From: Archangium gephyra
Lineage (GTDB): Bacteria; Myxococcota; Myxococcia; Myxococcales; Myxococcaceae
Direction: 5' to 3'
Length of the DNA stretch: 64,000 nucleotides
Assembly: GCF_001027285.1 (NCBI RefSeq)
Contig: NZ_CP011509.1
Span: 6,100,501-6,164,500, forward strand
Below are positions 1 through 64,000 of the stretch, piece after piece. Both the position numbers and the translations under genes were made by a program. Each line of letters begins with the position of its first letter. The stretch's first letter is position 1. The notes below the pieces were generated by a model, which was not told where the DNA came from, ran no database searches, and worked only from the letters and a program-made list of their open reading frames with translations.

Positions 1-2
1 CT

Positions 3-401
3 GCCCCTCCCGTTCCCGAGAAGAAGAAGCTGTCCGCTCTGGAGCAGGGACCGGTGGCCGAGCCCGTGCCAGACAAGGCCTTGGCACCAGTGGTTGCACC
101 CGCCGTCCAGAAGGCGCATCCGCCTGACTTGCAAGCCGCGGGTCTGGCCCTGGCGCAACGGCTGCCTGAATCCCGGATGGATGTCCGGGTGGCTGGCCTC
201 CAGGAGCAACCCGCCGCGGGCGAAGCCCCGGTCCCCCAGCGCGTCGAGCTGCCCTCCGTGCTCGATGCGGTTCAGCCAGCGGCTCCGGCCGATGCGTCCG
301 CCACGCCTCGGAATCCCGAGACGCCTCTCGCCGCGGACGCGGGACTTCCGGTCGTCCTTCCCCGGCTGCCGCTGCCGATGCTGGGCGCGCCGAAACAGTG
401 A
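3..401 (+). CDS. 3' end of an unidentified Pro/Ala-rich protein (partial)
   Basis: The reading frame is open from the left edge (first full codon at 3) to a TGA at 399-401, so this is the C-terminal ~132 residues of a gene that begins outside the window. The visible part is rich in Pro, Ala and Val, starts with a short PPVPEKKK-like basic stretch, and has no recognisable domain, membrane segment or signature motif. A GTG at 54 could serve as an internal start, but the frame stays open upstream of it. Codon use matches the neighbouring genes. It looks like a disordered tail or linker. I do not recognise the protein; the coding call rests on frame length and GC-biased codon use only. Confidence 0.5.
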   Translation, partial: APPVPEKKKLSALEQGPVAEPVPDKALAPVVAPAVQKAHPPDLQAAGLALAQRLPESRMDVRVAGLQEQPAAGEAPVPQRVELPSVLDAVQPAAPADASATPRNPETPLAADAGLPVVLPRLPLPMLGAPKQ

Positions 402-525
402 GCTTGTGAGGAATTGCCGTCTCCATCTGTGACGCATCCCACTCGTGACCCGTGAGGTGCGTCACAGTCGCGAAGGGACGCTGTCCGTATTGTTCGTTCA
501 GTCCCAACCCAGAGGATGATCCGAG

Positions 526-1470
526 ATGTCTCCTTTTCCCAGCCCCTCGAACAGGGGTTCTCATGCACGTCCTTGGCTTGCGTTGGCCGCCGTGCTCGTT
601 TCCACGGCCTCAGCCGGTCAAGCCCCCCTCCCGGCACCCGCGTTGGAGCTGGAACGGCTGCAGCTCAACCCCGGCGCCACGGACAGTCTCGTGGTCGGGG
701 CGGGTGGACTGCTGCCCCGGTGCGGACTGCGCACCGCGCTCGTCGCGCACTATGAGCAGGATCCGCTCGTCCTGAACCTGGGCGCCCAGCAGTTGGGGCG
801 CATCGTTCACTCGCGCGCCACCGCGCATCTGGTGGCCAGCTATGGAGTGAGTGATTGGCTCGAGCTTGGATTCGAGCTGCCCTACATCGTGCGGCAGAAG
901 GGGGATGGCCCGGAGCGCACGGACGTGCTGCCGCCGGTGTCCAGCGCGGTGGGCTCACCGCGCCTGCAGGGCCGGTTCGGACTGCTGCGCCAGGGCAACG
1001 GCGCCGTGATGGACCTGGCGGTGATGCTGGGGGCCTCGCTGCCCCTGGGTCCTTCCGAGGCCCTGACGTACCAGGGCTCGCGGGGCCTGGCCCTGCACGG
1101 GCGGGTGGGCCTGGGGCGAGCCCTCGGCTTCGTGCACCTCGGCCTGGAGGCCGGCATCAGCGCCCGGGAGCCGGTGGAGCTCAGCCCCACGGCCGTGGGG
1201 GGCTCCATCGTCTTCGGCAGTCTCCTGGAGGGAGGCGTCGCCGTCTCCACGCGGGGTGAGGGCCTGCGCGGCGAGCTGAGCCTGCGGGGAGCGATTCCCC
1301 TGACGCGTGCGCCCGCCGCCACCGAGCTGCTCGCGGGGGCCCGCCTGCCCTTGTTCGGCAAGCGCTTCGAAGTGTTCGCCCTGGCGGGGCCCGGCTTCGG
1401 GCGCCTGCCTGGTACTCCCTCGTTCCGGGTCCTGTCGGGTCTTGCCTGGACGCCGCCTTCGGACCGCTGA
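526..1470 (+). CDS. secreted outer-membrane beta-barrel protein (TraB-barrel-like, no OmpA domain)
   Basis: The 314-residue product has a signal peptide (hydrophobic LALAAVLVSTASA about residues 18-31) followed by alternating amphipathic segments rich in Gly and Leu, with aromatic residues at strand ends (LELGFELPY, GRVGLGRALGFVHLGLEAG), as expected for an outer-membrane barrel. It resembles the barrel half of the OmpA-type protein encoded at 3914-5761 but stops before any calcium-binding repeats or OmpA domain. It is the first gene of an apparent co-directional cluster; the lectin-repeat gene follows after 27 bases. The ATG at 526 gives a complete signal peptide. Inference: a porin-like partner or anchor for the surface lectin. 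No enzyme motif is visible. Confidence 0.7.
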   Translation: MSPFPSPSNRGSHARPWLALAAVLVSTASAGQAPLPAPALELERLQLNPGATDSLVVGAGGLLPRCGLRTALVAHYEQDPLVLNLGAQQLGRIVHSRATAHLVASYGVSDWLELGFELPYIVRQKGDGPERTDVLPPVSSAVGSPRLQGRFGLLRQGNGAVMDLAVMLGASLPLGPSEALTYQGSRGLALHGRVGLGRALGFVHLGLEAGISAREPVELSPTAVGGSIVFGSLLEGGVAVSTRGEGLRGELSLRGAIPLTRAPAATELLAGARLPLFGKRFEVFALAGPGFGRLPGTPSFRVLSGLAWTPPSDR

Positions 1471-1497
1471 AGACCTCTCCAAGGAAAGCTCATCCCC

Positions 1498-3813
1498 ATG
1501 CGTCCTCCGTCTTGTTCGCGTCTGTTCGTCCTGGCCGCCCTCGCCGCCGTGCTGTTGAGCGCGGCTCGCGCCGAGGCCACCAACAGCTGTTATTTCGGTG
1601 GCTCCCTGCTGCCCGACTACACCCTCAATGGCTCGGCCAGCATGAATGGCGAGTCCATCCTCGTCACCCCCAACAGCGGCAACCTGAACTCCTCGGTCTT
1701 CTTCAATCCGCAGTTCTCGACGAGCGGCGATCTGCACATCAAGCTCGAGTTGCAGATCCTCACCGACTCGACCAGGAAAGGGGCGGATGGTGTGGCCTTC
1801 GTCATGCATAGCGATAAGCGGGGCCCCAAGGCCATTGGCGTTCCGGGCTATTGCATGGGCTACGCCTATCACGCGTCCGTGGAGGATGGCATCTTCCCCT
1901 CGGTGGTGGTGGAGCTCGATACCTACAGGAATGCCGAATTCAACGACCCGAGCGACAACCACCTCGCCATCACCCGAGGGGCCAGATCCCGCCACAATGA
2001 TCCTGTCAACAGCGAGCTCCCGCTGCCCAAGGATCTCACCCCCCTGGGCCTCAACCTCAAGAGCGGCAAGAGCATCTATCTCTGGGTGGATTACATCGCC
2101 GCCAAGACGCAGCTGGATGTCTATCTGAGCGAGACGGATTCACGGCCGTCGAGCCCGCTGCTCACCACCAACAAGCTCAACCTCGCCACGGAGCTTGGCC
2201 CCAGATTCTGGATGGGGTTCACCAGCTCGACCGGGTCGGATTGGTCGGCGCACAAGGTAATCAAGTTCTACGCCACCGACACCTATGGCCGGCCCGAGGA
2301 GGCTTGCTGCACGAGAGATAGCGATTGCACCACTTCGCCTTTTGGCCAGGTGTGTGACACCGTGAAGCACACCTGTGGCGAGTGCATGCTCGAGAACACC
2401 TCCCAGTGCGCGGTCTCGTCCAGCAGGTGCTCGATCAGTGGAGAGAACAACCGGTGTGTCCCCTCGTGCGATGGCAACTTCGGGGGCGGTACTCCACAGG
2501 CCTGCGGTACGGCGGCCTACCCGGTGTGTGTGGCCTCGGGACCCATTGCTGGCTCCTGCTCGAGTTGCAACGGAGACAACGGGACGGGGGCCGCGTTCTC
2601 CTGCGGTACCGAGACGCCGTACTGCTCCACCAAGGGGTATTGTGGCTACTGCACCACCAACGCGGACTGCACGGTGGCTGGAGTCGCGCACAAGGGTCCT
2701 TTCTGCAATCGCACGAAAGGCACCTGCGGTACGACCTGCAACGAAGACAGTGATTGCGGCAGCAGTGCGTGGTGCGACACGGCCAGCGCTTGCGTGCCGA
2801 AGAAGCCCAACGGAGAACTGGTGCCTGGTGGCACGTGCTCGAAGTCGCAGGCCTCGCGCACGTGCCTCTCCGGTGAATGCGAGACGGCGGACAACCGCTG
2901 CGGCCTGGTGAATGGGGCGGCGCTGCCCACGGGGGCAGAGGCGTGGCGGGTGTGCCGCTCCGGTGTGGCCGATGCCGACGGGAAGTGCGGCCTGGTGAAT
3001 GAGACGGCGATGCCCACCGGCGCGGATGCGGCGCAGGTGTGCCGCTCCGGTGTGGCCGAGGCCGACGGGAAGTGCGGCCTGGTGAATGGGACGGCGCTGC
3101 CCGCGGGTGCCGGGGCGGGGCGGGTGTGCCGCTCCGGGATGGCCGATGCCGATGGAAAGTGCGGCCTGGTGAATGGGACGGTGTTGCCCGCTGGCACGGA
3201 GGCGAGGTGGGCCTGCCGCGCCACGGTGGCGGATGCGGATGAGAAGTGCGGCCTGGTGAATGGGACGGCGCTGCCCGCTGGCGCGGACGCGGAGCAGGTG
3301 TGCCGCGCCACGGTGGCGGATGCGGATGAGAAGTGCGGCCTGGTGAATGGGACGGTGTTGCCCGCTGGCACGGAGGCGGAGCAGGTGTGCCGCTCCATGC
3401 TGGCGGATGCGGATGAGAAGTGCGGCCTGGTGAATGGGACGGCGTTGCCCGCTGGCGTGGACGCGGAGCAGGTGTGCCGCGCCACGGTGGCGGACGACGA
3501 CGGGAAGTGCGGCTTGGTGAATGGGACGGCGCTGCCCGCTGGCACGGAGGCGGAGCAGGTGTGCCGCTCCATGGTGGCGGATGCCGACGGGAAGTGCGGC
3601 CTCGCTGATGGGTCCACCGTGTCGGCGGGCGCTGAGCCAGCGGACGTGTGCCGCTCGGGCAGGTCCACACGCCAACTCTGTGGCGGACCTGGCTCGGTGG
3701 GCCGGATCGAGGGCTTCGGAATGGGTTGCACCACCATACCGGTGACCTCGTTCAGCTGGCTGCTGGTGGCCAGTCTGGCCACCCTCCGCGGCAGCCGGCG
3801 CAGGAAGCCGTAG
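1498..3813 (+). CDS. L-type lectin / Cys-rich tandem-repeat surface protein with MYXO-CTERM tail (TraA-like architecture)
   Basis: The 771-residue product has a signal peptide (1-25) and then an L-type lectin domain (about 27-265). Residues E139, D141, Y143, N145, D150 and H155 show the same spacing as the Mn/Ca-binding set of concanavalin A (8, 10, 12, 14, 19, 24). A disulphide-rich region (about 266-465) follows. From residue 468 there are eight 29-residue repeats beginning CGLVNG and a degenerate ninth. The tail has Cys744, a hydrophobic segment and a terminal RGSRRRKP, the tripartite layout of MYXO-CTERM surface sorting. TraA, the outer-membrane-exchange receptor, has the same order (variable lectin-like domain, Cys-rich repeats, MYXO-CTERM), but its recognition domain is PA14-like. 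The gene downstream encodes a TraB-like protein. Likely role: carbohydrate- or partner-binding adhesin at the cell surface. Confidence 0.85.
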   Translation: MRPPSCSRLFVLAALAAVLLSAARAEATNSCYFGGSLLPDYTLNGSASMNGESILVTPNSGNLNSSVFFNPQFSTSGDLHIKLELQILTDSTRKGADGVAFVMHSDKRGPKAIGVPGYCMGYAYHASVEDGIFPSVVVELDTYRNAEFNDPSDNHLAITRGARSRHNDPVNSELPLPKDLTPLGLNLKSGKSIYLWVDYIAAKTQLDVYLSETDSRPSSPLLTTNKLNLATELGPRFWMGFTSSTGSDWSAHKVIKFYATDTYGRPEEACCTRDSDCTTSPFGQVCDTVKHTCGECMLENTSQCAVSSSRCSISGENNRCVPSCDGNFGGGTPQACGTAAYPVCVASGPIAGSCSSCNGDNGTGAAFSCGTETPYCSTKGYCGYCTTNADCTVAGVAHKGPFCNRTKGTCGTTCNEDSDCGSSAWCDTASACVPKKPNGELVPGGTCSKSQASRTCLSGECETADNRCGLVNGAALPTGAEAWRVCRSGVADADGKCGLVNETAMPTGADAAQVCRSGVAEADGKCGLVNGTALPAGAGAGRVCRSGMADADGKCGLVNGTVLPAGTEARWACRATVADADEKCGLVNGTALPAGADAEQVCRATVADADEKCGLVNGTVLPAGTEAEQVCRSMLADADEKCGLVNGTALPAGVDAEQVCRATVADDDGKCGLVNGTALPAGTEAEQVCRSMVADADGKCGLADGSTVSAGAEPADVCRSGRSTRQLCGGPGSVGRIEGFGMGCTTIPVTSFSWLLVASLATLRGSRRRKP
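2899..3678 (+). repeat. tandem 87-bp coding repeats (8 full copies plus a degenerate ninth)
   Basis: Each unit starts with TGCGGCCTGGTGAATG or a close variant and encodes 29 residues: CGLVNG, an Ala/Gly-rich stretch, then VCR and ADADGK/ADADEK. Full units start at 2899 and recur every 87 bp to 3594. A degenerate ninth starting at 3595 leads into the C-terminal region. Each unit holds two cysteines. High nucleotide identity between copies points to recent expansion or homogenisation. Confidence 0.95.
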
Positions 3814-3913
3814 CTCCCATCTTCCACCCTGGCGGGGCGGAGACACCGGTCCTCTTCCGTGTCCCGTCCTGTCTGGGTTCACCAGCCGGGTTGTATCTCC
3901 GAGGTAGCAGGCC

Positions 3914-5761
3914 ATGCATCGCATTGTCTTCGCAATCGTTCTCCTGAGCGGATGGGCCATGGCCGCGGAGCTGCCGGCTGGTTCGAGCCAGGGTCTTCCG
4001 TTCTACCGGTATGAGCCAACGCCGGCGGGTGAGTCGTCCATCATGGTGGACGTGCCGCGCTTCGGAACCAATGTCTTCTCCGTCGGGTTCAATCTGAACT
4101 ATTCCCACAGACCGCTGGTGCTGGGCGTGGAGAACGACGCGGGCGAATTCCAGACACTCCGCGTCTTGATCGAGCACCAGCTGGTGGGTCACGTCGACCT
4201 GGCGGCCCGGTTCTGTGATTGCACGACGTTCTCGCTCTCCCTGCCCGTTGCCTGGATGGAGCAGGGAAAGGCGAGGCGCACACGGGAGGCTCGATTCTCG
4301 GTCTTGAATGCCGCGGCTTCTGCGCTGGAGCCGCTCTCCGGCGATTTCTCCCTCCCCGGCGTGGAGGCGGGTGACCCGCGTCTGGGATGGATGCTGCGCT
4401 TGTATGGCTGGCCGAGCGAGAGTCCGTTCTCCGTCAGCATGGGCGGCTACCTGTGGGTGCCGCTCCGCGGGCTTCTCTCACGCACGGACGCGAGCGCCCG
4501 GGGCTTTCGCGCGATGCCCCGGCTGGTGTTCGCGGGCTATCGTCACCACATCCAATGGTCGCTCGCGGGCGCCTTTCTCTTCCGCCCGGAAGCGAGCCAG
4601 TCCTCCCTTCCCGCGCTCGACGGCAGCGTCGAGGGCTCGGAGCTGCAAGCCGGTACGCATGTCAGCTATACCGACAAGGAGCGCGGTTTCTCGGTGGGTC
4701 CGGAGGTGCAGCTCTCGACCGTGCTCATCCCGCGCGATTACGCCTTCAAACCCTTCTACACGAGCCTGGATGTGCTGCTCGGGCTCCACGTCAGGCTCTC
4801 TCCGGTGCTGCAGGCGCAGCTGGCCGCCGGAGCGGGACTGCTGCGGCGCGCTGGCTCGCCGGACTTCCGCTTCCTCTTGCGCGTGTCCTACAACCCGGAG
4901 TGGAAGCGCGCGGACCGGGAAGCCCCTCATGGAGCGCCCGGTGAAGTCCCGCCCGGTGGCGTGGACCGCGATGCCGACGGCGTGCTGGACCTGGAAGATG
5001 CCTGTCCCGATACGCCCGTGGGCCGCGCGCCCGAGCCGTCGCGCCCGGGGTGCCCCGCCAGCGCCCCCGCGCGGACCTTGACTGCTCCTCCGCTCTCCCT
5101 GGCGCTCTGTGGGGAGATGCCGCCCCGGTCCGGGTCTCCGGGGTCGCTGGTCCTGGGCTGCCCCGCGGGCGATCGGGACGAGGACACCGTCTTCGACTCG
5201 GTGGATGAGTGCCCGGATTCGCCACGGGGAGAGCATCCCGATCCAGTGCGTCCGGGCTGTCCCGCCAGCGATCGTGACCAGGACACCGTGCCTGATGCCG
5301 AGGATGCGTGTCCCGAGCAGCCCGGTGCTCCCGCGCTGGAGCGCGACAGGAGTGGTTGCCCCGGGTTGGTGGAAGTGAAGGGAGACAGGCTGCTCATCCG
5401 GAGGCCCATCGTCTTCGCCTCCAATACCGATACGGTCCTGTCCGAGAGCTTCCCCGTGCTGCGGGCCCTGGCCGAGGCCCTCCAGGCAAGCCCGTGGATC
5501 AAGAAGGTCCGCATCGAGGGGCACACCGACAATCAAGGAACGGTGACGGCCAACAGGACGCTGTCCGTGCGGCGCGCCCGGAGCGTGCTGCTCTGGTTGC
5601 AGACGCATGGGGTGGAACCCGCGCGCCTGGAGTCGGCGGGTTACGGCCACGGCCGCCCGGTCACCGGCAATGACACGGATCAGGGCCGTGCCGCCAACCG
5701 GCGCGTCGATATCGTGATCATCGATCCGCCCCCGGCGCCCTCGAGCGGAGAGCGTCCGTGA
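3914..5761 (+). CDS. outer-membrane beta-barrel protein with TSP3 repeats and OmpA domain (TraB-like)
   Basis: The 615-residue product has a signal peptide (MHRIVFAIVLLSGWAMA) and a barrel-like region to about residue 335. Three or four thrombospondin type-3/calcium-binding motifs follow (DRDADGVLDLEDACPDTP, DRDEDTVFDSVDECPDSP, DRDQDTVPDAEDACP) at about 350-470. The C-terminus is an OmpA/MotB peptidoglycan-binding domain (about 490-605) with the signatures RIEGHTDNQG, SVRRARSV and AANRRVDIVI. TraB, partner of TraA, is likewise a signal peptide, barrel and OmpA protein. The gene lies 100 bases after the lectin gene; GAGG at about 3900-3903 precedes the ATG. Inferred role: anchors the lectin complex to the wall or spans the outer membrane. 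Confidence 0.85.
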   Translation: MHRIVFAIVLLSGWAMAAELPAGSSQGLPFYRYEPTPAGESSIMVDVPRFGTNVFSVGFNLNYSHRPLVLGVENDAGEFQTLRVLIEHQLVGHVDLAARFCDCTTFSLSLPVAWMEQGKARRTREARFSVLNAAASALEPLSGDFSLPGVEAGDPRLGWMLRLYGWPSESPFSVSMGGYLWVPLRGLLSRTDASARGFRAMPRLVFAGYRHHIQWSLAGAFLFRPEASQSSLPALDGSVEGSELQAGTHVSYTDKERGFSVGPEVQLSTVLIPRDYAFKPFYTSLDVLLGLHVRLSPVLQAQLAAGAGLLRRAGSPDFRFLLRVSYNPEWKRADREAPHGAPGEVPPGGVDRDADGVLDLEDACPDTPVGRAPEPSRPGCPASAPARTLTAPPLSLALCGEMPPRSGSPGSLVLGCPAGDRDEDTVFDSVDECPDSPRGEHPDPVRPGCPASDRDQDTVPDAEDACPEQPGAPALERDRSGCPGLVEVKGDRLLIRRPIVFASNTDTVLSESFPVLRALAEALQASPWIKKVRIEGHTDNQGTVTANRTLSVRRARSVLLWLQTHGVEPARLESAGYGHGRPVTGNDTDQGRAANRRVDIVIIDPPPAPSSGERP

Positions 5762-5787
5762 TGCCTCATCGACGAAGAGGAGAGCGC

Positions 5788-6414
5788 ATGCAACGTACAG
5801 GGTTCCGGCACTGGAGGATGGGTGGGGTCGCCATGGTTCTGGCGATGGCGCCCCTGTCTCCCGATGACGCGGGAGACGCGGGAGGCTCCCATCACGATGT
5901 CCAGGTCTCCCTGGACGTGGGGCCCCGCGAGGAACCCGATTATCTCACCGTGCCGGTGTATGCGACCGTCACCAACCTGGGGCCGGACACCGCGGAGAAC
6001 GTGAGGGTGACCCTCGAGCTGCCCGCATATCTGTCTGGACGTGTCTCCAATGGAGACGTCTCCTGCGGACCCCCGGGCAGCACCATCGAGTGCGTACTCC
6101 CCGGGCTCGCTGCCGCGGAGACCGCGGTGGTCGAGGTGGAGCTGACCTTGCCCCCGTCTCCGCTCGAGCCGTTTCCCATCCGTGCCAGCGCGTGGGGAGA
6201 TGGGGTCGAGCTCGTGCCCGGCAACAACCAGACAGCGCTCAGGACGAGTGGCGGCCGGCTGCGCCTGAGCAGCGGAGGGTGCTCCATCGCGGCGGGGCAG
6301 GGGGCCTCCCTGGGCTTGCTGGGCTTGCTGCTCCTGCTGCTGCGCTCATGGAGGACTCCTCCACGTCAACGGCGGGCGCGGAACTCGAGGATGGCCTCGA
6401 CGGCGCGGCGGTAG
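5788..6414 (+). CDS. DUF11-type surface protein with MYXO-CTERM-like tail
   Basis: I chose the ATG at 5788 because AGGAGAG lies 4-10 bases upstream; in-frame starts at 5758 and 5761 overlap the preceding stop and would add ten residues. The ~208-residue product has a signal peptide, one Ig-like DUF11 domain (YATVTNLGPDTAENVRVTLE, typical of the family, through about residue 145), then SSGGCS (Cys165), a Leu-rich membrane segment and an Arg-rich tail, i.e. a MYXO-CTERM layout. It is the last gene of the lectin/barrel cluster. Its 3' end runs 49 bases into the 3' end of the convergent glycosyltransferase gene, so the tail after the Arg cluster is longer than usual. Likely a small cell-surface structural partner. 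Confidence 0.72.
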   Translation: MQRTGFRHWRMGGVAMVLAMAPLSPDDAGDAGGSHHDVQVSLDVGPREEPDYLTVPVYATVTNLGPDTAENVRVTLELPAYLSGRVSNGDVSCGPPGSTIECVLPGLAAAETAVVEVELTLPPSPLEPFPIRASAWGDGVELVPGNNQTALRTSGGRLRLSSGGCSIAAGQGASLGLLGLLLLLLRSWRTPPRQRRARNSRMASTARR

Positions 6415-7535
6415 CCCCCGGAAGCGCGGACCTCCTGCTGCATCGTCCCCACCTTCTCCCGGAACGCTGGCTCGCTCGAGACCCGGTCCACCGCCTGACG
6501 GAGCTGCTCCACCGTGACGGTCTCCTTCTCCAGGGCCAGTCCCAAGCCCAGCTCGGCGACCCGCTGGGCATTCAGGGGCTGCTCGGCCATCTGCGGGATC
6601 ACCACCACCGGCACGCCGTAGTGGAACGCCTCCATCAAGCTGTTGGCGCCGCCGTGGGTGACGAAGACCGAGGTGCGCTCCAGGACCTCCAGCTGTGGGA
6701 CCGAGGGGCGCACGAGGAAGTTGTCCGGGATGGGCCCCAGCTGCGCCGCGTTCACCGCGTGCCCCGTGGCGAGCACCACGCGCCAGCGCGTCCCGCCGAA
6801 GGCTGTGAAGCACATCCGGTAGAAGTCCGGCCAGTTGTTGAAGACCGTCCCCAGCGAGATGTAGAGCGCCGGGCCTCCCTCGAGGTGCGAGAAGGGGAAG
6901 TCCCCGGTGTCTCCTCGCGGCTGGATGGAGGGGCCCACGAAGACGAAGCGCTCATCGAAGGTGTCGCCCTGGGGCTGGAACGCACGCGGCACGCAGACCA
7001 GGTTCAGCGGCTCCGCGTGGCTCATCATGCGCGGAAGGTCGAGCGGCGGCAGGCCATGCTCCTGCATCAGCGCCGCCAGCTCCTTGCCCGCCTGCTCGAA
7101 CACTCCCGGGAACAGCGCCGCCCGGTTGCGCATGAAGGCCGCGAAGGGGCCCGACGGGCTGCCGTTGTTGGCCACGGTGGGGCGGAAGGAGATGGCGGGA
7201 ATCCCCAGGAGCTGGGCGGCCATCCGGCCCCAGAGGCACATGGGATCATAGACCGCGTAATCGGGACGCTCGGCGCGCACGGCCTCCAATAGCTGGGGGA
7301 GCACGTGGCGGCTCTCGCCCGCCATGCGGGCCGGGAGGAAGCCCACCCCGCCCGGCTTCTCCAGCGTGCTGTCGTAGCCGTGGAACCGCGCGCCCGACCG
7401 CTCGACCTGGGGCCGGAATGCCTCGGTGAGGAAGTACGAGATGTCCTCGCCTCGATTCACCAGCTCCCGCACCACGGGCAGCGTTGCGTTGACGTGCCCA
7501 TGCAGGGGGACGTTGAAGAAGACTCCTCTGGCCAT
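6366..7535 (-). CDS. MGT-family (GT1) UDP-sugar glycosyltransferase
   Basis: The 389-residue product starts MARGVFFNVPLHGHVNATLP, the N-terminal glycine/histidine signature of macrolide-type glycosyltransferases. Its C-terminal half has the nucleotide-sugar binding region FVTHGGANSLMEAFHYGVPV followed by PQMAEQPLNAQRV, matching the GT1 PSPG-like motif (HGG, E and Q positions). These cytosolic GT-B enzymes transfer a sugar from a UDP-sugar to a small hydrophobic acceptor. Length is normal for the family. The acceptor cannot be predicted; no polyketide or terpene genes adjoin it. It is convergent with the lectin cluster and overlaps its last gene by 49 bases. It stands alone as a transcription unit and is divergent from the beta-helix gene at 7596. 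Confidence 0.88.
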   Translation of the reverse strand: MARGVFFNVPLHGHVNATLPVVRELVNRGEDISYFLTEAFRPQVERSGARFHGYDSTLEKPGGVGFLPARMAGESRHVLPQLLEAVRAERPDYAVYDPMCLWGRMAAQLLGIPAISFRPTVANNGSPSGPFAAFMRNRAALFPGVFEQAGKELAALMQEHGLPPLDLPRMMSHAEPLNLVCVPRAFQPQGDTFDERFVFVGPSIQPRGDTGDFPFSHLEGGPALYISLGTVFNNWPDFYRMCFTAFGGTRWRVVLATGHAVNAAQLGPIPDNFLVRPSVPQLEVLERTSVFVTHGGANSLMEAFHYGVPVVVIPQMAEQPLNAQRVAELGLGLALEKETVTVEQLRQAVDRVSSEPAFREKVGTMQQEVRASGGYRRAVEAILEFRARR

Positions 7536-7595
7536 GCGTGACCGTATCAGATTTTCTCGATACTCCCATGCGCGGTCCTGCTAGAAGCCCTCCTC

Positions 7596-10500
7596 ATGAG
7601 ACTTTCGATTGCGGTGGTTGTGGGGGTCGCAGTCTGTCTGTTCGCACCAGTGTCCTCGGCGCGCGATTGGTTCGTCCGCGCGGGCTCGGACGGCGATGGC
7701 TCGATGGCCCGGCCGTTCAGCGATCCGTGGGAGGCGCTCGACAAGTGCCAGTCGGGTGACGTCATCCACGTCGCGGGTGGCAAATACTTCGGCCGGCTCG
7801 GCAACGGCATGTGGGAAGTGCCCCTCGATGACGTGCAGCTGCTCGGCGGCTACGCCGCGGACTTCAAGAGCCGCGATCCCTGGAAGAACGTCACCCAGTT
7901 GCACTGGGACAAGAACTCCAAGAACCGCCCGAAGCAGGAGCGGCTGGTGTCCACCAAGAAGGGCACGGTCGTCGACGGCTTCATCATCGACCAGCGTGAC
8001 CAGTGCCCCTACGAGACGTCCGAGCAGCTCGGCCGCAAGGAGAACCCCTCCTGTGACAGCGCCCTGCGGTTGGCGCTCCCAGGGGTCGTGCGCAACTGCG
8101 TCATCGTGAACCCGGGCTTCGACGGCATCGTCGCGCCGGCCGGCTCGACCCTCGAGAACAACCTCGTGGTGAACGCGGTGAACTGGGGCATCAACATCAA
8201 CAGCACCACCGACAAGCAGGCCGTCGCGGTGGTGAAGAACAACACCATCGCCTTCACCATGTCGTTCAAGGAGCCCGGCAAGGGCGCCTACAACGGGTCC
8301 GGTCTCGCGCTGAAGGCTCATGCCACCGTCACCGGCAACATCATCGCGTTCTCGGACAGCAACGGCATCTACCTGACCGCCAACCCCGAGAAGAGCACGC
8401 TCACCGACAACGTGTTCTTCATGAACCTCTACTCGAACCTGAAGTTCTTCTCCGACGGCAAGGACATGCCGGTGGATGACAAGGAGATGGAGCTGCTCGA
8501 GGAGGTCGGCTTCAAGAAGGTCTCGAACAACGAGGTGAAGAACCCGCAGCTGCCGGTGGACGCCGGGTGGCTGGACCACGTCTCGAAGCGCACCGCCGCC
8601 ACGCCCGGCAAGCTGACGATGGACGAGTTCAACAAGGCGCGCCAGGTGCTCGGGCTCCCGATGATCGCCAAGGGCGGCACCCCGCCGTCGGGGGTGGCCC
8701 CGGCGATGGACCTCGACAAGGCGCTCAAGCTGCTGGCCCCCAAGGGGGCGGGCCAGGCCGGCGCGCGGGTGAGGCCACTGACCGTCAGCTTCCAGGAGGA
8801 GGCGGCCGCGGCGCCGGAGAAGGCGTACAAGCGGATGGAGGTCAGCGCGTGGCTGAGCAAGCCGGAGAGCGTGGAGGGACAGCCGCTCGAGCTGGTCGTC
8901 GCGCTGAGCTCGGTCGCGAACGTGAGCAGCGTGCCGGCCCCGTTCAAGCCGGACGAGCACGCGGGGGTGTTCCTGCACGAGCCGACGGGCAGCTACGGCA
9001 GGTTCGTGGGCTTCTACCGGAAGGGCTCCACCGTGCAGCGGGTCGCGGATGCCGCGATGGGAGACTGGCAGGGCTCGGGCCCTCCGCCGAAGCTCTTCCT
9101 CGCGAAGGGCACCGCCTACGTGATGAAGGGCTACCCGAAGGCGGGCTTCTTCGTCGACAGCCTCGAGCCCTACGAGGCCGCGGCGAAGGTGGGCAGCCGC
9201 CCGCAGGGCCGGGACTGGTTCGTCCGGGCGGGAGCGAGCGGCGGCGACGGTTCGCGCGAGAAACCCTTCAAGGATCCGTGGCAGGCGCTGGAGAAGGTCG
9301 AGAGCGGTGACTTCGTGCACGTCGCCGAGGGCGAGTACTACGGCAAGCTCAAGACGGGCCGCTGGAAGATCGACGCGCCCTACATCTCGCTCATCGGCGG
9401 GTACGACGCGCAGTTTCGCGAGCGCAACCCGTGGAAGCACCCGACGCGCCTGTTCGCACCCGCCGAGTACAAGGGCCGCCGCGATGGCTACGTCATCGAA
9501 GGCGCCGATGATCACACCGGCGCGGTGGTCGACGGCTTCGTGTTCGACCGTGCGACCGACAACAAGTACAAGCCGAACGGCGATCTCGACTATGACAACT
9601 CGGAGAAGCTCGAGCACCTGTGGCTGTCGAAGCCCGAGTGCGCCGTGCGCAACAATCTGTTCGTGAACGGCGCCGAGGGCGCGGTCCGCATCGGCAGCGG
9701 CAACACGCTGGAGAACAACATCTTCATGAACCACCACACCCGCACGGTGGTGGTGCAGCGCGGCTTCGGCACCGCGCCGATCATCTTCCGCAACAACACC
9801 GTGGCGTTCTCGTGGGACATCCGGTTCGGCCAGGGCAATGGCCGCAACGGACATCTGCTGTCCGTGGAGAACGGCGTCAACGCGATCATCGATGGCAACA
9901 TCTTCGAGTTCGCCGACAACGACGCGATCCGCCTGATGGCGAACCCCGCCGACGTGGAGCTGACGAACAACACGTTCAACCACAACCTCTGGTCCAACGT
10001 GATGCGGCCGCAGGAGAACGTCACGGTCGATGACAAGACCTTCGCCCAGCTCAAGGACTTCAAGTTCAAGAAGCTCGCGGGCAACCAGGTCATCCCGGCC
10101 GGCCTGCCCATCGACCAGAAGTGGTTCGACGCCTACCTGAACCGCACCGCCTACGTGCCAGGCAAGGTGACGATGGATGACTGGAACCAGCTCCGGGAGA
10201 TGCTCGGCCAGCCGGTGCTCGCCACCGGGGGGCAGGGGCCTTCCGGCTTCATGCCGCTGTATCCGTGGGAGAAGGCGCTCAAGCTCTTCCCGATGAACCC
10301 GAAGGTGACCGCCGGCGCACGTGCCAAGGACCTGCCGGTCTCCTTCACGGGCGTCGCGCGGGCTGAGTCGAACTTCGACTACCAGGACGTCACCTGGGGT
10401 GATGCCGCGAAGAACGCCTCGACGTGGGATGCGCTGGACGGAAAGCGCGTGGCGATGCGTGTCGTCATCCGCGGCATCGACAACCAGTACCAGCTCCCGG

Positions 10501-10727
10501 AGCTCTCCAAGGACGAGTACACGCCCTTCACGGTCACCGGCCCCGAGGGAATCGACTCCGGCGGGCTGCCGATGCGGATGTACGTGAAGAAAGGCAGCAA
10601 GGCCGAGCGCGCGGTGCGCCAGGCGAAGGCGTACAGCTCGGGGACGCCGGAGCAGTGGTACGTCATCAAGGGAGTGGCGCGCGGGCAGCGGCAGCTCATC
10701 GCCGAGGCCGTCGAGCGCGCCGACTGA
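7596..10727 (+). CDS. large secreted right-handed beta-helix protein with two homologous halves
   Basis: The 1043-residue product has a clear signal peptide (MRLSIAVVVGVAVCLFAPVSSA). Two long internal repeats each begin RDWFVRAG (about residues 23 and 541), followed by matching DPW-AL, SGD, GG-YFG/EYYG and NPWK/DPWK blocks. The repeats carry many Asn-rich rungs such as LENNIFMNH and VVKNNTIAF that mark a parallel beta-helix fold (DUF1565/pectate-lyase-like). Each half ends with a lower-complexity domain of about 150-200 residues. It is probably periplasmic or extracellular and may bind or cleave polysaccharide; no catalytic set is evident. It appears monocistronic, with the promoter in the 60 bases shared with the divergent glycosyltransferase. 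Confidence 0.82.
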   Translation: MRLSIAVVVGVAVCLFAPVSSARDWFVRAGSDGDGSMARPFSDPWEALDKCQSGDVIHVAGGKYFGRLGNGMWEVPLDDVQLLGGYAADFKSRDPWKNVTQLHWDKNSKNRPKQERLVSTKKGTVVDGFIIDQRDQCPYETSEQLGRKENPSCDSALRLALPGVVRNCVIVNPGFDGIVAPAGSTLENNLVVNAVNWGININSTTDKQAVAVVKNNTIAFTMSFKEPGKGAYNGSGLALKAHATVTGNIIAFSDSNGIYLTANPEKSTLTDNVFFMNLYSNLKFFSDGKDMPVDDKEMELLEEVGFKKVSNNEVKNPQLPVDAGWLDHVSKRTAATPGKLTMDEFNKARQVLGLPMIAKGGTPPSGVAPAMDLDKALKLLAPKGAGQAGARVRPLTVSFQEEAAAAPEKAYKRMEVSAWLSKPESVEGQPLELVVALSSVANVSSVPAPFKPDEHAGVFLHEPTGSYGRFVGFYRKGSTVQRVADAAMGDWQGSGPPPKLFLAKGTAYVMKGYPKAGFFVDSLEPYEAAAKVGSRPQGRDWFVRAGASGGDGSREKPFKDPWQALEKVESGDFVHVAEGEYYGKLKTGRWKIDAPYISLIGGYDAQFRERNPWKHPTRLFAPAEYKGRRDGYVIEGADDHTGAVVDGFVFDRATDNKYKPNGDLDYDNSEKLEHLWLSKPECAVRNNLFVNGAEGAVRIGSGNTLENNIFMNHHTRTVVVQRGFGTAPIIFRNNTVAFSWDIRFGQGNGRNGHLLSVENGVNAIIDGNIFEFADNDAIRLMANPADVELTNNTFNHNLWSNVMRPQENVTVDDKTFAQLKDFKFKKLAGNQVIPAGLPIDQKWFDAYLNRTAYVPGKVTMDDWNQLREMLGQPVLATGGQGPSGFMPLYPWEKALKLFPMNPKVTAGARAKDLPVSFTGVARAESNFDYQDVTWGDAAKNASTWDALDGKRVAMRVVIRGIDNQYQLPELSKDEYTPFTVTGPEGIDSGGLPMRMYVKKGSKAERAVRQAKAYSSGTPEQWYVIKGVARGQRQLIAEAVERAD

Positions 10728-10837
10728 GGCCCGGCTCGGGCTGGCACGCGGCGGACGGGTCGGGCGCTCGCCCCCCCGCCCGCTCGCCGGCCCATGGAGA
10801 CTGACCTTCCGGGGACGTGCGCCTTACCTCAAGGGGC

Positions 10838-11908
10838 ATGATGCCACCGACCCAGCCCGGCCCGCTGGTCCTTCGGGAAAAGCACCCCACTGAACACGGT
10901 GAGGGTCGCGGAAGACTGTCTCCCCAACGCGAGGCCTTGCTCAAGGCGCGCATCAAGGATCTCTCGCTGCGCCTGGCGGACACGCCGCTCGAGCGCCACA
11001 TCGCGCAACTGCACGCGGAGCTGGAAGCCAAGGGGATCTCCTTCAAGCCCCAGTGCTACCTGTCCGACGAGTGGGGGTGTCCCTCGGGCGTCCCCGTCAT
11101 CGGTCTTCCCTTCTATCTGGCCGACCCGGCCCTGCTCTCCATCGAGGCGGACCTGGGCGGCGGCGCGGAGAGCGAGGCGGAGATCCTCATGTACCTCCGC
11201 CACGAGGCGGGCCACGCCTTCAACTACGCGTACCGGCTCTACGAGACGGACGAGTGGCTGCGCGTGTTCGGCGACTACTCGCGGCCCTACCGCGATGACT
11301 ACAAGCCCCAGCCCTTCTCACGGCGCTACGTGCTGCACATCTCCGGCTGGTATGCGCAGAAGCACCCGGACGAGGACTTCGCCGAGACCTTCGCCGTGTG
11401 GCTCACCCCCGGCGGTGACTGGCGCAAGCGCTACCAGGGCTGGGGCGCCCTGAAGAAGCTCCAGTACGTGGAGGACATCGTCCAGCGGCTCGGCCGCGCG
11501 CCACCCGTCGTCCAGCTCGCCGAGCCGGACTTCACCACCGAGGAGATGGAGGGCACCGTCCTCGAGCACTACCGTCAGCGCGAGCTCGACGAGAAGGTGG
11601 ACCTGGAACTGCGCAACGCCTTCGATCAATCCCTGGAGGAGATCTTCGAGGGCCCCGGAGAAGCCCCGGTGCGCGCGGAGACGCTCGTGCAGGCCGAGCG
11701 CCAGCGCCTGCTCTCCCTGGTGAGCCACTACTCGGGCGTGAGCCGGGGCGTGGTGCGCGCGTTGCTCGACCACCTGGCCGAGCGCACCGCCGCGATGAAC
11801 CTCACGCTCCACCCGGATGACAGCCGGGAGGCGGGCATGAGGCTCGCCTCGCTCGTGACCGTGCTGACCATGAATTACCTCTACACCGACCGTTTCTTCG
11901 AGGAATGA
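10838..11908 (+). CDS. putative zinc-binding metallopeptidase (Peptidase_Mx/PF15887-like)
   Basis: The ~356-residue product carries HEAGH (His122-Glu123-His126 from the ATG used here), and downstream DEDFAETFAVWLTP, which supplies the third-ligand region seen in this metallopeptidase family. No signal peptide is present, so it is predicted cytoplasmic. Starts are ambiguous: ATG at 10838 or 10841 (AAGGGG just upstream favours 10841), or GTG at 10817. The ATP-grasp gene begins 4 bases after its stop, with GAGGA inside this gene's last codons, so the two are almost certainly translationally coupled. The pair suggests linked peptide or amino-acid ligation and hydrolysis; the substrate is unknown. 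Confidence 0.8.
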   Translation: MMPPTQPGPLVLREKHPTEHGEGRGRLSPQREALLKARIKDLSLRLADTPLERHIAQLHAELEAKGISFKPQCYLSDEWGCPSGVPVIGLPFYLADPALLSIEADLGGGAESEAEILMYLRHEAGHAFNYAYRLYETDEWLRVFGDYSRPYRDDYKPQPFSRRYVLHISGWYAQKHPDEDFAETFAVWLTPGGDWRKRYQGWGALKKLQYVEDIVQRLGRAPPVVQLAEPDFTTEEMEGTVLEHYRQRELDEKVDLELRNAFDQSLEEIFEGPGEAPVRAETLVQAERQRLLSLVSHYSGVSRGVVRALLDHLAERTAAMNLTLHPDDSREAGMRLASLVTVLTMNYLYTDRFFEE

Positions 11909-11912
11909 GCCC

Positions 11913-12938
11913 ATGGCACTGCCGCCCCTTCGCATCGCGGTCCTTCACTACCAGGCCAAGGATGATCCGCCGGATGCGGTGATGGAGCAGGTGTGCGCCA
12001 CGCTCCAGCAGCTCGGACACACGCCGGTGCCGGTGCGCGTGGACGAGAGCCTCTCGGACATGGTGCGGCAGGTGTCCAGGTCGGGCGCCGACCTCGTCTT
12101 CAACCTCTGCGAGACCTTCGCCGAGGACTACCGGTTCGATGTGAACGTCGCCGCGGTGCTGGAGCTCGCGCGCGTGCCCTTCACGGGCTCGGGGACGGCG
12201 GGCCTGCTGCTCGCCCAGGACAAGATCCTCACCAAGCAGCTGCTGCAGTTCCACGGGGTGCTCACCCCGCGCTTCGCCTCCTTCGACGGCGACTCGTTCC
12301 AGACGAATGGAGACCTGTCCTTTCCGCTCATCGTCAAGCCCGCGCGCTCGGACGCCTCCATGGGGCTGGGCGTGGAGAAGGACATGGAGGGGCTGGCGCG
12401 CCGCGTGCGGATGATTCGCGAGCAGTATGACGACGAGGCGCTCGCGGAGGAGTTCATCGAGGGGCGGGAGTTGTACGTGGGCGTGCTCGGCGATCACTCC
12501 CGGCCCGAGGTGCTTCCCGTGGTGGAGCTCGACTTCGGAAAGAAGTGGAGCCGCAAACGCATGAAGATCGCGGACCGGGAGGTGAAGTTCGGGCCGGATA
12601 CGCCCGGGAGCCCCCAGCTCGTGCTGCCCAGGGACTTGTCGGACGAGCTGCGGGGCCGCATCGAGGGAGCCGCGGTGACGGCCTTCCGCGCGCTCAAGCT
12701 GCGCGACTACGCCCGCATCGACTTCCGCGTGTCCAGCGCCACCAACGAGCCCTACCTCCTCGAGGTGAACCCCAACCCGTACCTCGAGGAGAAGAGCGAG
12801 GTGGCGCTCGCGGCCCGGGACAAGGGCATGTCGTATCCGGCGCTCATCCAGCACATCGTCGAGGTGGCCGCGCGCCGTTACGGGCTCGGGAGAGGGGCGG
12901 CCCAGGCCGCGCCCGCCGAGGAGCCCCTGTCCACGTAG
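11913..12938 (+). CDS. ATP-grasp ligase (D-Ala-D-Ala ligase-like)
   Basis: The 341-residue protein has the ATP-grasp layout. The N-terminal domain (about 1-100) includes LVFNLCETFAEDY and the VPFTGSG motif. The central ATP-binding region has LLAQDKILTKQLL and FPLIVKPARSDASMGL. The C-terminal region has DYARIDFRVS and EVNPNPYLEEKSEVALAARDKG, carrying the Mg-binding acidic and Asn residues of Ddl-type enzymes. Ddl-like enzymes join an amino acid carboxylate to an amine using ATP. The divergence from housekeeping Ddl and the tight coupling to a metallopeptidase make it more likely an accessory carboxylate-amine ligase than the essential Ddl. It is convergent with the next gene, with a 14-base gap. 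Confidence 0.85.
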   Translation: MALPPLRIAVLHYQAKDDPPDAVMEQVCATLQQLGHTPVPVRVDESLSDMVRQVSRSGADLVFNLCETFAEDYRFDVNVAAVLELARVPFTGSGTAGLLLAQDKILTKQLLQFHGVLTPRFASFDGDSFQTNGDLSFPLIVKPARSDASMGLGVEKDMEGLARRVRMIREQYDDEALAEEFIEGRELYVGVLGDHSRPEVLPVVELDFGKKWSRKRMKIADREVKFGPDTPGSPQLVLPRDLSDELRGRIEGAAVTAFRALKLRDYARIDFRVSSATNEPYLLEVNPNPYLEEKSEVALAARDKGMSYPALIQHIVEVAARRYGLGRGAAQAAPAEEPLST

Positions 12939-12952
12939 GGGGCTCGGGTGTT

Positions 12953-13423
12953 TCAGTGGGGAGTCAGCCCGAAGTGGGCCTTGATGCGCTCGGCGGGAGG
13001 GGTGCTGCCGGCCTCCTCGAGCACCTTGAGGCCCCAGCGTGCCGCGTCACTCAGGTTGGGCGTGACGACATAGGGGGTATGGCTGCGCGGCCGCACCTTG
13101 AGGAAGGTGGACATCATCAAGCGCAGGAGCGGTGAGGTGATGACCAGGGCGTGGCCAAGCATCTGGGCATCGAGCAGGGCCCCGTGCTGCTTCAGCCACT
13201 CCGCCTGAAGTTGGCGGACGTCGGAGGAGAGCATGGGCGCGTTGCGCATGTCGAAGAGGGTGACGTGCTTCTCGGGGCGTTGCAGGTAGGTGAGCCGCTG
13301 CGCGAGGTAGTCCTCGAAGCTCGCGAGCGGGACCGCGCCTCGTATCTGGACGGTGAGCAGGGGCCAGAAAGAGTCGTCAAGGGTGATGGAGGGGGCGGGG
13401 GAGTCGTTCAAGTTGGGCGTCAC
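12953..13423 (-). CDS. small cytoplasmic protein, SpoIIAA/STAS-like fold suspected
   Basis: The 156-residue product has no signal peptide or membrane segment. The order of predicted elements (VQIRGAVPLASFEDYLAQR, HVTLFDMRNAPMLSSDVRQL, LGHALVITSPLLRLMMSTF, TPYVVTPNLSDAARWGLKVL) fits the alternating beta-alpha fold of SpoIIAA-like/STAS proteins of myxobacteria, in which a strand-loop with Asp (FDMRNAP) precedes a helix. No phospho-acceptor serine is obvious at the expected place. It is a single gene, divergent from the MORN-like gene at 13599. Assignment to the fold is inference; the frame itself is well supported by codon use. Confidence 0.62.
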   Translation of the reverse strand: MTPNLNDSPAPSITLDDSFWPLLTVQIRGAVPLASFEDYLAQRLTYLQRPEKHVTLFDMRNAPMLSSDVRQLQAEWLKQHGALLDAQMLGHALVITSPLLRLMMSTFLKVRPRSHTPYVVTPNLSDAARWGLKVLEEAGSTPPAERIKAHFGLTPH

Positions 13424-13598
13424 GGTTTCCTCGAGCTCCCTTGGCTCCGGGGCCAGCGCCTCCTCAGGGAGTGCATCCTGCTACAGGCAGCGGCCGGACG
13501 ACAGGTGCCGGTCCTCCGTGGGGGCTTGATCTGCTAGCTTCACGGGCTGTCGTGTCCGCTTCACCCGTTGTCTCTCTCTTTCGCACGTTTCCCAGGCC

Positions 13599-14414
13599 AT
13601 GTCCCTCGTTCGCTTGCTGAGCACCGCTGTCCTTGCCCTGCTGTGGAGCCCTGTCGCGTTCGCACAGGCCCCGCAGGAGAAAGCCTCTCCCCAGCCCATG
13701 TCCGCTACCCGAGTCCAGGAGCTCGAGGCCTCCATCGCCGAGTTGAAGGCCAGTCGTGAAGAGGCCCCCGAAGCCATGAAGAAGGGGCTCGACCGGCAGA
13801 TCGCCGCGCTGCAGGACGCGATCAAGCTGCAGCAGATGACCGATACGGCCAACGAGCAGAACAAGTCGCGGCGCCCGCAGCTCACCGCCGAGCAGAAGGC
13901 GTTCTTCACTCCCGTGGCGCCCGCCAAGGTGCCCTCGTGGATCCCCGACACGCTCACCCGCGCGCAACTCACGGAGGAGATGATGAAGTGCCCCGCGGGC
14001 GCCCGGGTGTTCGCGGACAAGCACGACATGGACTGCCGCAAGCCTCCCACCTCGAAGGCGGGTGTTCCTCAGCCTCACGGCCTGGCGCTGTGGTTCTACA
14101 AGTCCACCGGCAAGCTCAAGGCCCAGCGCTACTACGAGAACGGCCTGCTGCGCTGGGACATCTCGTACCACACCACCGGCGCGCGCTCGTCCCAGGGCTT
14201 CTATGACAACGAGAAGCCGAAGCAGGACCGCGAGACGGGCCTGCATACCTCGTACGCCCCCAATGGGAGCATCGTCCGGCAGGCGGAGTACAAGTCCGGC
14301 AAGCTCCAGGGCTGGAGCAAGCTGTGGGAGGACGACGGCTACCCCATGAGCGCCACGCGCTACGAGGACCACAAGTCCGTGGAGATGGTGGGCCCCACCG
14401 GCAAGAAGATGTAA
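13599..14414 (+). CDS. secreted MORN-repeat-like protein with N-terminal coiled coil
   Basis: The 271-residue product has a signal peptide (MSLVRLLSTAVLALLWSPVAFAQA), a charged helical segment likely to form a coiled coil (about 35-85, VQELEASIAELKASREEAPE), and a C-terminal half with MORN-variant repeats. The repeats are GLALWFYKSTGKLKAQRYYENG, GLHTSYAPNGSIVRQAEYKSG and GWSKLWEDDGYPMSATRYED (each split here below family length), all following a G-x-W/H-x-x-Y/F-x-x-x-G pattern. MORN modules in bacterial secreted proteins usually act as binding scaffolds. It appears monocistronic; a GC-rich hairpin at 14439-14467 separates it from the convergent repeat-protein gene. Confidence 0.7.
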   Translation: MSLVRLLSTAVLALLWSPVAFAQAPQEKASPQPMSATRVQELEASIAELKASREEAPEAMKKGLDRQIAALQDAIKLQQMTDTANEQNKSRRPQLTAEQKAFFTPVAPAKVPSWIPDTLTRAQLTEEMMKCPAGARVFADKHDMDCRKPPTSKAGVPQPHGLALWFYKSTGKLKAQRYYENGLLRWDISYHTTGARSSQGFYDNEKPKQDRETGLHTSYAPNGSIVRQAEYKSGKLQGWSKLWEDDGYPMSATRYEDHKSVEMVGPTGKKM

Positions 14415-14438
14415 CGCGGGCGAGAAACCCCGGAGGGA

Positions 14439-14467
14439 CGGGGACCAGGAAGTATCCCGGGTCCCCG
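14439..14467. terminator. GC-rich hairpin between convergent genes
   Basis: CGGGGACC (14439-14446) pairs with GGTCCCCG (14460-14467) around a 13-base loop between the convergent stops at 14414 and 14483. No T run follows on either strand, so a terminator role is only suggested by position. Confidence 0.35.
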
Positions 14468-14482
14468 CCCCGAGACAGCAGC

Positions 14483-14842
14483 TCAGAAACCCGCGTTCAG
14501 GTCGAGCGGTGCCTTGCCCTCGGTCTTCACGGGAGCCTGAGGCGAGCGATCCGACGTGCGCTCAGTGCTTTGCGCGTCGGAGCCGACGGTCTTGTGGGAC
14601 TGCACGGCGCCCCGCATGGCCGGGCCGACGGTCTTGTGGGACTGCACGGCACCTCGCATGCCCGGACCGACGGTCTTGTGAGACTGCACGGCGCCCCGCA
14701 TGGCCGGGCCGACGGTCTTGTGAGACTGCACGGCGGTCCGCATGGCCGGGCCCACCGCGCTGCCTGTCGGCTCCGCGCCCCACGCACTGCTGGCGACTCC
14801 GAGCCCGACGAGCACCGCGAATGCCTTGGATCGTAGCGACAT
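14483..14842 (-). CDS. small secreted protein with four 14-residue tandem repeats
   Basis: The ATG at 14842 is preceded by AGGAGG at good spacing and gives a 119-residue protein with a signal peptide (MSLRSKAFAVLVGLGVASSAWG); a longer frame to 14953 lacks these features. After the signal come four near-identical 14-residue units of the form VGPAMRGAVQSHKT (DNA 14588-14755), then a Ser/Thr/Pro-rich tail ending LDLNAGF. No known domain is recognised. Small repetitive exported proteins like this are often structural or surface-binding. It is convergent with the MORN-like gene and the promoter must lie in 14843-15004. Confidence 0.65.
   Translation of the reverse strand: MSLRSKAFAVLVGLGVASSAWGAEPTGSAVGPAMRTAVQSHKTVGPAMRGAVQSHKTVGPGMRGAVQSHKTVGPAMRGAVQSHKTVGSDAQSTERTSDRSPQAPVKTEGKAPLDLNAGF
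14588..14755 (-). repeat. four 42-bp tandem coding repeats
   Basis: Four contiguous 42-bp units encode VGPAMRTAVQSHKT, VGPAMRGAVQSHKT twice, and VGPGMRGAVQSHKT. The copies differ at few bases, including the third-position change ctcaca/cccaca visible in the Ser-His-Lys codons. Confidence 0.93.
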
Positions 14843-15004
14843 CTTCGCCTCCTGGGGGCGCCTGGCCCCGGATATGAGACAGGTGTTGGCCGGTGGGAAG
14901 CTCCGGCCCCGGAAGTCTACAGGAGCGGATGCCGGCGTGCGCGAGGCGGCCAACGGCCACCTGGCTCGCGCCGAGCAGATCCTCGGCGGCGAGCGTGGCG
15001 AGGC

Positions 15005-15637
15005 CTACTTCTTGGGGAAGCTCGGGTCGGCCTTCACCTCTTCGATCTGCGCGGTGTGCCGCTTGGAGTGCGCGGCCATGAAGAGCATCCACTGGTAGGC
15101 GTCCAGATCACCCATGGGCGACGGACCGCTCACGTGGCTGCGCAGCTCGCTCTCCGGCGTCCCCTTGGCCAGGGCGATGTTCGCCTCGCGCCGGGCGTTG
15201 AAGGCCTTGGCGGCCTCCTTGGCCGAGGTGAACTTGCTCGCGGGCTGGAGCTTCTCGGGCGCCTTGAACTTGTTGGTCCGATCCGGAATGCCCTGGAGGA
15301 TCTTCTCCTCGAGCCCCTGGGTCTTGGCCTTCTGCTCGGCGGTGGCGGCGGGCGTCTTGAGGACCTTGCCCGTGATGTTCTCGCCGAACATGTCCTCGGA
15401 CAGGGCGATGTGCTCGGCCACCTCGGCGACCGACCAGCGATCCGGCGCGGGCTTGAACTTCCACTGCGCCTCCGAGAGCCCGTCGATGGACTTGAGGAAG
15501 TCCTTCTGGGTCTGGGTGAGGTAGTCGACGAGGAACTTCGAGTCCTTGGGGGCCGCCGCCTTCGCGGGGGCAGCCGGCTCGGCGGCGAGGACGAGGGTGG
15601 GGAGCAGCACGGCGAGGGCGAGCAGGGAACGCTTCAT
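15005..15637 (-). CDS. exported DinB-family protein
   Basis: The ATG at 15637 (GGAGGA eight bases upstream) gives 210 residues with a signal peptide (MKRSLLALAVLLPTLVLA). The rest resembles the DinB/YfiT four-helix bundle: FLVDYLTQTQKDFLKSIDGL, KPAPDRWSVAEVAEHIALSE with the first metal-ligand His, and the C-terminal LFMAAHSKRHTAQIEEVK with the His-x3-His pair. The three histidines are the family's usual divalent-metal site. DinB-fold proteins include thiol S-transferases and hydrolases; most are cytosolic, so the signal peptide implies a periplasmic role. No operon partner is close. Confidence 0.8.
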   Translation of the reverse strand: MKRSLLALAVLLPTLVLAAEPAAPAKAAAPKDSKFLVDYLTQTQKDFLKSIDGLSEAQWKFKPAPDRWSVAEVAEHIALSEDMFGENITGKVLKTPAATAEQKAKTQGLEEKILQGIPDRTNKFKAPEKLQPASKFTSAKEAAKAFNARREANIALAKGTPESELRSHVSGPSPMGDLDAYQWMLFMAAHSKRHTAQIEEVKADPSFPKK

Positions 15638-15739
15638 GGTGTGATTCCTCCGATGAGGGAGGCGCACCGTAGCGGAGGCCCCTGACATGCTGGGCAGCGA
15701 GACTGCTTGGGGTGCCTGTCATTGGGGCGCTCCGGGGAG

Positions 15740-17212
15740 TCAGGGGCCGGGCAACCCAGGTGCGGCGGGCAGGCGCAAGGAGTAGGTGGTGCCGCCGCTT
15801 TCGTCGCTGTCGACCCGCAGCTCGCCCCCCATGGCCTCCACGATGGCCTGGCTGCCGGGCAGGCTGTAGTCCTCCGGTCCCGATGCGGAGTCCCAGATCC
15901 CGCTCTGCACCAAGATCCCGCTCTCCAGGAAGAAGTGCTGCTCCTCTGATGTACGAAAGACGGGGCCGGTGAGGACCACGCGGCTCCAGGACTCCTCCCG
16001 CCAGGACCTCACCCGGAGCACGTGCTGCCGTGAGGGGTCGTGCCCCATGGTGCGGAGGGAGCCCCGCAGCAGGTACAGGAACACGCGCAGGAGGTAGCGC
16101 GCGCTGCCGAGCACGGGGGAGGGCTCCGGGGCGAGGTCCTCCTCCACTCGGACCGTCGGCGGCAGCTGGCCGCGGATCATGCGCAGCGCCCTGGCCAGGC
16201 ACTTCTCGACGTACACGGGCAGGGGCGGCTCCGGTGGCACGTACCTCAAGAGGCGGAGGTTTCGTGCCTGCGCGTGGAGGCGGCGACACGCCTCGAAGCC
16301 CGTGGACAGGACCTCGCGCTTTTCCTCCTTCTCTTCCTCCTTCGCCTCCTCATTCGGGAGCCTCGCGATGCGCTGGAGCAGCGAGCGAAGGAACGCGGTC
16401 TGGGTGAGGACCTGCTCGGCGGCGAGCGCCATCACGGCCCGTGCGGCGTTGCGCTCGTCATTCTGGAGCGCCCGCAGCTGCGGCTCCTCGAGGGGGCGCG
16501 GTGGGGGGCCCTCGCCGGACCGGACATGGATGGGAAGGTCCACGCGGAACGTCACGCCCTGGTTCGGCTGGCTCTCCACCTGGAGCGCTCCGCCCACGGC
16601 CTCCACGAGGGCCCGGAGTCTGTACAGCCCCAGCCATTGGCCCGTGCCGGGAACGGGGGGAGGACACAGGGGCTCGAAGAGGTGCGGCATCATCCCTGGC
16701 GGGAGGCCCGGACCGGTGGCGGAGATCGTCACCCGCACGCTTTGCTCGGAGGCCCGGGTGCTCAGGCGCAGCACGTGCTGCTGGGGGGCTCGCGAGCGCA
16801 TGGCCGCGAGGGCATCGAGCACGAGCCCGAAGAACAGCCGGTTCAGCCAGGTCCGGGTGATCTGCACTTCTGGCAGCTGGGGCGGGTCGTCCCTCTCCAC
16901 CTGGCACGAGTGTTCCCACACCGCCCGGGTGAAGCGCACCACCCGGTCCAGGCTCTCCTGCACGCTCTCGAACTTGCCCTCCCACCGGGGCTCGGGGCCC
17001 TCTAACATGAACCCAAAAAGGTTGTCCGGGACGCTGTAGGGGCCCTCGCACGATTCGCGGGCCCGCTGGAAGAGCCTGTGCTCTTCTTTGCTCGCACGAA
17101 ATTCCCAGAAGTAGTTCACGGTGTGCAGCAAGACGCTGTAGTGGCCGCTCCAATGCTGTCGGTAGGCGCGCGGCAGCCAGTACGACGAGCGGGGATAGAG
17201 GGTTTCTGTCAT
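15740..17212 (-). CDS. degenerate histidine-kinase-like protein with two HATPase-type regions
   Basis: The start at 17212 gives 490 residues. Residues ~125-240 and ~370-485 each resemble a GHKL ATPase. The first has ISATGPGLPPGMMPHLFEP (G1-like) and GQWLGLYRLRALVEAVGG (G2-like), ending GVTFRVDLPI. The second has GSQAIVEAMGGELRVDSD and GGTTYSLRLP. Both N boxes are degraded (LVLDALAAM in the first) and no HisKA phospho-His motif is seen, so classical autokinase activity is unlikely. No membrane segment or receiver domain. The ATG overlaps the stop of a possible small upstream gene (ATGA). Likely a non-catalytic or anti-sigma-like signalling protein. Confidence 0.7.
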   Translation of the reverse strand: MTETLYPRSSYWLPRAYRQHWSGHYSVLLHTVNYFWEFRASKEEHRLFQRARESCEGPYSVPDNLFGFMLEGPEPRWEGKFESVQESLDRVVRFTRAVWEHSCQVERDDPPQLPEVQITRTWLNRLFFGLVLDALAAMRSRAPQQHVLRLSTRASEQSVRVTISATGPGLPPGMMPHLFEPLCPPPVPGTGQWLGLYRLRALVEAVGGALQVESQPNQGVTFRVDLPIHVRSGEGPPPRPLEEPQLRALQNDERNAARAVMALAAEQVLTQTAFLRSLLQRIARLPNEEAKEEEKEEKREVLSTGFEACRRLHAQARNLRLLRYVPPEPPLPVYVEKCLARALRMIRGQLPPTVRVEEDLAPEPSPVLGSARYLLRVFLYLLRGSLRTMGHDPSRQHVLRVRSWREESWSRVVLTGPVFRTSEEQHFFLESGILVQSGIWDSASGPEDYSLPGSQAIVEAMGGELRVDSDESGGTTYSLRLPAAPGLPGP

Positions 17213-17403
17213 TGTAGGAGCCTCACGGCTGCTTCGCGTTGTGGAAGTCGCCCGTGTAGAGCCTTTCCGGAAGTCGTCCATCCCAGACGCAAGCCGGGAA
17301 GCGCACGTTCCATCCCGTGGATGATGGCGAGAGGTCGTGCATCGCCGCGCACGAGTGCGGGCGCATAGACCGCGACACCAAGGTCAGTCGGAGCGCTCAT
17401 CAT
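17209..17403 (-). CDS. possible 63-64-residue protein upstream of the HK-like gene
   Basis: A short frame beginning MSAPTDLGVAVYAP and ending REAAVRLLQ has its TGA inside the ATGA that starts the following gene, the arrangement typical of translational coupling. It has no clear Shine-Dalgarno, signal peptide or recognised motif. It may be a real leader gene or the remnant of a longer one. The coding call rests mainly on the overlap. Confidence 0.33.
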   Translation of the reverse strand: MMSAPTDLGVAVYAPALVRGDARPLAIIHGMERALPGLRLGWTTSGKALHGRLPQREAAVRLLQ

Positions 17404-17474
17404 TTCAACACCAATCCATGACGAAAATTTTAAGGGTGGGATCCGCGCGCTTCAGCGCGGTCTTGTGCGCTTCG

Positions 17475-18968
17475 CTACGTCGGGTCTGTCCGGGAGATTC
17501 CCAACCACCCCAGGATTTCCTTCACCGCCTTCTCGCCGCTGTGCCGCACCTGCTCATCCAGCTGCGTTCCGACCACGCGGGCCTGTCCCTCCAGCCGCAG
17601 GGCTTCCTGGAAGGCCTTCTTGAAGGACTGCTGTGTCAGCTCCTGGATGCGCAGCCTCACGGCGACGCCCGCGGATACGAGCGCCTGGGCATTGAACTCC
17701 TGCTCCTCGAAGATGGGAATGGCGATGGTGGGCTTGCCCGAGCGCGCCGAGGCGGCGCAGTGGCCCGCGCCTCCCTGGTGGACGATGACGGAGACCCGCG
17801 GGAAGAGCCAGCTATGGGGAAAGCGCTTCCCCATGTACCACTGGGGATTCTGGAGGATGGGGTCCTCGAGCATGAAGTCGAACGTGTGCTCGAGCAGGAT
17901 GGCGCGGAGGCCCAGCTCCTGGACGGCGCCCAGCATGGCGTGGGCGGCCTGCCGGGCCTGGGCGAGGGGAAGGAATTGCAGCAGCGAGAAGCTGCCGAAC
18001 CCGATGTAGATGATGGGCCGCTCTCCGCTCTGGCGCAGGAAGTCGCTGAGCGCCTCGGGCACGGCCTCCGTCTCTTCCTGACTGGGCGGCAGCAGCGGCC
18101 CGGGGTTGAAATACCAGGGAGGTGTGTCCTTGTGCGGCACGGGCATGAGCGTGCTCGAGTAGGCTTGGAGCGCGGGGTACTGCCAGAACCCGCGGCCAAA
18201 GAAGTAGCTCAGCGCAGGACGCGGTGGCAGGTCATGCACGCGCCGCAGTCGGCGCAGCACGGGCCCCTCCAGGAAGATGCGGATGAAGAAGGGGAGCGTA
18301 TAGGACAGCCAGTTGATGAAGCTTCCCTTGTCACCCGTGCCCACCATGGGGCAGAGCCACTCGGTCGTCGCGGTGAAGAGCGGGGTGTAGCGCAAGACGA
18401 ACAGGGGGAGCCGGTGTTTGTCCGCCGCCAGGATTCCCACGTTGAGGGCGAACTCATTGACGATGAGCACATCGGGCTTCGAGCGCGTCACCATCTCATC
18501 GAACTGTCGCACGTAGGCCGGGGTGTGCCCGGCGATATGGCGGAAGAGGTAATAGATGCTCCGCGGCCCCGACTGGCCCTGGAGCTGGACGGTGACGACG
18601 TCCTCCGTGTGGTCCTCTTCCTGCGCGAAGAGCTCGCTCTCCTCCAGGCCCAGGCTCCGGCCCGCCTCGCGGTAGCGCTCGCGGACGTTGATGATCACCG
18701 AGTGGCCCTCGCGCTTGAGTTGTTGCGCGAGCACGGCCAGGGGCTGGAAGTCTCCCCGGCTCCCCCAATAGAAGAGGGCGAAGCGGAGCTTTCCACTTCG
18801 GGGCCGCACCACCTCCTGCTCCGCCCAGGGGCCGCTCGCGCTCCGGCGGGAGCGCAGGTCGTCGCGGTAGAGGAGATAGAGGAAGGCGGTGAGTGACACG
18901 AGCACCACCGCGAGGGTGGCCAGTCCTCCCGCGAGCACCGTGAGGATGATGGAGCCAACTGATGCCAT
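17475..18968 (-). CDS. membrane-anchored GT1-family glycosyltransferase (sterol/lipid GT-like)
   Basis: The 497-residue product starts with a transmembrane segment (about 7-33) and then the GT-B entry motif KLRFALFYWGSRGDFQPLAV (the GSRGD form is typical of sterol and flavonoid/UGT80-like enzymes). A C-terminal donor-binding region follows: PIIYIGFGSFSLLQF, VSVIVHQGGAGHCAASARSG, IAIPIFEEQEFNAQAL. The catalytic-face His-Gly-Gly and the E/Q positions of the PSPG-like motif are present. Membrane anchoring plus the GSRGD motif suggest a hydrophobic acceptor such as a sterol or hopanoid. Only sequence pattern supports this. The intergenic region upstream (18969-19108) holds no further gene. Confidence 0.83.
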   Translation of the reverse strand: MASVGSIILTVLAGGLATLAVVLVSLTAFLYLLYRDDLRSRRSASGPWAEQEVVRPRSGKLRFALFYWGSRGDFQPLAVLAQQLKREGHSVIINVRERYREAGRSLGLEESELFAQEEDHTEDVVTVQLQGQSGPRSIYYLFRHIAGHTPAYVRQFDEMVTRSKPDVLIVNEFALNVGILAADKHRLPLFVLRYTPLFTATTEWLCPMVGTGDKGSFINWLSYTLPFFIRIFLEGPVLRRLRRVHDLPPRPALSYFFGRGFWQYPALQAYSSTLMPVPHKDTPPWYFNPGPLLPPSQEETEAVPEALSDFLRQSGERPIIYIGFGSFSLLQFLPLAQARQAAHAMLGAVQELGLRAILLEHTFDFMLEDPILQNPQWYMGKRFPHSWLFPRVSVIVHQGGAGHCAASARSGKPTIAIPIFEEQEFNAQALVSAGVAVRLRIQELTQQSFKKAFQEALRLEGQARVVGTQLDEQVRHSGEKAVKEILGWLGISRTDPT

Positions 18969-19108
18969 GGGACCTCCGCGAGGCCTTCAGCTCCCGGCCG
19001 AGCAGAGGCCAATGTCTCGTTCCCCGGGGAGATGGCGCTCACTCCTCCAGGGCCGTCAGATACGCCAGCACCCCGCGCCGGCCTCCACACTGAGGGCAGG
19101 CAAACACA

Positions 19109-19609
19109 CTACCTGAACTCGTCCACGATGTAGACCCCAGCGCGGGGAGCTTCGACGATGGCTGTCCCAGGCTTGGATTCAGGACGCTTGCGGAGCTGCC
19201 CCAGCCCGAGCCGCGCCACCGCGCACATGGGCACCTGCTCGCCTCCATCCATGGGTTGGGCGGCGTAGTACCGGATGACGGCTTGTGGCCCGCTGGTCCA
19301 GACGCGGCCATAGAGCCGGGCAGGGGCTTGAAGCAGGCCAAGGTCCTCCTCAAGGATGCTCTCGATGTTTCCTTCGTAAAGCGTGATGGGAAAGGCGCGG
19401 GATTGGTTCGCATCGAGTTGGACCCACGCGGATTCCCCGACAAACATCCGCAAGTAGTTCATCGCCTTGCGCGCCTCGGGTGGGCACTGCTCGGGTCCTG
19501 GGCTGCCGTCAGCACGGAGGGACACCCCTCCGGTCGCAGTTCCGGGGCAACCGGAGGACGTCACGAGAAGGACGGCGCAACCCAGGAACGCCAACTTGTT
19601 GGAGGCCAT
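19109..19609 (-). CDS. small lipoprotein of the DUF2381-associated type
   Basis: The 166-residue product has a lipoprotein signal peptide (LAFLGCAVLLVTSSGC, Cys at about 21) and one compact domain with PEARKAMNYLRMF, a region with FPITLYEGNIESILEEDLG, and PMCAVARLGLGQL. Such lipoproteins commonly sit directly behind DUF2381 genes in myxobacterial genomes, as here (12 bases after the DUF2381 stop). They are probably co-transcribed. Function is unknown; an outer-membrane or periplasmic sensor or accessory role is plausible. The Ser/Thr kinase that often completes the trio is not in this window. Confidence 0.72.
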   Translation of the reverse strand: MASNKLAFLGCAVLLVTSSGCPGTATGGVSLRADGSPGPEQCPPEARKAMNYLRMFVGESAWVQLDANQSRAFPITLYEGNIESILEEDLGLLQAPARLYGRVWTSGPQAVIRYYAAQPMDGGEQVPMCAVARLGLGQLRKRPESKPGTAIVEAPRAGVYIVDEFR

Positions 19610-19620
19610 GTCGCTTGCTC

Positions 19621-20538
19621 CTATCGCTCTATGAGGGCCGGATCTAGTTGGATGAAGGCCTGCCGCATCCCGTCGTGCCGGTAGACCTCCAGCGACAGGC
19701 GCGTCAACTTGCCATCCTCCATGAAGGCGCCACCGTCCACGACAAAGGCCACCACACCGGACCCGCCGGGCATGATCTCACGGCCAGTGGCGCGAACGGC
19801 GACTGCTCGCTCATGGCCTTTGTCCAGGGTCACCAGACGAGCCGACTTCATGCTCCACGGCTGCTCAGGGGCCAGGTTCTTGATCTTGAAGACGACAGCC
19901 GCCTTGACCTTCCCCTGAAGCACCTGGGCATCAATCTCGGCATCCGCGTCCTTGCCAAAAAAGCGCTCCACCACCTTGAACGGTGTCTGTGCCAACGCGC
20001 CTGATACCAGCAGGGCGGCCAGGGCGTGATCCTCCGAAGTCTCTTCCTTGCGGTAGCGCTGGTTCTCCTCGGTCAGGGCGTCGTTCTTCTTGAGCGCTTC
20101 CCTCAGAACTGCGTGCATGGCCGCGTGGCTCTCGCGGTTTTTGAAGACGTCGACCTGCTGGTCCGTCCACGACCACCCTTCGCGGCCCGGAGGTCTCAGC
20201 AGAAAGGGCACCTCTGTCCCATCGACCAGCGTCACGACCACGGGAATTGCTTCATCGTCGTCGAGGTCATGGAGGGGCTCCAGGAGTACCTTGTTGCGGA
20301 CCACCGCCAGCGGCTCGAGCCGGCCCTCCCAACCGAGCATCTTCGTCTTGACCGGGTCGACGGACTGCTCGAACCGGAGCGTCGTGACGACCTGCCCCTT
20401 CACGTAAACGCGGTGGGTGGCATCGTCTGGGTGTTCCGAGAGCAGGATGGGGCGTACAGAGAGTTTGTCGCGCCCGCCGCTGGCCAGGGCGGCTGACGCC
20501 GCGAGGGCAACAAGGAGTACAGACCGGAGAAGTAGCAT
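19621..20538 (-). CDS. DUF2381-family protein (TIGR02268)
   Basis: The 305-residue protein has a signal peptide (LLLRSVLLVALAASAALA) and the layout of the myxobacterial DUF2381/TIGR02268 paralogous family. The N-terminal domain has RVYVKGQVVTTLRFEQSVDP and PVVVTLVDGTEVPFLLRP, a central helical stretch about KKNDALTEENQRYRKEE may form a coiled coil, and the C-terminal beta-rich domain ends LEVYRHDGMRQAFIQLDP. Length is typical. The biochemical role of the family is not established; proximity to kinase and lipoprotein genes in other genomes suggests envelope signalling. First gene of a two-gene unit with the following lipoprotein. Confidence 0.82.
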   Translation of the reverse strand: MLLLRSVLLVALAASAALASGGRDKLSVRPILLSEHPDDATHRVYVKGQVVTTLRFEQSVDPVKTKMLGWEGRLEPLAVVRNKVLLEPLHDLDDDEAIPVVVTLVDGTEVPFLLRPPGREGWSWTDQQVDVFKNRESHAAMHAVLREALKKNDALTEENQRYRKEETSEDHALAALLVSGALAQTPFKVVERFFGKDADAEIDAQVLQGKVKAAVVFKIKNLAPEQPWSMKSARLVTLDKGHERAVAVRATGREIMPGGSGVVAFVVDGGAFMEDGKLTRLSLEVYRHDGMRQAFIQLDPALIER

Positions 20539-20909
20539 CAGCCGGTCAACTTATCAGGGAGGGCGGCATATTCAAGCGGAGACCTGGGACGGCCGCGTCC
20601 CGGAGACGGTGTCAAAGGACTCGAACGCGGGACACGGTCAGAGCGACACTTGGCGTGGACGGGTGCTCCTATCCGTCACTTCCACTTGTTGGTATGGGCA
20701 CGGGGGCCGCGCTGGTGAACTTCATGCGGAACCTGCACGCCAACTCGTCAAGCAGGGGCATTTGTTGGATAGTTCTTTGACACCTTCTTGGAGTCAGAGC
20801 GCTCCATTAGCGACAGACTGGAACTGTCACGAGGCGCAAGCACCTTGGCCTGTTTCGTCATAAGAAAGTTGGCCAAGAAAACCATCTGCCGAGTTTGTGG
20901 TGGATTGGG
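20539..20909. other. intergenic stretch without a confident gene
   Basis: About 370 bases between the DUF2381 gene start and the PIN-domain gene stop. The left part is GC-rich; GC falls toward 20900. One frame near 20697-20780 reads GTGAALVNFMRNLHANSSS before a stop, which could be a gene remnant, but nothing identifiable is seen. It marks the left edge of the lower-GC island. Confidence 0.5.
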
Positions 20910-22040
20910 CTACCTTGCTTGACGATTCAGGGATGTGCGGAGTTCCCGAAGCCTGGCGGCAAATGGTGTTTCTTCGATTTTGATTTGTGTGCTCAACTGC
21001 CATCTTGCGTCACTAGTCACGGTGAATCTCTTTTCGCTAGTGAGTGCGCGCCGTAGTTGAGCGTGTGGATCTCGAGAGCGCGACTTGTATCCGGCACTTT
21101 GCAGTTGCTGCTCGATTTTAATGGATGTGAGCGGTTCATCGGTGAGAGCGAGAATCCTGAGTAGATGCTGTTTCAGTGTGAGCTTTTTTCGGCGCTCTAG
21201 AAGTCTTTCGATTTTCTCGGACAAATCTGTCGATTGAATTCCAGATGTGTGTAAGTCGTCGAAGAAGTTTTTGAATGGCCAATCTGTGTCGGGCTTTAGG
21301 GACTCAGGGGGAGGTTCCTTTAGGTTTGATGCGGCGCCTAGTGTGACCACTGCAAGGCCGCCTATCGTCAATCCCGCTAGCCACTTCATCGGAGTAGGAA
21401 GCTTCGTGAACCCTTCGAACGCGCCTTTTATGGTGGCTGCGGTAAGCAGTGTCCCCATTGAGGCCAAACCATGCAGCCCAGCGTGTTTCGCTGCTTCACG
21501 TGAATATTTGCGGAGAAGGAGCATGATGTCATCGTCATCAAGACCAAGGCGGGGATAATCCGTTGCGTCCCAGTCGTTGTCTCTGCTTATGATGACATCT
21601 AAGCCGAGTTCTTCGAATAGCTGTGCGTGCGGAACGTCTGTTGGGTCGCGAGCAAGGAGTCGCTGGATGTTGGCGGACTTTCTGTTGGTCGGCTCGAAAA
21701 AATAGATTTTTTCAAGAATCGACTGTTTGGCAGACTCAACCCTCTCGCTGGGGGCTTTGCATGGGAATGTTGGAAGGTTCCGTATGACCTCTTCTCTTAC
21801 TAGCGTGGTTGCAAATGCTCTTAGAACGCCTGCATCAATCGCCTCTTCAAGGTTGGTTAGTGCTGTGGGGTTCTTGAGTTGAGATCGGCACGAAATGGTT
21901 GAGAGCACCACATTAGCGTCGACAAGTGCAAAAATCGGGCTGATGACTTGCGGCGGTGGCTTGAGGCCCGGGATTTCTGGTCCGCCCGTCAAGTACCGAA
22001 GATCGTTTGAACGGAACTCAAGGAACTTCTTTTTTTGCAT
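20910..22040 (-). CDS. PIN-like nuclease domain + membrane segment + winged-helix domain protein
   Basis: The 376-residue product has a PIN-like domain at about 35-160: FALVDANVVLS (Asp41), VREEVIRN (Glu82/83), DPTDVPHAQLFEELGL (Asp131/134) and DVIISRDNDWD (Asp153/155), the acidic set expected of this RNase fold. A hydrophobic region (~190-245, with MKWLAGLTIGGLAVVTLGA) follows, then a charged linker and a C-terminal helix-turn-helix-like domain (~288-350, LTLKQHLLRILALTDEPLT, KIEQQLQSAGYKS). GC content is much lower than in neighbours and AT-ending codons are common, so recent transfer is likely. No antitoxin gene adjoins it, so it is not a standard VapC pair. A defence or stress RNase tethered to the membrane is a hypothesis. 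Confidence 0.72.
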   Translation of the reverse strand: MQKKKFLEFRSNDLRYLTGGPEIPGLKPPPQVISPIFALVDANVVLSTISCRSQLKNPTALTNLEEAIDAGVLRAFATTLVREEVIRNLPTFPCKAPSERVESAKQSILEKIYFFEPTNRKSANIQRLLARDPTDVPHAQLFEELGLDVIISRDNDWDATDYPRLGLDDDDIMLLLRKYSREAAKHAGLHGLASMGTLLTAATIKGAFEGFTKLPTPMKWLAGLTIGGLAVVTLGAASNLKEPPPESLKPDTDWPFKNFFDDLHTSGIQSTDLSEKIERLLERRKKLTLKQHLLRILALTDEPLTSIKIEQQLQSAGYKSRSRDPHAQLRRALTSEKRFTVTSDARWQLSTQIKIEETPFAARLRELRTSLNRQAR

Positions 22041-22485
22041 TTCTGTTGGCTCTAATTGTTGGAGGAGGGCTCACCACGGGCGCATGACCCACGGGGGGCT
22101 GATGCCTGAGCTGTAGTTTTGGGGTGGTTTGCCCGATGTCGCCCCATGTTCTGTTTGCGCTCATGGGCAGGTGACCGCACGGCACCAACACAAGGGGGAC
22201 TGGGTCACAACATCATTCGTTGCTGGCAGCGCCAAGAGGTGTGGTGTGCCTCAATCTTCTCCATAGACAAGAGTATAGCTGACGGTCGTGCGCATTAACT
22301 GGGGGCAGTGATGCGCATCCGCGCCCGCCCTGGAGTGCGCTCGATACAGCTTAACCTAAGGTGGGAGATGTCATGGCCGACCGGAAGTCCTACAGAACCA
22401 GCACTCAACCGCGCTGGGAGTTCTTTTGCCGTCAGCATCCAGCGGCGGGTTCGAATCCCCGCCGCCCCAGGCCCTCTGGCCGTGA
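22041..22485. other. 445-bp low-GC intergenic region upstream of the PIN gene
   Basis: It contains the presumed promoter of the PIN-domain gene (AT-rich stretch near 22040-22070) and, at its right end, a tRNA-like 3' half directly behind hutH. I see no open frame with coding character. GC rises again only near 22430. Possible right boundary of an integrated element. Confidence 0.5.
22440..22470 (+). other. orphan tRNA 3'-end-like sequence (candidate attachment site)
   Basis: AGCGGCGGGTTCGAATCCCC followed by GCCGCCCCA has a T-arm-like GGTTCGAATCC core and an acceptor-like 3' end, but the bases upstream do not fold into the D and anticodon arms of a tRNA and the loop is one base too long for a perfect T arm. 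CGGCGGG/CCCGCCG forms a 7-bp stem. It sits at the right edge of the low-GC island, as the short tRNA-end repeats left by integrase-mediated insertion do. Confidence 0.4.
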
Positions 22486-24012
<1,527 letters not shown>

Positions 24013-24156
24013 GTCGGGGGCTCCAGGCAACGGGTGCGGCGGTACGGCCCTATACCCCAACACATGGCGCCGTGCAGCCCGTCCGCTCAGGGAGCTTTTG
24101 ACAGCCGGAGGCCACCTCACTAGCTTGACGCGCCGTTCCAGGAGGAACCAGCCAAC

Positions 24157-25386
<1,230 letters not shown>

Positions 25387-25389
25387 GCG

Positions 25390-25773
25390 GTGAACCGGAC
25401 GGGGGCACTCGCGGTGGCGGCGCTCGGGCTGTTGGGCCTGGGCGTGCTGGCACGCGGCCGCTGGCCGGACTCCACGCCCGCGCTGGGTTGTGAGCCCGGC
25501 GCGGTGCGTGTGGTGGAGGGTGTCGCGGTGTGCGGAGAGGGAGCCGTGCCCTCCGCCCCGCAGCGCCTGCTGCTGGGACAGCGGTTGGATTTGAACGCGG
25601 TGTCCGAGGCCGAGCTCGCGAAGGTGCCCGGGGTAGGGACCTCGCTCGCCCGGCGCCTCGTCCAGGCGCGTGAGGCCGAGGGCCGCTTCGTCTCCTGGGA
25701 GCAGGTGGCGGAAGTGCCCGGCGTGGGCGCAGCCCGGTTGGAGACCCTCCAGGCGACAACGGAGCTACGGTAG
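25390..25773 (+). CDS. ComEA-like helix-hairpin-helix DNA-binding protein
   Basis: 127 residues from a GTG. An N-terminal hydrophobic segment ([18 protein letters not shown]) anchors the protein in the inner membrane or serves as a signal peptide. The C-terminal half is a double helix-hairpin-helix typical of Com[22 protein letters not shown] followed by [20 protein letters not shown], with the two G-V-G turns. Such proteins bind double-stranded DNA in the periplasm during natural transformation, or act in other DNA-contact roles. The start lies 3 bases after lysC, so the two are co-transcribed, but functional linkage is not implied. No other com genes are in the window. Confidence 0.88.
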
Positions 25774-25809
25774 GCGCCAGCGCCCCAGGGCGTGTGGTAG
25801 ATACCGTGT

Positions 25810-28079
25810 GTGGAGATCGCCTGCCCCCAGTGCTCGATGCAGTACGCGCTCGACCCCCGGTTGTTTCCGCCCGGGGGTGTACCGGTGCAGTGCACCCGTT
25901 GCAGACACGTCTTCATCGTCACGCCGCCCGCCCAGGCGGCCGCCCCGGCTCCCCAGAGCACGCAGGTGTTCGGGGCGGTGCAGCCGCCGCGCCCGGCGGC
26001 CCAGCCGAACCTGAACGCCACGCTGCTCTTCGGTGAAGACAAGGCCGGCACGCCGTCCACCTCGTCGACGCAGGTGTTCGGCGCGGTGCCCCAGGTGGCT
26101 CCCATGGCGCCGGTGGCCCACAAGCCCCAGGGCCCCGCGGCGGGGACGCCTCCGTCCGCCATGACGACGCAGGTGTTCGGCGCGGTGCCCCAGGTGGCTC
26201 CCATGGCGCCGGTGGCCCACAAGCCTCAGGGGCCCGCGGCGGGGGCACCTCCGTCCGCCATGACGACGCAGGTGTTCGGCGCGGTGCCCCAGGTGGCTCC
26301 CATGGCGCCCGTGGCGAAGCCCGCGCCCGCCGCGAAGCCGCCCGCGGCCGCGAAGCCCGCCGCGCCCACCGCCGCGAAGCCCGCGCCCGCCGCGAAGCCA
26401 CCCCCGCGGCCAAGCCCGCGCCCGCCGCGAAGACTCCGGCGGGTGCGGCACCTCCCATCGCCACGGGGACCCAGGTGTTCGGCGCGGTGCCGCAGCCTCA
26501 GGCTCAGCCGCAGCAGCCGACTCCCTCCACGGCGCAGTTCCTGGTGCTCGGTACCGAGCTGCCCGAGCCCCAGGCGGCTCCGCGTCCCCAGCCGGCCCGG
26601 CCTCCCTCCGCGTCGAAGACGCCGCCCTTCGGCTCCAATCCGCAGATGGCGCCCGTGGCCAGGCCCGCGGCGGGCCCGGCCCCCACCGGAACGACGCAGG
26701 TGTTCGGCGCGGTGACGGAGCCGCCGCCCGTGGCCGCGCATCCTCCGGGAATGCTCCCTCGGGCCCCGTCCCGGGAGACTCCCGCGGTCCCGGCGCCTCG
26801 CACGCCCGCGGCCGAGCCGATGGTGGCGGTCGCCGCTCACACGCCCATCGAGCTTCCCGAGGAGATCCTCGAGCAGCTGAACCGTCCGATCGATGAGCTG
26901 AGGGCGGAGGCGTCCGCCGAGAACAAGGCCTCCGCGGTGGGAGCGCCGGGGCCGTCCAAGCCCCTGGAGCTGCCGCTGGAGATGCTCGAGCAGGCGGTCG
27001 AGAGCGTCAACAACCCCGGGGGCCGCAAGAAGCGTCCGGAGCCGGGCGGCAAGAACCGGGCGCTGTTCATCGCGGGAGGCGTGCTCGTGCTCCTCCTGAC
27101 GGCGTTCCTGACCTCACCGGCCTGGCGCACGAAGACCCACGCCATTGCGCCCGAGGCGCGGGCGGCCCGGGACGAAGCGCTGGTGCTGCTCAAGCGGGAC
27201 GACTCGGCCTCCAAGGAAGAGGCCCTCACCCGGTTGAAGGCCCTGTCGGCCGCGAACCCCCAGAGCGTCGAGCTCCTGGCGGAGGTGGGCATCGCGCTCG
27301 CCACGCATCTGGACGACACCCAGGTCCGGGTGGCCACGCTCCGCAAGAAGGTGGAGGGGCTGAAGACCGAGCTCGCCCGCCTCCGGTTGAACCAGAGGCC
27401 CGCCAACTGGCAGGGCCTCGCCAACACGATGGGGGAGGAGCTGTCCAAGCAGGAGCAGATCCTGCTGCCGCTCGAGGAGCGCGCCGCGGTGCTCTCGAAG
27501 GAGGCCGTGCAGGTGTTGAAGCAGCTGTCGGCGGCCCCCGAGGAGGAGGAGCCGGAGCCCGCCCTGGAGCGGCTCAGGGCCCGTGCCTTCATGACGGGAG
27601 TCATGGGGGGAGGGGATGCGCCGGGCATGGCGGTGAAGCTGGCCCAGGCCGGGCTGCGGGACTGGAGCTCGCTGACACTGGCCGAGTACGTGCTCAACTC
27701 CGCCAGCCCCGTGGAGGGCAATGTCGAGCAGGCCTACAAGGCCGTGGTGGCCATGCGCGAGGCGGACAACACCCGCCTGCGGGCCTCCATGCTGGAGGCG
27801 CGCATCGCCCTGTTGCGCAAGGATCCGGCCACGGCCAGGACGGCGGTGGACACCGTCATCACCCTCAACCCCAAGCACGAGCTGGCCCAGCAACTCCATG
27901 CGTATGCCGAGGAGCTGGAGAAGCAGGCGGCCGAGCCCGTGACGACGCCGGTCCCCGAGCCCCAGGACACGCCCGAGTTCGTCCCGGCCCCCGAGGAGGA
28001 GACTCCGCCGGCGCCCACGCCCGAGGCCAACCCCGCGCCCGAGGGCAACCCCGCAACCGAGGCAAGCCCCGCGCCCTGA
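25810..28079 (+). CDS. MJ0042 zinc-ribbon / TQVFGAV-repeat / TPR-like membrane protein, frameshifted
   Basis: From GTG 25810 the N terminus is an MJ0042-type zinc ribbon (EIACPQCSMQYALDPRL... CTRCRHVF, four Cys). A Pro/Ala-rich linker follows in which TQVFGAV recurs six times. The frame is lost at the C run 26401-26405: upstream codons turn Arg-rich, while the frame that restores the repeat pattern (TQVFGAVPQPQ at 26471 on) continues to 28079. That downstream part has a single membrane segment (about 27060-27120: ALFIAGGVLVLLLTAFL) and a periplasmic or C-terminal helical region with TPR-like repeats and a Pro/Glu tail. One missing C, either assembly error or real mutation, would explain it. 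With the base restored the protein would be about 756 residues. Confidence 0.7.
26068..26364 (+). repeat. three ~99-bp coding repeats with TQVFGAV core
   Basis: Units starting at ACGCAGGTGTTCGGC (26068, 26167, 26266) recur every 99 bp and encode TQVFGAVPQVAPMAPVAHKP-type blocks of 33 residues; the third diverges after PVA. Confidence 0.9.
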
Positions 28080-28252
28080 CCGGGGTGTGCACGTCCTGTT
28101 CCCCGAGAGGGAAAAGAAGTTCCCACGCCTCGGGATGATCCAGGTGCTTGCGATCTCGCCCTGGAGGACAGGTTCCGCTGCGCGCGGCGGTACGTGCCTT
28201 GCTTTGGCCTGACCCGGGTCAACGTGTGTGGACGGTCGGGGAGGCAGGGGTG

Positions 28253-29443
28253 ATGGCGGAGCTGGTCTTCTGGTGTGCCGCGGTGCTGTTGGTGCACACG
28301 TACTTTCTCTACCCGGTGGTGCTGTTCGCCCTCGATGGGGTGGCGCAGGTGCTGCACAACGTGCGCTACATGCGCTCGGGGGCGAACCGGCGCCGCGAGG
28401 AGCAGCAGGCGAGCGAGCTGCCCCGGGTGAGCCTGGTGGTGGCGGCCTACAACGAGGCGAGCTGCATCGACGAGAAGCTGCGCAACAGTCTGGCGCTGGA
28501 CTATCCGGCGGGGCGCTTCGAGGTGCTGATCGGCTCGGACGGCTCGACGGACGGGACGGATGAGCGGGTGCTGCGGTGCACGGACGAGCGGGTGCGGCTG
28601 TCGGCGGCGCCGCGCGGGGGCAAGACGTCGGTGCTCAACCGGTGCATCCCGGTGGCCAAGGGCGACATCGTGCTGCTCTCGGATGCGAACACGATGATCG
28701 AGCCGGAAGCGGTGAAGCGGCTGGTGCGGCACTTCGAGGACCCCGAGGTGGGGGCGGTGTGCGGGCAGCTGCGGCTCTACAACCCGACGAAGGCCGAGTA
28801 CGAGGAGAGCACGTACTGGACGTACGAGTCGCTCATCAAGTTCTACGAGGGCAAGCGGGGCGCGGTGGTGGGGGCGAACGGGGGCCTGTACGCCATCCGG
28901 CGCTCGCTGTTCAACGCGCTGCCGCCGGCGACGATCGTGGACGACTTCGTGATTCCGCTGCGGATCCTCGAGAAGGGCTACAAGGTGGTCTACGAGCCCG
29001 AGGCGGTGGCGCACGAGGAGACGACGGAGGACTACGGCAAGGAGTTCGGCCGGCGAGCGCGCATCGCGGCGGGCAACTTCCAGAGCCTGAGGATGGTGCC
29101 GGGGCTGCTCTCGCCGCTGTCGGGCTTCCCGGCGTTCGCGTTCTGGTCGCACAAGCTGCTGCGCTGGTGCGCCCCGGCGCTGATGGCGCTGGCGCTGGTG
29201 GCCAACCTCTTCCTGCTGAGCAGCCCGCTCTACAAGCTGACGCTGGCGGGGCAGGTGCTGTTCTACGCGCTGGCGTACCTGGGGAAGAAGGGGCTGCTGA
29301 AGGGGTCCGCGCGCCGGGTGGCGTCGGTGGCCTACTACTTCGTGACGATGAACCTGGCGATCGTCGTGGGCTTCTGGCGGTTCCTGAGGAACACGCAGCG
29401 GGCCGCGTGGGATCGCACGGCGCGGGTGCCCTCGTCGTCGTAG
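28253..29443 (+). CDS. membrane-bound GT2-family glycosyltransferase
   Basis: The ATG at 28253 (AGGGG just upstream) gives 396 residues; the frame is open further 5' without a start that improves it. An N-terminal membrane segment (VFWCAAVLLVHTYFLYPVVL) precedes a GT-A domain: RVSLVVAAYNEASCIDEKLR, DGSTDGTDERV (metal-ligand region), LLSDANTMIEPEAVKRLVRH and the catalytic DDFVIPLRILEKGYK with ETTEDYGKEFGRRAR (Q/R-x-x-R type acceptor loop). Three or four C-terminal membrane segments follow. This layout is that of processive or lipid-linked exopolysaccharide transferases. It is followed at 32 bases by the methyltransferase-TPR gene. Substrate unknown. Confidence 0.85.
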   Translation: MAELVFWCAAVLLVHTYFLYPVVLFALDGVAQVLHNVRYMRSGANRRREEQQASELPRVSLVVAAYNEASCIDEKLRNSLALDYPAGRFEVLIGSDGSTDGTDERVLRCTDERVRLSAAPRGGKTSVLNRCIPVAKGDIVLLSDANTMIEPEAVKRLVRHFEDPEVGAVCGQLRLYNPTKAEYEESTYWTYESLIKFYEGKRGAVVGANGGLYAIRRSLFNALPPATIVDDFVIPLRILEKGYKVVYEPEAVAHEETTEDYGKEFGRRARIAAGNFQSLRMVPGLLSPLSGFPAFAFWSHKLLRWCAPALMALALVANLFLLSSPLYKLTLAGQVLFYALAYLGKKGLLKGSARRVASVAYYFVTMNLAIVVGFWRFLRNTQRAAWDRTARVPSSS

Positions 29444-29474
29444 TGGCTTGACGCTCTCCACCCCAGGTGGGACG

Positions 29475-31061
29475 GTGCCTGGGGTGGAGCCGACCGGTTT
29501 CGTTCTCGAGCACAACCAACGCCTGTCGCGCTCCCTGCTGTGGGGCGGCCAGCGGGCCTTCTACGAGCGGCAGGGCATCGAGGCCTGGCGCCGGGGGCTC
29601 CTGCCGAGCTTCATCACCAGCAACCCCATCATCGGCCGGGCCTATGCGCGGGTGGTGCTCGGCTGGATGAGGGACTGGTGCGAGGCCTCCCGGGGCGAGC
29701 CGGGCCAGCCCTTCCATCTCATCGAGCTCGGGGCGGGCTCGGGGCGTTTCGCCTTCCACTTCCTGGAGGCCTTCCGTCAGCTGCACGCGCGCTCGCGGCT
29801 CCGGGACGTGGGCTTCCGGTACGTGATGACGGACCTGCCCGAGCGCAACCTCGAGTTCTGGCTGTCCCATCCCCGGCTCCAGCCCTTCCTGGAGGAGGGC
29901 CTGCTGGACGTGGCCCGCTTCGACGCCGAGCACGATGAACAGCTGGTGCTCCGTCACAGTGGCACCGTGCTGGCGCCGGGTACGGTGGCGAATCCGCTGG
30001 CGGTGGTGGCCAACTACTTCTTCGACAGCATTCCGCAGGACGCCTTCTCCGTGCGCGACGGCGTGCTCCACGAGTGCCTCGTCTCGGTCTCCTCGCCGCG
30101 GCCCGGGCCCGAGGTGGAGGCGGAGGACTTCCTGGAGCAGGCGACAGTGTCCTTCGAGGACCACGAGGTGCGGGGCGCCTGCTATGGGGACGCGGAGCTG
30201 GACGGCATCCTGGAGGACTACCGGGAGCGGCTGGGCGACGCGACGTTCCTGTTCCCCTCCACCGCGCTGCGGTGCCTGCGCCGGCTGCAACGGCTCTCGG
30301 GAGACCGCCTGCTGCTGCTCTCTGGGGACAAGGGGCACGCCAGCCAGGACGAGCTGAGTGATCGCTCGTCCGGGGTGAGCCTGGTGCGGCACGCGGGGGC
30401 CTTCTCGCTGATGGTGAACTACGACGCCATCGGCCGGTACTTCCGCCAGCGGGACGGGCACGTGCTGCAGCCCATCCACCGGCACGTGAGCCTGCACGTG
30501 GGGGCCTTCCTCCTGGGACAGCCGCCGGACGGCTATGGCGAGACGGAGCTGGCGTACGAGGAGGCCATCGAGCGCTCGGGGCCGGACGACTACGCCACGC
30601 TGCTGGGGCGGATGGATCAGCACCACGAGGAGATGACCCTGGAGGAGCTCCTGGCGCTCCTGCGCTGGAGCGGCTGGGACTCCGGCCTGCTGATGGCGGT
30701 CTTCTCCCCGTTGCTGGCCCAGGCCGAGGCCGCGAGCGAGCCGCTGCGGCAGGAGGTGTGCTGGGCCATCCAGCAGGTATGGGAGGCGGACTATCCGATC
30801 GGCGGAGAGCAGGACGATCTCGCCTACCACCTGGGGATGCTGCTGTACGTGATGGAGCGCCCGGAGGAGGCCCTGGTGTTCTTCGAGCACTCGCTGCGGC
30901 GGTACGGCGAGGAGCCCGCCACGTATTACAACCTGGGCATGTGCCACGTGCGCCTGCAACAGGATGCCCAGGCGCGGGAGTGCTTCGAGCGGGCACTGGC
31001 CCTGGACGCGGACTTCAGCCAGGCCCGGGAGATGCTCTCGAAGCTCCAGTCCGGGGAGTGA
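29475..31061 (+). CDS. SAM-dependent methyltransferase with C-terminal TPR region
   Basis: About 528 residues if the GTG at 29475 is used (AGGTGGG upstream); TTG 29448 and GTG 29484 are alternatives. The N-terminal half has the SAM-binding loop LIELGAGSGRFAFHFLEAF and an acidic post-loop (YVMTDLPERNLEFW), then NPLAVVANYFFDSIPQDAFS, typical of a MidA/DUF185-like Rossmann methyltransferase. The C-terminal third has TPR motifs (DLAYHLGMLLYVMERPEEAL, EPATYYNLGMCHVRLQQDAQ). The target may be a protein or complex bound through the TPR part. It may share a transcript with the GT2 gene upstream. The MFS gene is convergent. Confidence 0.8.
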   Translation: MPGVEPTGFVLEHNQRLSRSLLWGGQRAFYERQGIEAWRRGLLPSFITSNPIIGRAYARVVLGWMRDWCEASRGEPGQPFHLIELGAGSGRFAFHFLEAFRQLHARSRLRDVGFRYVMTDLPERNLEFWLSHPRLQPFLEEGLLDVARFDAEHDEQLVLRHSGTVLAPGTVANPLAVVANYFFDSIPQDAFSVRDGVLHECLVSVSSPRPGPEVEAEDFLEQATVSFEDHEVRGACYGDAELDGILEDYRERLGDATFLFPSTALRCLRRLQRLSGDRLLLLSGDKGHASQDELSDRSSGVSLVRHAGAFSLMVNYDAIGRYFRQRDGHVLQPIHRHVSLHVGAFLLGQPPDGYGETELAYEEAIERSGPDDYATLLGRMDQHHEEMTLEELLALLRWSGWDSGLLMAVFSPLLAQAEAASEPLRQEVCWAIQQVWEADYPIGGEQDDLAYHLGMLLYVMERPEEALVFFEHSLRRYGEEPATYYNLGMCHVRLQQDAQARECFERALALDADFSQAREMLSKLQSGE

Positions 31062-31067
31062 GGGTCG

Positions 31068-32291
31068 TCACCCGCGAGTGCTCTTGCGCAGCGCGGCCGG
31101 GAGCGCGAACCCCGTGGCGAGGGTGGCCACCGTGCCCCCGGCCCCAGCCACCAGCAACGTCACCGGGGCCGAGGTGGCATCGAGCAACAATCCGCCGCCC
31201 ACATAGGACAGCGCGGCGGCAACGCCGATGGCGCCGTGGAGATTGCCGAAGACCCGGCCGAGCAGCTCGGGAGGAACCAGTCGCTGAAGCAGGGTGTTGG
31301 TGGCGACGTCCATGGCCGCGATGCCGGCCCCGCGTACGGCCTGCATGGCGAACGCGGCGGAGACGGCCCAGGCCAGCCCGGTGAGGAGGTTGCCGATGCT
31401 GCTCACCCCGAACCCGAGGAGCAGCATCACCGCCATCGACGCACGTGAGCCGTAGCGCGCCAGCAGTGCATACCCGGCCAGCAGCCCCAGGCCGACAGCG
31501 CCCAGGAGAAGCCCGACGGCCGAGTCACCGGCGCGGAGCGTCTCCTTGGCGAGGACCACGAGGGCGACGTCATCGACCCCGTTGAACAAGACGATGGCGA
31601 AGAAGCCCAGGGCGATGACCCGGACGGCGGGGGCCGACAGGATGTAGCCGAGACCGAGCTTCGCGTCCTGGAGGAGTGACGGCCGCGCCTGCTCCCCCGA
31701 GGACGCGTGCGGGAGCGACGGGAGCGAAGCGAGCATGACCGCCGATGCGAGGAACGAGGCGGCGTCGGCGAGGAGCACCCCACGGATGCCCACGAGGGGA
31801 AACAGCGCCGCCGCGAGGAGCGGCCCGAGGGCCTCGGAGGCATTCGTTCCGAAACCGAGGGTGGAGTTCGCGGTCTCCAGCGTGTCACCGGGCACGAGCG
31901 CGGGCACCGCGGCGCGGGAGGCGGGCAGGAAGACATGTCCGGCGACCGCACGTGCCGCCACCAGGGCCAGCAACAGGGGCAGGGGAGGCATCGCGAGCGC
32001 GATGAGGACGAGGAGCGCGCCCTGGATCAGCTCGCAGGAGATCATCACCCGCTTGAGGTTGAACCTGTCGCTGATGGCCCCGGTGAGAGGGCTGAACAAG
32101 GCGGGAGCGAAGTCACCGGCGAGCAGCAGCAGGGAGACGGCGAGGGCCTGACCGGTGGTGCTGGCGACATGGAGCATGAGTGCGACCAGACTGAGCGAAT
32201 CCCCGGCGAAGGAGATGACGCGCGCGGACCACAGGGACCGGAACGGCCGGTTCTGGCGCAGGAGTTGGAGGGCACCCATGGGGCCTGTCAT
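31068..32291 (-). CDS. MFS permease (MFS_3/enterobactin-exporter-like)
   Basis: 407 residues with about eleven or twelve membrane segments. The N terminus (LRQNRPFRSLWSARVISFAG) and loop motif DRFNLKRVM match the MFS_3/TIGR00900 group of drug or siderophore exporters; the central loop includes ALPSLPHASSGEQ. The ATG at 32291 is used, although the ATG at 32279 also fits. Predicted inner-membrane proton-coupled exporter. No substrate gene is adjacent. Stop lies 6 bases from the convergent methyltransferase stop. The divergent fatty-acid-hydroxylase-family gene starts 32 bases upstream. Confidence 0.88.
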   Translation of the reverse strand: MTGPMGALQLLRQNRPFRSLWSARVISFAGDSLSLVALMLHVASTTGQALAVSLLLLAGDFAPALFSPLTGAISDRFNLKRVMISCELIQGALLVLIALAMPPLPLLLALVAARAVAGHVFLPASRAAVPALVPGDTLETANSTLGFGTNASEALGPLLAAALFPLVGIRGVLLADAASFLASAVMLASLPSLPHASSGEQARPSLLQDAKLGLGYILSAPAVRVIALGFFAIVLFNGVDDVALVVLAKETLRAGDSAVGLLLGAVGLGLLAGYALLARYGSRASMAVMLLLGFGVSSIGNLLTGLAWAVSAAFAMQAVRGAGIAAMDVATNTLLQRLVPPELLGRVFGNLHGAIGVAAALSYVGGGLLLDATSAPVTLLVAGAGGTVATLATGFALPAALRKSTRG

Positions 32292-32323
32292 AGTCGAGGA
32301 GTCACTCGTTCCAGCTGGCTTCC

Positions 32324-33445
32324 ATGCTCGAAAAACTCAATCGCCTGTCCGAGTCCCACGGCCACATGCCGCGCGGCGTCGGCGTCGTCTCCGGCGTCTT
32401 CGCCCTGATGCTCGGCATCCTCTGCCTCCTGGGCGTGCTGGCCTTCCACTTCCCGGCCTACCTGACCACGCCGGAGTTGCGCCGCAGCTACGACGTGGCC
32501 CTGATGCGGCAGGTGCTGTTCTGGGTGATGGTGGTCGCGGGCGGTGTCTCGCTCGGCAACATCGTGCTCGGGCGGGTGCGCTGGCTCTCGGCCTGGGCCT
32601 TCCTGCTCGTGGCGGTGGCGGCCCTCATGGGGGGGCACAAGGTGCCGGTCAACGACTTCGCCGACCACACCCCCTACATCGGCCTGGACTGGTTCATCCT
32701 CGATCTGCTGGGCTCGAGCCTCATCTTCATCTTCGTCGAGAAGCTGTTCCCGCTCCGGCGGCAGGCGGTGTTCCGCGCCGAGTGGCAGACCGACTTCCAC
32801 CACTTCATCGTCAACCACATGGTGGTGGGCTTCGTCCTGCTGGCCACCAACCTGCTGGTGCACAAGCTGTTTGGCTGGGCCGTGCGCGGTGGCGTGCAGG
32901 AATGGGTGAAGGATCTGCCCTTCTTCGTCGAGCTGTTCCTCATCATCCTGGTGGCCGACCTGGTGCAGTACTGGACGCACCGCGCCTACCACGAGGTGCC
33001 CATCCTCTGGCGCCTGCACGCCGTGCACCACAGCGCGAAGAGCTTGGACTGGCTGGCCGGCTCGCGGCAGCACATCCTCGAGCTGTTGATCACCCGCACG
33101 CTGATCCTGGCGCCCATCTACGTGCTCGGCTTCAGCAAGGAAGTGATTGATGCCTACATCGTCGTGGTGGGCTTCCAGGCCGTGTTCAACCACGCCAACG
33201 TGAGCGTGCGGCTCGGGCCCCTGCGCTACGTGCTCGTCACCCCCAACTTCCACCACTGGCACCACAGCCAGGACGACGAGGCGATCGACCGCAACTACGC
33301 GGCCCATTACGCCTTCCTGGACTACCTGTTCGGCACGGCCGTGAAGAGCGACCGCGAGTGGCCGAGCGACTACGGCGTGGTGGGCGATTACGTGCCGAAC
33401 GGCTTCATCCAGCAGCTGGCCTTCCCGTTCCGCTGGAAGGGTTGA
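32324..33445 (+). CDS. sterol desaturase / fatty-acid hydroxylase family membrane enzyme
   Basis: 373 residues with four or five membrane segments in the N-terminal half. The histidine-rich di-iron motifs are all present: WTHRAYHEVPILWRLHAVHH (H-x3-H and H-x2-HH) and NFHHWHHSQ with NHANV between. The family introduces hydroxyl groups or double bonds into sterols and fatty acids at the membrane using O2. Myxobacteria make sterols and hydroxylated fatty acids, so either substrate is possible. Its TGA abuts the reverse-strand TGA of the next gene (TGATCA), leaving no spacer. A promoter must lie in the 32 bases shared with the MFS gene. Confidence 0.9.
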   Translation: MLEKLNRLSESHGHMPRGVGVVSGVFALMLGILCLLGVLAFHFPAYLTTPELRRSYDVALMRQVLFWVMVVAGGVSLGNIVLGRVRWLSAWAFLLVAVAALMGGHKVPVNDFADHTPYIGLDWFILDLLGSSLIFIFVEKLFPLRRQAVFRAEWQTDFHHFIVNHMVVGFVLLATNLLVHKLFGWAVRGGVQEWVKDLPFFVELFLIILVADLVQYWTHRAYHEVPILWRLHAVHHSAKSLDWLAGSRQHILELLITRTLILAPIYVLGFSKEVIDAYIVVVGFQAVFNHANVSVRLGPLRYVLVTPNFHHWHHSQDDEAIDRNYAAHYAFLDYLFGTAVKSDREWPSDYGVVGDYVPNGFIQQLAFPFRWKG

Positions 33446-34702
33446 TCAGCGCTTGCCCGGGGCGGGCGCGGAGGGCTTCTTGGCCTCGGACGTGGAGGGT
33501 TTGGCGGGGACGGAGTAGCTCGTGTTCTTGGTGGCCTTGGGGGCGGGCTCCGCGGGCTTTCGGGGCGCGGGGGGCTCGGCGGGCTTGGGCGCTGGCGCGG
33601 ACACGTGGCTCGCCGCCACCACTGTCTTCAGGGAGTCCTGCAACTCTCCGCGCACCACCGCGCGGACGTCCTCCCGCACCGCCGCCCGTACCTCCCGCCG
33701 GATGAGGTCCTCGAGCGCCTCCTCCCGCAGGGCCGCCTTCAGCTCGCTCCGCACCAGGGTCTTGAGGTCCCCCTGCAGCTCGCCGCGCAAGCCGTTCTTG
33801 AAGTCCGTCAGGTCCGTCTTGAGCGCCGCATCCAGCCCCTTCACGTCCTTCTGGAGCGGGTCCACCGCCTTGCTGATGCCCTCGAGCGTGGCGCCGGTGA
33901 CGGCCATGATGAGCTGCTGGGTGCTCTCGCTCTGGCTCTTCAGCTCCGTCTTGAACGAGCCCAGCGCGTCCCGCATCGCGCCCAGCGAGGCGATCTCCTG
34001 CTTGAGGTCCTCCAGCTCACGGGAGCGGGCGTCCAGCTCGTCCTTCTTCTGCGTGAGCATCGCCTGGGTGTCGCGCAACAACATGGTCTGCTGGGAGCAG
34101 CGCGCGTCGATGGAGAGCAGGTTGGCGTAGGTGCTGCCGGTGATCTGGCACATCGTCAGCGTCTCCTGCTCGTCGAGCAGCGCGAGCGAGATGCTCAGCG
34201 CGAACATGACGACGGCGAGCATGGACAGCGCCGCGCCGCGGGCGACGCGCAGGGTGAGGCCCTGACGGCCGAGCCAGCCCCTTCGCTGGAGGCCAAGGAC
34301 TCCCGCCAGCGAGATGACCACCAGGGACAAGAGGGACAGCAACTTGCCCGGGGAGATCTCCAGCACGAGCCGGGAGAGGAGCTGGATGGATTGCCACGTC
34401 GAGCTGTTCTCGAGGTCGAGCTCGGGGCGGGCGGTGCCGTTGTCCACGACGCCCCAGGAGGGCTGTTTCACCTGGCAGCGGGTGCGCATGTCGCTCGCCC
34501 AGAGGGGCATGTCGTTCACGAGCGGGGTGCTCGGGCACAGGCCGAGGATGTACTTCGTGGTGCCGGTGGTGAACGCGTGGTGGACCCGGTGACGCTCGGT
34601 CGCCTTCGCGAGGGCCCAGTTCCACGTGTAGCCAAGGGCGGCGATCGCCAGGGCGAACGCGAGCCAGGGCAGGGCCTTCTTGGCGAAAGTACTCAGCGAC
34701 AT
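33446..34702 (-). CDS. membrane protein with cytoplasmic/periplasmic coiled-coil region
   Basis: I chose ATG 34702 because GGAG lies about 10 bases upstream and because it opens MSLSTFAKKALPWLAFALAIAALG, a membrane helix. Of 418 residues, two more membrane helices follow near 120-190 (LLSLLSLVVISLAGVLGL, AALSMLAVVMFALSISLALL). Heptad-like charged segments (QKKDELDARSRELEDLKQEI, DLTDFKNGLRGELQGDLKTLV) form a long coiled coil, with a Pro/Lys/Ala-rich tail. Two Cys near 70-85 and others near 215-230 may form disulphides. No enzyme motif. Function unknown; the architecture suits a scaffold or tether. Confidence 0.65.
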   Translation of the reverse strand: MSLSTFAKKALPWLAFALAIAALGYTWNWALAKATERHRVHHAFTTGTTKYILGLCPSTPLVNDMPLWASDMRTRCQVKQPSWGVVDNGTARPELDLENSSTWQSIQLLSRLVLEISPGKLLSLLSLVVISLAGVLGLQRRGWLGRQGLTLRVARGAALSMLAVVMFALSISLALLDEQETLTMCQITGSTYANLLSIDARCSQQTMLLRDTQAMLTQKKDELDARSRELEDLKQEIASLGAMRDALGSFKTELKSQSESTQQLIMAVTGATLEGISKAVDPLQKDVKGLDAALKTDLTDFKNGLRGELQGDLKTLVRSELKAALREEALEDLIRREVRAAVREDVRAVVRGELQDSLKTVVAASHVSAPAPKPAEPPAPRKPAEPAPKATKNTSYSVPAKPSTSEAKKPSAPAPGKR

Positions 34703-34982
34703 CGGTGGCGGCTCCTTCGGGGGGCACGCTGGAGGGGGAACGGCGCCCGGGAAGGATCCTCCAGCCGTCCACGGGGAACAACGAGCCCTCCAGGCGACTG
34801 TCATGCACCACGAGTTGTGGCACCCCTCTCTGGGAGTCCCATCCCTTCACTCCATGTCCGAGAACACCGTCGACGGGCTGCCTGCTTCGCTGATGGCCGG
34901 CATCATCACTTCTAAATGCCCACGCGGAGTGGAGCGGTTAATCAGCCGCTTCTGAACGCTTCACCCCCGGAGTGCCCCCCCG

Positions 34983-36083
34983 ATGGCCGCAGACGCCCTG
35001 TTCCGCCCCTTCACCCATAAGTCGCTGACGCTGAAGAACCGCATCGTCATGGCCCCCATGACGCGCTCGTTCTCTCCGGGTGGCGTTCCCACGCCCGACG
35101 TCGCGGCGTACTACCGCCGCAGGGCCGAGGGCGACGTGGGCCTCATCCTCTCGGAGGGGACGGTGGTGAAGCGTCCCTCGGCCAAGAACGACCCCAACGT
35201 GCCCGACTTCCATGGCGAGCAGGCGCTGGCGGGCTGGAAGCGCGTCATCGACGAGGTGCACGCCGCGGGCGGGAAGATGGGCCCCCAGCTCTGGCACGTG
35301 GGCTCGGCGCGCAATCCCATGACCACCTGGGTCGCGCCGCCTCCGGTGGACGCTCCCTCCGGCCTGTCCTCTCCGGGCAAGAAGTTCACCGAGCCGATGA
35401 CGGACGAGGCCATCGCCGACACCATCGCGGCCTTTGGCCAGGCGGCGGCGGACGCGAAGCGGCTGGGCTTCGACGTGATCGAGATCCACGGCGCGCACGG
35501 CTATCTGATCGACCAGTTCTTCTGGTCCGGCACGAACGTGCGGACCGACGTTTACGGAGGCGCCACCATCGCCGAGCGCGCCCGTTTCGGCGCCGAGGTG
35601 GTGAAGTCCATCCGCGCGGCGGTGGGCAAGGACATGGCCATCATCCTGCGCCTGTCGCAGTGGAAGCAGCAGGACTTCGCCGTCAAGCTCGCCCAGACGC
35701 CGAAGGAGATGGAGTCCTGGCTCACGCCGCTGGTCGAGGCGGGGACGGACATCCTGCACTGCTCGCAGCGGCGGTTCTGGGAGCCCGAGTTCGAGGGCTC
35801 GGAGCTCAACTTCGCGGGGTGGGCCAAGAAGCTCACCGGCAAGCCGACGATCACGGTGGGCTCGGTGGGGCTGAGCGGTGAGTTCACGGCGGCCTTCCGG
35901 GGCGAGAGCTCCAAGCCCGCGTCGCTCGACAACCTGCTGCGCCGTCTGGAGCGGGAGGAGTTCGATCTCGTGGCGGTGGGCCGCGCGCTCCTGTCCGATG
36001 CGCAGTGGGCCCGGAAGGTGCGTGAGGATCGCCACGACGAGCTGCAGGACTTCCACAAGGAGGCGCTCGCCAAATTGGCGTGA
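34983..36083 (+). CDS. NADH:flavin oxidoreductase (Old Yellow Enzyme family)
   Basis: 366 residues, FMN-dependent TIM barrel with family signatures: PFTHKSLTLKNRIVMAPMTR at the N terminus, QLWHVGSA, FDVIEIHGAHGYLIDQFFW and RTDVYGGATIAERARF. These cytosolic enzymes reduce activated C=C bonds of enones and related compounds with NAD(P)H. The HGAHGYL motif carries the substrate-binding His-Asn/His pair. The gene appears monocistronic; the region from 34703 to 34982 is shared with the divergent coiled-coil membrane gene and shows no other frame. No regulator gene adjoins it, so the physiological substrate is not indicated. Confidence 0.92.
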   Translation: MAADALFRPFTHKSLTLKNRIVMAPMTRSFSPGGVPTPDVAAYYRRRAEGDVGLILSEGTVVKRPSAKNDPNVPDFHGEQALAGWKRVIDEVHAAGGKMGPQLWHVGSARNPMTTWVAPPPVDAPSGLSSPGKKFTEPMTDEAIADTIAAFGQAAADAKRLGFDVIEIHGAHGYLIDQFFWSGTNVRTDVYGGATIAERARFGAEVVKSIRAAVGKDMAIILRLSQWKQQDFAVKLAQTPKEMESWLTPLVEAGTDILHCSQRRFWEPEFEGSELNFAGWAKKLTGKPTITVGSVGLSGEFTAAFRGESSKPASLDNLLRRLEREEFDLVAVGRALLSDAQWARKVREDRHDELQDFHKEALAKLA

Positions 36084-36115
36084 GGGGCGAGGGCAGGGGC
36101 CCGGCTCGTCGTGCG

Positions 36116-36883
36116 TCAGCGCAGCCAGGCGAACGCGCGCTCGAGCTGGGCCATCGCATCATCGAGGTAGAAGCGGCCGTGAGCGAAGAGCACCCGGCGA
36201 GGCTGCCATTGCAGGATTCGCTGGTAGCAGGCACGCGCTTGCGGTTTCCGGCCCCAGGACGTCACCTGCACCTCTCGCGGCGTTTGCCCTGGCCACAGGG
36301 TGTTGCCCAGCTCGAGCAGCCATCGCAAGCGGGGCCGGACACGCTCTCGTTCGAGCGCCATGACCAGATCCGTCAGGATCAGGGTCGAGGACGCTTCATG
36401 GAAGAACACGACCTCTTCCATGAAGCGACTGCCTCGGAAGACGAGCTGTTCGATGTCCTGCGTCCATGACGAGGGCGCGTCGTCGCCGAGCTCGGCATCG
36501 AACGTGACATCGATCTTCCGCGAGCGTGCACGCTCACGAACTCCCGGAGATGCCCAGGCCGTCGCACGCGGGTAGCGTTCCTTCCAGGCCGGGATGGCCG
36601 CGTAATGGAACTTGTTCGGCGAGACGAGATGCTCGACGGGCCCGAGCGCATCGATCTCCGCGAACAGTTCTGGCGTTGGAGCCGTGGGCGACCAGATCCA
36701 CAAGCCGCCCGAGCGCAGCCGGATGATCGCCATGCGCGTTGGAAATGGCAGTGAGACCGGGCCAACGCTCATCTTGATGACGGGCCCATCGACCCACCAG
36801 ATCCCCTCGGAGAGCGGCTTGAGCGTCGAGAGCGGAGCGTAGGGAAGTATCCCGTCGCACCATTCGAGGGGAGGGGAAGACAT
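36116..36883 (-). CDS. DUF4336-family metallo-beta-lactamase-like protein
   Basis: 255 residues without signal peptide. The order of blocks (MAIIRLRSGGLWIWSPTAPT, VEHLVSPNKFHYAAIPAWKE, FHEASSTLILTDLVMAL, VLFAHGRFYLDDAMAQLERA) is that of DUF4336 proteins, distant metallo-beta-lactamase relatives. NKFHYAA and AHGRFYLDD hold the conserved His residues, but the canonical HxHxDH metal motif is absent, as is usual for the family. Role unknown, presumed cytosolic. It lies 11 bases from the start side of the following lipoprotein gene on the same strand, so the two are probably co-transcribed from upstream of 37671. Confidence 0.8.
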   Translation of the reverse strand: MSSPPLEWCDGILPYAPLSTLKPLSEGIWWVDGPVIKMSVGPVSLPFPTRMAIIRLRSGGLWIWSPTAPTPELFAEIDALGPVEHLVSPNKFHYAAIPAWKERYPRATAWASPGVRERARSRKIDVTFDAELGDDAPSSWTQDIEQLVFRGSRFMEEVVFFHEASSTLILTDLVMALERERVRPRLRWLLELGNTLWPGQTPREVQVTSWGRKPQARACYQRILQWQPRRVLFAHGRFYLDDAMAQLERAFAWLR

Positions 36884-36894
36884 GGCCTTGCCTT

Positions 36895-37671
36895 CTACCG
36901 CCGGGCCACGGCCGCGGGCCTGGAAGCGGACTTGGATTCGGGCAGCACGGAGCCATAGGAGGCGAAGAGCTGTCCGGTGAGCACGGGCATCTTCCCGGGC
37001 CCGGGTACCCGCAGCATGTCGTTGAGCACCTCGCCCGTACGCGGATCCCTCCGCAGGCCCGGCTTCGCGAGGTTCATCCGGTAGCGCACCACGCCCCGCT
37101 TCACCCGGTGGATGACGACGACGGTGCCATCGCTGGCGACCTCGTCCACCAGCCCCACGTGGGTCAGCCCGTCGTTGCGGCGCCCATCGCGGTTCTGGTC
37201 ATACGTCTCCCGGAAGAACACCAGGTCTCCCGGCTTCGGCTTGCCCCGGGTGAACACGCGGCCATGGTCCCGCGCGTAGCGGTAGAGCGCGGTGACGCCG
37301 TTGTCCCCAGCCACCCCGGAGCCACGGAAGGAGACCCCGGCCCGCGCATACACGCCCTCGACGAAGCCGGTGCAGTCATCCGGCCACATGCGCCCGGCGA
37401 CCTTCACCTTGCGGCTGCCCACGAGCTCCCGCGCCGTGGCGAGCACGTCCTCGCGGCGGGCGGTCGGAGGGGGAGGGCGCACCTGCTTGCGGGGGGCAGG
37501 CGAGGAGGCGGGTGCGGCGGCGACCACGCTCAGCGGCGCCTTGGGCGCGGCGGCGGGCGTCAGCGGGCTGTAGCGGTAGCTCGCGGCGAGCACGCTCCCT
37601 CCCATGGGCCTGCCCGTGGCGGCACATCCGGTCATCACCAGCAGTCCGGCGAGCAGCACGCAGAGCCTCAT
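36895..37671 (-). CDS. lipoprotein with CHAP/NlpC-P60-like cell-wall hydrolase domain
   Basis: ATG 37671 is preceded by GGGAGG and starts a lipoprotein signal peptide (MRLCVLLAGLLVMTGC). A Pro/Ala linker leads to a cysteine peptidase-like domain: DDCTGFVEGVYARAGVSF with the nucleophile Cys, KPGDLVFFRE, and DGLTHVGLVDEVA with the His, then VIHRVKRGVV. This is the Cys-His layout of NlpC/P60 and CHAP peptidoglycan endopeptidases or amidases. Predicted attached to the outer or inner membrane in the periplasm. 258 residues. Probably first gene of a two-gene unit with the DUF4336 gene. Confidence 0.83.
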   Translation of the reverse strand: MRLCVLLAGLLVMTGCAATGRPMGGSVLAASYRYSPLTPAAAPKAPLSVVAAAPASSPAPRKQVRPPPPTARREDVLATARELVGSRKVKVAGRMWPDDCTGFVEGVYARAGVSFRGSGVAGDNGVTALYRYARDHGRVFTRGKPKPGDLVFFRETYDQNRDGRRNDGLTHVGLVDEVASDGTVVVIHRVKRGVVRYRMNLAKPGLRRDPRTGEVLNDMLRVPGPGKMPVLTGQLFASYGSVLPESKSASRPAAVARR

Positions 37672-37805
37672 GTCGCGACCTCCCTGTAGCGAGTCCACGC
37701 CCGGATGGTCGGGCGGACAGAGGGTGTCGTCAAAAAACCTACCCAGCCAGGCGAGCGAGAAAGCCCGGTTTTTTCACCCGGAGACGTGGTGGTAATCCTG
37801 GGGTG

Positions 37806-39494
37806 ATGCGCAAGCTCCGAGCCCTCTCCCTGCTGTTGTTGCTGACCGGCTGTGGCGCGCCCCGGGCGTACCAGCGGGCGCGGGACGCCGACACGCTGGA
37901 GGCGTACCGCGCGTTCCTGCGCGAGTACCCCGTGGGAGACGACGCCGAGGCCGTCGAGGCGCGCGTCACCGAGCTGGAGTTCGAGGAGGCCTCGAAGCTG
38001 CACACGGTGCTGGCCTACAAGCGTTTCCTGGAGGCGAACCCGGAGGCCCCCCAGGCGCGGGCGGCGCGGGCGCTGCTGGAGGGCCTGCGCTTCAACGCGG
38101 CGAAGGAGGTGGGGACGGCGGCGGCACTGCGGCAGTTCCTGCGGGACCATCCGGACGGGGCGCAGCGCGAGGAGGCGCAGCGGCTCCTGAGGGAAGCGGA
38201 GCTGAAGGAGCTGTCCACGACGAAGGACACGCAGCAGTTGCGCGAGTACCTGCGCGAGTCGCCGGAGGATCCGCGCCGGCTGCAGGTGGAGTCGCGGCTG
38301 GACGACGAGAGCTTCGCGCGGGCGGAGACGGCGGGGGCGGGGCAGCTCTTCGCGTACCTGCGGGACTTCCAGTCGGGGCGCTACCGTGAGCAGGCGAAGG
38401 TGAAGCTGCTGGAGCTGGAGGTGGAGGGGCTGCTCGTCTCGGGGCTGTTGGAGGAGGCGGAGGCGCGCGTGGCGGGGCACCCGCTGGGGGTGAAGCTGAA
38501 GGACTTCCCGGCGCGTCTGGCCCGGGCGCGTGCCGAGCGCGGGGTGCTGCGGAGCACCGAGCCCCTGGCCCAGTCCGCGCAGGTGGGGCACTACCTGCGG
38601 AGCCTCGAGGATCTGCGGGCCGCGCTGGTGTCGCCGGACCCGATGGACCGGTGGCAGGCGGCGGAGGAGCTGGGCCAGCACGTGTCGGTGAAGGCCGTGG
38701 ACCCCTTGCTGGAGGTCTTCCGCGCGGGGCGCAATCCGCTCGTCCGGCAGCGGGCGCTGGACAGCTTGCGGACGGTGCTGAGCGCGCTGCCCAGGCCGGT
38801 GGCGGACTACGAGGTGGCGGTGCGGCTGGAGTCGCTGCGCGAGAAGGCGGGCAGCCCGGAGCTGTACCTGTCCATGGCGGCGCTGTTGGACCTGTCCGGC
38901 CGGCTGGGCGAGGCGGCCACCGAGTACCAGCGGGCCTTCGTGCCGGAGGATCCGGATCCGGTGGTGTTGCGGCGCTGGGTGCAGCTGCGCGAGGAGCGGC
39001 GCCAGTCCTTCTCGGCGGCGGTGGCGGCGCGGCAGCTGGCGGTGTGGGCGCTGCGGGTGGCGCGCGAGGAGTCCATCTCTCCCGAGGGCAACGTGCCCCT
39101 GGCGGCGGCGCGGCAGCTGTGCGCGGCGGTGCACAACGCGCGCATCGCGTCGGAGGCGATCGCCCGGGCCCGGAAGACGAACACCGAGTTCCCCGAGGAC
39201 CTGGACGGCTTCGCGGTGACGGCCGCGGAGGCGCTGAAGTTGTCGGAGGCGCGGCTGGCGGACGCGGAGCTGCTGCTGCGCGAGCGCTCGCCCGGGGCGC
39301 GCACCTGTGGGGACGACGCGGTGCGTGAGCGCCTGGAGAGCGCCGTGTCCGAGCGCCGCGAGGCCCTGCGCGCGGTGGGCGCGAAGCTGCCGAAGCTGGC
39401 GCCGCTGCTGCTCGAGCTGGCCCGGCAGCGGGATCCCTCTCCGGAGATCCGCGCCGAGGCCGCCGCCCGGCTCACGGCGCTCCAGACCCACTGA
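37806..39494 (+). CDS. HEAT/TPR-repeat lipoprotein
   Basis: ATG 37806 starts a lipoprotein signal peptide (MRKLRALSLLLLLTGC, Cys16); an open frame further upstream lacks one. The 562-residue product is a solenoid of helical pairs: short tetratricopeptide- or Sel1-like units about 25-210 with the repeated form xxxxYRAFLREYPVGDDAEAV, EKRFLEANPEAPQA and LRQFLRDHPDGAQREEA. HEAT-like units come later (RWQAAEELGQHVSVKAVDPLLEVF, NPLVRQRALDSLRTVL). No catalytic motif. Likely a periplasmic scaffold. The gene stands alone between divergent and convergent neighbours; the helicase gene follows after 70 bases. Confidence 0.75.
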   Translation: MRKLRALSLLLLLTGCGAPRAYQRARDADTLEAYRAFLREYPVGDDAEAVEARVTELEFEEASKLHTVLAYKRFLEANPEAPQARAARALLEGLRFNAAKEVGTAAALRQFLRDHPDGAQREEAQRLLREAELKELSTTKDTQQLREYLRESPEDPRRLQVESRLDDESFARAETAGAGQLFAYLRDFQSGRYREQAKVKLLELEVEGLLVSGLLEEAEARVAGHPLGVKLKDFPARLARARAERGVLRSTEPLAQSAQVGHYLRSLEDLRAALVSPDPMDRWQAAEELGQHVSVKAVDPLLEVFRAGRNPLVRQRALDSLRTVLSALPRPVADYEVAVRLESLREKAGSPELYLSMAALLDLSGRLGEAATEYQRAFVPEDPDPVVLRRWVQLREERRQSFSAAVAARQLAVWALRVAREESISPEGNVPLAAARQLCAAVHNARIASEAIARARKTNTEFPEDLDGFAVTAAEALKLSEARLADAELLLRERSPGARTCGDDAVRERLESAVSERREALRAVGAKLPKLAPLLLELARQRDPSPEIRAEAAARLTALQTH

Positions 39495-39564
39495 ACAGGT
39501 ATTCTCCCCCAGGGGAGACCCATCCGATCCGACAGGTCAGACCGACCAGTAGAGTGAGTCGTGC

Positions 39565-41592
39565 ATGGCCACCCGCACGTACACGCTGAAGGCCGCGACG
39601 GCGACTCCCGCGCCGCGGATCGACTATGAGCGGCTGCTCAACGAGGAGCAGCTGCTGGCGGTGGAGGCAGGGGAGGGGCCCGTCCTGGTCATCGCTGGAG
39701 CGGGCTCGGGCAAGACGCGCACGCTGACGTTCCGGGTGGCGCGGCTGCTGGAGCGGGGCATCCCTCCCGAGGGCGTGCTGCTGCTCACCTTCACCAACAG
39801 GGCCGCGCGGGAGATGACGCGGCGGGTGGAGGAGCTGGCCGGGGCCTTCGCGGACGTGCGCCAGTTGCTGAGCGGCACCTTCCACCACGCGGCGCACGTG
39901 CTGCTGCGCCAGCACGCGGGGGCCATCGGCTTCTCGCGCGACTTCACGGTGCTGGATCGCGAGGATGCGCGCGACCTGATGTCCTCGTGCATCGCCGAGC
40001 GCAAGCTGCCCCGCGAGCGGCGCTTCCCCAAGGCCGAGGTGGTGTTGGATCTGGTCTCCATGGCCGCCAACCTGCAACTGTCGGTGGCCGAGGTGCTGGT
40101 GGAGCGCCGGCCGCAGTTCCTCCCCGTGGCCGAGGACGTGCTCGCGGTGGCCCGCCGCTTCGCCGAGCGCAAGGGCCGCATGCACCTGATGGACTTCGAT
40201 GATCTGCTGGTGATGCTCAAGCGGCTGCTCGTCGACAACCCCATCATCCGCGAGCAGCTCGTGGACCGCTTCCATTGCGTGCTGGTGGACGAGTACCAGG
40301 ACACCAACCGGTTGCAGGGCGAGCTCGTGGATCTGCTCGCCGGCGAGCGCCGCAACCTCACCGCGGTGGGCGACGACTGCCAGTCCATCTACAGCTTCCG
40401 GGGCGCGGACTTCACCAACATCATCGACTTCCCCAAGCGCTACCCGGGCTGCGGCATCTACCCGCTCACCCGCAACTACCGCTCCACGCCGGAGATCCTC
40501 CGGTTGGCCAACGCTTCCATCTCGCTCAACCAGCGCCAGTTCTCCAAGCAGCTCATCTCCTCGCGGCCCCCGGGGGCGGTGCCGGTGCTCGCGTGCACCC
40601 TGGACCTGGATCAGCAGGCCGCCTTCGTGGCCCAGCGGGTGCTGGAGCTGCGCGACGGGGGCATGCCCCTGGAGCAGATGGCGGTGCTGTACCGCGCCCA
40701 CAGCCACTCCATCGAGCTGCAACTGGAGCTGGTCCGCCGGGGCATCCCCTTCCGGGTGCGCTCGGGCGTGCGCTTCTTCGAGCAGATCCACGTGAAGGAC
40801 GTGCTCGCCCACCTGCGGCTGGTGGGCAATCAGCGGGACGAGCTGGCCCTCAAGCGCATCGTCAAGCTGGTGCCCGGCATCGGTCCGGCCAAGGCCGAGG
40901 CCCTCTGGGAGGCATTGCTCGCCCTGCCGCCGGAGCTGTCGCTCGTGGAGGGCCTGGCCCGCCCCGAGGTCCAGGCCGAGGTGCCCCGCAAGGCCGCCGC
41001 GGGCTTCGCCCGGCTGATCCAGCTCCTGGAGCGGTTGGGAGCCCCTGGGTCAAATATGACACCGGGGCAGATGATCCAGGACGTGCTGGCGGGAGGCTAC
41101 GGCGAGTACCTGCGGACGGAGTTCCCGGAAGAGGAGCGGCGCGAGGACGACATCCGCCGGCTGGCGGAGTTCGCCGCGCGCTTCGAGGAGCTGCCGCGTT
41201 TCCTGTCGGAGATCGCGCTGGTGGCCGAATTCTCGGCCCGTGAGGCGACGGGAGAGCCGCCGGCCGAGAGCCTCACGCTGTCCACGGTGCACCAGTCCAA
41301 GGGCCTGGAATGGCAGGCGGTTTTCGTCATCTCGCTGGCCGAGGGCCGTTTCCCCTTTCCCGGAGCCGTCAGCACACCGGACGAGGAGGAAGAGGAGCGC
41401 CGGCTCTTCTACGTGGCGGCCACTCGCGCCAAGGATGAGCTGGCGTTGTGCTACCCGATCTCCGCGGTCCTGCGAGGAGGCGAGCGGGCGGTCCTCCGCC
41501 TTTCCCGCTTCGTCGAGGAGCTACCGGTAGGCGAGGAGGCGCCCTACGACCGGCTGATCGTGGAGACGAGAACTGCGCAACCCGGCTCCTGA
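39565..41592 (+). CDS. UvrD/Rep-family superfamily-1 DNA helicase
   Basis: 675 residues with all main SF1A helicase motifs: Walker A AGAGSGKTRTLTFRV, motif Ia LLTFTNRAAREM, motif II LVDEYQDTN, motif III GDDCQSIYSFRGADF, motif IV LTRNYRSTPEILRL, motif V VHQSKGLEWQAVF and motif VI ERRLFYVAATRAKDEL. These proteins use ATP to move 3'-5' on single-stranded DNA in repair and replication restart. It is shorter than E. coli UvrD (720) and its C-terminal tail after motif VI is short. It stands alone, 24 bases before the Hsp70-like gene, and has GAGTGAG upstream of its ATG as a weak ribosome site. Confidence 0.93.
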   Translation: MATRTYTLKAATATPAPRIDYERLLNEEQLLAVEAGEGPVLVIAGAGSGKTRTLTFRVARLLERGIPPEGVLLLTFTNRAAREMTRRVEELAGAFADVRQLLSGTFHHAAHVLLRQHAGAIGFSRDFTVLDREDARDLMSSCIAERKLPRERRFPKAEVVLDLVSMAANLQLSVAEVLVERRPQFLPVAEDVLAVARRFAERKGRMHLMDFDDLLVMLKRLLVDNPIIREQLVDRFHCVLVDEYQDTNRLQGELVDLLAGERRNLTAVGDDCQSIYSFRGADFTNIIDFPKRYPGCGIYPLTRNYRSTPEILRLANASISLNQRQFSKQLISSRPPGAVPVLACTLDLDQQAAFVAQRVLELRDGGMPLEQMAVLYRAHSHSIELQLELVRRGIPFRVRSGVRFFEQIHVKDVLAHLRLVGNQRDELALKRIVKLVPGIGPAKAEALWEALLALPPELSLVEGLARPEVQAEVPRKAAAGFARLIQLLERLGAPGSNMTPGQMIQDVLAGGYGEYLRTEFPEEERREDDIRRLAEFAARFEELPRFLSEIALVAEFSAREATGEPPAESLTLSTVHQSKGLEWQAVFVISLAEGRFPFPGAVSTPDEEEEERRLFYVAATRAKDELALCYPISAVLRGGERAVLRLSRFVEELPVGEEAPYDRLIVETRTAQPGS

Positions 41593-41616
41593 CGTGATAC
41601 AGAGTGGTACTCCACC

Positions 41617-43245
41617 ATGGCGGACAGACCTCGCATCATCGGGATTGATCTGGGAACGACCAACACACTGGTCGCGTCCGTGAAGAACCGCATCCCGAAG
41701 ATCGTCCCCACGGACCGTGGAAACCTGATCCTTCCCTCGGTGGTGGCGCTCTCCGGCAAGGGCGAGCTGTTGGTGGGTGGTGTGGCCAAGGATCAGATGG
41801 TCACCAACCCCAAGAACACGCTCTACGGGACCAAGCGCCTCATCGGCCGCAAGTACCAGTCGAAGGTCGTCGATGACCTGAAGGGTTACTTCAAGTACGA
41901 CATCGTCGAGGCTCCGGACGGTGACGCGGCGGTGACCCTGGGCGGGCGCATGTACACGCTGCCCGAGGTCTCCAGCTTCATCCTCAAGCAGCTCAAGACG
42001 ATCGCCGAGCAGTTCCTGGGCGGCCCCATCGACGAGGCCGTCATCTCCGTGCCGGCGTACTACACGGACAGCCAGCGCCAGGCGGTGAAGGAGGCCGGCA
42101 AGCTCGCGGGCTTCAACGTCAAGCGCATCGTCAACGAGCCCACCGCGGCGGCGCTCGCCTACGGCTTCAACCGCGGGTTGGATCAGAAGATCCTCGTGTA
42201 CGACCTGGGCGGTGGCACCTTCGACGTCTCGGTGCTGCACCTGACGGGCAACGTCTTCGAGGTGCTGGCCACCGGCGGTGACACCTTCCTGGGCGGTGTC
42301 GACTTCGACAACCGGGTGATGGACTACGTGCTCGAGAAGTTCTGGGAGGAGACCAAGGTCGACCTCTCGCAGAGCCCCATCGCCATGCAGCGCATCAAGA
42401 ACGCGGCCGAGGCGGCGAAGATCGATCTGACGCTCATCCCCAACGTGGTCATCGACTTGCCCTACATCGAGGAGCGCAAGGGCAAGCCGTTGGATCTGCG
42501 GATTCCCCTGACGCGCGAGAACCTCAACGCGCTCACCATGGATCTGGTGGATCGCACGTTCGAGATCTGCGACCGGGTGCTGGCGGAGAAGGGCATCAAC
42601 CGCTCGGAGATCGACGAGATCATCCTGGTGGGCGGGCAGAGCCGCATGCCGCTGGTGCAGCAGCGGATTCAGGAGCACTTCGGCAAGCCGGCGCGCAAGG
42701 GCGTGCACCCGGACGAGTGCGTGGCCCTGGGCGCCGCGCTGCTGGCGGACTCGCTGGGCACCATCGACTCGGTGACGCTGCTGGACGCGGTGTCCATGCC
42801 CATCGGCTACGCGCTGCCCAACGGGCGCGTGCGCCGGGTCATCGAGAAGAACTCCATCATCCCGCTGGTGAAGAGCTTCCGGCTGCCTCCTCCCAAGGAT
42901 CCGGGCTCGCCCTTCATCGAGATGGACATCTTCCAGGGCGACAGCGACCTGATGGTGGACAACGAGTACCTGGGCACGCTTCGGGTGCCGGCGGAGTCGG
43001 CGGGGCGGAAGATCGACTTCCGGCTCAACGAGGAGTGCCTGCTGCAGGTCATGGTCGAGGAGCCGGGCGGCCCCCGGCGGATCGAGCTGGCCACGCGGGA
43101 CACGCCCGAGCTGCTCAAGAAGGAGTTGGCGCGGGTGGCCGAGGAGCGGGCCCAGAAGGCCGAGCAGGCGGCGTCCACGCCGTCTTCCCACCAGGAGGGC
43201 AGCGGGCTGTTCTCCAAGGTCAAGAGCATCTTCCGTAGGGGGTAG
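41617..43245 (+). CDS. Hsp70/DnaK-like chaperone, short C terminus
   Basis: 542 residues. The nucleotide-binding domain is complete: [14 protein letters not shown] (phosphate 1), [12 protein letters not shown] (phosphate 2), [13 protein letters not shown] (connect 1) and [15 protein letters not shown] (adenosine). The substrate-binding beta domain follows, but the helical lid is very short, ending [17 protein letters not shown] with a basic tail rather than EEVD. Classical DnaK has about 610-640 residues, so this is one of the shortened paralogues common in myxobacteria, not the main DnaK; no grpE or dnaJ adjoins. It is followed at 8 bases by an SCP2-like gene, suggesting a dedicated client system. 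Confidence 0.9.
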
Positions 43246-43253
43246 GCGGCGGC

Positions 43254-43679
43254 ATGGCCACGTTCCCGTCGAAGGAGTGGTGTGAGGAGGCGGTACGGCT
43301 GGTGAACGAGGATCCGGAGAGCTCGCTCGCCGCCCAGGGGTGGCAGGGAGAGATCGGGGTCATCGTCGACGCGGAGCCGGGCAAGCTGGCACGGGCCTTC
43401 GTGGCGCACCTGGTGCCGCGCGGCGGCCGTATCGAGAAGCTGCGCGTGCTGGATGATCCGGACGACCTGGATGAGCTGGATCCAGCCTACCTGGCGCGGG
43501 CGCCCTACACGGTGTGGAAGCAGCTGCTCCAGGGGAGCCTGGATCCCGTGGAGGCGGTGCTGCGGCGGCGCATCGCGGTGAAGGGAGACCTGCAGCAGCT
43601 CATCGAGCGCCTGCGGTTCAAGGGCATCGCGGATCGCGTCTTCACCGCGCTCAAGACGGAGTACGTGGACGGGCCCTGA
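43254..43679 (+). CDS. SCP2-like (sterol carrier) domain protein
   Basis: 141 residues filling a single domain. The pattern EWCEEAVRLVNEDPESSLAA, GEIGVIVDAEPGKL, DELDPAYLARAPYTVWKQLLQG, DPVEAVLRRRIAVKGDLQQLIERL matches bacterial SCP2/sterol-carrier-like proteins, with the characteristic YTVWKQLLQG and VKGD segments. The fold has a hydrophobic pocket for lipids or other ligands. It begins 8 bases after the Hsp70-like stop and is followed by a small coiled-coil gene, so the three are likely one operon. No signal peptide: cytosolic. The ligand is not indicated. Confidence 0.85.
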   Translation: MATFPSKEWCEEAVRLVNEDPESSLAAQGWQGEIGVIVDAEPGKLARAFVAHLVPRGGRIEKLRVLDDPDDLDELDPAYLARAPYTVWKQLLQGSLDPVEAVLRRRIAVKGDLQQLIERLRFKGIADRVFTALKTEYVDGP

Positions 43680-43702
43680 GGGCCCGCGGGGGGCAGCCAG
43701 CC

Positions 43703-43981
43703 ATGAGCATTCGCCGCAGTCTGAAGAAGCAGGCGCTGGGCGTGTCGCAGAAGGCGATGGAGAAGCTGCTGGCCGACGAGAAGCGGGCCATGGCGGTCGC
43801 CCAGGCGCTCGGCTCCGTGCAGCGGGGCAAGCAGGCGCTGGATCGCGGCCAGGAGGAGCTGATGCGGGCGCTGAGCTTCGCGACCCGAAGCGACTTCAAG
43901 GCCGTGGGCAAGAAGCTCTCCGGCCTCAAGCGCCGGCTGCGCGAGCTGGACGAGCGGCTGGAAGAAATCGCGCGCGAATAG
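43703..43981 (+). CDS. 92-residue basic coiled-coil protein
   Basis: The ATG at 43703 opens a highly helical, charged product: SIRRSLKKQALGVSQKAMEK, RGKQALDRGQEELMRALS and KLSGLKRRLRELDERLEEIA. Heptad-like spacing of Leu in the last 30 residues predicts a coiled coil; there are no Cys or aromatic-rich regions. It begins 23 bases after the SCP2-like stop. The unit is closed by the hairpin at 44002-44020. Family not recognised. Lipid- or granule-associated phasin-like helices are one possibility given the SCP2 neighbour, but this is speculative. Confidence 0.62.
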   Translation: MSIRRSLKKQALGVSQKAMEKLLADEKRAMAVAQALGSVQRGKQALDRGQEELMRALSFATRSDFKAVGKKLSGLKRRLRELDERLEEIARE

Positions 43982-43984
43982 CCG

Positions 43985-44020
43985 TTGACAGGGGACACGG
44001 CGGGTGGCATCTAGCCACCC
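43985..44020 (+). promoter_or_regulatory. possible tRNA promoter -35 box overlapping an inverted repeat
   Basis: TTGACA at 43985-43990 is a perfect -35 hexamer, followed 17 bases later by CATCTA as a poor -10. GGGTGGC (44002-44008) and GCCACCC (44014-44020) form a 7-bp hairpin over a 5-base loop between the operon and the first tRNA. It may end the upstream operon or control the tRNA pair; no T run follows. Confidence 0.4.
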
Positions 44021-44033
44021 GTCGCTTCGTCAG

Positions 44034-44105
44034 GGGCGCATAGCTCAGCGGTAGAGCACTGCCTTCACACGGCAGGGGTCCCAGGTTCGAATCCTGGTGC
44101 GCCCA
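44034..44105 (+). tRNA. tRNA-Val(CAC)
   Basis: 72 nucleotides folding into a complete cloverleaf: acceptor GGGCGCA pairs with TGCGCCC, D arm with AGCGGTAGA loop, anticodon stem CTGCC/GGCAG with loop TTCACAC (anticodon CAC, valine codon GTG), and T arm CCAGG-TTCGAAT-CCTGG. Discriminator A; CCA is not encoded. The first of two identical copies. Confidence 0.95.
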
Positions 44106-44133
44106 CTCCGACGACTTCCCGATGACCGCAATC

Positions 44134-44205
44134 GGGCGCATAGCTCAGCGGTAGAGCACTGCCTTCACACGGCAGGGGTCCCAGGTTCGAATCCTGGTGC
44201 GCCCA
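44134..44205 (+). tRNA. tRNA-Val(CAC), second identical copy
   Basis: Base-for-base the same 72-nt cloverleaf as the copy 28 bases upstream, with anticodon CAC and the same discriminator A. The linker differs, so the duplication is limited to the mature gene. A strong rho-independent terminator follows 8 bases later. Confidence 0.95.
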
Positions 44206-44212
44206 CACGACA

Positions 44213-44255
44213 GAGGCCGTGAGTCCCCAGGGGCTCACGGCCTCTTCGCTTTTTG
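44213..44255 (+). terminator. rho-independent terminator after the tRNA-Val pair
   Basis: GAGGCCGTGAG (44213-44223) pairs perfectly with CTCACGGCCTC (44234-44244) over a 10-base loop, followed by TTCGCTTTTT. It ends the tRNA transcript and lies just past the terC stop, which it may also serve from the other strand. Confidence 0.9.
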
Positions 44256-44282
44256 GGCACCCGGGTGCCTCCCGCCGTGACG

Positions 44283-45269
44283 CTACTCCGCCGCCTGCGC
44301 GGGCTGCCTGGGCGAGGCCAGGGGCTTGTCCGCCTCGGCCCGCTCCAGCGCCCGCGCCTTCAGCAGCGAGGCCACGATGGAGCCACCCAGCAGCAGCGCG
44401 ATGACCCCCAGCGAGAGCGCGGGCGGCACCTTCACCACGTCCACCAGCGCCATCTTCGCGCCCACGAACACCAGCACCGCCGACAGGCCCACCTTCAGGT
44501 AGGAGAACTTCTCCACCGCCCCCGCCAGCACGAAGAAGAGCGAGCGCAGGCCCAGGATGGCGAAGATGTTCGAGGTGAAGACCAGGAACGGATCCGTCGT
44601 CACCGCGAAGATGGCCGGGATGGAGTCCAGCGCGAACAGCACGTCCGTGAGCTCCACCAGCACCAGCGCCATGAACAGCGGCGTGGCCAGCTTCTTGCCA
44701 TTCTCCACCGTGAAGAAGTGATCCTTGTCGAAGCGCGGCGTGGAGGGGATGGCCCGCCGCGCCAGCTTCATCACCGCGCCGTCCTCCGGGTGCTCCTCCT
44801 TGTTGCGCTGCAGGAAGAGCTTCACGCCCGTGAGGATGAGGAACGCGCCGAAGACGTAGATGAGCCAGTGGAAGCGCTGCAGCATCGCCACGCCCGCGAA
44901 GATCATCACCGCGCGCAGCACCAGCGCGCTCAGGATGCCCCAGAAGAGCACCCGGTGCTGGTACAGCGCCGGAATCTTCAGCGCCGAGAAGATGACGACG
45001 AAGACGAAGATGTTGTCGATCGACAGCGACTTCTCGATCAGATAGCCGGTGAGGAACTGCATGCCCGGCGTGGCGCCGAACTTCCACCAGATGCCCAGGT
45101 TGAACACCAGCGCCAGCGAGATCCACACCCCGCTCCACGTCAGCGCTTCCTTGAACTTCACCTCATGCGTCTTGCGGTGGAAGACGCCCAGGTCCAGCGC
45201 CAGCATCAACAGCACGAATAGGATGAACCCCGCCCACAGGGCGGGGCTGCCTACACTCTGCATTTCCAT
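44283..45269 (-). CDS. TerC/Alx-family integral membrane protein
   Basis: 328 residues with seven to nine membrane segments. The TerC signature is present: ALDLGVFHRKTHEVKFKEAL with the Asp, IEKSLSIDNIFVFVVIF, and ATPLFMALVLVELTDVLFAL with DSIPAIFAVTTDPFLV (conserved acidic residues in membrane helices). Family members act in metal-ion (Mn) homeostasis and membrane-protein metalation; Alx of E. coli is Mn- and pH-regulated by an RNA switch. ATG 45269 is used, though M3 at 45263 is as good. It follows htpX on the same strand after 38 bases, so a htpX-terC operon concerned with envelope stress is plausible. Confidence 0.92.
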   Translation of the reverse strand: MEMQSVGSPALWAGFILFVLLMLALDLGVFHRKTHEVKFKEALTWSGVWISLALVFNLGIWWKFGATPGMQFLTGYLIEKSLSIDNIFVFVVIFSALKIPALYQHRVLFWGILSALVLRAVMIFAGVAMLQRFHWLIYVFGAFLILTGVKLFLQRNKEEHPEDGAVMKLARRAIPSTPRFDKDHFFTVENGKKLATPLFMALVLVELTDVLFALDSIPAIFAVTTDPFLVFTSNIFAILGLRSLFFVLAGAVEKFSYLKVGLSAVLVFVGAKMALVDVVKVPPALSLGVIALLLGGSIVASLLKARALERAEADKPLASPRQPAQAAE

Positions 45270-45307
45270 GAGTGGATGTCTTTCTTTTCGAAGGGTATGG
45301 GTATTCG

Positions 45308-46207
45308 TCAGCGGGCGAAGGGCAGGGCGTCACCGCTCCAGCCCCGGGCGGCGGGCATCCGCATGGCCTGCTCACGCAGCCGGCGCACGCGCTCCTCCGT
45401 CCGAGGGTGCGTCGAGAAGAGCGACAGGATGCTCTGCATGCCCGCGAAGGGGCTCACGATGAACAGGCTCGCCGTGGCCGGACGCCCCTCCACCGGCAGC
45501 GCCATGGCCCCGGCCTCGAGCTTGCGCAGCGCGCTCGCCAGCGCCTCCGGATCTCCGGAGAGCTCCCCGCCCGTCTGATCCGCCAGGTACTCGCGCGAGC
45601 GCGAGATGCCCAGCTGGATGACCGTGGCCGCGAGGGGCGCCACCAGCGCCAGCGCCAGCGTCTGCAGCGGAGAGAGGCCCTCGCCCTCGTCCTCGTCCCG
45701 GCCCAGGAACATCGAGCCGAACATGCCCACCGCGTGCGCCATGTACGTCACCGCCGAGGCCACCGCCGCCGCGATGGTGGACACCAGGATGTCCCGGTTC
45801 TTGATGTGCGCCAGCTCGTGCGCCAGCACGCCGCGCAGCTCCCGCTCGTCGAGCACCTCCAGGATGCCCGCCGTCACCGCCACCACGCCGTGCTCCGGGT
45901 CACGGCCCGTCGCGAAGGCGTTCGGCTGCGCCTCGTTCATCAGGAAGACGCGCGGCTTGGGGATGCCCGCCCGCGCCGACAGCTCCTCCACCATCCGGTG
46001 CAGGCCCGGCGCTTCCTGGGGGCTTACCTCCTGCGCCCCGTGCATGCGCAGCACCAGCTTGTCCGAGTAGAAATAGGCTCCCAGGTTCATCGCCAGCGAC
46101 AGCACCAGCGCGCCGAGGAGGAAGCCCTTTCCCAGCGCGGCGCCGATGCCGATGAGCACCACCGACAGCACGCCGAGCAGCAGGAGCGTTTTGATCTGGT
46201 TCTTCAT
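45308..46207 (-). CDS. htpX: HtpX membrane zinc metalloprotease
   Basis: 299 residues. Two N-terminal membrane helices (KTLLLLGVLSVVLIGIGAA, LLGALVLSLAMNLGAY), then the zinc-site helix VLAHELAHIKNRD, and two more membrane helices. The downstream NAFATGRDPEHGVVAVT and the LADQTGGELSGDPEALASAL blocks fit HtpX, with the Glu ligand region AD-x. It degrades misfolded inner-membrane proteins with the catalytic site in the cytosol. Start supported by AAAGGAG, which is part of the palindrome 46212-46225. Length normal (E. coli 293). Confidence 0.94.
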   Translation of the reverse strand: MKNQIKTLLLLGVLSVVLIGIGAALGKGFLLGALVLSLAMNLGAYFYSDKLVLRMHGAQEVSPQEAPGLHRMVEELSARAGIPKPRVFLMNEAQPNAFATGRDPEHGVVAVTAGILEVLDERELRGVLAHELAHIKNRDILVSTIAAAVASAVTYMAHAVGMFGSMFLGRDEDEGEGLSPLQTLALALVAPLAATVIQLGISRSREYLADQTGGELSGDPEALASALRKLEAGAMALPVEGRPATASLFIVSPFAGMQSILSLFSTHPRTEERVRRLREQAMRMPAARGWSGDALPFAR

Positions 46208-46551
46208 GCTCCTTTAATTAAAGGTCCATCAATCATTCGGCAAATAGGTAATCAGGTCACAACCCTTCGGAAAAATCGAAGTGTGGCGAGGGCCCGTCGC
46301 CTCGTGTGCAGGGCGGACAGGCGAACATGAGGCCTGGACCTGGGAACGGGATGATGGAGTGTCGCCTTGTGTTCAGGGGCCCGAAACCGGCTGGACCCGA
46401 ATGTCCACCGGGCTCGTGAGCACCTGGCCGGTCCCGGGAGCGGTGAGCGGGCGTGGAGTCATCCGCGCCGCCCTGTCTCCGTGATCGGGAGTGCTCGACG
46501 GGGCGGCACCGCGCCCTCCGTCGTGGACTCCCCGCCTCACGGCCCCCTCGC
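46208..46551. other. 344-bp divergent region between htpX and a lipoprotein gene
   Basis: The 14-bp palindrome CCTTTAATTAAAGG (46212-46225) overlaps the htpX ribosome site and lies in an unusually AT-rich run to about 46260, probably the htpX promoter area. The rest is GC-rich and shows no gene. An in-frame GTG at 46453 precedes the lipoprotein start but adds no signal-like residues. Confidence 0.5.
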
Positions 46552-47631
46552 ATGGAGATTCCATCGTTGATTCGCTACCGACTTCTTTCCGCCCTCTGCG
46601 CCTCCTTCCTCCTGACGTCGGCCGCTGGCTGTGACCCGGCGGAGCAGATGCCGGGCTCGCGGACGCCCCCCAGCCTGAATGGGGGAGACATGGGTGGAGA
46701 CCTGCCGGACGACCCGGGGACCGCGACGCCTGCTCCCACTCCTTCCCCCAGCGCTCCACCGTCCGTGCCCGCTCCCGCGCCGGCTCCCACGCCGGGTCCG
46801 GCACCTGCTCCCGCCCCCACGCCGGCCCCTGCCCCCGCGCCCGCTCCGGCGCCCTCATCGGCCACGGATGTCTTCGGCGTGAAGATGATCTACCCGACGA
46901 AGGCGGGCGGCGAGACGTGGTTCCTCAAGGACGCGGCGCTGACGGACACGCGCTTCGATCCGCAGGACCCCATCACCCGCAACGCGGATGGCTCCTGGAA
47001 GATGAAGAGCACCCAGGTGCGCATGCACGCGCTCACCTCCACCGGCTATGACTCGAAGAAGATTCCCACGTATGACCGGGACGTGCTGGCGAGCCGCGGC
47101 TACATGCAGGCCGCCAACGACTGGAAGAACGTGGAGATGACGGGCTTCGTCAAGGTGAACGCCGTCAGCGACGCGAGCGACAACTTCGCCTGGTACGCGC
47201 GCGGTGGCCGTCACACCGATGGCCTGGAGTGCGAGGGCTCCTCGTACAAGGGCAGCCTGCACTACGACGGCCGCGTGCGCTGGCAGAAGGAGTCCTGGCA
47301 CGTGAGCTACGACCAGACGGCCTACAAGACGGGCACCACCGCGCTCAAGGGCCGTTGGGTGGGCTTCAAGTCCATCATGAAGAACGTCCTCTCCAACGGG
47401 AAGCCCGCGGTGAAGCTGGAGCTGTGGCTCAACGAGAACGCCGACAAGGTGACGTGGAAGAAGGTCTACGACACCCTGGACTCCGGCCAGATGGGCGGCA
47501 ATTCCACCAACTGCGGTGGCTCCGTGGACGCCATGCCCATCACCTGGGGCGGCCCACTGGCCACCTTCCGCTGGGACAGTGCCTCGGACGTGGACTTCAA
47601 GTGGCTGAGCGTGCGCGAAATCACCGAATAG
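46552..47631 (+). CDS. lipoprotein with jelly-roll polysaccharide-lyase-like domain
   Basis: ATG 46552 opens a lipoprotein signal (RLLSALCASFLLTSAAGC). About 359 residues: a Pro/Ala repeat linker (PAPAPTPAP-type, about 55-110) separates the anchor from a C-terminal beta-sandwich region of about 245 residues. Blocks include NADGSWKMKSTQVRMHA, NVEMTGFVKVNAVSDASDNF, HTDGLECEGSSYKG, ALKGRWVGFKSIMKNVLSNG and VKLELWLNENADKVTWKKVY. This strand pattern suits concanavalin-like polysaccharide lyases (PL7/PL14/PL20-type), but I cannot place it in a family. A terminator follows. Located 2 kb left of the exopolysaccharide operon. Confidence 0.7.
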   Translation: MEIPSLIRYRLLSALCASFLLTSAAGCDPAEQMPGSRTPPSLNGGDMGGDLPDDPGTATPAPTPSPSAPPSVPAPAPAPTPGPAPAPAPTPAPAPAPAPAPSSATDVFGVKMIYPTKAGGETWFLKDAALTDTRFDPQDPITRNADGSWKMKSTQVRMHALTSTGYDSKKIPTYDRDVLASRGYMQAANDWKNVEMTGFVKVNAVSDASDNFAWYARGGRHTDGLECEGSSYKGSLHYDGRVRWQKESWHVSYDQTAYKTGTTALKGRWVGFKSIMKNVLSNGKPAVKLELWLNENADKVTWKKVYDTLDSGQMGGNSTNCGGSVDAMPITWGGPLATFRWDSASDVDFKWLSVREITE

Positions 47632-47667
47632 GTCGGGTGGGTGGAGCCCACCTCGCATGATGGGTCT

Positions 47668-47701
47668 GGCGCGGGGATTTCCGCCGTCCCCGCGCCTTTT
47701 C
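47668..47701 (+). terminator. rho-independent terminator after the jelly-roll lipoprotein gene
   Basis: GGCGCGGGGA (47668-47677) pairs perfectly with TCCCCGCGCC (47687-47696) over a 9-base loop, followed by TTTT. It lies 37 bases after the stop at 47631. Confidence 0.85.
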
Positions 47702-47843
47702 CATGCACGGTGCGAGACTTCTGCCCGCTGTTGAACCGGAGGCTCGCACTCGGGGGCAGTGGCCGGAGTTGCTCCCCCATACCAGCCTTCCGGCTCCACT
47801 GGCGCTTCGTGCGCGAGCGCCAGAACTCGCGGGGGATCCATTC

Positions 47844-49451
47844 ATGCAGATCACGTTCCTCGGGCATGCTGGCTTTCTGATCGAAACCCAACACGCCCTG
47901 GTGGTCGCCGACCCGTGGTTGTCTCCTCATGGGGCTTTCGACTCGGCATGGATGCAATTTCCGCGCAACCATGACCTCGCTCCCCTGGTGCGCGAGAAGC
48001 TCGAGCACTCGCCCAAGGAGCGCTTCCTCTACATCAGCCACGAGCACAAGGATCACTACGATCCCGACTTCCTGCGCACCCTGACGAAGCGGGACTTCAC
48101 CGTCGTCATCGGCCGCTTCCGCCGCACGGCGCTCCGGGACGAGTTCGTGGCCTATGGGGCCAAACGCATCATCACCTGCGAGGACTCGCAGGAGGTGCCC
48201 TTCAAGGGTGGCTACCTGAAGCTCTACCTGACCGACTCGGGCACCAACCGGGACTCGGCGCTGCTGGTCCAGGCCGATGGGCAGTGCTTCCTCAACCTCA
48301 ACGACTGCAAGATTCACGATCGGCTGCCGGCCCTCGTCGCGGAGGAGGGGCCCATCGATGTCTTCACGGCCCAGTTCTCGGGCGCCATCTGGCACCCCAC
48401 CTGCTACGACTACTCGCGCGAGGATTACGCCGAGCACTCGCGGCAGAAGCGCGGCAGCAAGTTCGAGGCGGTGGCGCGCGCCATGGAGACGGTCCGGCCC
48501 CGGGTGTACCTGGCCTCGGCCGGCCCCGCGTGCTTCCTGGATCCCTCGCTCTTCCACATCAACCTCGAGCCGGTGAACATCTTCCCCCGCGCCTCGGAGC
48601 TCTTCACCTTCCTCCAGCACCGGCTGGCCGGGAAGACGCCGCGCCTCCTCGAGCCCATGCCCGGGGATGTGCTCGACGCGGGCCTCGGAGAGATGGTCAC
48701 GCTCGCCCCCGAGCGCGTCACCGACGAGAACGTCTCGCAGTACCTGCGCTCCTACGCCGCGCTCCAGACGCGGGTCTTCCGCGAGCGGCGGCGCAATTTG
48801 ATGCTCGAGGAGGTGGATCGCATCCACGAGCGGCTCCGGGAGGAGATGCAGCAGAAGCTGGAGGCCTTCTCGCTGGCGGACCGGGTGATGACGCCTCTGT
48901 ACATGGGCCTCATCGAGCTGCCCGGGCAGCTCATCCGCGTGGACTTCCGCTCGCGCCGGGTGGAGGTCGTCAGCGAGGTGAGGGATCTGAGCCGGTACAC
49001 GTTCATCTCGAGCGCGGCGGACATCGTGCGCGTGCTGGATCGCAAGCTGAACTGGGAGGACTTCCTGCTGTCGTTCCGCTTCCGGGCCTCGCGCTCGCCG
49101 GATGTGTATGACGCCAGCCTGCATAACTTCCTCGCCGCCGAGATCGAGGACCTGCGCGCCATGTGCGACACCACGCTGGCCACCGAGTCGCGCAAGGAGC
49201 GCACCGTGGTGACGGCCGGCGGGATGCGCTACGCCGTCAACCGGTACTGCCCGCACCAGGGCGCGGACCTGCGCGAGGGGTGGGTGGAAGAGGGACGCTA
49301 CCTCGTGTGCCCCCGCCACCGCTGGCGCTTCGATCTGCAGGAGGGTGGCAGCTGCGGCACCAACGGGTGCTCCATCAAGGCGGAGTGCCTCGGGAAGGAG
49401 AAGGACGAGGACTCGCGTGGGGCCACGGTGGAACAGCGGCCCGGGATGTGA
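47844..49451 (+). CDS. metallo-beta-lactamase + Rieske [2Fe-2S] protein
   Basis: ATG 47844 follows GGGGGAT at 6 bases and fits the family start MQITFLGHAGFLI. The 535-residue product has an MBL-fold domain (about 1-240): ISHEHKDHYD (HxHxDH-type), with FLNLNDCKIHD and a His in QFSGAIWHPT. The C terminus is a Rieske domain (about 440-500): AVNRYCPHQGADL and LVCPRHRWRFDL, the Cys-His/Cys-His ligands. The order MBL then Rieske is opposite to that of animal CMP-sialic acid hydroxylase (Rieske first). An oxygenase or lactonase role on sugars is inferred. Its stop lies beside an inverted pair of short repeats. Confidence 0.85.
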   Translation: MQITFLGHAGFLIETQHALVVADPWLSPHGAFDSAWMQFPRNHDLAPLVREKLEHSPKERFLYISHEHKDHYDPDFLRTLTKRDFTVVIGRFRRTALRDEFVAYGAKRIITCEDSQEVPFKGGYLKLYLTDSGTNRDSALLVQADGQCFLNLNDCKIHDRLPALVAEEGPIDVFTAQFSGAIWHPTCYDYSREDYAEHSRQKRGSKFEAVARAMETVRPRVYLASAGPACFLDPSLFHINLEPVNIFPRASELFTFLQHRLAGKTPRLLEPMPGDVLDAGLGEMVTLAPERVTDENVSQYLRSYAALQTRVFRERRRNLMLEEVDRIHERLREEMQQKLEAFSLADRVMTPLYMGLIELPGQLIRVDFRSRRVEVVSEVRDLSRYTFISSAADIVRVLDRKLNWEDFLLSFRFRASRSPDVYDASLHNFLAAEIEDLRAMCDTTLATESRKERTVVTAGGMRYAVNRYCPHQGADLREGWVEEGRYLVCPRHRWRFDLQEGGSCGTNGCSIKAECLGKEKDEDSRGATVEQRPGM

Positions 49452-49478
49452 GTCTGGTGTGAATCCCTCCGCATCCTT

Positions 49479-49511
49479 CCCTCTCCCTTCGGGAGAGGGC
49501 CGGGGTGAGGG
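49479..49511. repeat. REP-like palindromic unit (left copy)
   Basis: CCCTCTCCCTTCGGGAGAGG continuing GCCGGGGTGAGGG contains the inverted repeat CCCTCTCC/GGAGAGGG around TTCG. It is the mirror partner of the unit at 49568-49600, 56 bases away, between two convergent genes. Confidence 0.88.
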
Positions 49512-49567
49512 TATTTGTCACCGTGCTTTGGATCCGTGAGTGGGTGGGAACCCGGGTACACCCGAAA

Positions 49568-49600
49568 CCCTCACCCTGTCCCTCTCCCGAGGGGAGAGGG
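49568..49600. repeat. REP-like palindromic unit (right copy, inverted)
   Basis: CCCTCACCCTGTCCCTCTCC continuing CGAGGGGAGAGGG is the reverse-oriented counterpart of the left copy, with the same stem CCCTCTCC/GGAGAGGG. The two units face each other and may act as a bidirectional terminator for the genes ending at 49451 and 49609. Confidence 0.88.
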
Positions 49601-49608
49601 GAAATGGG

Positions 49609-50304
49609 TCACGGCGTGGAGAGCAGTTCCACGTCGAACCGGCCGTTGTCCGTGCGCAGGCCCACCGGCCCGTCGAAGGTGAGCGCCTCCGCTGGCAGCT
49701 CTCCTTCCCAGACCGTGCTCCCGTCCACCCGCACCCTCAGCTCCGCGCCCTGGAGCTCCGCTCGCAGGGTGTGGCTGCTTCCCGGTTCGAGCCCGGGCAC
49801 CGCTCCCTTGCTCCGCGGTTTCACCGTCCGGTAGCCCCCGTTGCCGCAGTCATCCGAGCGGGACATCCCCGGGTTGTGTTTCATCGACACCACCAGGCCC
49901 GCCTTCGGCTCCAGGCGCCACATCACGTAGACCACGTTGCAGCCGTCCCTCGCCCGCAGCTTCAGCCCCACCTGCCGTCGCAGCTCCCCCGATTGCAGCG
50001 GTTTCTGCTCGCGCGTGGCCCCCAGGTAGGTGAAGCGCAACTCCGCGACCCGGGCCTCTTCTCCCACCCTGGCCAGCAGCGCCCGTGTCTTCGGCCCTTC
50101 ACCCGTGGAGACCACCGCCCGTACCTTCGGGTCCTCGATGCGCAGACGGCCATTCGCGGCGGGCTCGAGCTTCCCCTGCGTCGCCTTCATCCGCTTCGCG
50201 GTGAGCGGGCCGTCCTCCTCCGTCTTCTTCATCGACACTCCTGGAGCCGTCGGGGGGGCGAGCAAGCCCAGCAGCGAGGCCAGGAGGATCGGCCGGCCCA
50301 TCAT
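49609..50304 (-). CDS. exported ConA/LamG-like beta-sandwich protein
   Basis: The ATG at 50304 overlaps the TGA of the upstream TolC-like gene by 4 bases (ATGA) and has GAGGAG upstream. The 231-residue product has an N-terminal hydrophobic signal (RPILLASLLGLLAPPTA) and strands of a concanavalin/LamG-type jelly roll: RVAELRFTYLG, NVVYVMWRLEPKAGLVVS, SHTLRAELQGAELRVRVDGS, TVWEGELPAEALTFDGPVG, TDNGRFDVELL. Carbohydrate binding is the usual role for this fold. Last gene of the synthase-MFP-TolC unit, so it probably acts on the exported polymer in the periplasm. Confidence 0.75.
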   Translation of the reverse strand: MMGRPILLASLLGLLAPPTAPGVSMKKTEEDGPLTAKRMKATQGKLEPAANGRLRIEDPKVRAVVSTGEGPKTRALLARVGEEARVAELRFTYLGATREQKPLQSGELRRQVGLKLRARDGCNVVYVMWRLEPKAGLVVSMKHNPGMSRSDDCGNGGYRTVKPRSKGAVPGLEPGSSHTLRAELQGAELRVRVDGSTVWEGELPAEALTFDGPVGLRTDNGRFDVELLSTP

Positions 50305-51404
50305 GGCCGCTCCTCTCCCAGGAAACGGCCCAGCTCCGCCACGTGCGTCTTCAGCCAGGCCTGCTCGGCCCGCAGCCGCGCCAGCTCCAGCACCAGGTAG
50401 TCCCGGTAGCGGCGCACCTTCGCCGTCTCCATCGCCTGGAGCTCCCGCAGCTGTCCCTCCAGGTCCGTCATCAGCACCGACACCTCGCGCAGGCGCGCCT
50501 CCTCCGCCGAGTGCCCCGCACGCAGCTCGCGCACCAGCCGGGCCACCTCCTGGCTCACGCCCGCCACGTCCTCCTCGAGCAGGCGCCGGCGGCCCTCCCG
50601 GGCCCGCGCGTTCGCCGACGGCTGCCACAGGTTCCCCAGGTTGTACGAGACCGTCAGCATCCCGAAGAGCGGCACGTCCTGCGGCACGTTGATCAGCTCG
50701 TCGTAACCGCCCCGCAGCCGCACCTTCCACGCCGAAGCGCTCCGCTGGCTACCGGACTCCACCTCCACCCGATCATCCGCCGCGCGGAAGTCCCGCAACC
50801 ACGTGGACAACGGCCGCTCGGCGGGGCGGGGCAGGGCGGCGAGCCGCTCGCGCTCCTTCGCCGTCTCGTACGCCAGCGACCGCAACCCATCCAGCCGCAG
50901 CTGCAGCGCGTTGAGCTCCTCGACCGTGGCCCGGCCTTCCTTCACCTCGTCGCGCAGCGAGGCCAGCAGTTGCCCGGCCTCGGGCAGGGCGGCCTCCAAC
51001 ACCCGCGCCCGAGCGGCCAGCGCGGCCTCGGCGCCCACGTCCGTGCCCCGCTTCACCGCCGCCTGCAAGGCCGAGAGCGCCCGGTACCGCTCGCACTCCG
51101 CATCCGCCCGGCGGCGGATCGACAGTCCCCGGTACAGCCCCACGAAGTCATATTCCACGCCCACCAGGAACCGCGGCGTCGGGCCGCCCAGGGGCCCGCC
51201 TTCGCTCCAGCCGGCGTCGCCCGCGTTCGCCACGCCCGCGCTCCCGAACACGTCCGGTGCGAGCAGCACCGCCGACTCGGCATCGCCCACCCCGCGCACG
51301 AAGGCGCAGTAGCCCGGAGCTCCCGCCTCTCCCTCCGGCTCCTGCGCCCCCGCGACTCCCGCTCCAAGGCCGGCCAGCACGCTCCATGCAACCGCCCACC
51401 GCAT
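50301..51404 (-). CDS. TolC-like outer-membrane efflux/export protein
   Basis: 367 residues with a signal peptide (VAWSVLAGLGAGVAGA) and long alternating helical and strand-like regions of the TolC family. Helical repeats RRRADAECERYRALSALQAA, LEAALPEAGQLLASLRDEVK and REGRRRLLEEDVAGVSQEVA flank beta segments near VRLRGGYDELINV and PLFGMLTVSYNL. It is shorter than TolC (about 470). It stands between the membrane-fusion protein gene (26 bases before) and the ConA-like gene (4-base overlap). Expected to form the outer-membrane exit of the exopolysaccharide synthase complex. Confidence 0.8.
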   Translation of the reverse strand: MRWAVAWSVLAGLGAGVAGAQEPEGEAGAPGYCAFVRGVGDAESAVLLAPDVFGSAGVANAGDAGWSEGGPLGGPTPRFLVGVEYDFVGLYRGLSIRRRADAECERYRALSALQAAVKRGTDVGAEAALAARARVLEAALPEAGQLLASLRDEVKEGRATVEELNALQLRLDGLRSLAYETAKERERLAALPRPAERPLSTWLRDFRAADDRVEVESGSQRSASAWKVRLRGGYDELINVPQDVPLFGMLTVSYNLGNLWQPSANARAREGRRRLLEEDVAGVSQEVARLVRELRAGHSAEEARLREVSVLMTDLEGQLRELQAMETAKVRRYRDYLVLELARLRAEQAWLKTHVAELGRFLGEERP

Positions 51405-51430
51405 GCCCGTCTCCCTTTCGCGCTCCGGTC

Positions 51431-52516
51431 CTAGAGAAGCAGCGGAGGCCGCCCCAAGAGCAGCAGCTCGTCACGCGCCCAGCGCTCGTCGCGCAGCTTC
51501 AGCTCCACCATCACCCCGCGCAGCATCGTCTGGCGCACCGGGTGCTTCACCGTCACTTCGCCCTGCAGCACCTGGCCCACCATGCCCACTTCCCGGCACC
51601 ACACCAGCTTGAGCGCGCACCGGTAGAGCGGCGTGCCAGGCCCCGCGTTCTCCAGGTTCTCGTACGGCACGAAGCCCACCGTCAGCCCCTGCTCGATCGC
51701 CTCCAGCCACGGCGAGCTGCGGATGGACGCCAGCAGCGCGTCGTAGCGCCCCACCGCCTCGTCCAGCGACTTGAGGCTCTCCGAGAGGTGGTGGCGCTCA
51801 CTCTCCGCCCGCGCCACCTCCAGCACCGAGCGCGTGTACTCCCGCTCCAGGAGCAACACCTCGGCGTTGAGGCCCGTGCTCTTGCCCGCCAGCGAGGCGT
51901 CGAAGCCGTCCAGCTCGCGCTTCACCGCCTCCAGCTTCGTCTGCAGCTCCGCCGAGCCCTCCGCCAGTGACAGGTTGCTCTGCGCCATCTGCGCCAGCTG
52001 GTGGTTGGCCGTCAGGTGCTCCTCGCGCTCCACCAGCCGCGCGTTGTAGAGCGCCTCCGTGCGTGTGCGCGCCATGCCCGCGTAGGCCCGGTTGGACTCG
52101 GCGATCTCCCGCGCCGCCTCCTGGTACTCCTGGCGCAGCGTGGCCAGCCGGCGCAGCGCCTTGGCCCGCGCTGTGCGCTCGCTGCCCAGCGCCACCCGGA
52201 AGCGCTCCTGGAAGTCCTTCTCCATGCCCACCAGCCGCTCGGCCTGCTCCAGCCGGGATTCAAAGTCTCGCCGCTCCGCCAGCAGCTTGTCGCGCGAGGC
52301 CGCCTGCTGCGCCAGCTGCGCGTTGAGCTGGAGGATCTGCGGATCCGTGGGAGACACCACCGTGGGCGACAGCCACGAGTGGTTGACGAAGAAGAAGACC
52401 TGCACGCCCAGGTACGAGACGAGCCCGCCCAGGATGAGCGCCAGGAGCACCGTGCCCAGGGCCTTGTAGGCGTTGACCGCGGCCGTATTGAGTTTGTTGA
52501 CGATGCGCTGGTTCAT
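51431..52516 (-). CDS. HlyD-type membrane-fusion protein of an exopolysaccharide exporter
   Basis: The start at 52516 overlaps the synthase TGA (ATGA) and has GGAGGGAG upstream; a longer frame begins at 52600. Of 361 residues, one membrane helix (YKALGTVLLALILGGLVSYLG) is followed by a long periplasmic coiled coil (about 75-235: ILQLNAQLAQQAASRDKLLA, ESRLEQAERLVGMEKDFQER, REIAESNRAYAGMARTRTEA) and a C-terminal beta domain ending VMVELKLRDERWARDELLLL. This is a HlyD/Alg44-like periplasmic adaptor without a PilZ domain. It should link the inner-membrane synthase to the TolC-like protein. The 5' end of the same gene is present as a seven-codon remnant at 58873-58896. Confidence 0.8.
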   Translation of the reverse strand: MNQRIVNKLNTAAVNAYKALGTVLLALILGGLVSYLGVQVFFFVNHSWLSPTVVSPTDPQILQLNAQLAQQAASRDKLLAERRDFESRLEQAERLVGMEKDFQERFRVALGSERTARAKALRRLATLRQEYQEAAREIAESNRAYAGMARTRTEALYNARLVEREEHLTANHQLAQMAQSNLSLAEGSAELQTKLEAVKRELDGFDASLAGKSTGLNAEVLLLEREYTRSVLEVARAESERHHLSESLKSLDEAVGRYDALLASIRSSPWLEAIEQGLTVGFVPYENLENAGPGTPLYRCALKLVWCREVGMVGQVLQGEVTVKHPVRQTMLRGVMVELKLRDERWARDELLLLGRPPLLL

Positions 52517-53748
52517 GATGTCGGACTCCCTCCAGCCGCGGACGGTGCGATCGCGGGGGGCACTGCCGGCACGGTGCTCGGATTGCCCCGCGTCTCCCAA
52601 CTGCCCGAGTCCAGCGTGAACAACGCCAGCGGCGTGAAGAGCGCGTAGGTGACGGGCATCAGCAGCCCCATGGGCAGGAAGGACAGCGCCGGCACGCGCA
52701 TCTCTGGAGGCAGGTCTCTCTTGTCAATGCGGTAGATCAGCCCCATGGCCCCCATGACGGACATGTGCAGAAGCAGCACACCCCAGAACTGCCCGTTGAT
52801 GATGTTGTGGATGATGACGACGGGATAGGAGAGCAGCAGCGCCAGCTGTGCCACGTAGTGGACAGCCACCACCGGATGCAGCCTCCAGGCGTGGCTCAGT
52901 CCACAGATCATGTCCACCAGGTTGGAGCGCCGCCACCGCAACTGCTGCGAGAAGTAGCCCGCCAGCGTGGCCGGCGCCGCCGTCTGACACCACGCCTCCG
53001 TGGTGTACACCGTCTCGTAGCCCGCCTTGACTATCTGCCGCGTGAGGAAGCGGTCCTCCCCGTACTTGATGGGGACTCCAGCGATGTTGCGCGCCTCGAG
53101 GATGGGGTCCAGCTCCAGCAGCACCTGGCGCCGGTACGCGGTGAGGCACCCGGACAGACACAGCACCGAGCGGAAGCTGCGCTCCAGGTCCTTGAGCCAC
53201 TCCTGGGCGAAGTAGAACTTGATTTCAATCATGCGCGTCATCCAGTTCTGATGACGGTTGGCCACGTAGGTGCGGCCACCCACCGCGGCGATGCGGGGGC
53301 TGACGAAGCGGCGCACCAGCTGGCGCACGGCGCTCGGGTGGACCACGACGTCGGAGTCCACCGAGACGATGATTTCGGCGGTGGCCTCGCGGACGGCGCG
53401 GGCGATGCCCTTGCGCTTGCCCATGTTGTGGGGGTTGCGCATGACCATGACGTTGGGGTGGCCCTCGGCGGCCTTGAGCGCCCAGGCATGGCTGTCGTCG
53501 GTGGAGCAGTCATCCACCACGCAGATGCTCAGCTTGTCGTGCGGGTAGTCCTGACGCAGCAGGCTGCGCACGGCGTGGTAGATGCCCTCGCCCTCGTTGA
53601 AGAGGGGAATGACGACCGTGACGGTCGGCTGATAGCCGTCGTCGGTGGCATCCACCCACCGGCCCCGCACCCGCCGCAGCAGCGGACCGAGCACGTACCG
53701 GTTCATCATCACCACCAGTACCAACAGGTGAACGGGGAACAGTTCCAT
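52513..53748 (-). CDS. processive GT2 exopolysaccharide synthase, copy 1
   Basis: ATG 53748 is chosen because both paralogues share it and it opens MELFPVHLLVLVVMMNRYVL, an inner-membrane helix. The 411-residue product has TVTVVIPLFNEGEGIYHAVR, VVDDCSTDDSHAW, SVDSDVVVHPSAV (D-D region), GGRTYVANRHQNWMTRM, SGCLTAYRR, GEDRFLTRQIVKAGYE (catalytic ED) and YFSQQLRWRRSNL (QxxRW), followed by three or four membrane helices. This is the layout of hyaluronan/chitin synthase-, CslA- and Alg8-like processive enzymes. First gene of the export operon (4-base overlap with the fusion-protein gene). Near-identical to the copy at 58893. Confidence 0.9.
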   Translation of the reverse strand: MELFPVHLLVLVVMMNRYVLGPLLRRVRGRWVDATDDGYQPTVTVVIPLFNEGEGIYHAVRSLLRQDYPHDKLSICVVDDCSTDDSHAWALKAAEGHPNVMVMRNPHNMGKRKGIARAVREATAEIIVSVDSDVVVHPSAVRQLVRRFVSPRIAAVGGRTYVANRHQNWMTRMIEIKFYFAQEWLKDLERSFRSVLCLSGCLTAYRRQVLLELDPILEARNIAGVPIKYGEDRFLTRQIVKAGYETVYTTEAWCQTAAPATLAGYFSQQLRWRRSNLVDMICGLSHAWRLHPVVAVHYVAQLALLLSYPVVIIHNIINGQFWGVLLLHMSVMGAMGLIYRIDKRDLPPEMRVPALSFLPMGLLMPVTYALFTPLALFTLDSGSWETRGNPSTVPAVPPAIAPSAAGGSPTS

Positions 53749-54136
53749 ATCCCAACCTGGCGCCGCGAATGAGCCCGGCGCGCCCCAACACACACCCCTG
53801 ACCTTCGCCTTGGCCTCGTCCCGCTCGCCCGTCCCCCATGTCCCTGGTCCTCGCACGTTGCGGAGGGGTGCTTCAGGGCGGCCTGAAAGTCGGCTCGTGC
53901 CAGACCACGCACAACTGCCCCGCGGGGCAGGGGGAGTTTTCTCCATCATGAGGTGTTCGGAATGGGCCTGGGTCTCTTGGCTGTCTTGACTTGCGCTGTT
54001 GTACCGGGCAGCCCATTTTGCTGGCCTCCTTGGCGGGTCCGCCTCGCGACGGTGGGGAGCGCGGGATTTCCTCTGAGGGAAAGGTCGCGTGCAAAGGGGA
54101 CGCGGGGCTCTGGTTCACACTCGCGGGGGGCGGCGG
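53749..54136. promoter_or_regulatory. 388-bp intergenic region with palindrome upstream of synthase copy 1
   Basis: Its part next to the synthase (to about 53935) is nearly identical to the region upstream of copy 2. The palindrome CTGCCCCGCGGGGCAG (53915-53930) lies 167 bases upstream of the ATG; the copy-2 region has CTGCCCCGTAGGGCAG at the same place. The rest faces the MbnP gene and shows no clear promoter by eye. Confidence 0.55.
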
Positions 54137-55114
54137 ATGTCTCAGGGATGGGAGCAGTCGCGAGAGAGCAGGACGGCGGGGCGGCTTGTGTTGTTGGCTG
54201 GCATGGCCGCACGGGGCCTGTCGGCCGCGTTGGGATGGGAGGGGGCACGCAAGCACCTGCTCCTCGTGCTCGTGGCGCCCGCGCTCCTGCTCGCCTGCGG
54301 TGGGGAGCGTCAGGTCGCGATCCAGTTCGCCGCCCAGGTGCGCGGCGAGCCCCTGCGCTGCGATGCCAGCTACGAGAAGATCGGTGCCTCGAAGACCACC
54401 CTCCAGTTGCTGGACTTCAAGGCGTATGTCCGCGGCGTCGCGCTGGTGCGCGAGAATGGTGAGAAGTACCCCCTGGTGCTGGAGCAGGATGGGCACTGGC
54501 AGCGCGAAACGGTCGTCATGCGGAAGGGACGCCGGCATCGCGAAACGGTCGCCATGCTGGATTTCGAGGACGGCGCCGGCACCTGCAACACGGGCAGCCC
54601 GGAGACCCACACCGAGGTGGTGGGCCTCGTGCCCGACTTCGACGATTACACCGGTGTGGAGTTCACGCTGGGGGTCCCCCCCGAGCTCAACCACAAGAAT
54701 GTGGAATGGGTCGAACCACCCCTCAACGTGCCCAGCATGTGGTGGAGCTTGACGAACGGCTACAGGTTCCTCCGTCTCGACGTCCGCGCGGGAGGCAACA
54801 GGCCCTACGTCTTCCATCTCCGTGCCGACGGCTGCACGGGGACGCCAGACATTGGCGTCAACTGCAGCGCCGAGAACCAGGGCACCATCTTCCTCAAGGG
54901 CTTCGTTCCGGGGCAGAGCCGGATCGTCTTCGACCTGGCCGCGCTCTTCGCGCAAACGGACTTCGAGCACTCCGGGGACGGGATGACGGACCCCGTCGCG
55001 GGATGTCTCTCCAGCGCCGACGATCCGGAGTGTGCCTCGCTGCTGCCGCAGGTGGGGCTTGGCAGCGGGCCCATCACCCCCGGCCGCGCGGATGCCTTCA
55101 TCCGCGTGGAGTAG
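54137..55114 (+). CDS. MbnP-like (MXAN_0976/TIGR04052) periplasmic copper-protein candidate
   Basis: About 325 residues from ATG 54137 (ATG 54203 also fits). Lipoprotein-like signal (KHLLLVLVAPALLLACGG). The family pattern is visible: VRGEPLRCDASYEKIGASKT, LQLLDFKAYVRGVALVRENG, WVEPPLNVPSMWWSLTNGY, RLDVRAGGNRPYVFHLRADG, then GTPDIGVNCSAENQGTIFL. MbnP proteins are copper-binding and pair with the di-heme enzyme MbnH in methanotrophs; no MbnH gene is in the window. Divergent from the synthase operon; the heparinase-like gene follows after 59 bases. Possible role in supplying copper to the copper radical oxidase nearby (inference). Confidence 0.8.
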   Translation: MSQGWEQSRESRTAGRLVLLAGMAARGLSAALGWEGARKHLLLVLVAPALLLACGGERQVAIQFAAQVRGEPLRCDASYEKIGASKTTLQLLDFKAYVRGVALVRENGEKYPLVLEQDGHWQRETVVMRKGRRHRETVAMLDFEDGAGTCNTGSPETHTEVVGLVPDFDDYTGVEFTLGVPPELNHKNVEWVEPPLNVPSMWWSLTNGYRFLRLDVRAGGNRPYVFHLRADGCTGTPDIGVNCSAENQGTIFLKGFVPGQSRIVFDLAALFAQTDFEHSGDGMTDPVAGCLSSADDPECASLLPQVGLGSGPITPGRADAFIRVE

Positions 55115-55173
55115 GTCCAGCGATGTTCCCATGGACCGGACGGTTCGCCCCTCTCGCAAGGGAGTGCTGAGAC

Positions 55174-57165
55174 ATGCCGAAACGATATGGATGGAGAGCA
55201 GTCTGTGGTGCTGTCTTCCTCGGGCTGCTCACGCACTGCCGGACGGAGCAGGAGCCGCCGGAAAGGCTCAACTCGGCGCAGGTGCTGAACATCGTCTGCG
55301 GGCACGAGGGGGCGAACCCGGTCCAGAAGAAGGGCTGCGAGGGCAAGGCGTGCGTGGTGGAGGGCCACGTCTTCGGCAAGGAGGTGGCCTACGCGTGGTT
55401 GGACGAGGGAGACCTGGACAGCGCCAACCTCATCCTCAAGGACACCTGGCCCGTTCCCCGGTTCGACCCTGTCCACCTGCCGCCGCCGCTGACCTGGCGG
55501 GAGGACCCCTACGACGAGAAATTCTGGCGCTACGTCTTCTACGGGTTGCGGCCCACGGCCCACCTCCTGTGGGCCTTCCGGGAGACGGGCGAGCAGCGCT
55601 ACCGCGACAAGCTCATGGAGGTCTTCAAGAGCTTCGCCGCCGACGGCAAGGGCTCCGTCTTCAGCCAGGACAAACATGGCACCGCCTACCGGGCCATGGT
55701 GCTCGTCAACTCGTACTGGAAGCTCAAGCACGCGGACGCCCTCTCCGAGCAGGAGGCGAAGCTGCTCGAGCGGCTCATCCTGGAGGACGCGCGCTTCCTG
55801 GAGGATCCGGAGCATTTCGAGGCCGGGTTCAACCACGGGTTCGCCGAGGCGGCGGCGTTGCTGCTCATCGCGGAGAACTTCCCGCGCTTCGCGGATGCGT
55901 CCCGCTGGCATGACCTGGCGCTCTCCCGCTACACCAGCCTGCTCTCGGACATCATCGGCCCGGACGGCTTCATCATCGAGAACTCGTCCTACTACCAGTT
56001 CTACGTCTTCACCCAGGTGTATCAACTGGCGCAGTGGGCTCGGACCCACGGCGTGGAGCTGCCCCCGCAGGTGTGGCCCGTGCTGGAGCGGATGGCCCGC
56101 TTCGCCTCCTACGTCGTGCATCCCGATGGGCGCATCCCCATGCTCGGGGCGAGCCAGCGCCTCCTGGTGCGCAAGCACCAGCCGGTGTTGCTCGCGCGGA
56201 TGGGCGCCGTCTTCCCCGAGTTGGCCCACATGCTGACGGCGGGCATGTGCGGCAGCGCGCCCACCGAGCGCCTCGCCTTCTTCGAGAGCTCCGGCGTCGC
56301 CGTGCTGCGCTCCTCGTTCGATCCCGCCCTGGACTACATGGCCCAGACGCACCTGATCTTCGACACGGGACCCTACCGCACGGACCACAGCCACCTGGAC
56401 GCCCTCAATGTGATCCTCTACTCGGCCGGGCGCACGTTGCTCACCGACTCCGGGATGTTCACCGAGGAGCCGGGCGAGGAGGAGTCCTACTTCCGCAGCA
56501 CCCGCGCCCACAACACCGTGACGGTGGACGGACGGGACCAGCGCAAGGGGAACGCCCATCCCAGCCTGTCCGCACAGGGGGGAGGGTGGCTCTACCAGTC
56601 GGGCTTCCACGGGCTGTACGAGGGGGTGCGCCACTGGCGCGCGGTGATGCTGCTGGAGAAGGACGTCGTCCTGGTGTTGGACCGGCTCACCTCGAAAGAC
56701 TCGCACCGCTTCGAGCAGCGCTGGCAGTTCCAGCCGGACCTCACGGTCTCCACGCAGGGCCTCTCCGCTTCCGTCACCGACGGGACGGACAAGCGCGTCC
56801 TCCAGGTCACCCAGGCCCAGCCCGAGGGCTTGTCCGTCTCCACGGTGCACGGGGCCACCGGGCCGTACGACGGGTGGTACTCGGAGGACTACGAGGTGCG
56901 CAAGAAGTCGACGGTGCTCGTCTACCGGCGCAAGGGCACCCAGGCCCACTACGCGACCCTCTTCACGAGCGGGCTGAATGCCACCTCGCCGGCCCGCGTC
57001 TCCGCCTCGCCGCGGCAGGACGGGCTCGAGGTGTTCGCTTGTGCCGCGGGCCGCGGCTATCTCATCCGCGTGCAGCGGCCCGCCGAGGCGGACGAGGCCG
57101 TCACCGTTACCTCCGCACCCGCGGCTTGTGATCGGCAGGAGGCCGGTAGCCCCGGCCAGCCCTAG
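55174..57165 (+). CDS. heparinase II/III-like polysaccharide lyase
   Basis: 663 residues with a lipoprotein-type N terminus (VCGAVFLGLLTHC, Cys21). The all-helical toroid half (about 90-330, WRYVFYGLRPTAHLLWAFRE, YRAMVLVNSYWKLKHADALS, GFAEAAALLLIAENFPRF) is followed by the heparinase II/III-type beta-sheet domain. Signature motifs: YRTDHSHLDALNVILYSAGR and LLTDSGMF, then RAHNTVTVDGRDQ, with Tyr/His/Asn catalytic candidates. The family cleaves uronic-acid polymers by beta-elimination (heparin, alginate). Its stop shares the 4-base CTAG with the PL6-like gene's stop. Predicted outer-membrane or periplasmic enzyme acting on the exported polymer. Confidence 0.85.
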   Translation: MPKRYGWRAVCGAVFLGLLTHCRTEQEPPERLNSAQVLNIVCGHEGANPVQKKGCEGKACVVEGHVFGKEVAYAWLDEGDLDSANLILKDTWPVPRFDPVHLPPPLTWREDPYDEKFWRYVFYGLRPTAHLLWAFRETGEQRYRDKLMEVFKSFAADGKGSVFSQDKHGTAYRAMVLVNSYWKLKHADALSEQEAKLLERLILEDARFLEDPEHFEAGFNHGFAEAAALLLIAENFPRFADASRWHDLALSRYTSLLSDIIGPDGFIIENSSYYQFYVFTQVYQLAQWARTHGVELPPQVWPVLERMARFASYVVHPDGRIPMLGASQRLLVRKHQPVLLARMGAVFPELAHMLTAGMCGSAPTERLAFFESSGVAVLRSSFDPALDYMAQTHLIFDTGPYRTDHSHLDALNVILYSAGRTLLTDSGMFTEEPGEEESYFRSTRAHNTVTVDGRDQRKGNAHPSLSAQGGGWLYQSGFHGLYEGVRHWRAVMLLEKDVVLVLDRLTSKDSHRFEQRWQFQPDLTVSTQGLSASVTDGTDKRVLQVTQAQPEGLSVSTVHGATGPYDGWYSEDYEVRKKSTVLVYRRKGTQAHYATLFTSGLNATSPARVSASPRQDGLEVFACAAGRGYLIRVQRPAEADEAVTVTSAPAACDRQEAGSPGQP

Positions 57166-58697
57166 GGTGCGTGGGGGCCAACGTCCGCGAGGGTGAGCGG
57201 ACGGCGTGAGACCGCGCCGCTCGCCACCTGGTCCGCGCCCACGTCCCACGCGCCGGCGCGCACCTGGGCATCCATGTCCGAGGTGAGGTCCAGGCCGCAG
57301 GTGGAGGGCTGGGCCGCGCCGATCGTCGGGCTTCCGGCGGAGGGACGCATCAGGCCATCCTCCGCGCGCACCAGCCGGGGGTCCACCCGGACGTAGCCAG
57401 CGGGCGGCATGTCGCCGGGCGAGGCCGTGCCCCAGAGCAGGTTGCCGGTGGCGGTCAACCCGTCCGGAGCCCGCTTGAAGTCCACCAGCGTCCCCTGCTC
57501 ACCGACGAGGAGGTTGTTCTCGATGCGCAGGTCCCGGGCGGGGATGGGCCGGCCCGAGGCGCCGATCACCAGGTGGGTCGGCTTGTTGCCCACCAGGGTG
57601 TTGAAGGCCACCGTCACGCGGGAGGCCGTGCCGCAGTCCGTGCCCAGGCCCGTAGTCCCCTCGGTGCAGCCGCTGCTGAGGATGAGCGTGCCCTGGGCGC
57701 CCGTGCCGGTGCTGCCCTCGAGGTAGTTGTTGGTGATGAGGTGGTCCTGGCCGTAGATGCGCATGCCCCCCGCGTTGTTCAGGAAGAAGTTGCCGTCCAC
57801 CACGATCTTGTCGCCGTGGCGCAGCACCAGCGAGCCCTTGTTGTTGCGCAGGGTGTTGCCGCGGAAGACGTTCTCCGAGCTCTTGTTGGAGATGACCTCG
57901 GGGTCACCATTGCACTCCTCGAAGAGGTTCGCCTCCACGAGCGTGTGCGCGCTGAGGGGGCCACGCTTGCTGTCGCCGACCCGCAGGCACTCGCCCCCCT
58001 CCCCGTCGAAGGTCAGCTTGTGGAAGGAGTTGTGGTCGATGCGGTCGTGCTGCGAGATGCCCAGGCTTCCGTCCGGCGCATCCCCATAGACGGCGAGGAA
58101 GACGTTGGAGCTCGTCTTGTCGTGGAAGGAGTTGTGGTCGATGCGGTTGTAGCCACTGCCCGCGCCGTCGAGACTCAGCCAGGTGCTGATGGACGTCGTG
58201 TCCTGGAGGGCGAGCTCGTTCCGGGTGAAGCGGACGTGGGTCGAGCCGGTGATTCTCAGCGCGACGTTTCCCTCTTCCACCCCGTGCGTCAGCTTGAAGC
58301 CCCGCAGGATGACATGGGAGGCGCCTTTCACGTGGAAGCTCGAGGCGCCGCCGATGGTCACTCCGCCCACGGTCTGCGCCGTGATGACGATGGGATGCTG
58401 TTCCGTCCCCCGGACCGACACCTCGATGGGGGTCTTGTTGGTGTAGGTGCCGTTGGCGAGCTCGATGCGGTCACCCGGGACGGCGGAGGCAATCATGCTC
58501 CGCAGCTCGTCGAGGCGGCGGGCGGTGAGCGTCCGCCTGGGGGTGGGAAGGACATCGGCCTGCTCGGCGGACAGGGGAGTACCGGGCTCCGCCATGCCGG
58601 GGACGGCAGGCTCTGTTTCAGTTCCGCCCCCGCGGCAGCCTGCCTTGAGCAGGAGTACGAATGCCGCCACGGCCCATGCCAATTGAAGTTTCCGCAA
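57162..58697 (-). CDS. PL6-like (alginate lyase/chondroitinase-B-type) right-handed beta-helix lyase
   Basis: A TTG at 58697 starts a good lipoprotein signal (RKLQLAWAVAAFVLLLKAGC) and gives 511 residues; a longer frame starts TTG 58766. The beta-helix shows PL6/PF14592 features: LANGTYTNKTPIEVSVRGTE, HPIVITAQTVGGVTIGG, IDHNSFHDKTSSNVFL, GECLRVGDSKRGP, EANLFEECNGDPEVISNKS and SSENVFRGNTLRNNKGSLVL with the Lys/Arg catalytic region. Such lyases act on alginate or chondroitin. Convergent with the heparinase-like gene; stops share CTAG. Start uncertain because the upstream 70 bases border the duplication. Likely trims or recycles the local polymer. Confidence 0.85.
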   Translation of the reverse strand: MRKLQLAWAVAAFVLLLKAGCRGGGTETEPAVPGMAEPGTPLSAEQADVLPTPRRTLTARRLDELRSMIASAVPGDRIELANGTYTNKTPIEVSVRGTEQHPIVITAQTVGGVTIGGASSFHVKGASHVILRGFKLTHGVEEGNVALRITGSTHVRFTRNELALQDTTSISTWLSLDGAGSGYNRIDHNSFHDKTSSNVFLAVYGDAPDGSLGISQHDRIDHNSFHKLTFDGEGGECLRVGDSKRGPLSAHTLVEANLFEECNGDPEVISNKSSENVFRGNTLRNNKGSLVLRHGDKIVVDGNFFLNNAGGMRIYGQDHLITNNYLEGSTGTGAQGTLILSSGCTEGTTGLGTDCGTASRVTVAFNTLVGNKPTHLVIGASGRPIPARDLRIENNLLVGEQGTLVDFKRAPDGLTATGNLLWGTASPGDMPPAGYVRVDPRLVRAEDGLMRPSAGSPTIGAAQPSTCGLDLTSDMDAQVRAGAWDVGADQVASGAVSRRPLTLADVGPHAP

Positions 58698-58872
58698 ACC
58701 GGGCGTGCCTTGTTTGAGTGGACGAATTCGTCGGCACTCAAAGCATACACGGTGTTCGAATGACAACTGCCCTCTCGCGGCTGCTCATGGAGGAGCCGAG
58801 CGGCGTTTGTCATTGGCATGCGCGGGTGTGCCCACCTGCCGAGCAGGGCATCGCCTGCGTCGCGCTCCGGAG

Positions 58873-58896
58873 CTAGTTGACGATGCGCTGGTTCAT
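58873..58896 (-). pseudogene. remnant of the HlyD-type fusion-protein gene (first 7 codons)
   Basis: After the stop of synthase copy 2, the ATGA overlap and the codons for MNQRIVN are kept, then a TAG and unrelated sequence. The same seven codons start the complete fusion-protein gene at 52516. This fixes one end of the duplicated segment. Confidence 0.9.
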
Positions 58897-60164
58897 GAGG
58901 TCGAGCTCCCTCCCGCCGCCTGGGTGGGAGCCATGGTGTCGGCCGTTCCATCCGGAGGCGGTGCGTTCGCGGGAGGCACTCCCGGCGCGGCGCTCGGCTT
59001 GCCCCGCGTCTCCCAGCTGCCCGAGTCCAGCGTGAACAACGCCAGCGGCGTGAAGAGCGCGTAGGTGACGGGCATCAGCAGCCCCATGGGCAGGAAGGAC
59101 AGCGCCGACACGCGCATCTCCGGAGGCAGGTCTCTCTTGTGGATGCGGTAGATGATCCCCATCGCCCCCATGATGAGCATGTGCAGCAGCAGCACACCCC
59201 AGAACTGCCCGTTGAGGACGTTGTGGACGATGATGACGGGATAGGAGAGCAGCAGCGCCAGCTGTGACACGTAGTGGACCCCCACCACCGGGTGCAGCCT
59301 CCAGGCGTGGCTCAGCCCACAGATCATGTCCACCAGGTTGGAGCGCCGCCACCGCAACTGCTGCGAGAAGTAGCCCGCCAGCGTGGCCGGTGCCGCCGTC
59401 TGACACCACGCCTCCGTGGTGTACACCGTCTCGTAGCCCGCCTTGACGATCTGCCGCGTGAGGAAGCGATCCTCTCCGTACTTGATGGGGACGCCAGCGA
59501 TGTTGCGCGCCTCGAGGATGGGGTCCAGTTCCAGCAGCACGTGGCGCCGGTACGCGGTGAGGCACCCGGACAGACACAGCACCGAGCGGAAGCTGCGCTC
59601 CAGGTCCTTGAGCCACTCCTGGGCGAAGTAGAACTTGATTTCAATCATGCGCGTCATCCAGTTCTGATGACGGTTGGCCACGTAGGTGCGGCCACCCACC
59701 GCGGCGATGCGGGGGCTGACGAAGCGGCGCACCAGCTGGCGCACGGCGCTCGGGTGGACCACGACGTCGGAGTCCACCGAGACGATGATTTCAGCGGTGG
59801 CCTCGCGCACGGCGCGGGCGATGCCCTTGCGCTTGCCCATGTTGTGGGGGTTGCGCATGACCATGACGTTGGGGTGGCCCTCGGCGGCCTTGAGCGCCCA
59901 GGCATGGCTGTCGTCGGTGGAGCAGTCATCCACCACGCAGATGCTCAGCTTGTCGTGCGGGTAGTCCTGACGCAGCAGGCTGCGCACGGCGTGGTAGATG
60001 CCCTCGCCCTCGTTGAAGAGGGGAATGACCACCGTGACGGTCGGCTGATAGCCGTCGTCGGTGGCATCCACCCACCGGCCCCGCACCCGCCGCAGCAGCG
60101 GACCGAGCACGTACCGGTTCATCATCACCACCAGTACCAACAGGTGAACGGGGAACAGTTCCAT
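58893..60164 (-). CDS. processive GT2 exopolysaccharide synthase, copy 2
   Basis: 423 residues. Domain order and motifs match copy 1 residue for residue over the first ~380 positions: MELFPVHLLVLVVMMNRYVL, DDCSTDDSHAWALKAAEGHP, GEDRFLTRQIVKAGYE, SQQLRWRRSNL. It differs at few positions (for example VVAVHYVAQ/VVGVHYVSQ) and has a longer, unlike tail (PPDGTADTMAPTQAAGGSST). It lacks the export genes downstream: only seven codons of the fusion-protein gene remain. The copper radical oxidase gene diverges from it. It could supply polymer through the copy-1 exporter or a variant product. Confidence 0.9.
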   Translation of the reverse strand: MELFPVHLLVLVVMMNRYVLGPLLRRVRGRWVDATDDGYQPTVTVVIPLFNEGEGIYHAVRSLLRQDYPHDKLSICVVDDCSTDDSHAWALKAAEGHPNVMVMRNPHNMGKRKGIARAVREATAEIIVSVDSDVVVHPSAVRQLVRRFVSPRIAAVGGRTYVANRHQNWMTRMIEIKFYFAQEWLKDLERSFRSVLCLSGCLTAYRRHVLLELDPILEARNIAGVPIKYGEDRFLTRQIVKAGYETVYTTEAWCQTAAPATLAGYFSQQLRWRRSNLVDMICGLSHAWRLHPVVGVHYVSQLALLLSYPVIIVHNVLNGQFWGVLLLHMLIMGAMGIIYRIHKRDLPPEMRVSALSFLPMGLLMPVTYALFTPLALFTLDSGSWETRGKPSAAPGVPPANAPPPDGTADTMAPTQAAGGSSTS

Positions 60165-60526
60165 ATCCCAACCTGGCGCCGCGAATGAGCCCGGCGCGTC
60201 CCAACACACACCCCTGACCCTCGCCCTGGCCTCGTCCTGCTCTCCGTTGTCCCCCCTCGGGCCCCGATCGCGCACGCATTCCGGCGCGGTGCTTCGGGGC
60301 GGCCTGAAACTCGGCCCGTGCCAACCCGCTCACAACTGCCCCGTAGGGCAGTAGAAGTGTCCTTCACGTCCTGATTCTTCTCCTCCTATGTCGGATGCTG
60401 GGACACACAGACGCCCTGGCATGTCGCGCGTTGATCAGGAGGTATGGACCGAGGCACCACTTGGCAACACCCCGGCGGGTCCTACGTTGACTTGCCACGT
60501 TGTTGGGGCGTTGGGGGAGGGGACGG
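60165..60526. promoter_or_regulatory. 362-bp divergent control region with CTGCCC-N4-GGGCAG inverted repeat
   Basis: Shared by the second synthase gene and the copper radical oxidase gene. The left ~190 bases match the copy-1 upstream region, including CTGCCCCGTAGGGCAG at 60336-60351 (six-base arms). The GGGGAGGGG just before 60527 is the oxidase ribosome site. Conservation of the palindrome in both copies makes it a candidate operator. Confidence 0.55.
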
Positions 60527-63238
60527 ATGGGGCGATCAGCCTTGAGGGCTTGGGGGAGAGGTCTGTTATTGGCGGCGGGTGCGTTGCTGGCGGTGATGCC
60601 GCCCGCGGCGGAAGCGGCGGATCCAAAGGTGGCGGGGGAGTGGTCGCCCATGACGACCTTTCCGATCTCGCTCACGCACGCGCACCTGCTGCCCACCGGC
60701 AAGGTGATGTTCTTCGGTGAGTTCGATGAGGGGCTGACGCCGCCGCGGCTGTGGGATCCCGCCACCAGCACGCTCACGAATCTCCCCATGCCCGACTACA
60801 ACATCTTCTGCTCGGGCCACTCGTACCTGGCGGATGGGCGCCTGCTGCTGACGGGCGGGCACGAGCTGTCCCACGTGGGCTACCCCTACGTGAGCATCTT
60901 CAATCCCTTCACGCTCACGTGGAGCCGCACGCAGGACATGAACGACAACCGGTGGTACCCCACCAACACCACGCTGCAGAACGGTGACGTGGTGGTGCTC
61001 TCGGGCGAGACGCACGCGGCGGGCATGTCCAACCCGCTGCCGCAGGTGTGGCAGTCCAAGACGGGCACCTGGCGCGATCTCACGACCGCCGTGCAGGATC
61101 TGCCCTACTACCCGCGCATGTTCCTGGCGCCCAACGGCAAGCTGTTCTTCGCGGGCCCCTGGCGCCGCTCGCGCTGGCTGGATCCCGAGGGCACCGGTAC
61201 CTGGTTCGACGGCCCGAACAGCGTGTACAACGGCCGGGCCTACGGCGCCGCGGTGATGATCGGCTCCAAGGTGCTCATCATCGGAGGCGGCTCGCCCGCC
61301 ACCGCCACCGTGGAGGAGATCGATCTCTCGCAGCCCTCGCCCACGTGGGTGTCGCGCGCTCCCATGGCCTGGCCCCGGCGCCAGCTCAACGCCACCCTGC
61401 TGCCGGATGGCAAGGTGCTGGTGACGGGCGGCAGCAGCGGCGGGGACTTCGATGACGAGACCCTGCCCGTCAAGGTGCCCGAGCTCTACGATCCCGACAC
61501 CAACACGTGGACGAAGCTCAACCCCGCCGCGGACTACCGGGGCTACCACTCCACGGCCCTGCTGCTGCCGGACGGGCGCGTGCTGACCGGCGGCGGCCGC
61601 GAGCGGCGCACCACGGAGATCTTCTCGCCCCCGTACCTCAAGCAGGACGGCGCGCGTCCCTCCATCCAGGAGACGCCCGCCGTCATCACCCCGGGAACGA
61701 ACTTCCTCCTCCAGACCGCGGACGCGGCCCAGGTGGCCAAGGTGACGATGCTGGCGCTCGGCTCGGTGACGCACGCCTTCGATCAGCACCAGCGCTTCCT
61801 CAAGCTGCCCTTCACCCAGGCGAGCGGGGGGCTCCAGGTGAGCGCGCCGGTGAACAACCTCGCCGCGCCTCCGGGTTACTACATGCTCTTCATCGTGGAC
61901 GGGCGCGGCGTGCCCTCGGTGGGGCGCATCGTCAAGGTGGGCCTCGTGGAGCCGGCCGCCCAGAAGAAGATCGTCTTCAGCGACACGTGGAAGTACGACG
62001 ATCGGGGTGTCGATCAGGGCACCGCGTGGCTCGCCCGGGAGTTCGATGACTCGGCCTGGAAGTCGGGCCAGGGCCAGCTCGGCTACGGGGACGAGGACGA
62101 GGGCACGGTGCTCACCCCGGGCTCTCCCACGGTGTACTTCCGCAAGAAGATCACCCTGGACAACCTCGTCACCGAGGCGAACCTCGAGGTGCTGTACGAC
62201 GATGCCATCGCCGTGTGGATCAACGGCGTGCAGGTCTTCTCCCGCAACATGGGCAACGGCACGGCCTTCGGCGCCTATGCCAGCGGCTCGACGACGAATG
62301 CGTACGAGCGTGCCCAGCTCTCGCTGGCGTCCAATCCGTTCCGCGTGGGGGAGAACGTGATCACCGCGATGGTGAAGCAGGTGTCCCCCAACTCGGATGA
62401 TCTCACCTTCGCGCTCTCGCTGGCGGTGGCGCAGCTGGCCGGCCCGGTTCCGGACACGCTGGTGCTCTCCGCGCCCAACGGCGGCGAGGTGCTCCAGCCG
62501 GGCACCTCCACCTCCATCACGTGGAGCAGCACCGGCACCGTGCCCAGCGTGGACCTCGCGCTGTCCGCGGACGGCGCCGCGAGCTGGACGCCCATCGCCT
62601 TCGGCGTGCCCAACACCGGCCTGTTCGCCTGGACGGTTCCGGACGTGAACACCAGCCAGGCCCTGGTGCGCGTGTCCCGCGTGGGCGGCACCACGCCCCT
62701 GTCGGACGTGAGCAACGCGCCCTTCACCATCAGCCGGCAGGTGAGCGTCATGGCCATCCCGTTCCGGTCCACGTGGAAGTACCAGGACACCGGTGTGGAC
62801 CCTGGCGTGGCCTGGAGCACGGCGGGCTTCAATGACACGGCCTGGCCCTCGGGCGCGGCGCAGCTCGGCTACGGCGATGGCGACGAGGTCACGGTGCTCA
62901 ACCGCACCACGCCCTCCCAGTCGAGCGTCTACTTCCGCAAGAAGATCACCGTGAACGGGATCGTCACCCAGGCCAACCTGCGCGTCCTCTTCGACGATGG
63001 CATCGCGGTGTTCGTCAACGGGACGCAGGTGTTCGGCCGGAACGTGGACAAGGGCGTGGCCCACGACAAGTACGCGAGCGCCGGAGCGGAGAACGAGCTG
63101 GCCTCCGGCACCCTCCCCACGGGGGTGTTCGTCCAGGGGGAGAACACCATCGCCGTGGTGGTGAAGCAGACGGGTGGGACGTCGCCGGACCTGACGTTCG
63201 ACCTCGAGCTGCAGCTCGGCGTCGTCCCGAAACCGTGA
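60527..63238 (+). CDS. copper radical oxidase (galactose/glyoxal oxidase-like, GlxA type) with C-terminal binding domains
   Basis: ATG 60527 follows GGGGAGGGG; 903 residues with signal peptide (GRGLLLAAGALLAVMPPAAEA). The kelch-like barrel with a DUF1929 (E-set) domain has the full copper-radical site: Cys95 (NIFCSGHS) and Tyr144 (RWYPT) for the thioether crosslink, Tyr340-His341 (GYHSTALLLPDGRV) and His416 (SVTHAFDQHQRF). It would oxidise primary alcohol or aldehyde ends of glycans with O2, making H2O2. Two C-terminal beta-sandwich modules (about 480-660 and 740-890; each starts TWKYDD/TWKYQD and has GYGDEDEGT/GYGDGDEVT) are likely carbohydrate-binding. Streptomyces GlxA works with the synthase CslA; this gene diverges from synthase copy 2. 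Confidence 0.9.
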   Translation: MGRSALRAWGRGLLLAAGALLAVMPPAAEAADPKVAGEWSPMTTFPISLTHAHLLPTGKVMFFGEFDEGLTPPRLWDPATSTLTNLPMPDYNIFCSGHSYLADGRLLLTGGHELSHVGYPYVSIFNPFTLTWSRTQDMNDNRWYPTNTTLQNGDVVVLSGETHAAGMSNPLPQVWQSKTGTWRDLTTAVQDLPYYPRMFLAPNGKLFFAGPWRRSRWLDPEGTGTWFDGPNSVYNGRAYGAAVMIGSKVLIIGGGSPATATVEEIDLSQPSPTWVSRAPMAWPRRQLNATLLPDGKVLVTGGSSGGDFDDETLPVKVPELYDPDTNTWTKLNPAADYRGYHSTALLLPDGRVLTGGGRERRTTEIFSPPYLKQDGARPSIQETPAVITPGTNFLLQTADAAQVAKVTMLALGSVTHAFDQHQRFLKLPFTQASGGLQVSAPVNNLAAPPGYYMLFIVDGRGVPSVGRIVKVGLVEPAAQKKIVFSDTWKYDDRGVDQGTAWLAREFDDSAWKSGQGQLGYGDEDEGTVLTPGSPTVYFRKKITLDNLVTEANLEVLYDDAIAVWINGVQVFSRNMGNGTAFGAYASGSTTNAYERAQLSLASNPFRVGENVITAMVKQVSPNSDDLTFALSLAVAQLAGPVPDTLVLSAPNGGEVLQPGTSTSITWSSTGTVPSVDLALSADGAASWTPIAFGVPNTGLFAWTVPDVNTSQALVRVSRVGGTTPLSDVSNAPFTISRQVSVMAIPFRSTWKYQDTGVDPGVAWSTAGFNDTAWPSGAAQLGYGDGDEVTVLNRTTPSQSSVYFRKKITVNGIVTQANLRVLFDDGIAVFVNGTQVFGRNVDKGVAHDKYASAGAENELASGTLPTGVFVQGENTIAVVVKQTGGTSPDLTFDLELQLGVVPKP

Positions 63239-63244
63239 GGGGGC

Positions 63245-63283
63245 GGGCGGGCGCGCCTCCTTGCCGGGCTGGCGCGTCCGCCC
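63245..63283 (+). terminator. GC-rich hairpin after the copper radical oxidase gene
   Basis: GGGCGGGCGCGCC (63245-63257) pairs with GGCGCGTCCGCCC (63271-63283) with one G-T pair over a 13-base loop, seven bases after the stop at 63238. No T run follows, so termination may be factor-dependent. Confidence 0.45.
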
Positions 63284-63320
63284 GTGACGCGATAGGGGTG
63301 GGGCCTGGACATCGCCCATC

Positions 63321-64000
63321 ATGACGAGCCCCCCCTCCGAGCCGCCCCTCTCCCTTCGTCCCGATGAGGTCCACCTGTGGGTGGTGGAGCCGGAGCGTGT
63401 CTCCGAGCCCCGGTTGCTCGCCTCCTACCTGGCGATGCTCAACGCGGAGGAGCGGGAGCGGCACTCGCGCTTCCGCTTCGACAAGCACAAGCTGCAGTTC
63501 CTCGTGTCCCATGCGCTGGTGCGCGTCACCCTGTCGCGCTACGCGCCGGTGCGGCCCCAGGACTGGCGCTTCGCCGTCAACGCCTACGGGCGTCCCGAAA
63601 TCCTCGGGGAGGGGCTGCCCCGCCTGCGCTTCAACCTCTCGCACACGGACGGCATGGCGGTGTGCGCGGTGGCGCTCGACACGGACGTGGGCGCCGACGT
63701 GGAGCACTCCGGCCGCCCGGGCCAGACGGTGGAGCTGGCCGACTCCTTCTTCGCCCGCTCCGAGGTGCACGCCCTGCGCGCCCTCCCGGCGGAGCGCCAG
63801 CGCGAGCGCTTCTTCGACTATTGGACCCTCAAGGAGTCCTACATCAAGGCCCGGGGCGCGGGGCTGAGCCTGCCGTTGGATCAGTTCGCGTTCCACCTGG
63901 AGGCCGGACAGCCGCCCCGCATCTCGTTCGATCCGCGGATGGCGGACGATCCGGAGACGTGGCAGTTCGTGCAGGTGCGGCTGGGGCCGGAGCACCCGGC
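63321..64000 (+). CDS. Sfp-type 4'-phosphopantetheinyl transferase (5' part)
   Basis: Starts ATG 63321 and runs off the right edge after 226 residues. The Sfp signature is complete: GADVEHSG (Asp-x-Glu Mg site, with the Gly before) and FFDYWTLKESYIKARGAGLSLPLD (shown in parts: W-x2-KE-x3-K). RLRFNLSHTDGMAVCA is the preceding PPTase motif. Transfers phosphopantetheine from CoA to carrier proteins of polyketide, peptide or fatty acid synthases; myxobacteria need this for secondary metabolites. Usual length is about 230-260 residues, so only a short C-terminal piece is missing. Confidence 0.92.
   Translation, partial: MTSPPSEPPLSLRPDEVHLWVVEPERVSEPRLLASYLAMLNAEERERHSRFRFDKHKLQFLVSHALVRVTLSRYAPVRPQDWRFAVNAYGRPEILGEGLPRLRFNLSHTDGMAVCAVALDTDVGADVEHSGRPGQTVELADSFFARSEVHALRALPAERQRERFFDYWTLKESYIKARGAGLSLPLDQFAFHLEAGQPPRISFDPRMADDPETWQFVQVRLGPEHP

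Follow-up and report, generated by a model that had tools for sequence, protein, structure and literature searches.

On balance, we think it fairly likely that a cluster of four genes in Archangium gephyra encodes a surface adhesin that is tethered to the cell wall, reads glycans and follows the plan of TraA and TraB. The cluster lies in a stretch of 64,000 nucleotides that was analysed as a whole (hereafter, the window) and that comes from a parent contig consisting of a single sequence of 12,489,432 bases. A signal peptide, lectin head, Cys-rich stalk and MYXO-CTERM-like tail are combined in one protein (B), and the gene that follows it encodes an outer-membrane barrel protein that also carries TSP3 repeats and an OmpA domain (C). 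This pair was found again in an independent genome, and barrels of the same family are coupled to MYXO-CTERM proteins far above background.

Results

The genes and domains of the cluster are as follows, with positions counted from the first base of the window.

526-6414, + strand: cluster of four genes A, B, C and D (Archangium gephyra, NZ_CP011509.1, positions 6100501-6164500)
526..1470, + strand: gene A, TraB-type outer-membrane barrel without an OmpA domain (barrel part of the TraB model; leave-out barrel profiles)
1498..3813, + strand: gene B, signal peptide, L-type lectin head, Cys-rich stalk and MYXO-CTERM-like tail, 771 aa
1579..2301, + strand: L-type (legume) lectin domain of B (PF00139, PF18483, conserved residues)
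2899..3602, + strand: stalk of B, 87-bp tandem repeat (29-aa Cys repeat), 8.1 copies (repeat scan; periodic in the model)
3727..3810, + strand: MYXO-CTERM-like tail of B, with Cys744, a hydrophobic stretch and RRRK (own pattern scan; TIGR03901 silent)
3914..5761, + strand: gene C, TraB-type 12-stranded barrel, TSP3 repeats and OmpA domain, 615 aa
5414..5701, + strand: OmpA-like domain of C (PF00691, E 2.7e-17; conserved D539 and R554)
5758..6414, + strand: gene D, DUF11 domain and MYXO-CTERM-like tail, 218 aa (PF01345; own pattern)

The four genes share one strand, with 27 bp between A and B, 100 bp between B and C, and a 4-nt overlap (GTGA) of the start of D with the stop of C, an arrangement that fits one operon. 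No sigma-70-like site was found in a promoter scan, and terminator-like sites numbered 1 against 2.7 expected. Our script gene caller offered an alternative start for A at 583 rather than 526. The gene make-up and positions proposed in the earlier note, which was made from the sequence alone, all held. So did its descriptions of a beta-barrel/TSP3/OmpA protein beside the lectin (C matches OmpA at E 2.7e-17 and TSP_3 at E 1.4e-5, and 12 barrel strands are modelled) and of a second barrel protein, A, which matches the barrel part of the NCBIfam TraB model (NF033763) at E 4.5e-12 with 44.7 bits against a cut-off of 700. For D, described there as a DUF11 MYXO-CTERM protein, the DUF11 domain was recovered (E 2.8e-7) and the tail was called by our own pattern, but TIGR03901 scored only 14 bits against a cut-off of 20.

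The Pfam model PF00139 (Lectin_legB) matched residues 40-258 of B at E 4.9e-22 (79.1 bits, cut-off 26.3), while PF18483 matched the same residues at E 6.7e-20 with 72.3 bits, slightly below its cut-off of 78.3. When B was aligned with 19 relatives, E139, D141 and D97 were invariant in 20/20 lectin sequences, and N145, D150 and H155 were kept in 19/20. In legume lectins, the residues corresponding to these six serve in metal and sugar binding. In the AlphaFold model of B (pLDDT 83.8), a legume-lectin head is followed by a stalk of periodic structure and by a tail that is disordered. The best Foldseek match of the model is the legume lectin domain of Methanocaldococcus jannaschii (7elv, TM 0.84 over the target), which is also the nearest solved structure to B by sequence. 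By domain score, fold and conserved residues, the head of B is an L-type, or legume, lectin that carries the metal and sugar residues of its kind, and it is probably sugar-binding, as predicted from these features.

The Cys-rich tandem repeats reported for B were likewise recovered, as 8.1 copies of an 87-bp (29-aa) unit at 2899-3602 with 86% matches, preceded by a Cys-rich region. The motif CG[LY]..[GE]T occurs 7 times in B, 8 times in the lectin relative P0002 (Archangium sp.) and 6 times in a second relative, P0003, where the spacing also differs, so the stalk varies among the three. The proposed MYXO-CTERM tail stood in part: the end of B (GCTTIP...SRRRKP) has the tripartite pattern of Cys motif, hydrophobic segment and Arg cluster in our own scan (here GC, a hydrophobic stretch and RRRK), but TIGR03901 found no match in it at E<=0.1. 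The same tail pattern was called in 13 of the 26 lectin-protein matches, B included, and two of the rest are annotated as partial.

Kinship of the two barrels with TraB was assessed with profiles. NF033763 gave C 170.4 bits against the cut-off of 700, with the best stretch in the TSP3/OmpA part, and a BLAST of C against the TraB of its own genome was likewise confined to the C-terminal TSP3/OmpA part. Because our first barrel profile held both C and TraB, separate group profiles were made. A profile of the barrels of fused proteins, built without TraB, A or C, found TraB at 1.6e-35, A at 3.1e-37, C at 2.0e-10 and the barrel of locus L044 (described below) at 1.0e-23, with no matches in a reversed-sequence control. 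Another barrel profile built without A recovered it at E 7.8e-78. The TraB-only barrel profile found neither C nor the L044 barrel, and the C-type profile found TraB at just 4.7e-4. In profile-profile comparison, the probability for C-type against TraB was 92%, versus 98-99.9% for the other pairs; reversed controls reached at most 3.6%, save for the DN group against its own reversal (85%). Judged by homology, A and C are in one barrel family with TraB, with the direct link between C and TraB the thinner one.

The predicted model of C, which is of modest confidence (pLDDT 70, pTM 0.48), has 12 barrel strands followed by the TSP3 and OmpA parts. Across 17 aligned OmpA-domain sequences, C included, R554 was invariant and D539 was conserved in at least 90%; these two residues presumably form the peptidoglycan-binding pair of OmpA domains. 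We considered and rejected C as a generic OmpA protein: a barrel profile built without C finds it, and OmpA genes without a barrel in the same loci were not coupled to a MYXO-CTERM neighbour (0/4, a small control). A defence role was also rejected, the sole matches being of MotB/ZorB type and to the OmpA part of C. The closest barrels to A are 42-47% identical, and their scanned partners (loci L025 and L026) are Ig-like.

Barrels of this family form a repertoire. The count was 15 for this genome and 11-13 per genome for five congeners, or 72 over the six genomes, from 150 of 161-187 first-look candidates scored per genome; the matches ranged from E 8.5e-101 to 1.3e-41, with none listed from there to the limit of 1e-8. 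A further 13 chosen genomes, each from a different genus and two of them from outside the family, had 1-12 barrels each at E<=1e-20 (76 in total). Gene calls were made by a simple script, which called 70 of the 72 matches in the genus and 38 of 42 elsewhere. The coupling count elsewhere took in 42 of the 76 matches and left out L104 (fused), L112 (no partner in view) and L108.

Most of these barrels are coupled to a protein with a MYXO-CTERM end, called for these counts by our own pattern (a Cys, an uncharged hydrophobic stretch and an Arg/Lys cluster) with the background rate as its control. In this genome, 12/15 barrels were coupled, 5 as fusions and 7 to an adjoining MYXO-CTERM-type protein on the same strand, and the uncoupled ones are those in L028, L035 and L038. 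The five congeners contributed 36/55, giving 48/70 called barrels for the genus, and 24/38 called barrels were coupled elsewhere (four further genera plus a single genome from a different family). TIGR03901 at E<=1, with 150 of 394 candidates scored, recovered 9 of these 12 couplings in the present genome, including 5 that exceeded its cut-off, and missed those of A, C and L023. No MYXO-CTERM partner was called for 22/70 barrels in the genus and 14/38 elsewhere. These cluster in the tree, with 17/23 partnerless rows in three clades and the label needing 8 changes versus 19.8 when shuffled, so coupling holds for most, not all, branches.

A MYXO-CTERM end was found at 9/21 same-strand neighbour positions of the barrels in this genome, compared with 0/184 for other genes (Fisher 2e-10), at 34/90 versus 5/705 over the six genomes (Fisher 4e-30), and at 16/37 versus 2/308 in other genera (Fisher 1.3e-15), p values that overstate the effect since the ends were called by our own pattern and the genomes are related and not independent. 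The coupling itself is far above background. Of 18 scanned partner ectodomains, 17, the exception being TraA, carry Big_13, Big_6, Big_9, DUF11, DUF4215, HYR, TSP3 or cadherin-like domains. These are kinds common in adhesins and, going by domain content, the heads are interchangeable.

All 29 fusions examined (19/19 in the genus and 10/10 others) hold the same order: ectodomain, MYXO-CTERM, Arg cluster, second hydrophobic segment, signal-peptidase-like end and barrel. The signal-peptidase-like end is mostly AxAQ, with SGQ or VGQ in four, and the barrel begins 51-69 residues after the MYXO-CTERM Cys. The hydrophobicity test used for the second segment was passed by 98 of 1360 random 35-residue stretches. 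We suggest that the Arg cluster has two roles, closing the sorting signal on its cytoplasmic side and opening a second signal peptide, by which one fusion chain would become two. TraB groups in the tree with mainly fused barrels (support 90/95, with a long-branch warning), and a second tree agrees (96/90).

The earlier note had held that the pairing of lectin and barrel would be chance if the barrel/OmpA gene grouped with general OmpA proteins and never occurred with lectin-repeat genes. Of 36 lectin loci, the neighbourhoods of 4 Myxococcales loci were examined. One of them, L044, from an independent Myxococcales MAG (JAEUJZ010000049.1), has a lectin/MYXO-CTERM gene 38% identical to B and, after it in the same orientation, a barrel/TSP3/OmpA gene whose product is 39% identical to C over 636 columns and whose barrel falls in the clade of C with support 97/95. 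The pair thus recurs, and the pairing does not fall on that ground. At L043, the lectin gene is followed by a DUF11/MYXO-CTERM gene with no adjoining barrel, and D has no real similarity to this DUF11 neighbour. At L045 and L046, both from one MAG, the contig ends cut within the lectin gene. The lectin and C-type barrel are therefore paired in 2/3 informative loci, the window included.

A downstream MYXO-CTERM partner is found in relatives of C at L029, L098 and L099 (at L099 by eye, where the pattern missed it), from which we first read the cluster as the pairs A-B and C-D only. The gene order at L044 overturned this reading: with the lectin upstream of a C-type barrel there, B-C becomes the preferred pair, with A and D as possible additional partners. 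The closest relatives of C, 47-54% identical in the barrel, have Big_13/DUF4215 or Big_13/Big_6 downstream partners. C differs from these relatives in having the lectin upstream and DUF11 downstream.

The lectin itself is rare. It was found in 1/96 genomes of the family Myxococcaceae, in none of 5 congeneric genomes, and in 2/195 genomes of the phylum (3/195 by the Pfam model). A search of 5.8 billion proteins, which took those 0.55 to 1.75 times the length of B (to about 1350 aa), gave 26 B-like matches at E<=1e-5, B itself included, of which 23 carry the lectin domain. The closest other match is from an Archangium sp. (66%), and the lectin relatives form a small group, several of them named Myxococcales or Archangium. 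None of the 26 matches has the lectin fused to a barrel, in a search that reached about 1350 aa, with such a fusion being near or above that size. The presence of the lectin in 1/96 family genomes rather suggests an accessory adhesin.

Discussion

The export, processing, docking, ligand and attachment that we infer for B and C would run as follows. B would be exported, cut by myxosortase and lipid-anchored on the outside of the cell, where it may dock on barrel C and perhaps also on A. C would fix the B complex to the cell wall, so that the cell could hold on, under load, to a glycan on the surface of prey, kin or matrix. A and D may be additional components: A lies 27 bp before B and belongs to a clade in which 17/32 barrels have a downstream MYXO-CTERM partner, and the three closest relatives of C likewise have a partner downstream.

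A serious, although unlikely, rival reading is that the barrels are not tethers and instead serve as dedicated outer-membrane translocators for their MYXO-CTERM partners, a form of two-partner display. It is taken seriously because the solved barrels closest to the model of C are FapF, titled a polypeptide transporter, and a COG4313 channel, and a barrel that is coupled to, and in places fused with, its passenger would suit such a role. These fold matches are weak, however (TM 0.53-0.65 over the target), and the top three structural matches of the model are to periplasmic parts of OmpA, with no barrel among them. The OmpA domain on most barrel copies argues for a tether, and the route proposed for MYXO-CTERM proteins in the available text of PMC11980579 is the type II secretion system.

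The second rival, which we regard as improbable, is a true exchange system in which the lectin pair would recognise a glycan and then bring about fusion and exchange of outer membranes, parallel to TraAB. It draws on the shared TraA/TraB plan and the homologous barrel, and TraA and TraB are reportedly the sole proteins needed for exchange (PMC12045341, available part), so that a pair could suffice. Against this, the genome already has the canonical pair, which the earlier note had suggested looking for: at 11.93 Mb, TraA scores 1070.8 bits with NF033759 (cut-off 750) and 398.9 with TIGR04566, and TraB scores 964.4 bits with NF033763 (cut-off 700). The cluster is therefore neither of the two. 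B and C were rejected as TraA and TraB proper, being below the NCBIfam cut-offs in a genome with the canonical pair elsewhere. Neither NF033759 nor TIGR04566 matches B, whose weak likeness to TraA is mainly in the Cys-rich stretches, with no convincing similarity to the TraA variable domain. C is far from TraB (170.4 bits against 700), the lectin is confined to the one family genome in 96, and coupled barrels are numerous. To our knowledge, exchange is known for TraAB alone. From the parallel recognition or exchange system that had been proposed, the plan parallel to TraA/TraB and the homology of the barrel half remain, while membrane exchange, and kin recognition in particular, is on sequence grounds unsupported for this cluster.

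Unrelated neighbouring surface genes, paired by chance or by general envelope clustering, are a very improbable explanation: L043 has a lectin without a barrel and both kinds of gene are numerous in this genome (at least 53 TIGR03901 matches for MYXO-CTERM, among the best 150 of 394 candidates, and 44 TraB/OmpA-type matches), but in this genome, in the genus and in other genera alike the coupling greatly exceeds background, a C-type barrel lies beside a lectin again in L044, and 29 fusions are in frame.

We thus favour a wall-tethered, glycan-reading adhesin. More tentatively, we propose that TraAB is one of many myxobacterial receptor-plus-tether modules (11-15 barrels per genome in the genus), each joining a conserved barrel/OmpA anchor to an adhesin head that can be swapped. 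Many of these could be polyproteins that undergo two cuts, one by myxosortase at the internal MYXO-CTERM and the other by signal peptidase, at an internal signal peptide with which the MYXO-CTERM has its Arg cluster in common. TraAB would then be one specialised member of the barrel/adhesin repertoire and the window would hold its lectin version, with which cells could take hold of partners selected by surface sugar and perhaps also exchange membrane with them. Outer-membrane exchange and kin recognition have so far been studied as the work of the single TraAB pair. If the repertoire is real, the pairing of head and anchor, changes in specificity, and the step that separates exchange from adhesion could be compared over about a dozen variants per genome. 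The lectin head offers a ligand class, glycans, that can be read by array, and the fusions offer a clean test of internal MYXO-CTERM processing.

As far as our searches of open-licence papers reach, the lectin version and the multi-copy TraAB-like repertoire are new; searches of these papers for L-type or legume lectins in myxobacteria, MtsC, and thrombospondin cell-cell cohesion returned nothing relevant. One barrel fusion was already known. Guo, Haft and Wall (2025, PMC11980579) describe MXAN_5598, in the available text, as a fusion of adhesin, MYXO-CTERM, barrel and OmpA, likening it to TraA plus TraB and proposing that its N-terminal part is processed and anchored. MXAN_5598 is a single fused protein with a large adhesin, whereas the window has separate genes and a lectin, and the two are likened here by its description in that text. 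The same text calls internal motifs rare, compared with the five barrel fusions in this one genome, and its account of MXAN_5598 does not mention a second internal signal-peptide-like segment in the part available.

A paralog of TraA, MXAN_4924, resembles B in its MYXO-CTERM and Cys-rich repeats but has a PA14 lectin-like head, with no barrel neighbour mentioned in the available part of its description (PMC3325183). The head of B shares its fold and conserved residues with legume and L-type lectins such as 7elv; unlike those lectins, it sits on a stalk with a sorting-type tail. FapF and the COG4313 channels, the best barrel matches to the model of C, are structurally weak counterparts. The closest known plan remains that of TraA and TraB of M. 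xanthus. TraA, like B, unites a signal peptide, a head for recognition, a stalk rich in Cys and a MYXO-CTERM, and TraB, like C, is encoded by the next gene in the same orientation and comprises barrel, TSP3 and OmpA, the barrels being of one family. The TraA head is a PA14-like variable domain whereas that of B is an L-type lectin, and the cluster extends the plan by a further barrel, A, and by D, a DUF11 protein.

Fusion proteins and unusual barrel neighbourhoods

At five loci of the Archangium gephyra genome (L023, L024, L031, L032, and L033), we observed one large chain in which an internal MYXO-CTERM, the C-terminal sorting-type tail, is followed by an internal signal-peptide-like segment and then a TraB-type barrel, the family that includes TraB and barrel proteins A and C of the lectin cluster. 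The same architecture was found in 24 further proteins. One of these fusions, at L181, is no shorter than 4518 aa, since its gene runs up to the edge of the examined stretch. No OmpA domain was detected in the fused barrel proteins L032:5781-10115, whose C-terminal end we take to be FecR-like in appearance, and L136:4359-8462.

Downstream of a C-type barrel (the clade of protein C), L098:9019-13110 is a single open frame with two MYXO-CTERM-like motifs, at residues 610 and 1336 of 1363. At loci from three other genera (L100, L101, and L102), the C-type barrel protein has a long middle part and adjoins similar-looking genes, including those for proteins with 71-75 cysteines; a MYXO-CTERM partner was called for none of the three. 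In the congeners, MYXO-CTERM-like proteins lie on either side of the barrel at L166 and L167, with HYR in one and TSP3 repeats in the other at L166.

Other features of the window

6366-7535, minus: EryCIII/UDPGT-type glycosyltransferase (domain match)
7596-10727, plus: 1043-aa protein with two beta-helix stretches (domain match)
20001-22000: low-GC stretch (0.561 vs about 0.68, clearly lower)

The glycosyltransferase gene directly adjoins the lectin cluster, being convergent with gene D and overlapping its 3' end. The beta-helix stretches of the 1043-aa protein fall in look-alike halves.

Matches to MtsC

A literature search of open-licence papers found none on MtsC, which NCBIfam names a cell-cell cohesion MYXO-CTERM protein. 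The NCBIfam MtsC model also matches part of two barrel proteins, L032:14457-16271 and L044:3930-5975, the latter from a Myxococcales MAG locus where a lectin gene precedes a C-type barrel gene.
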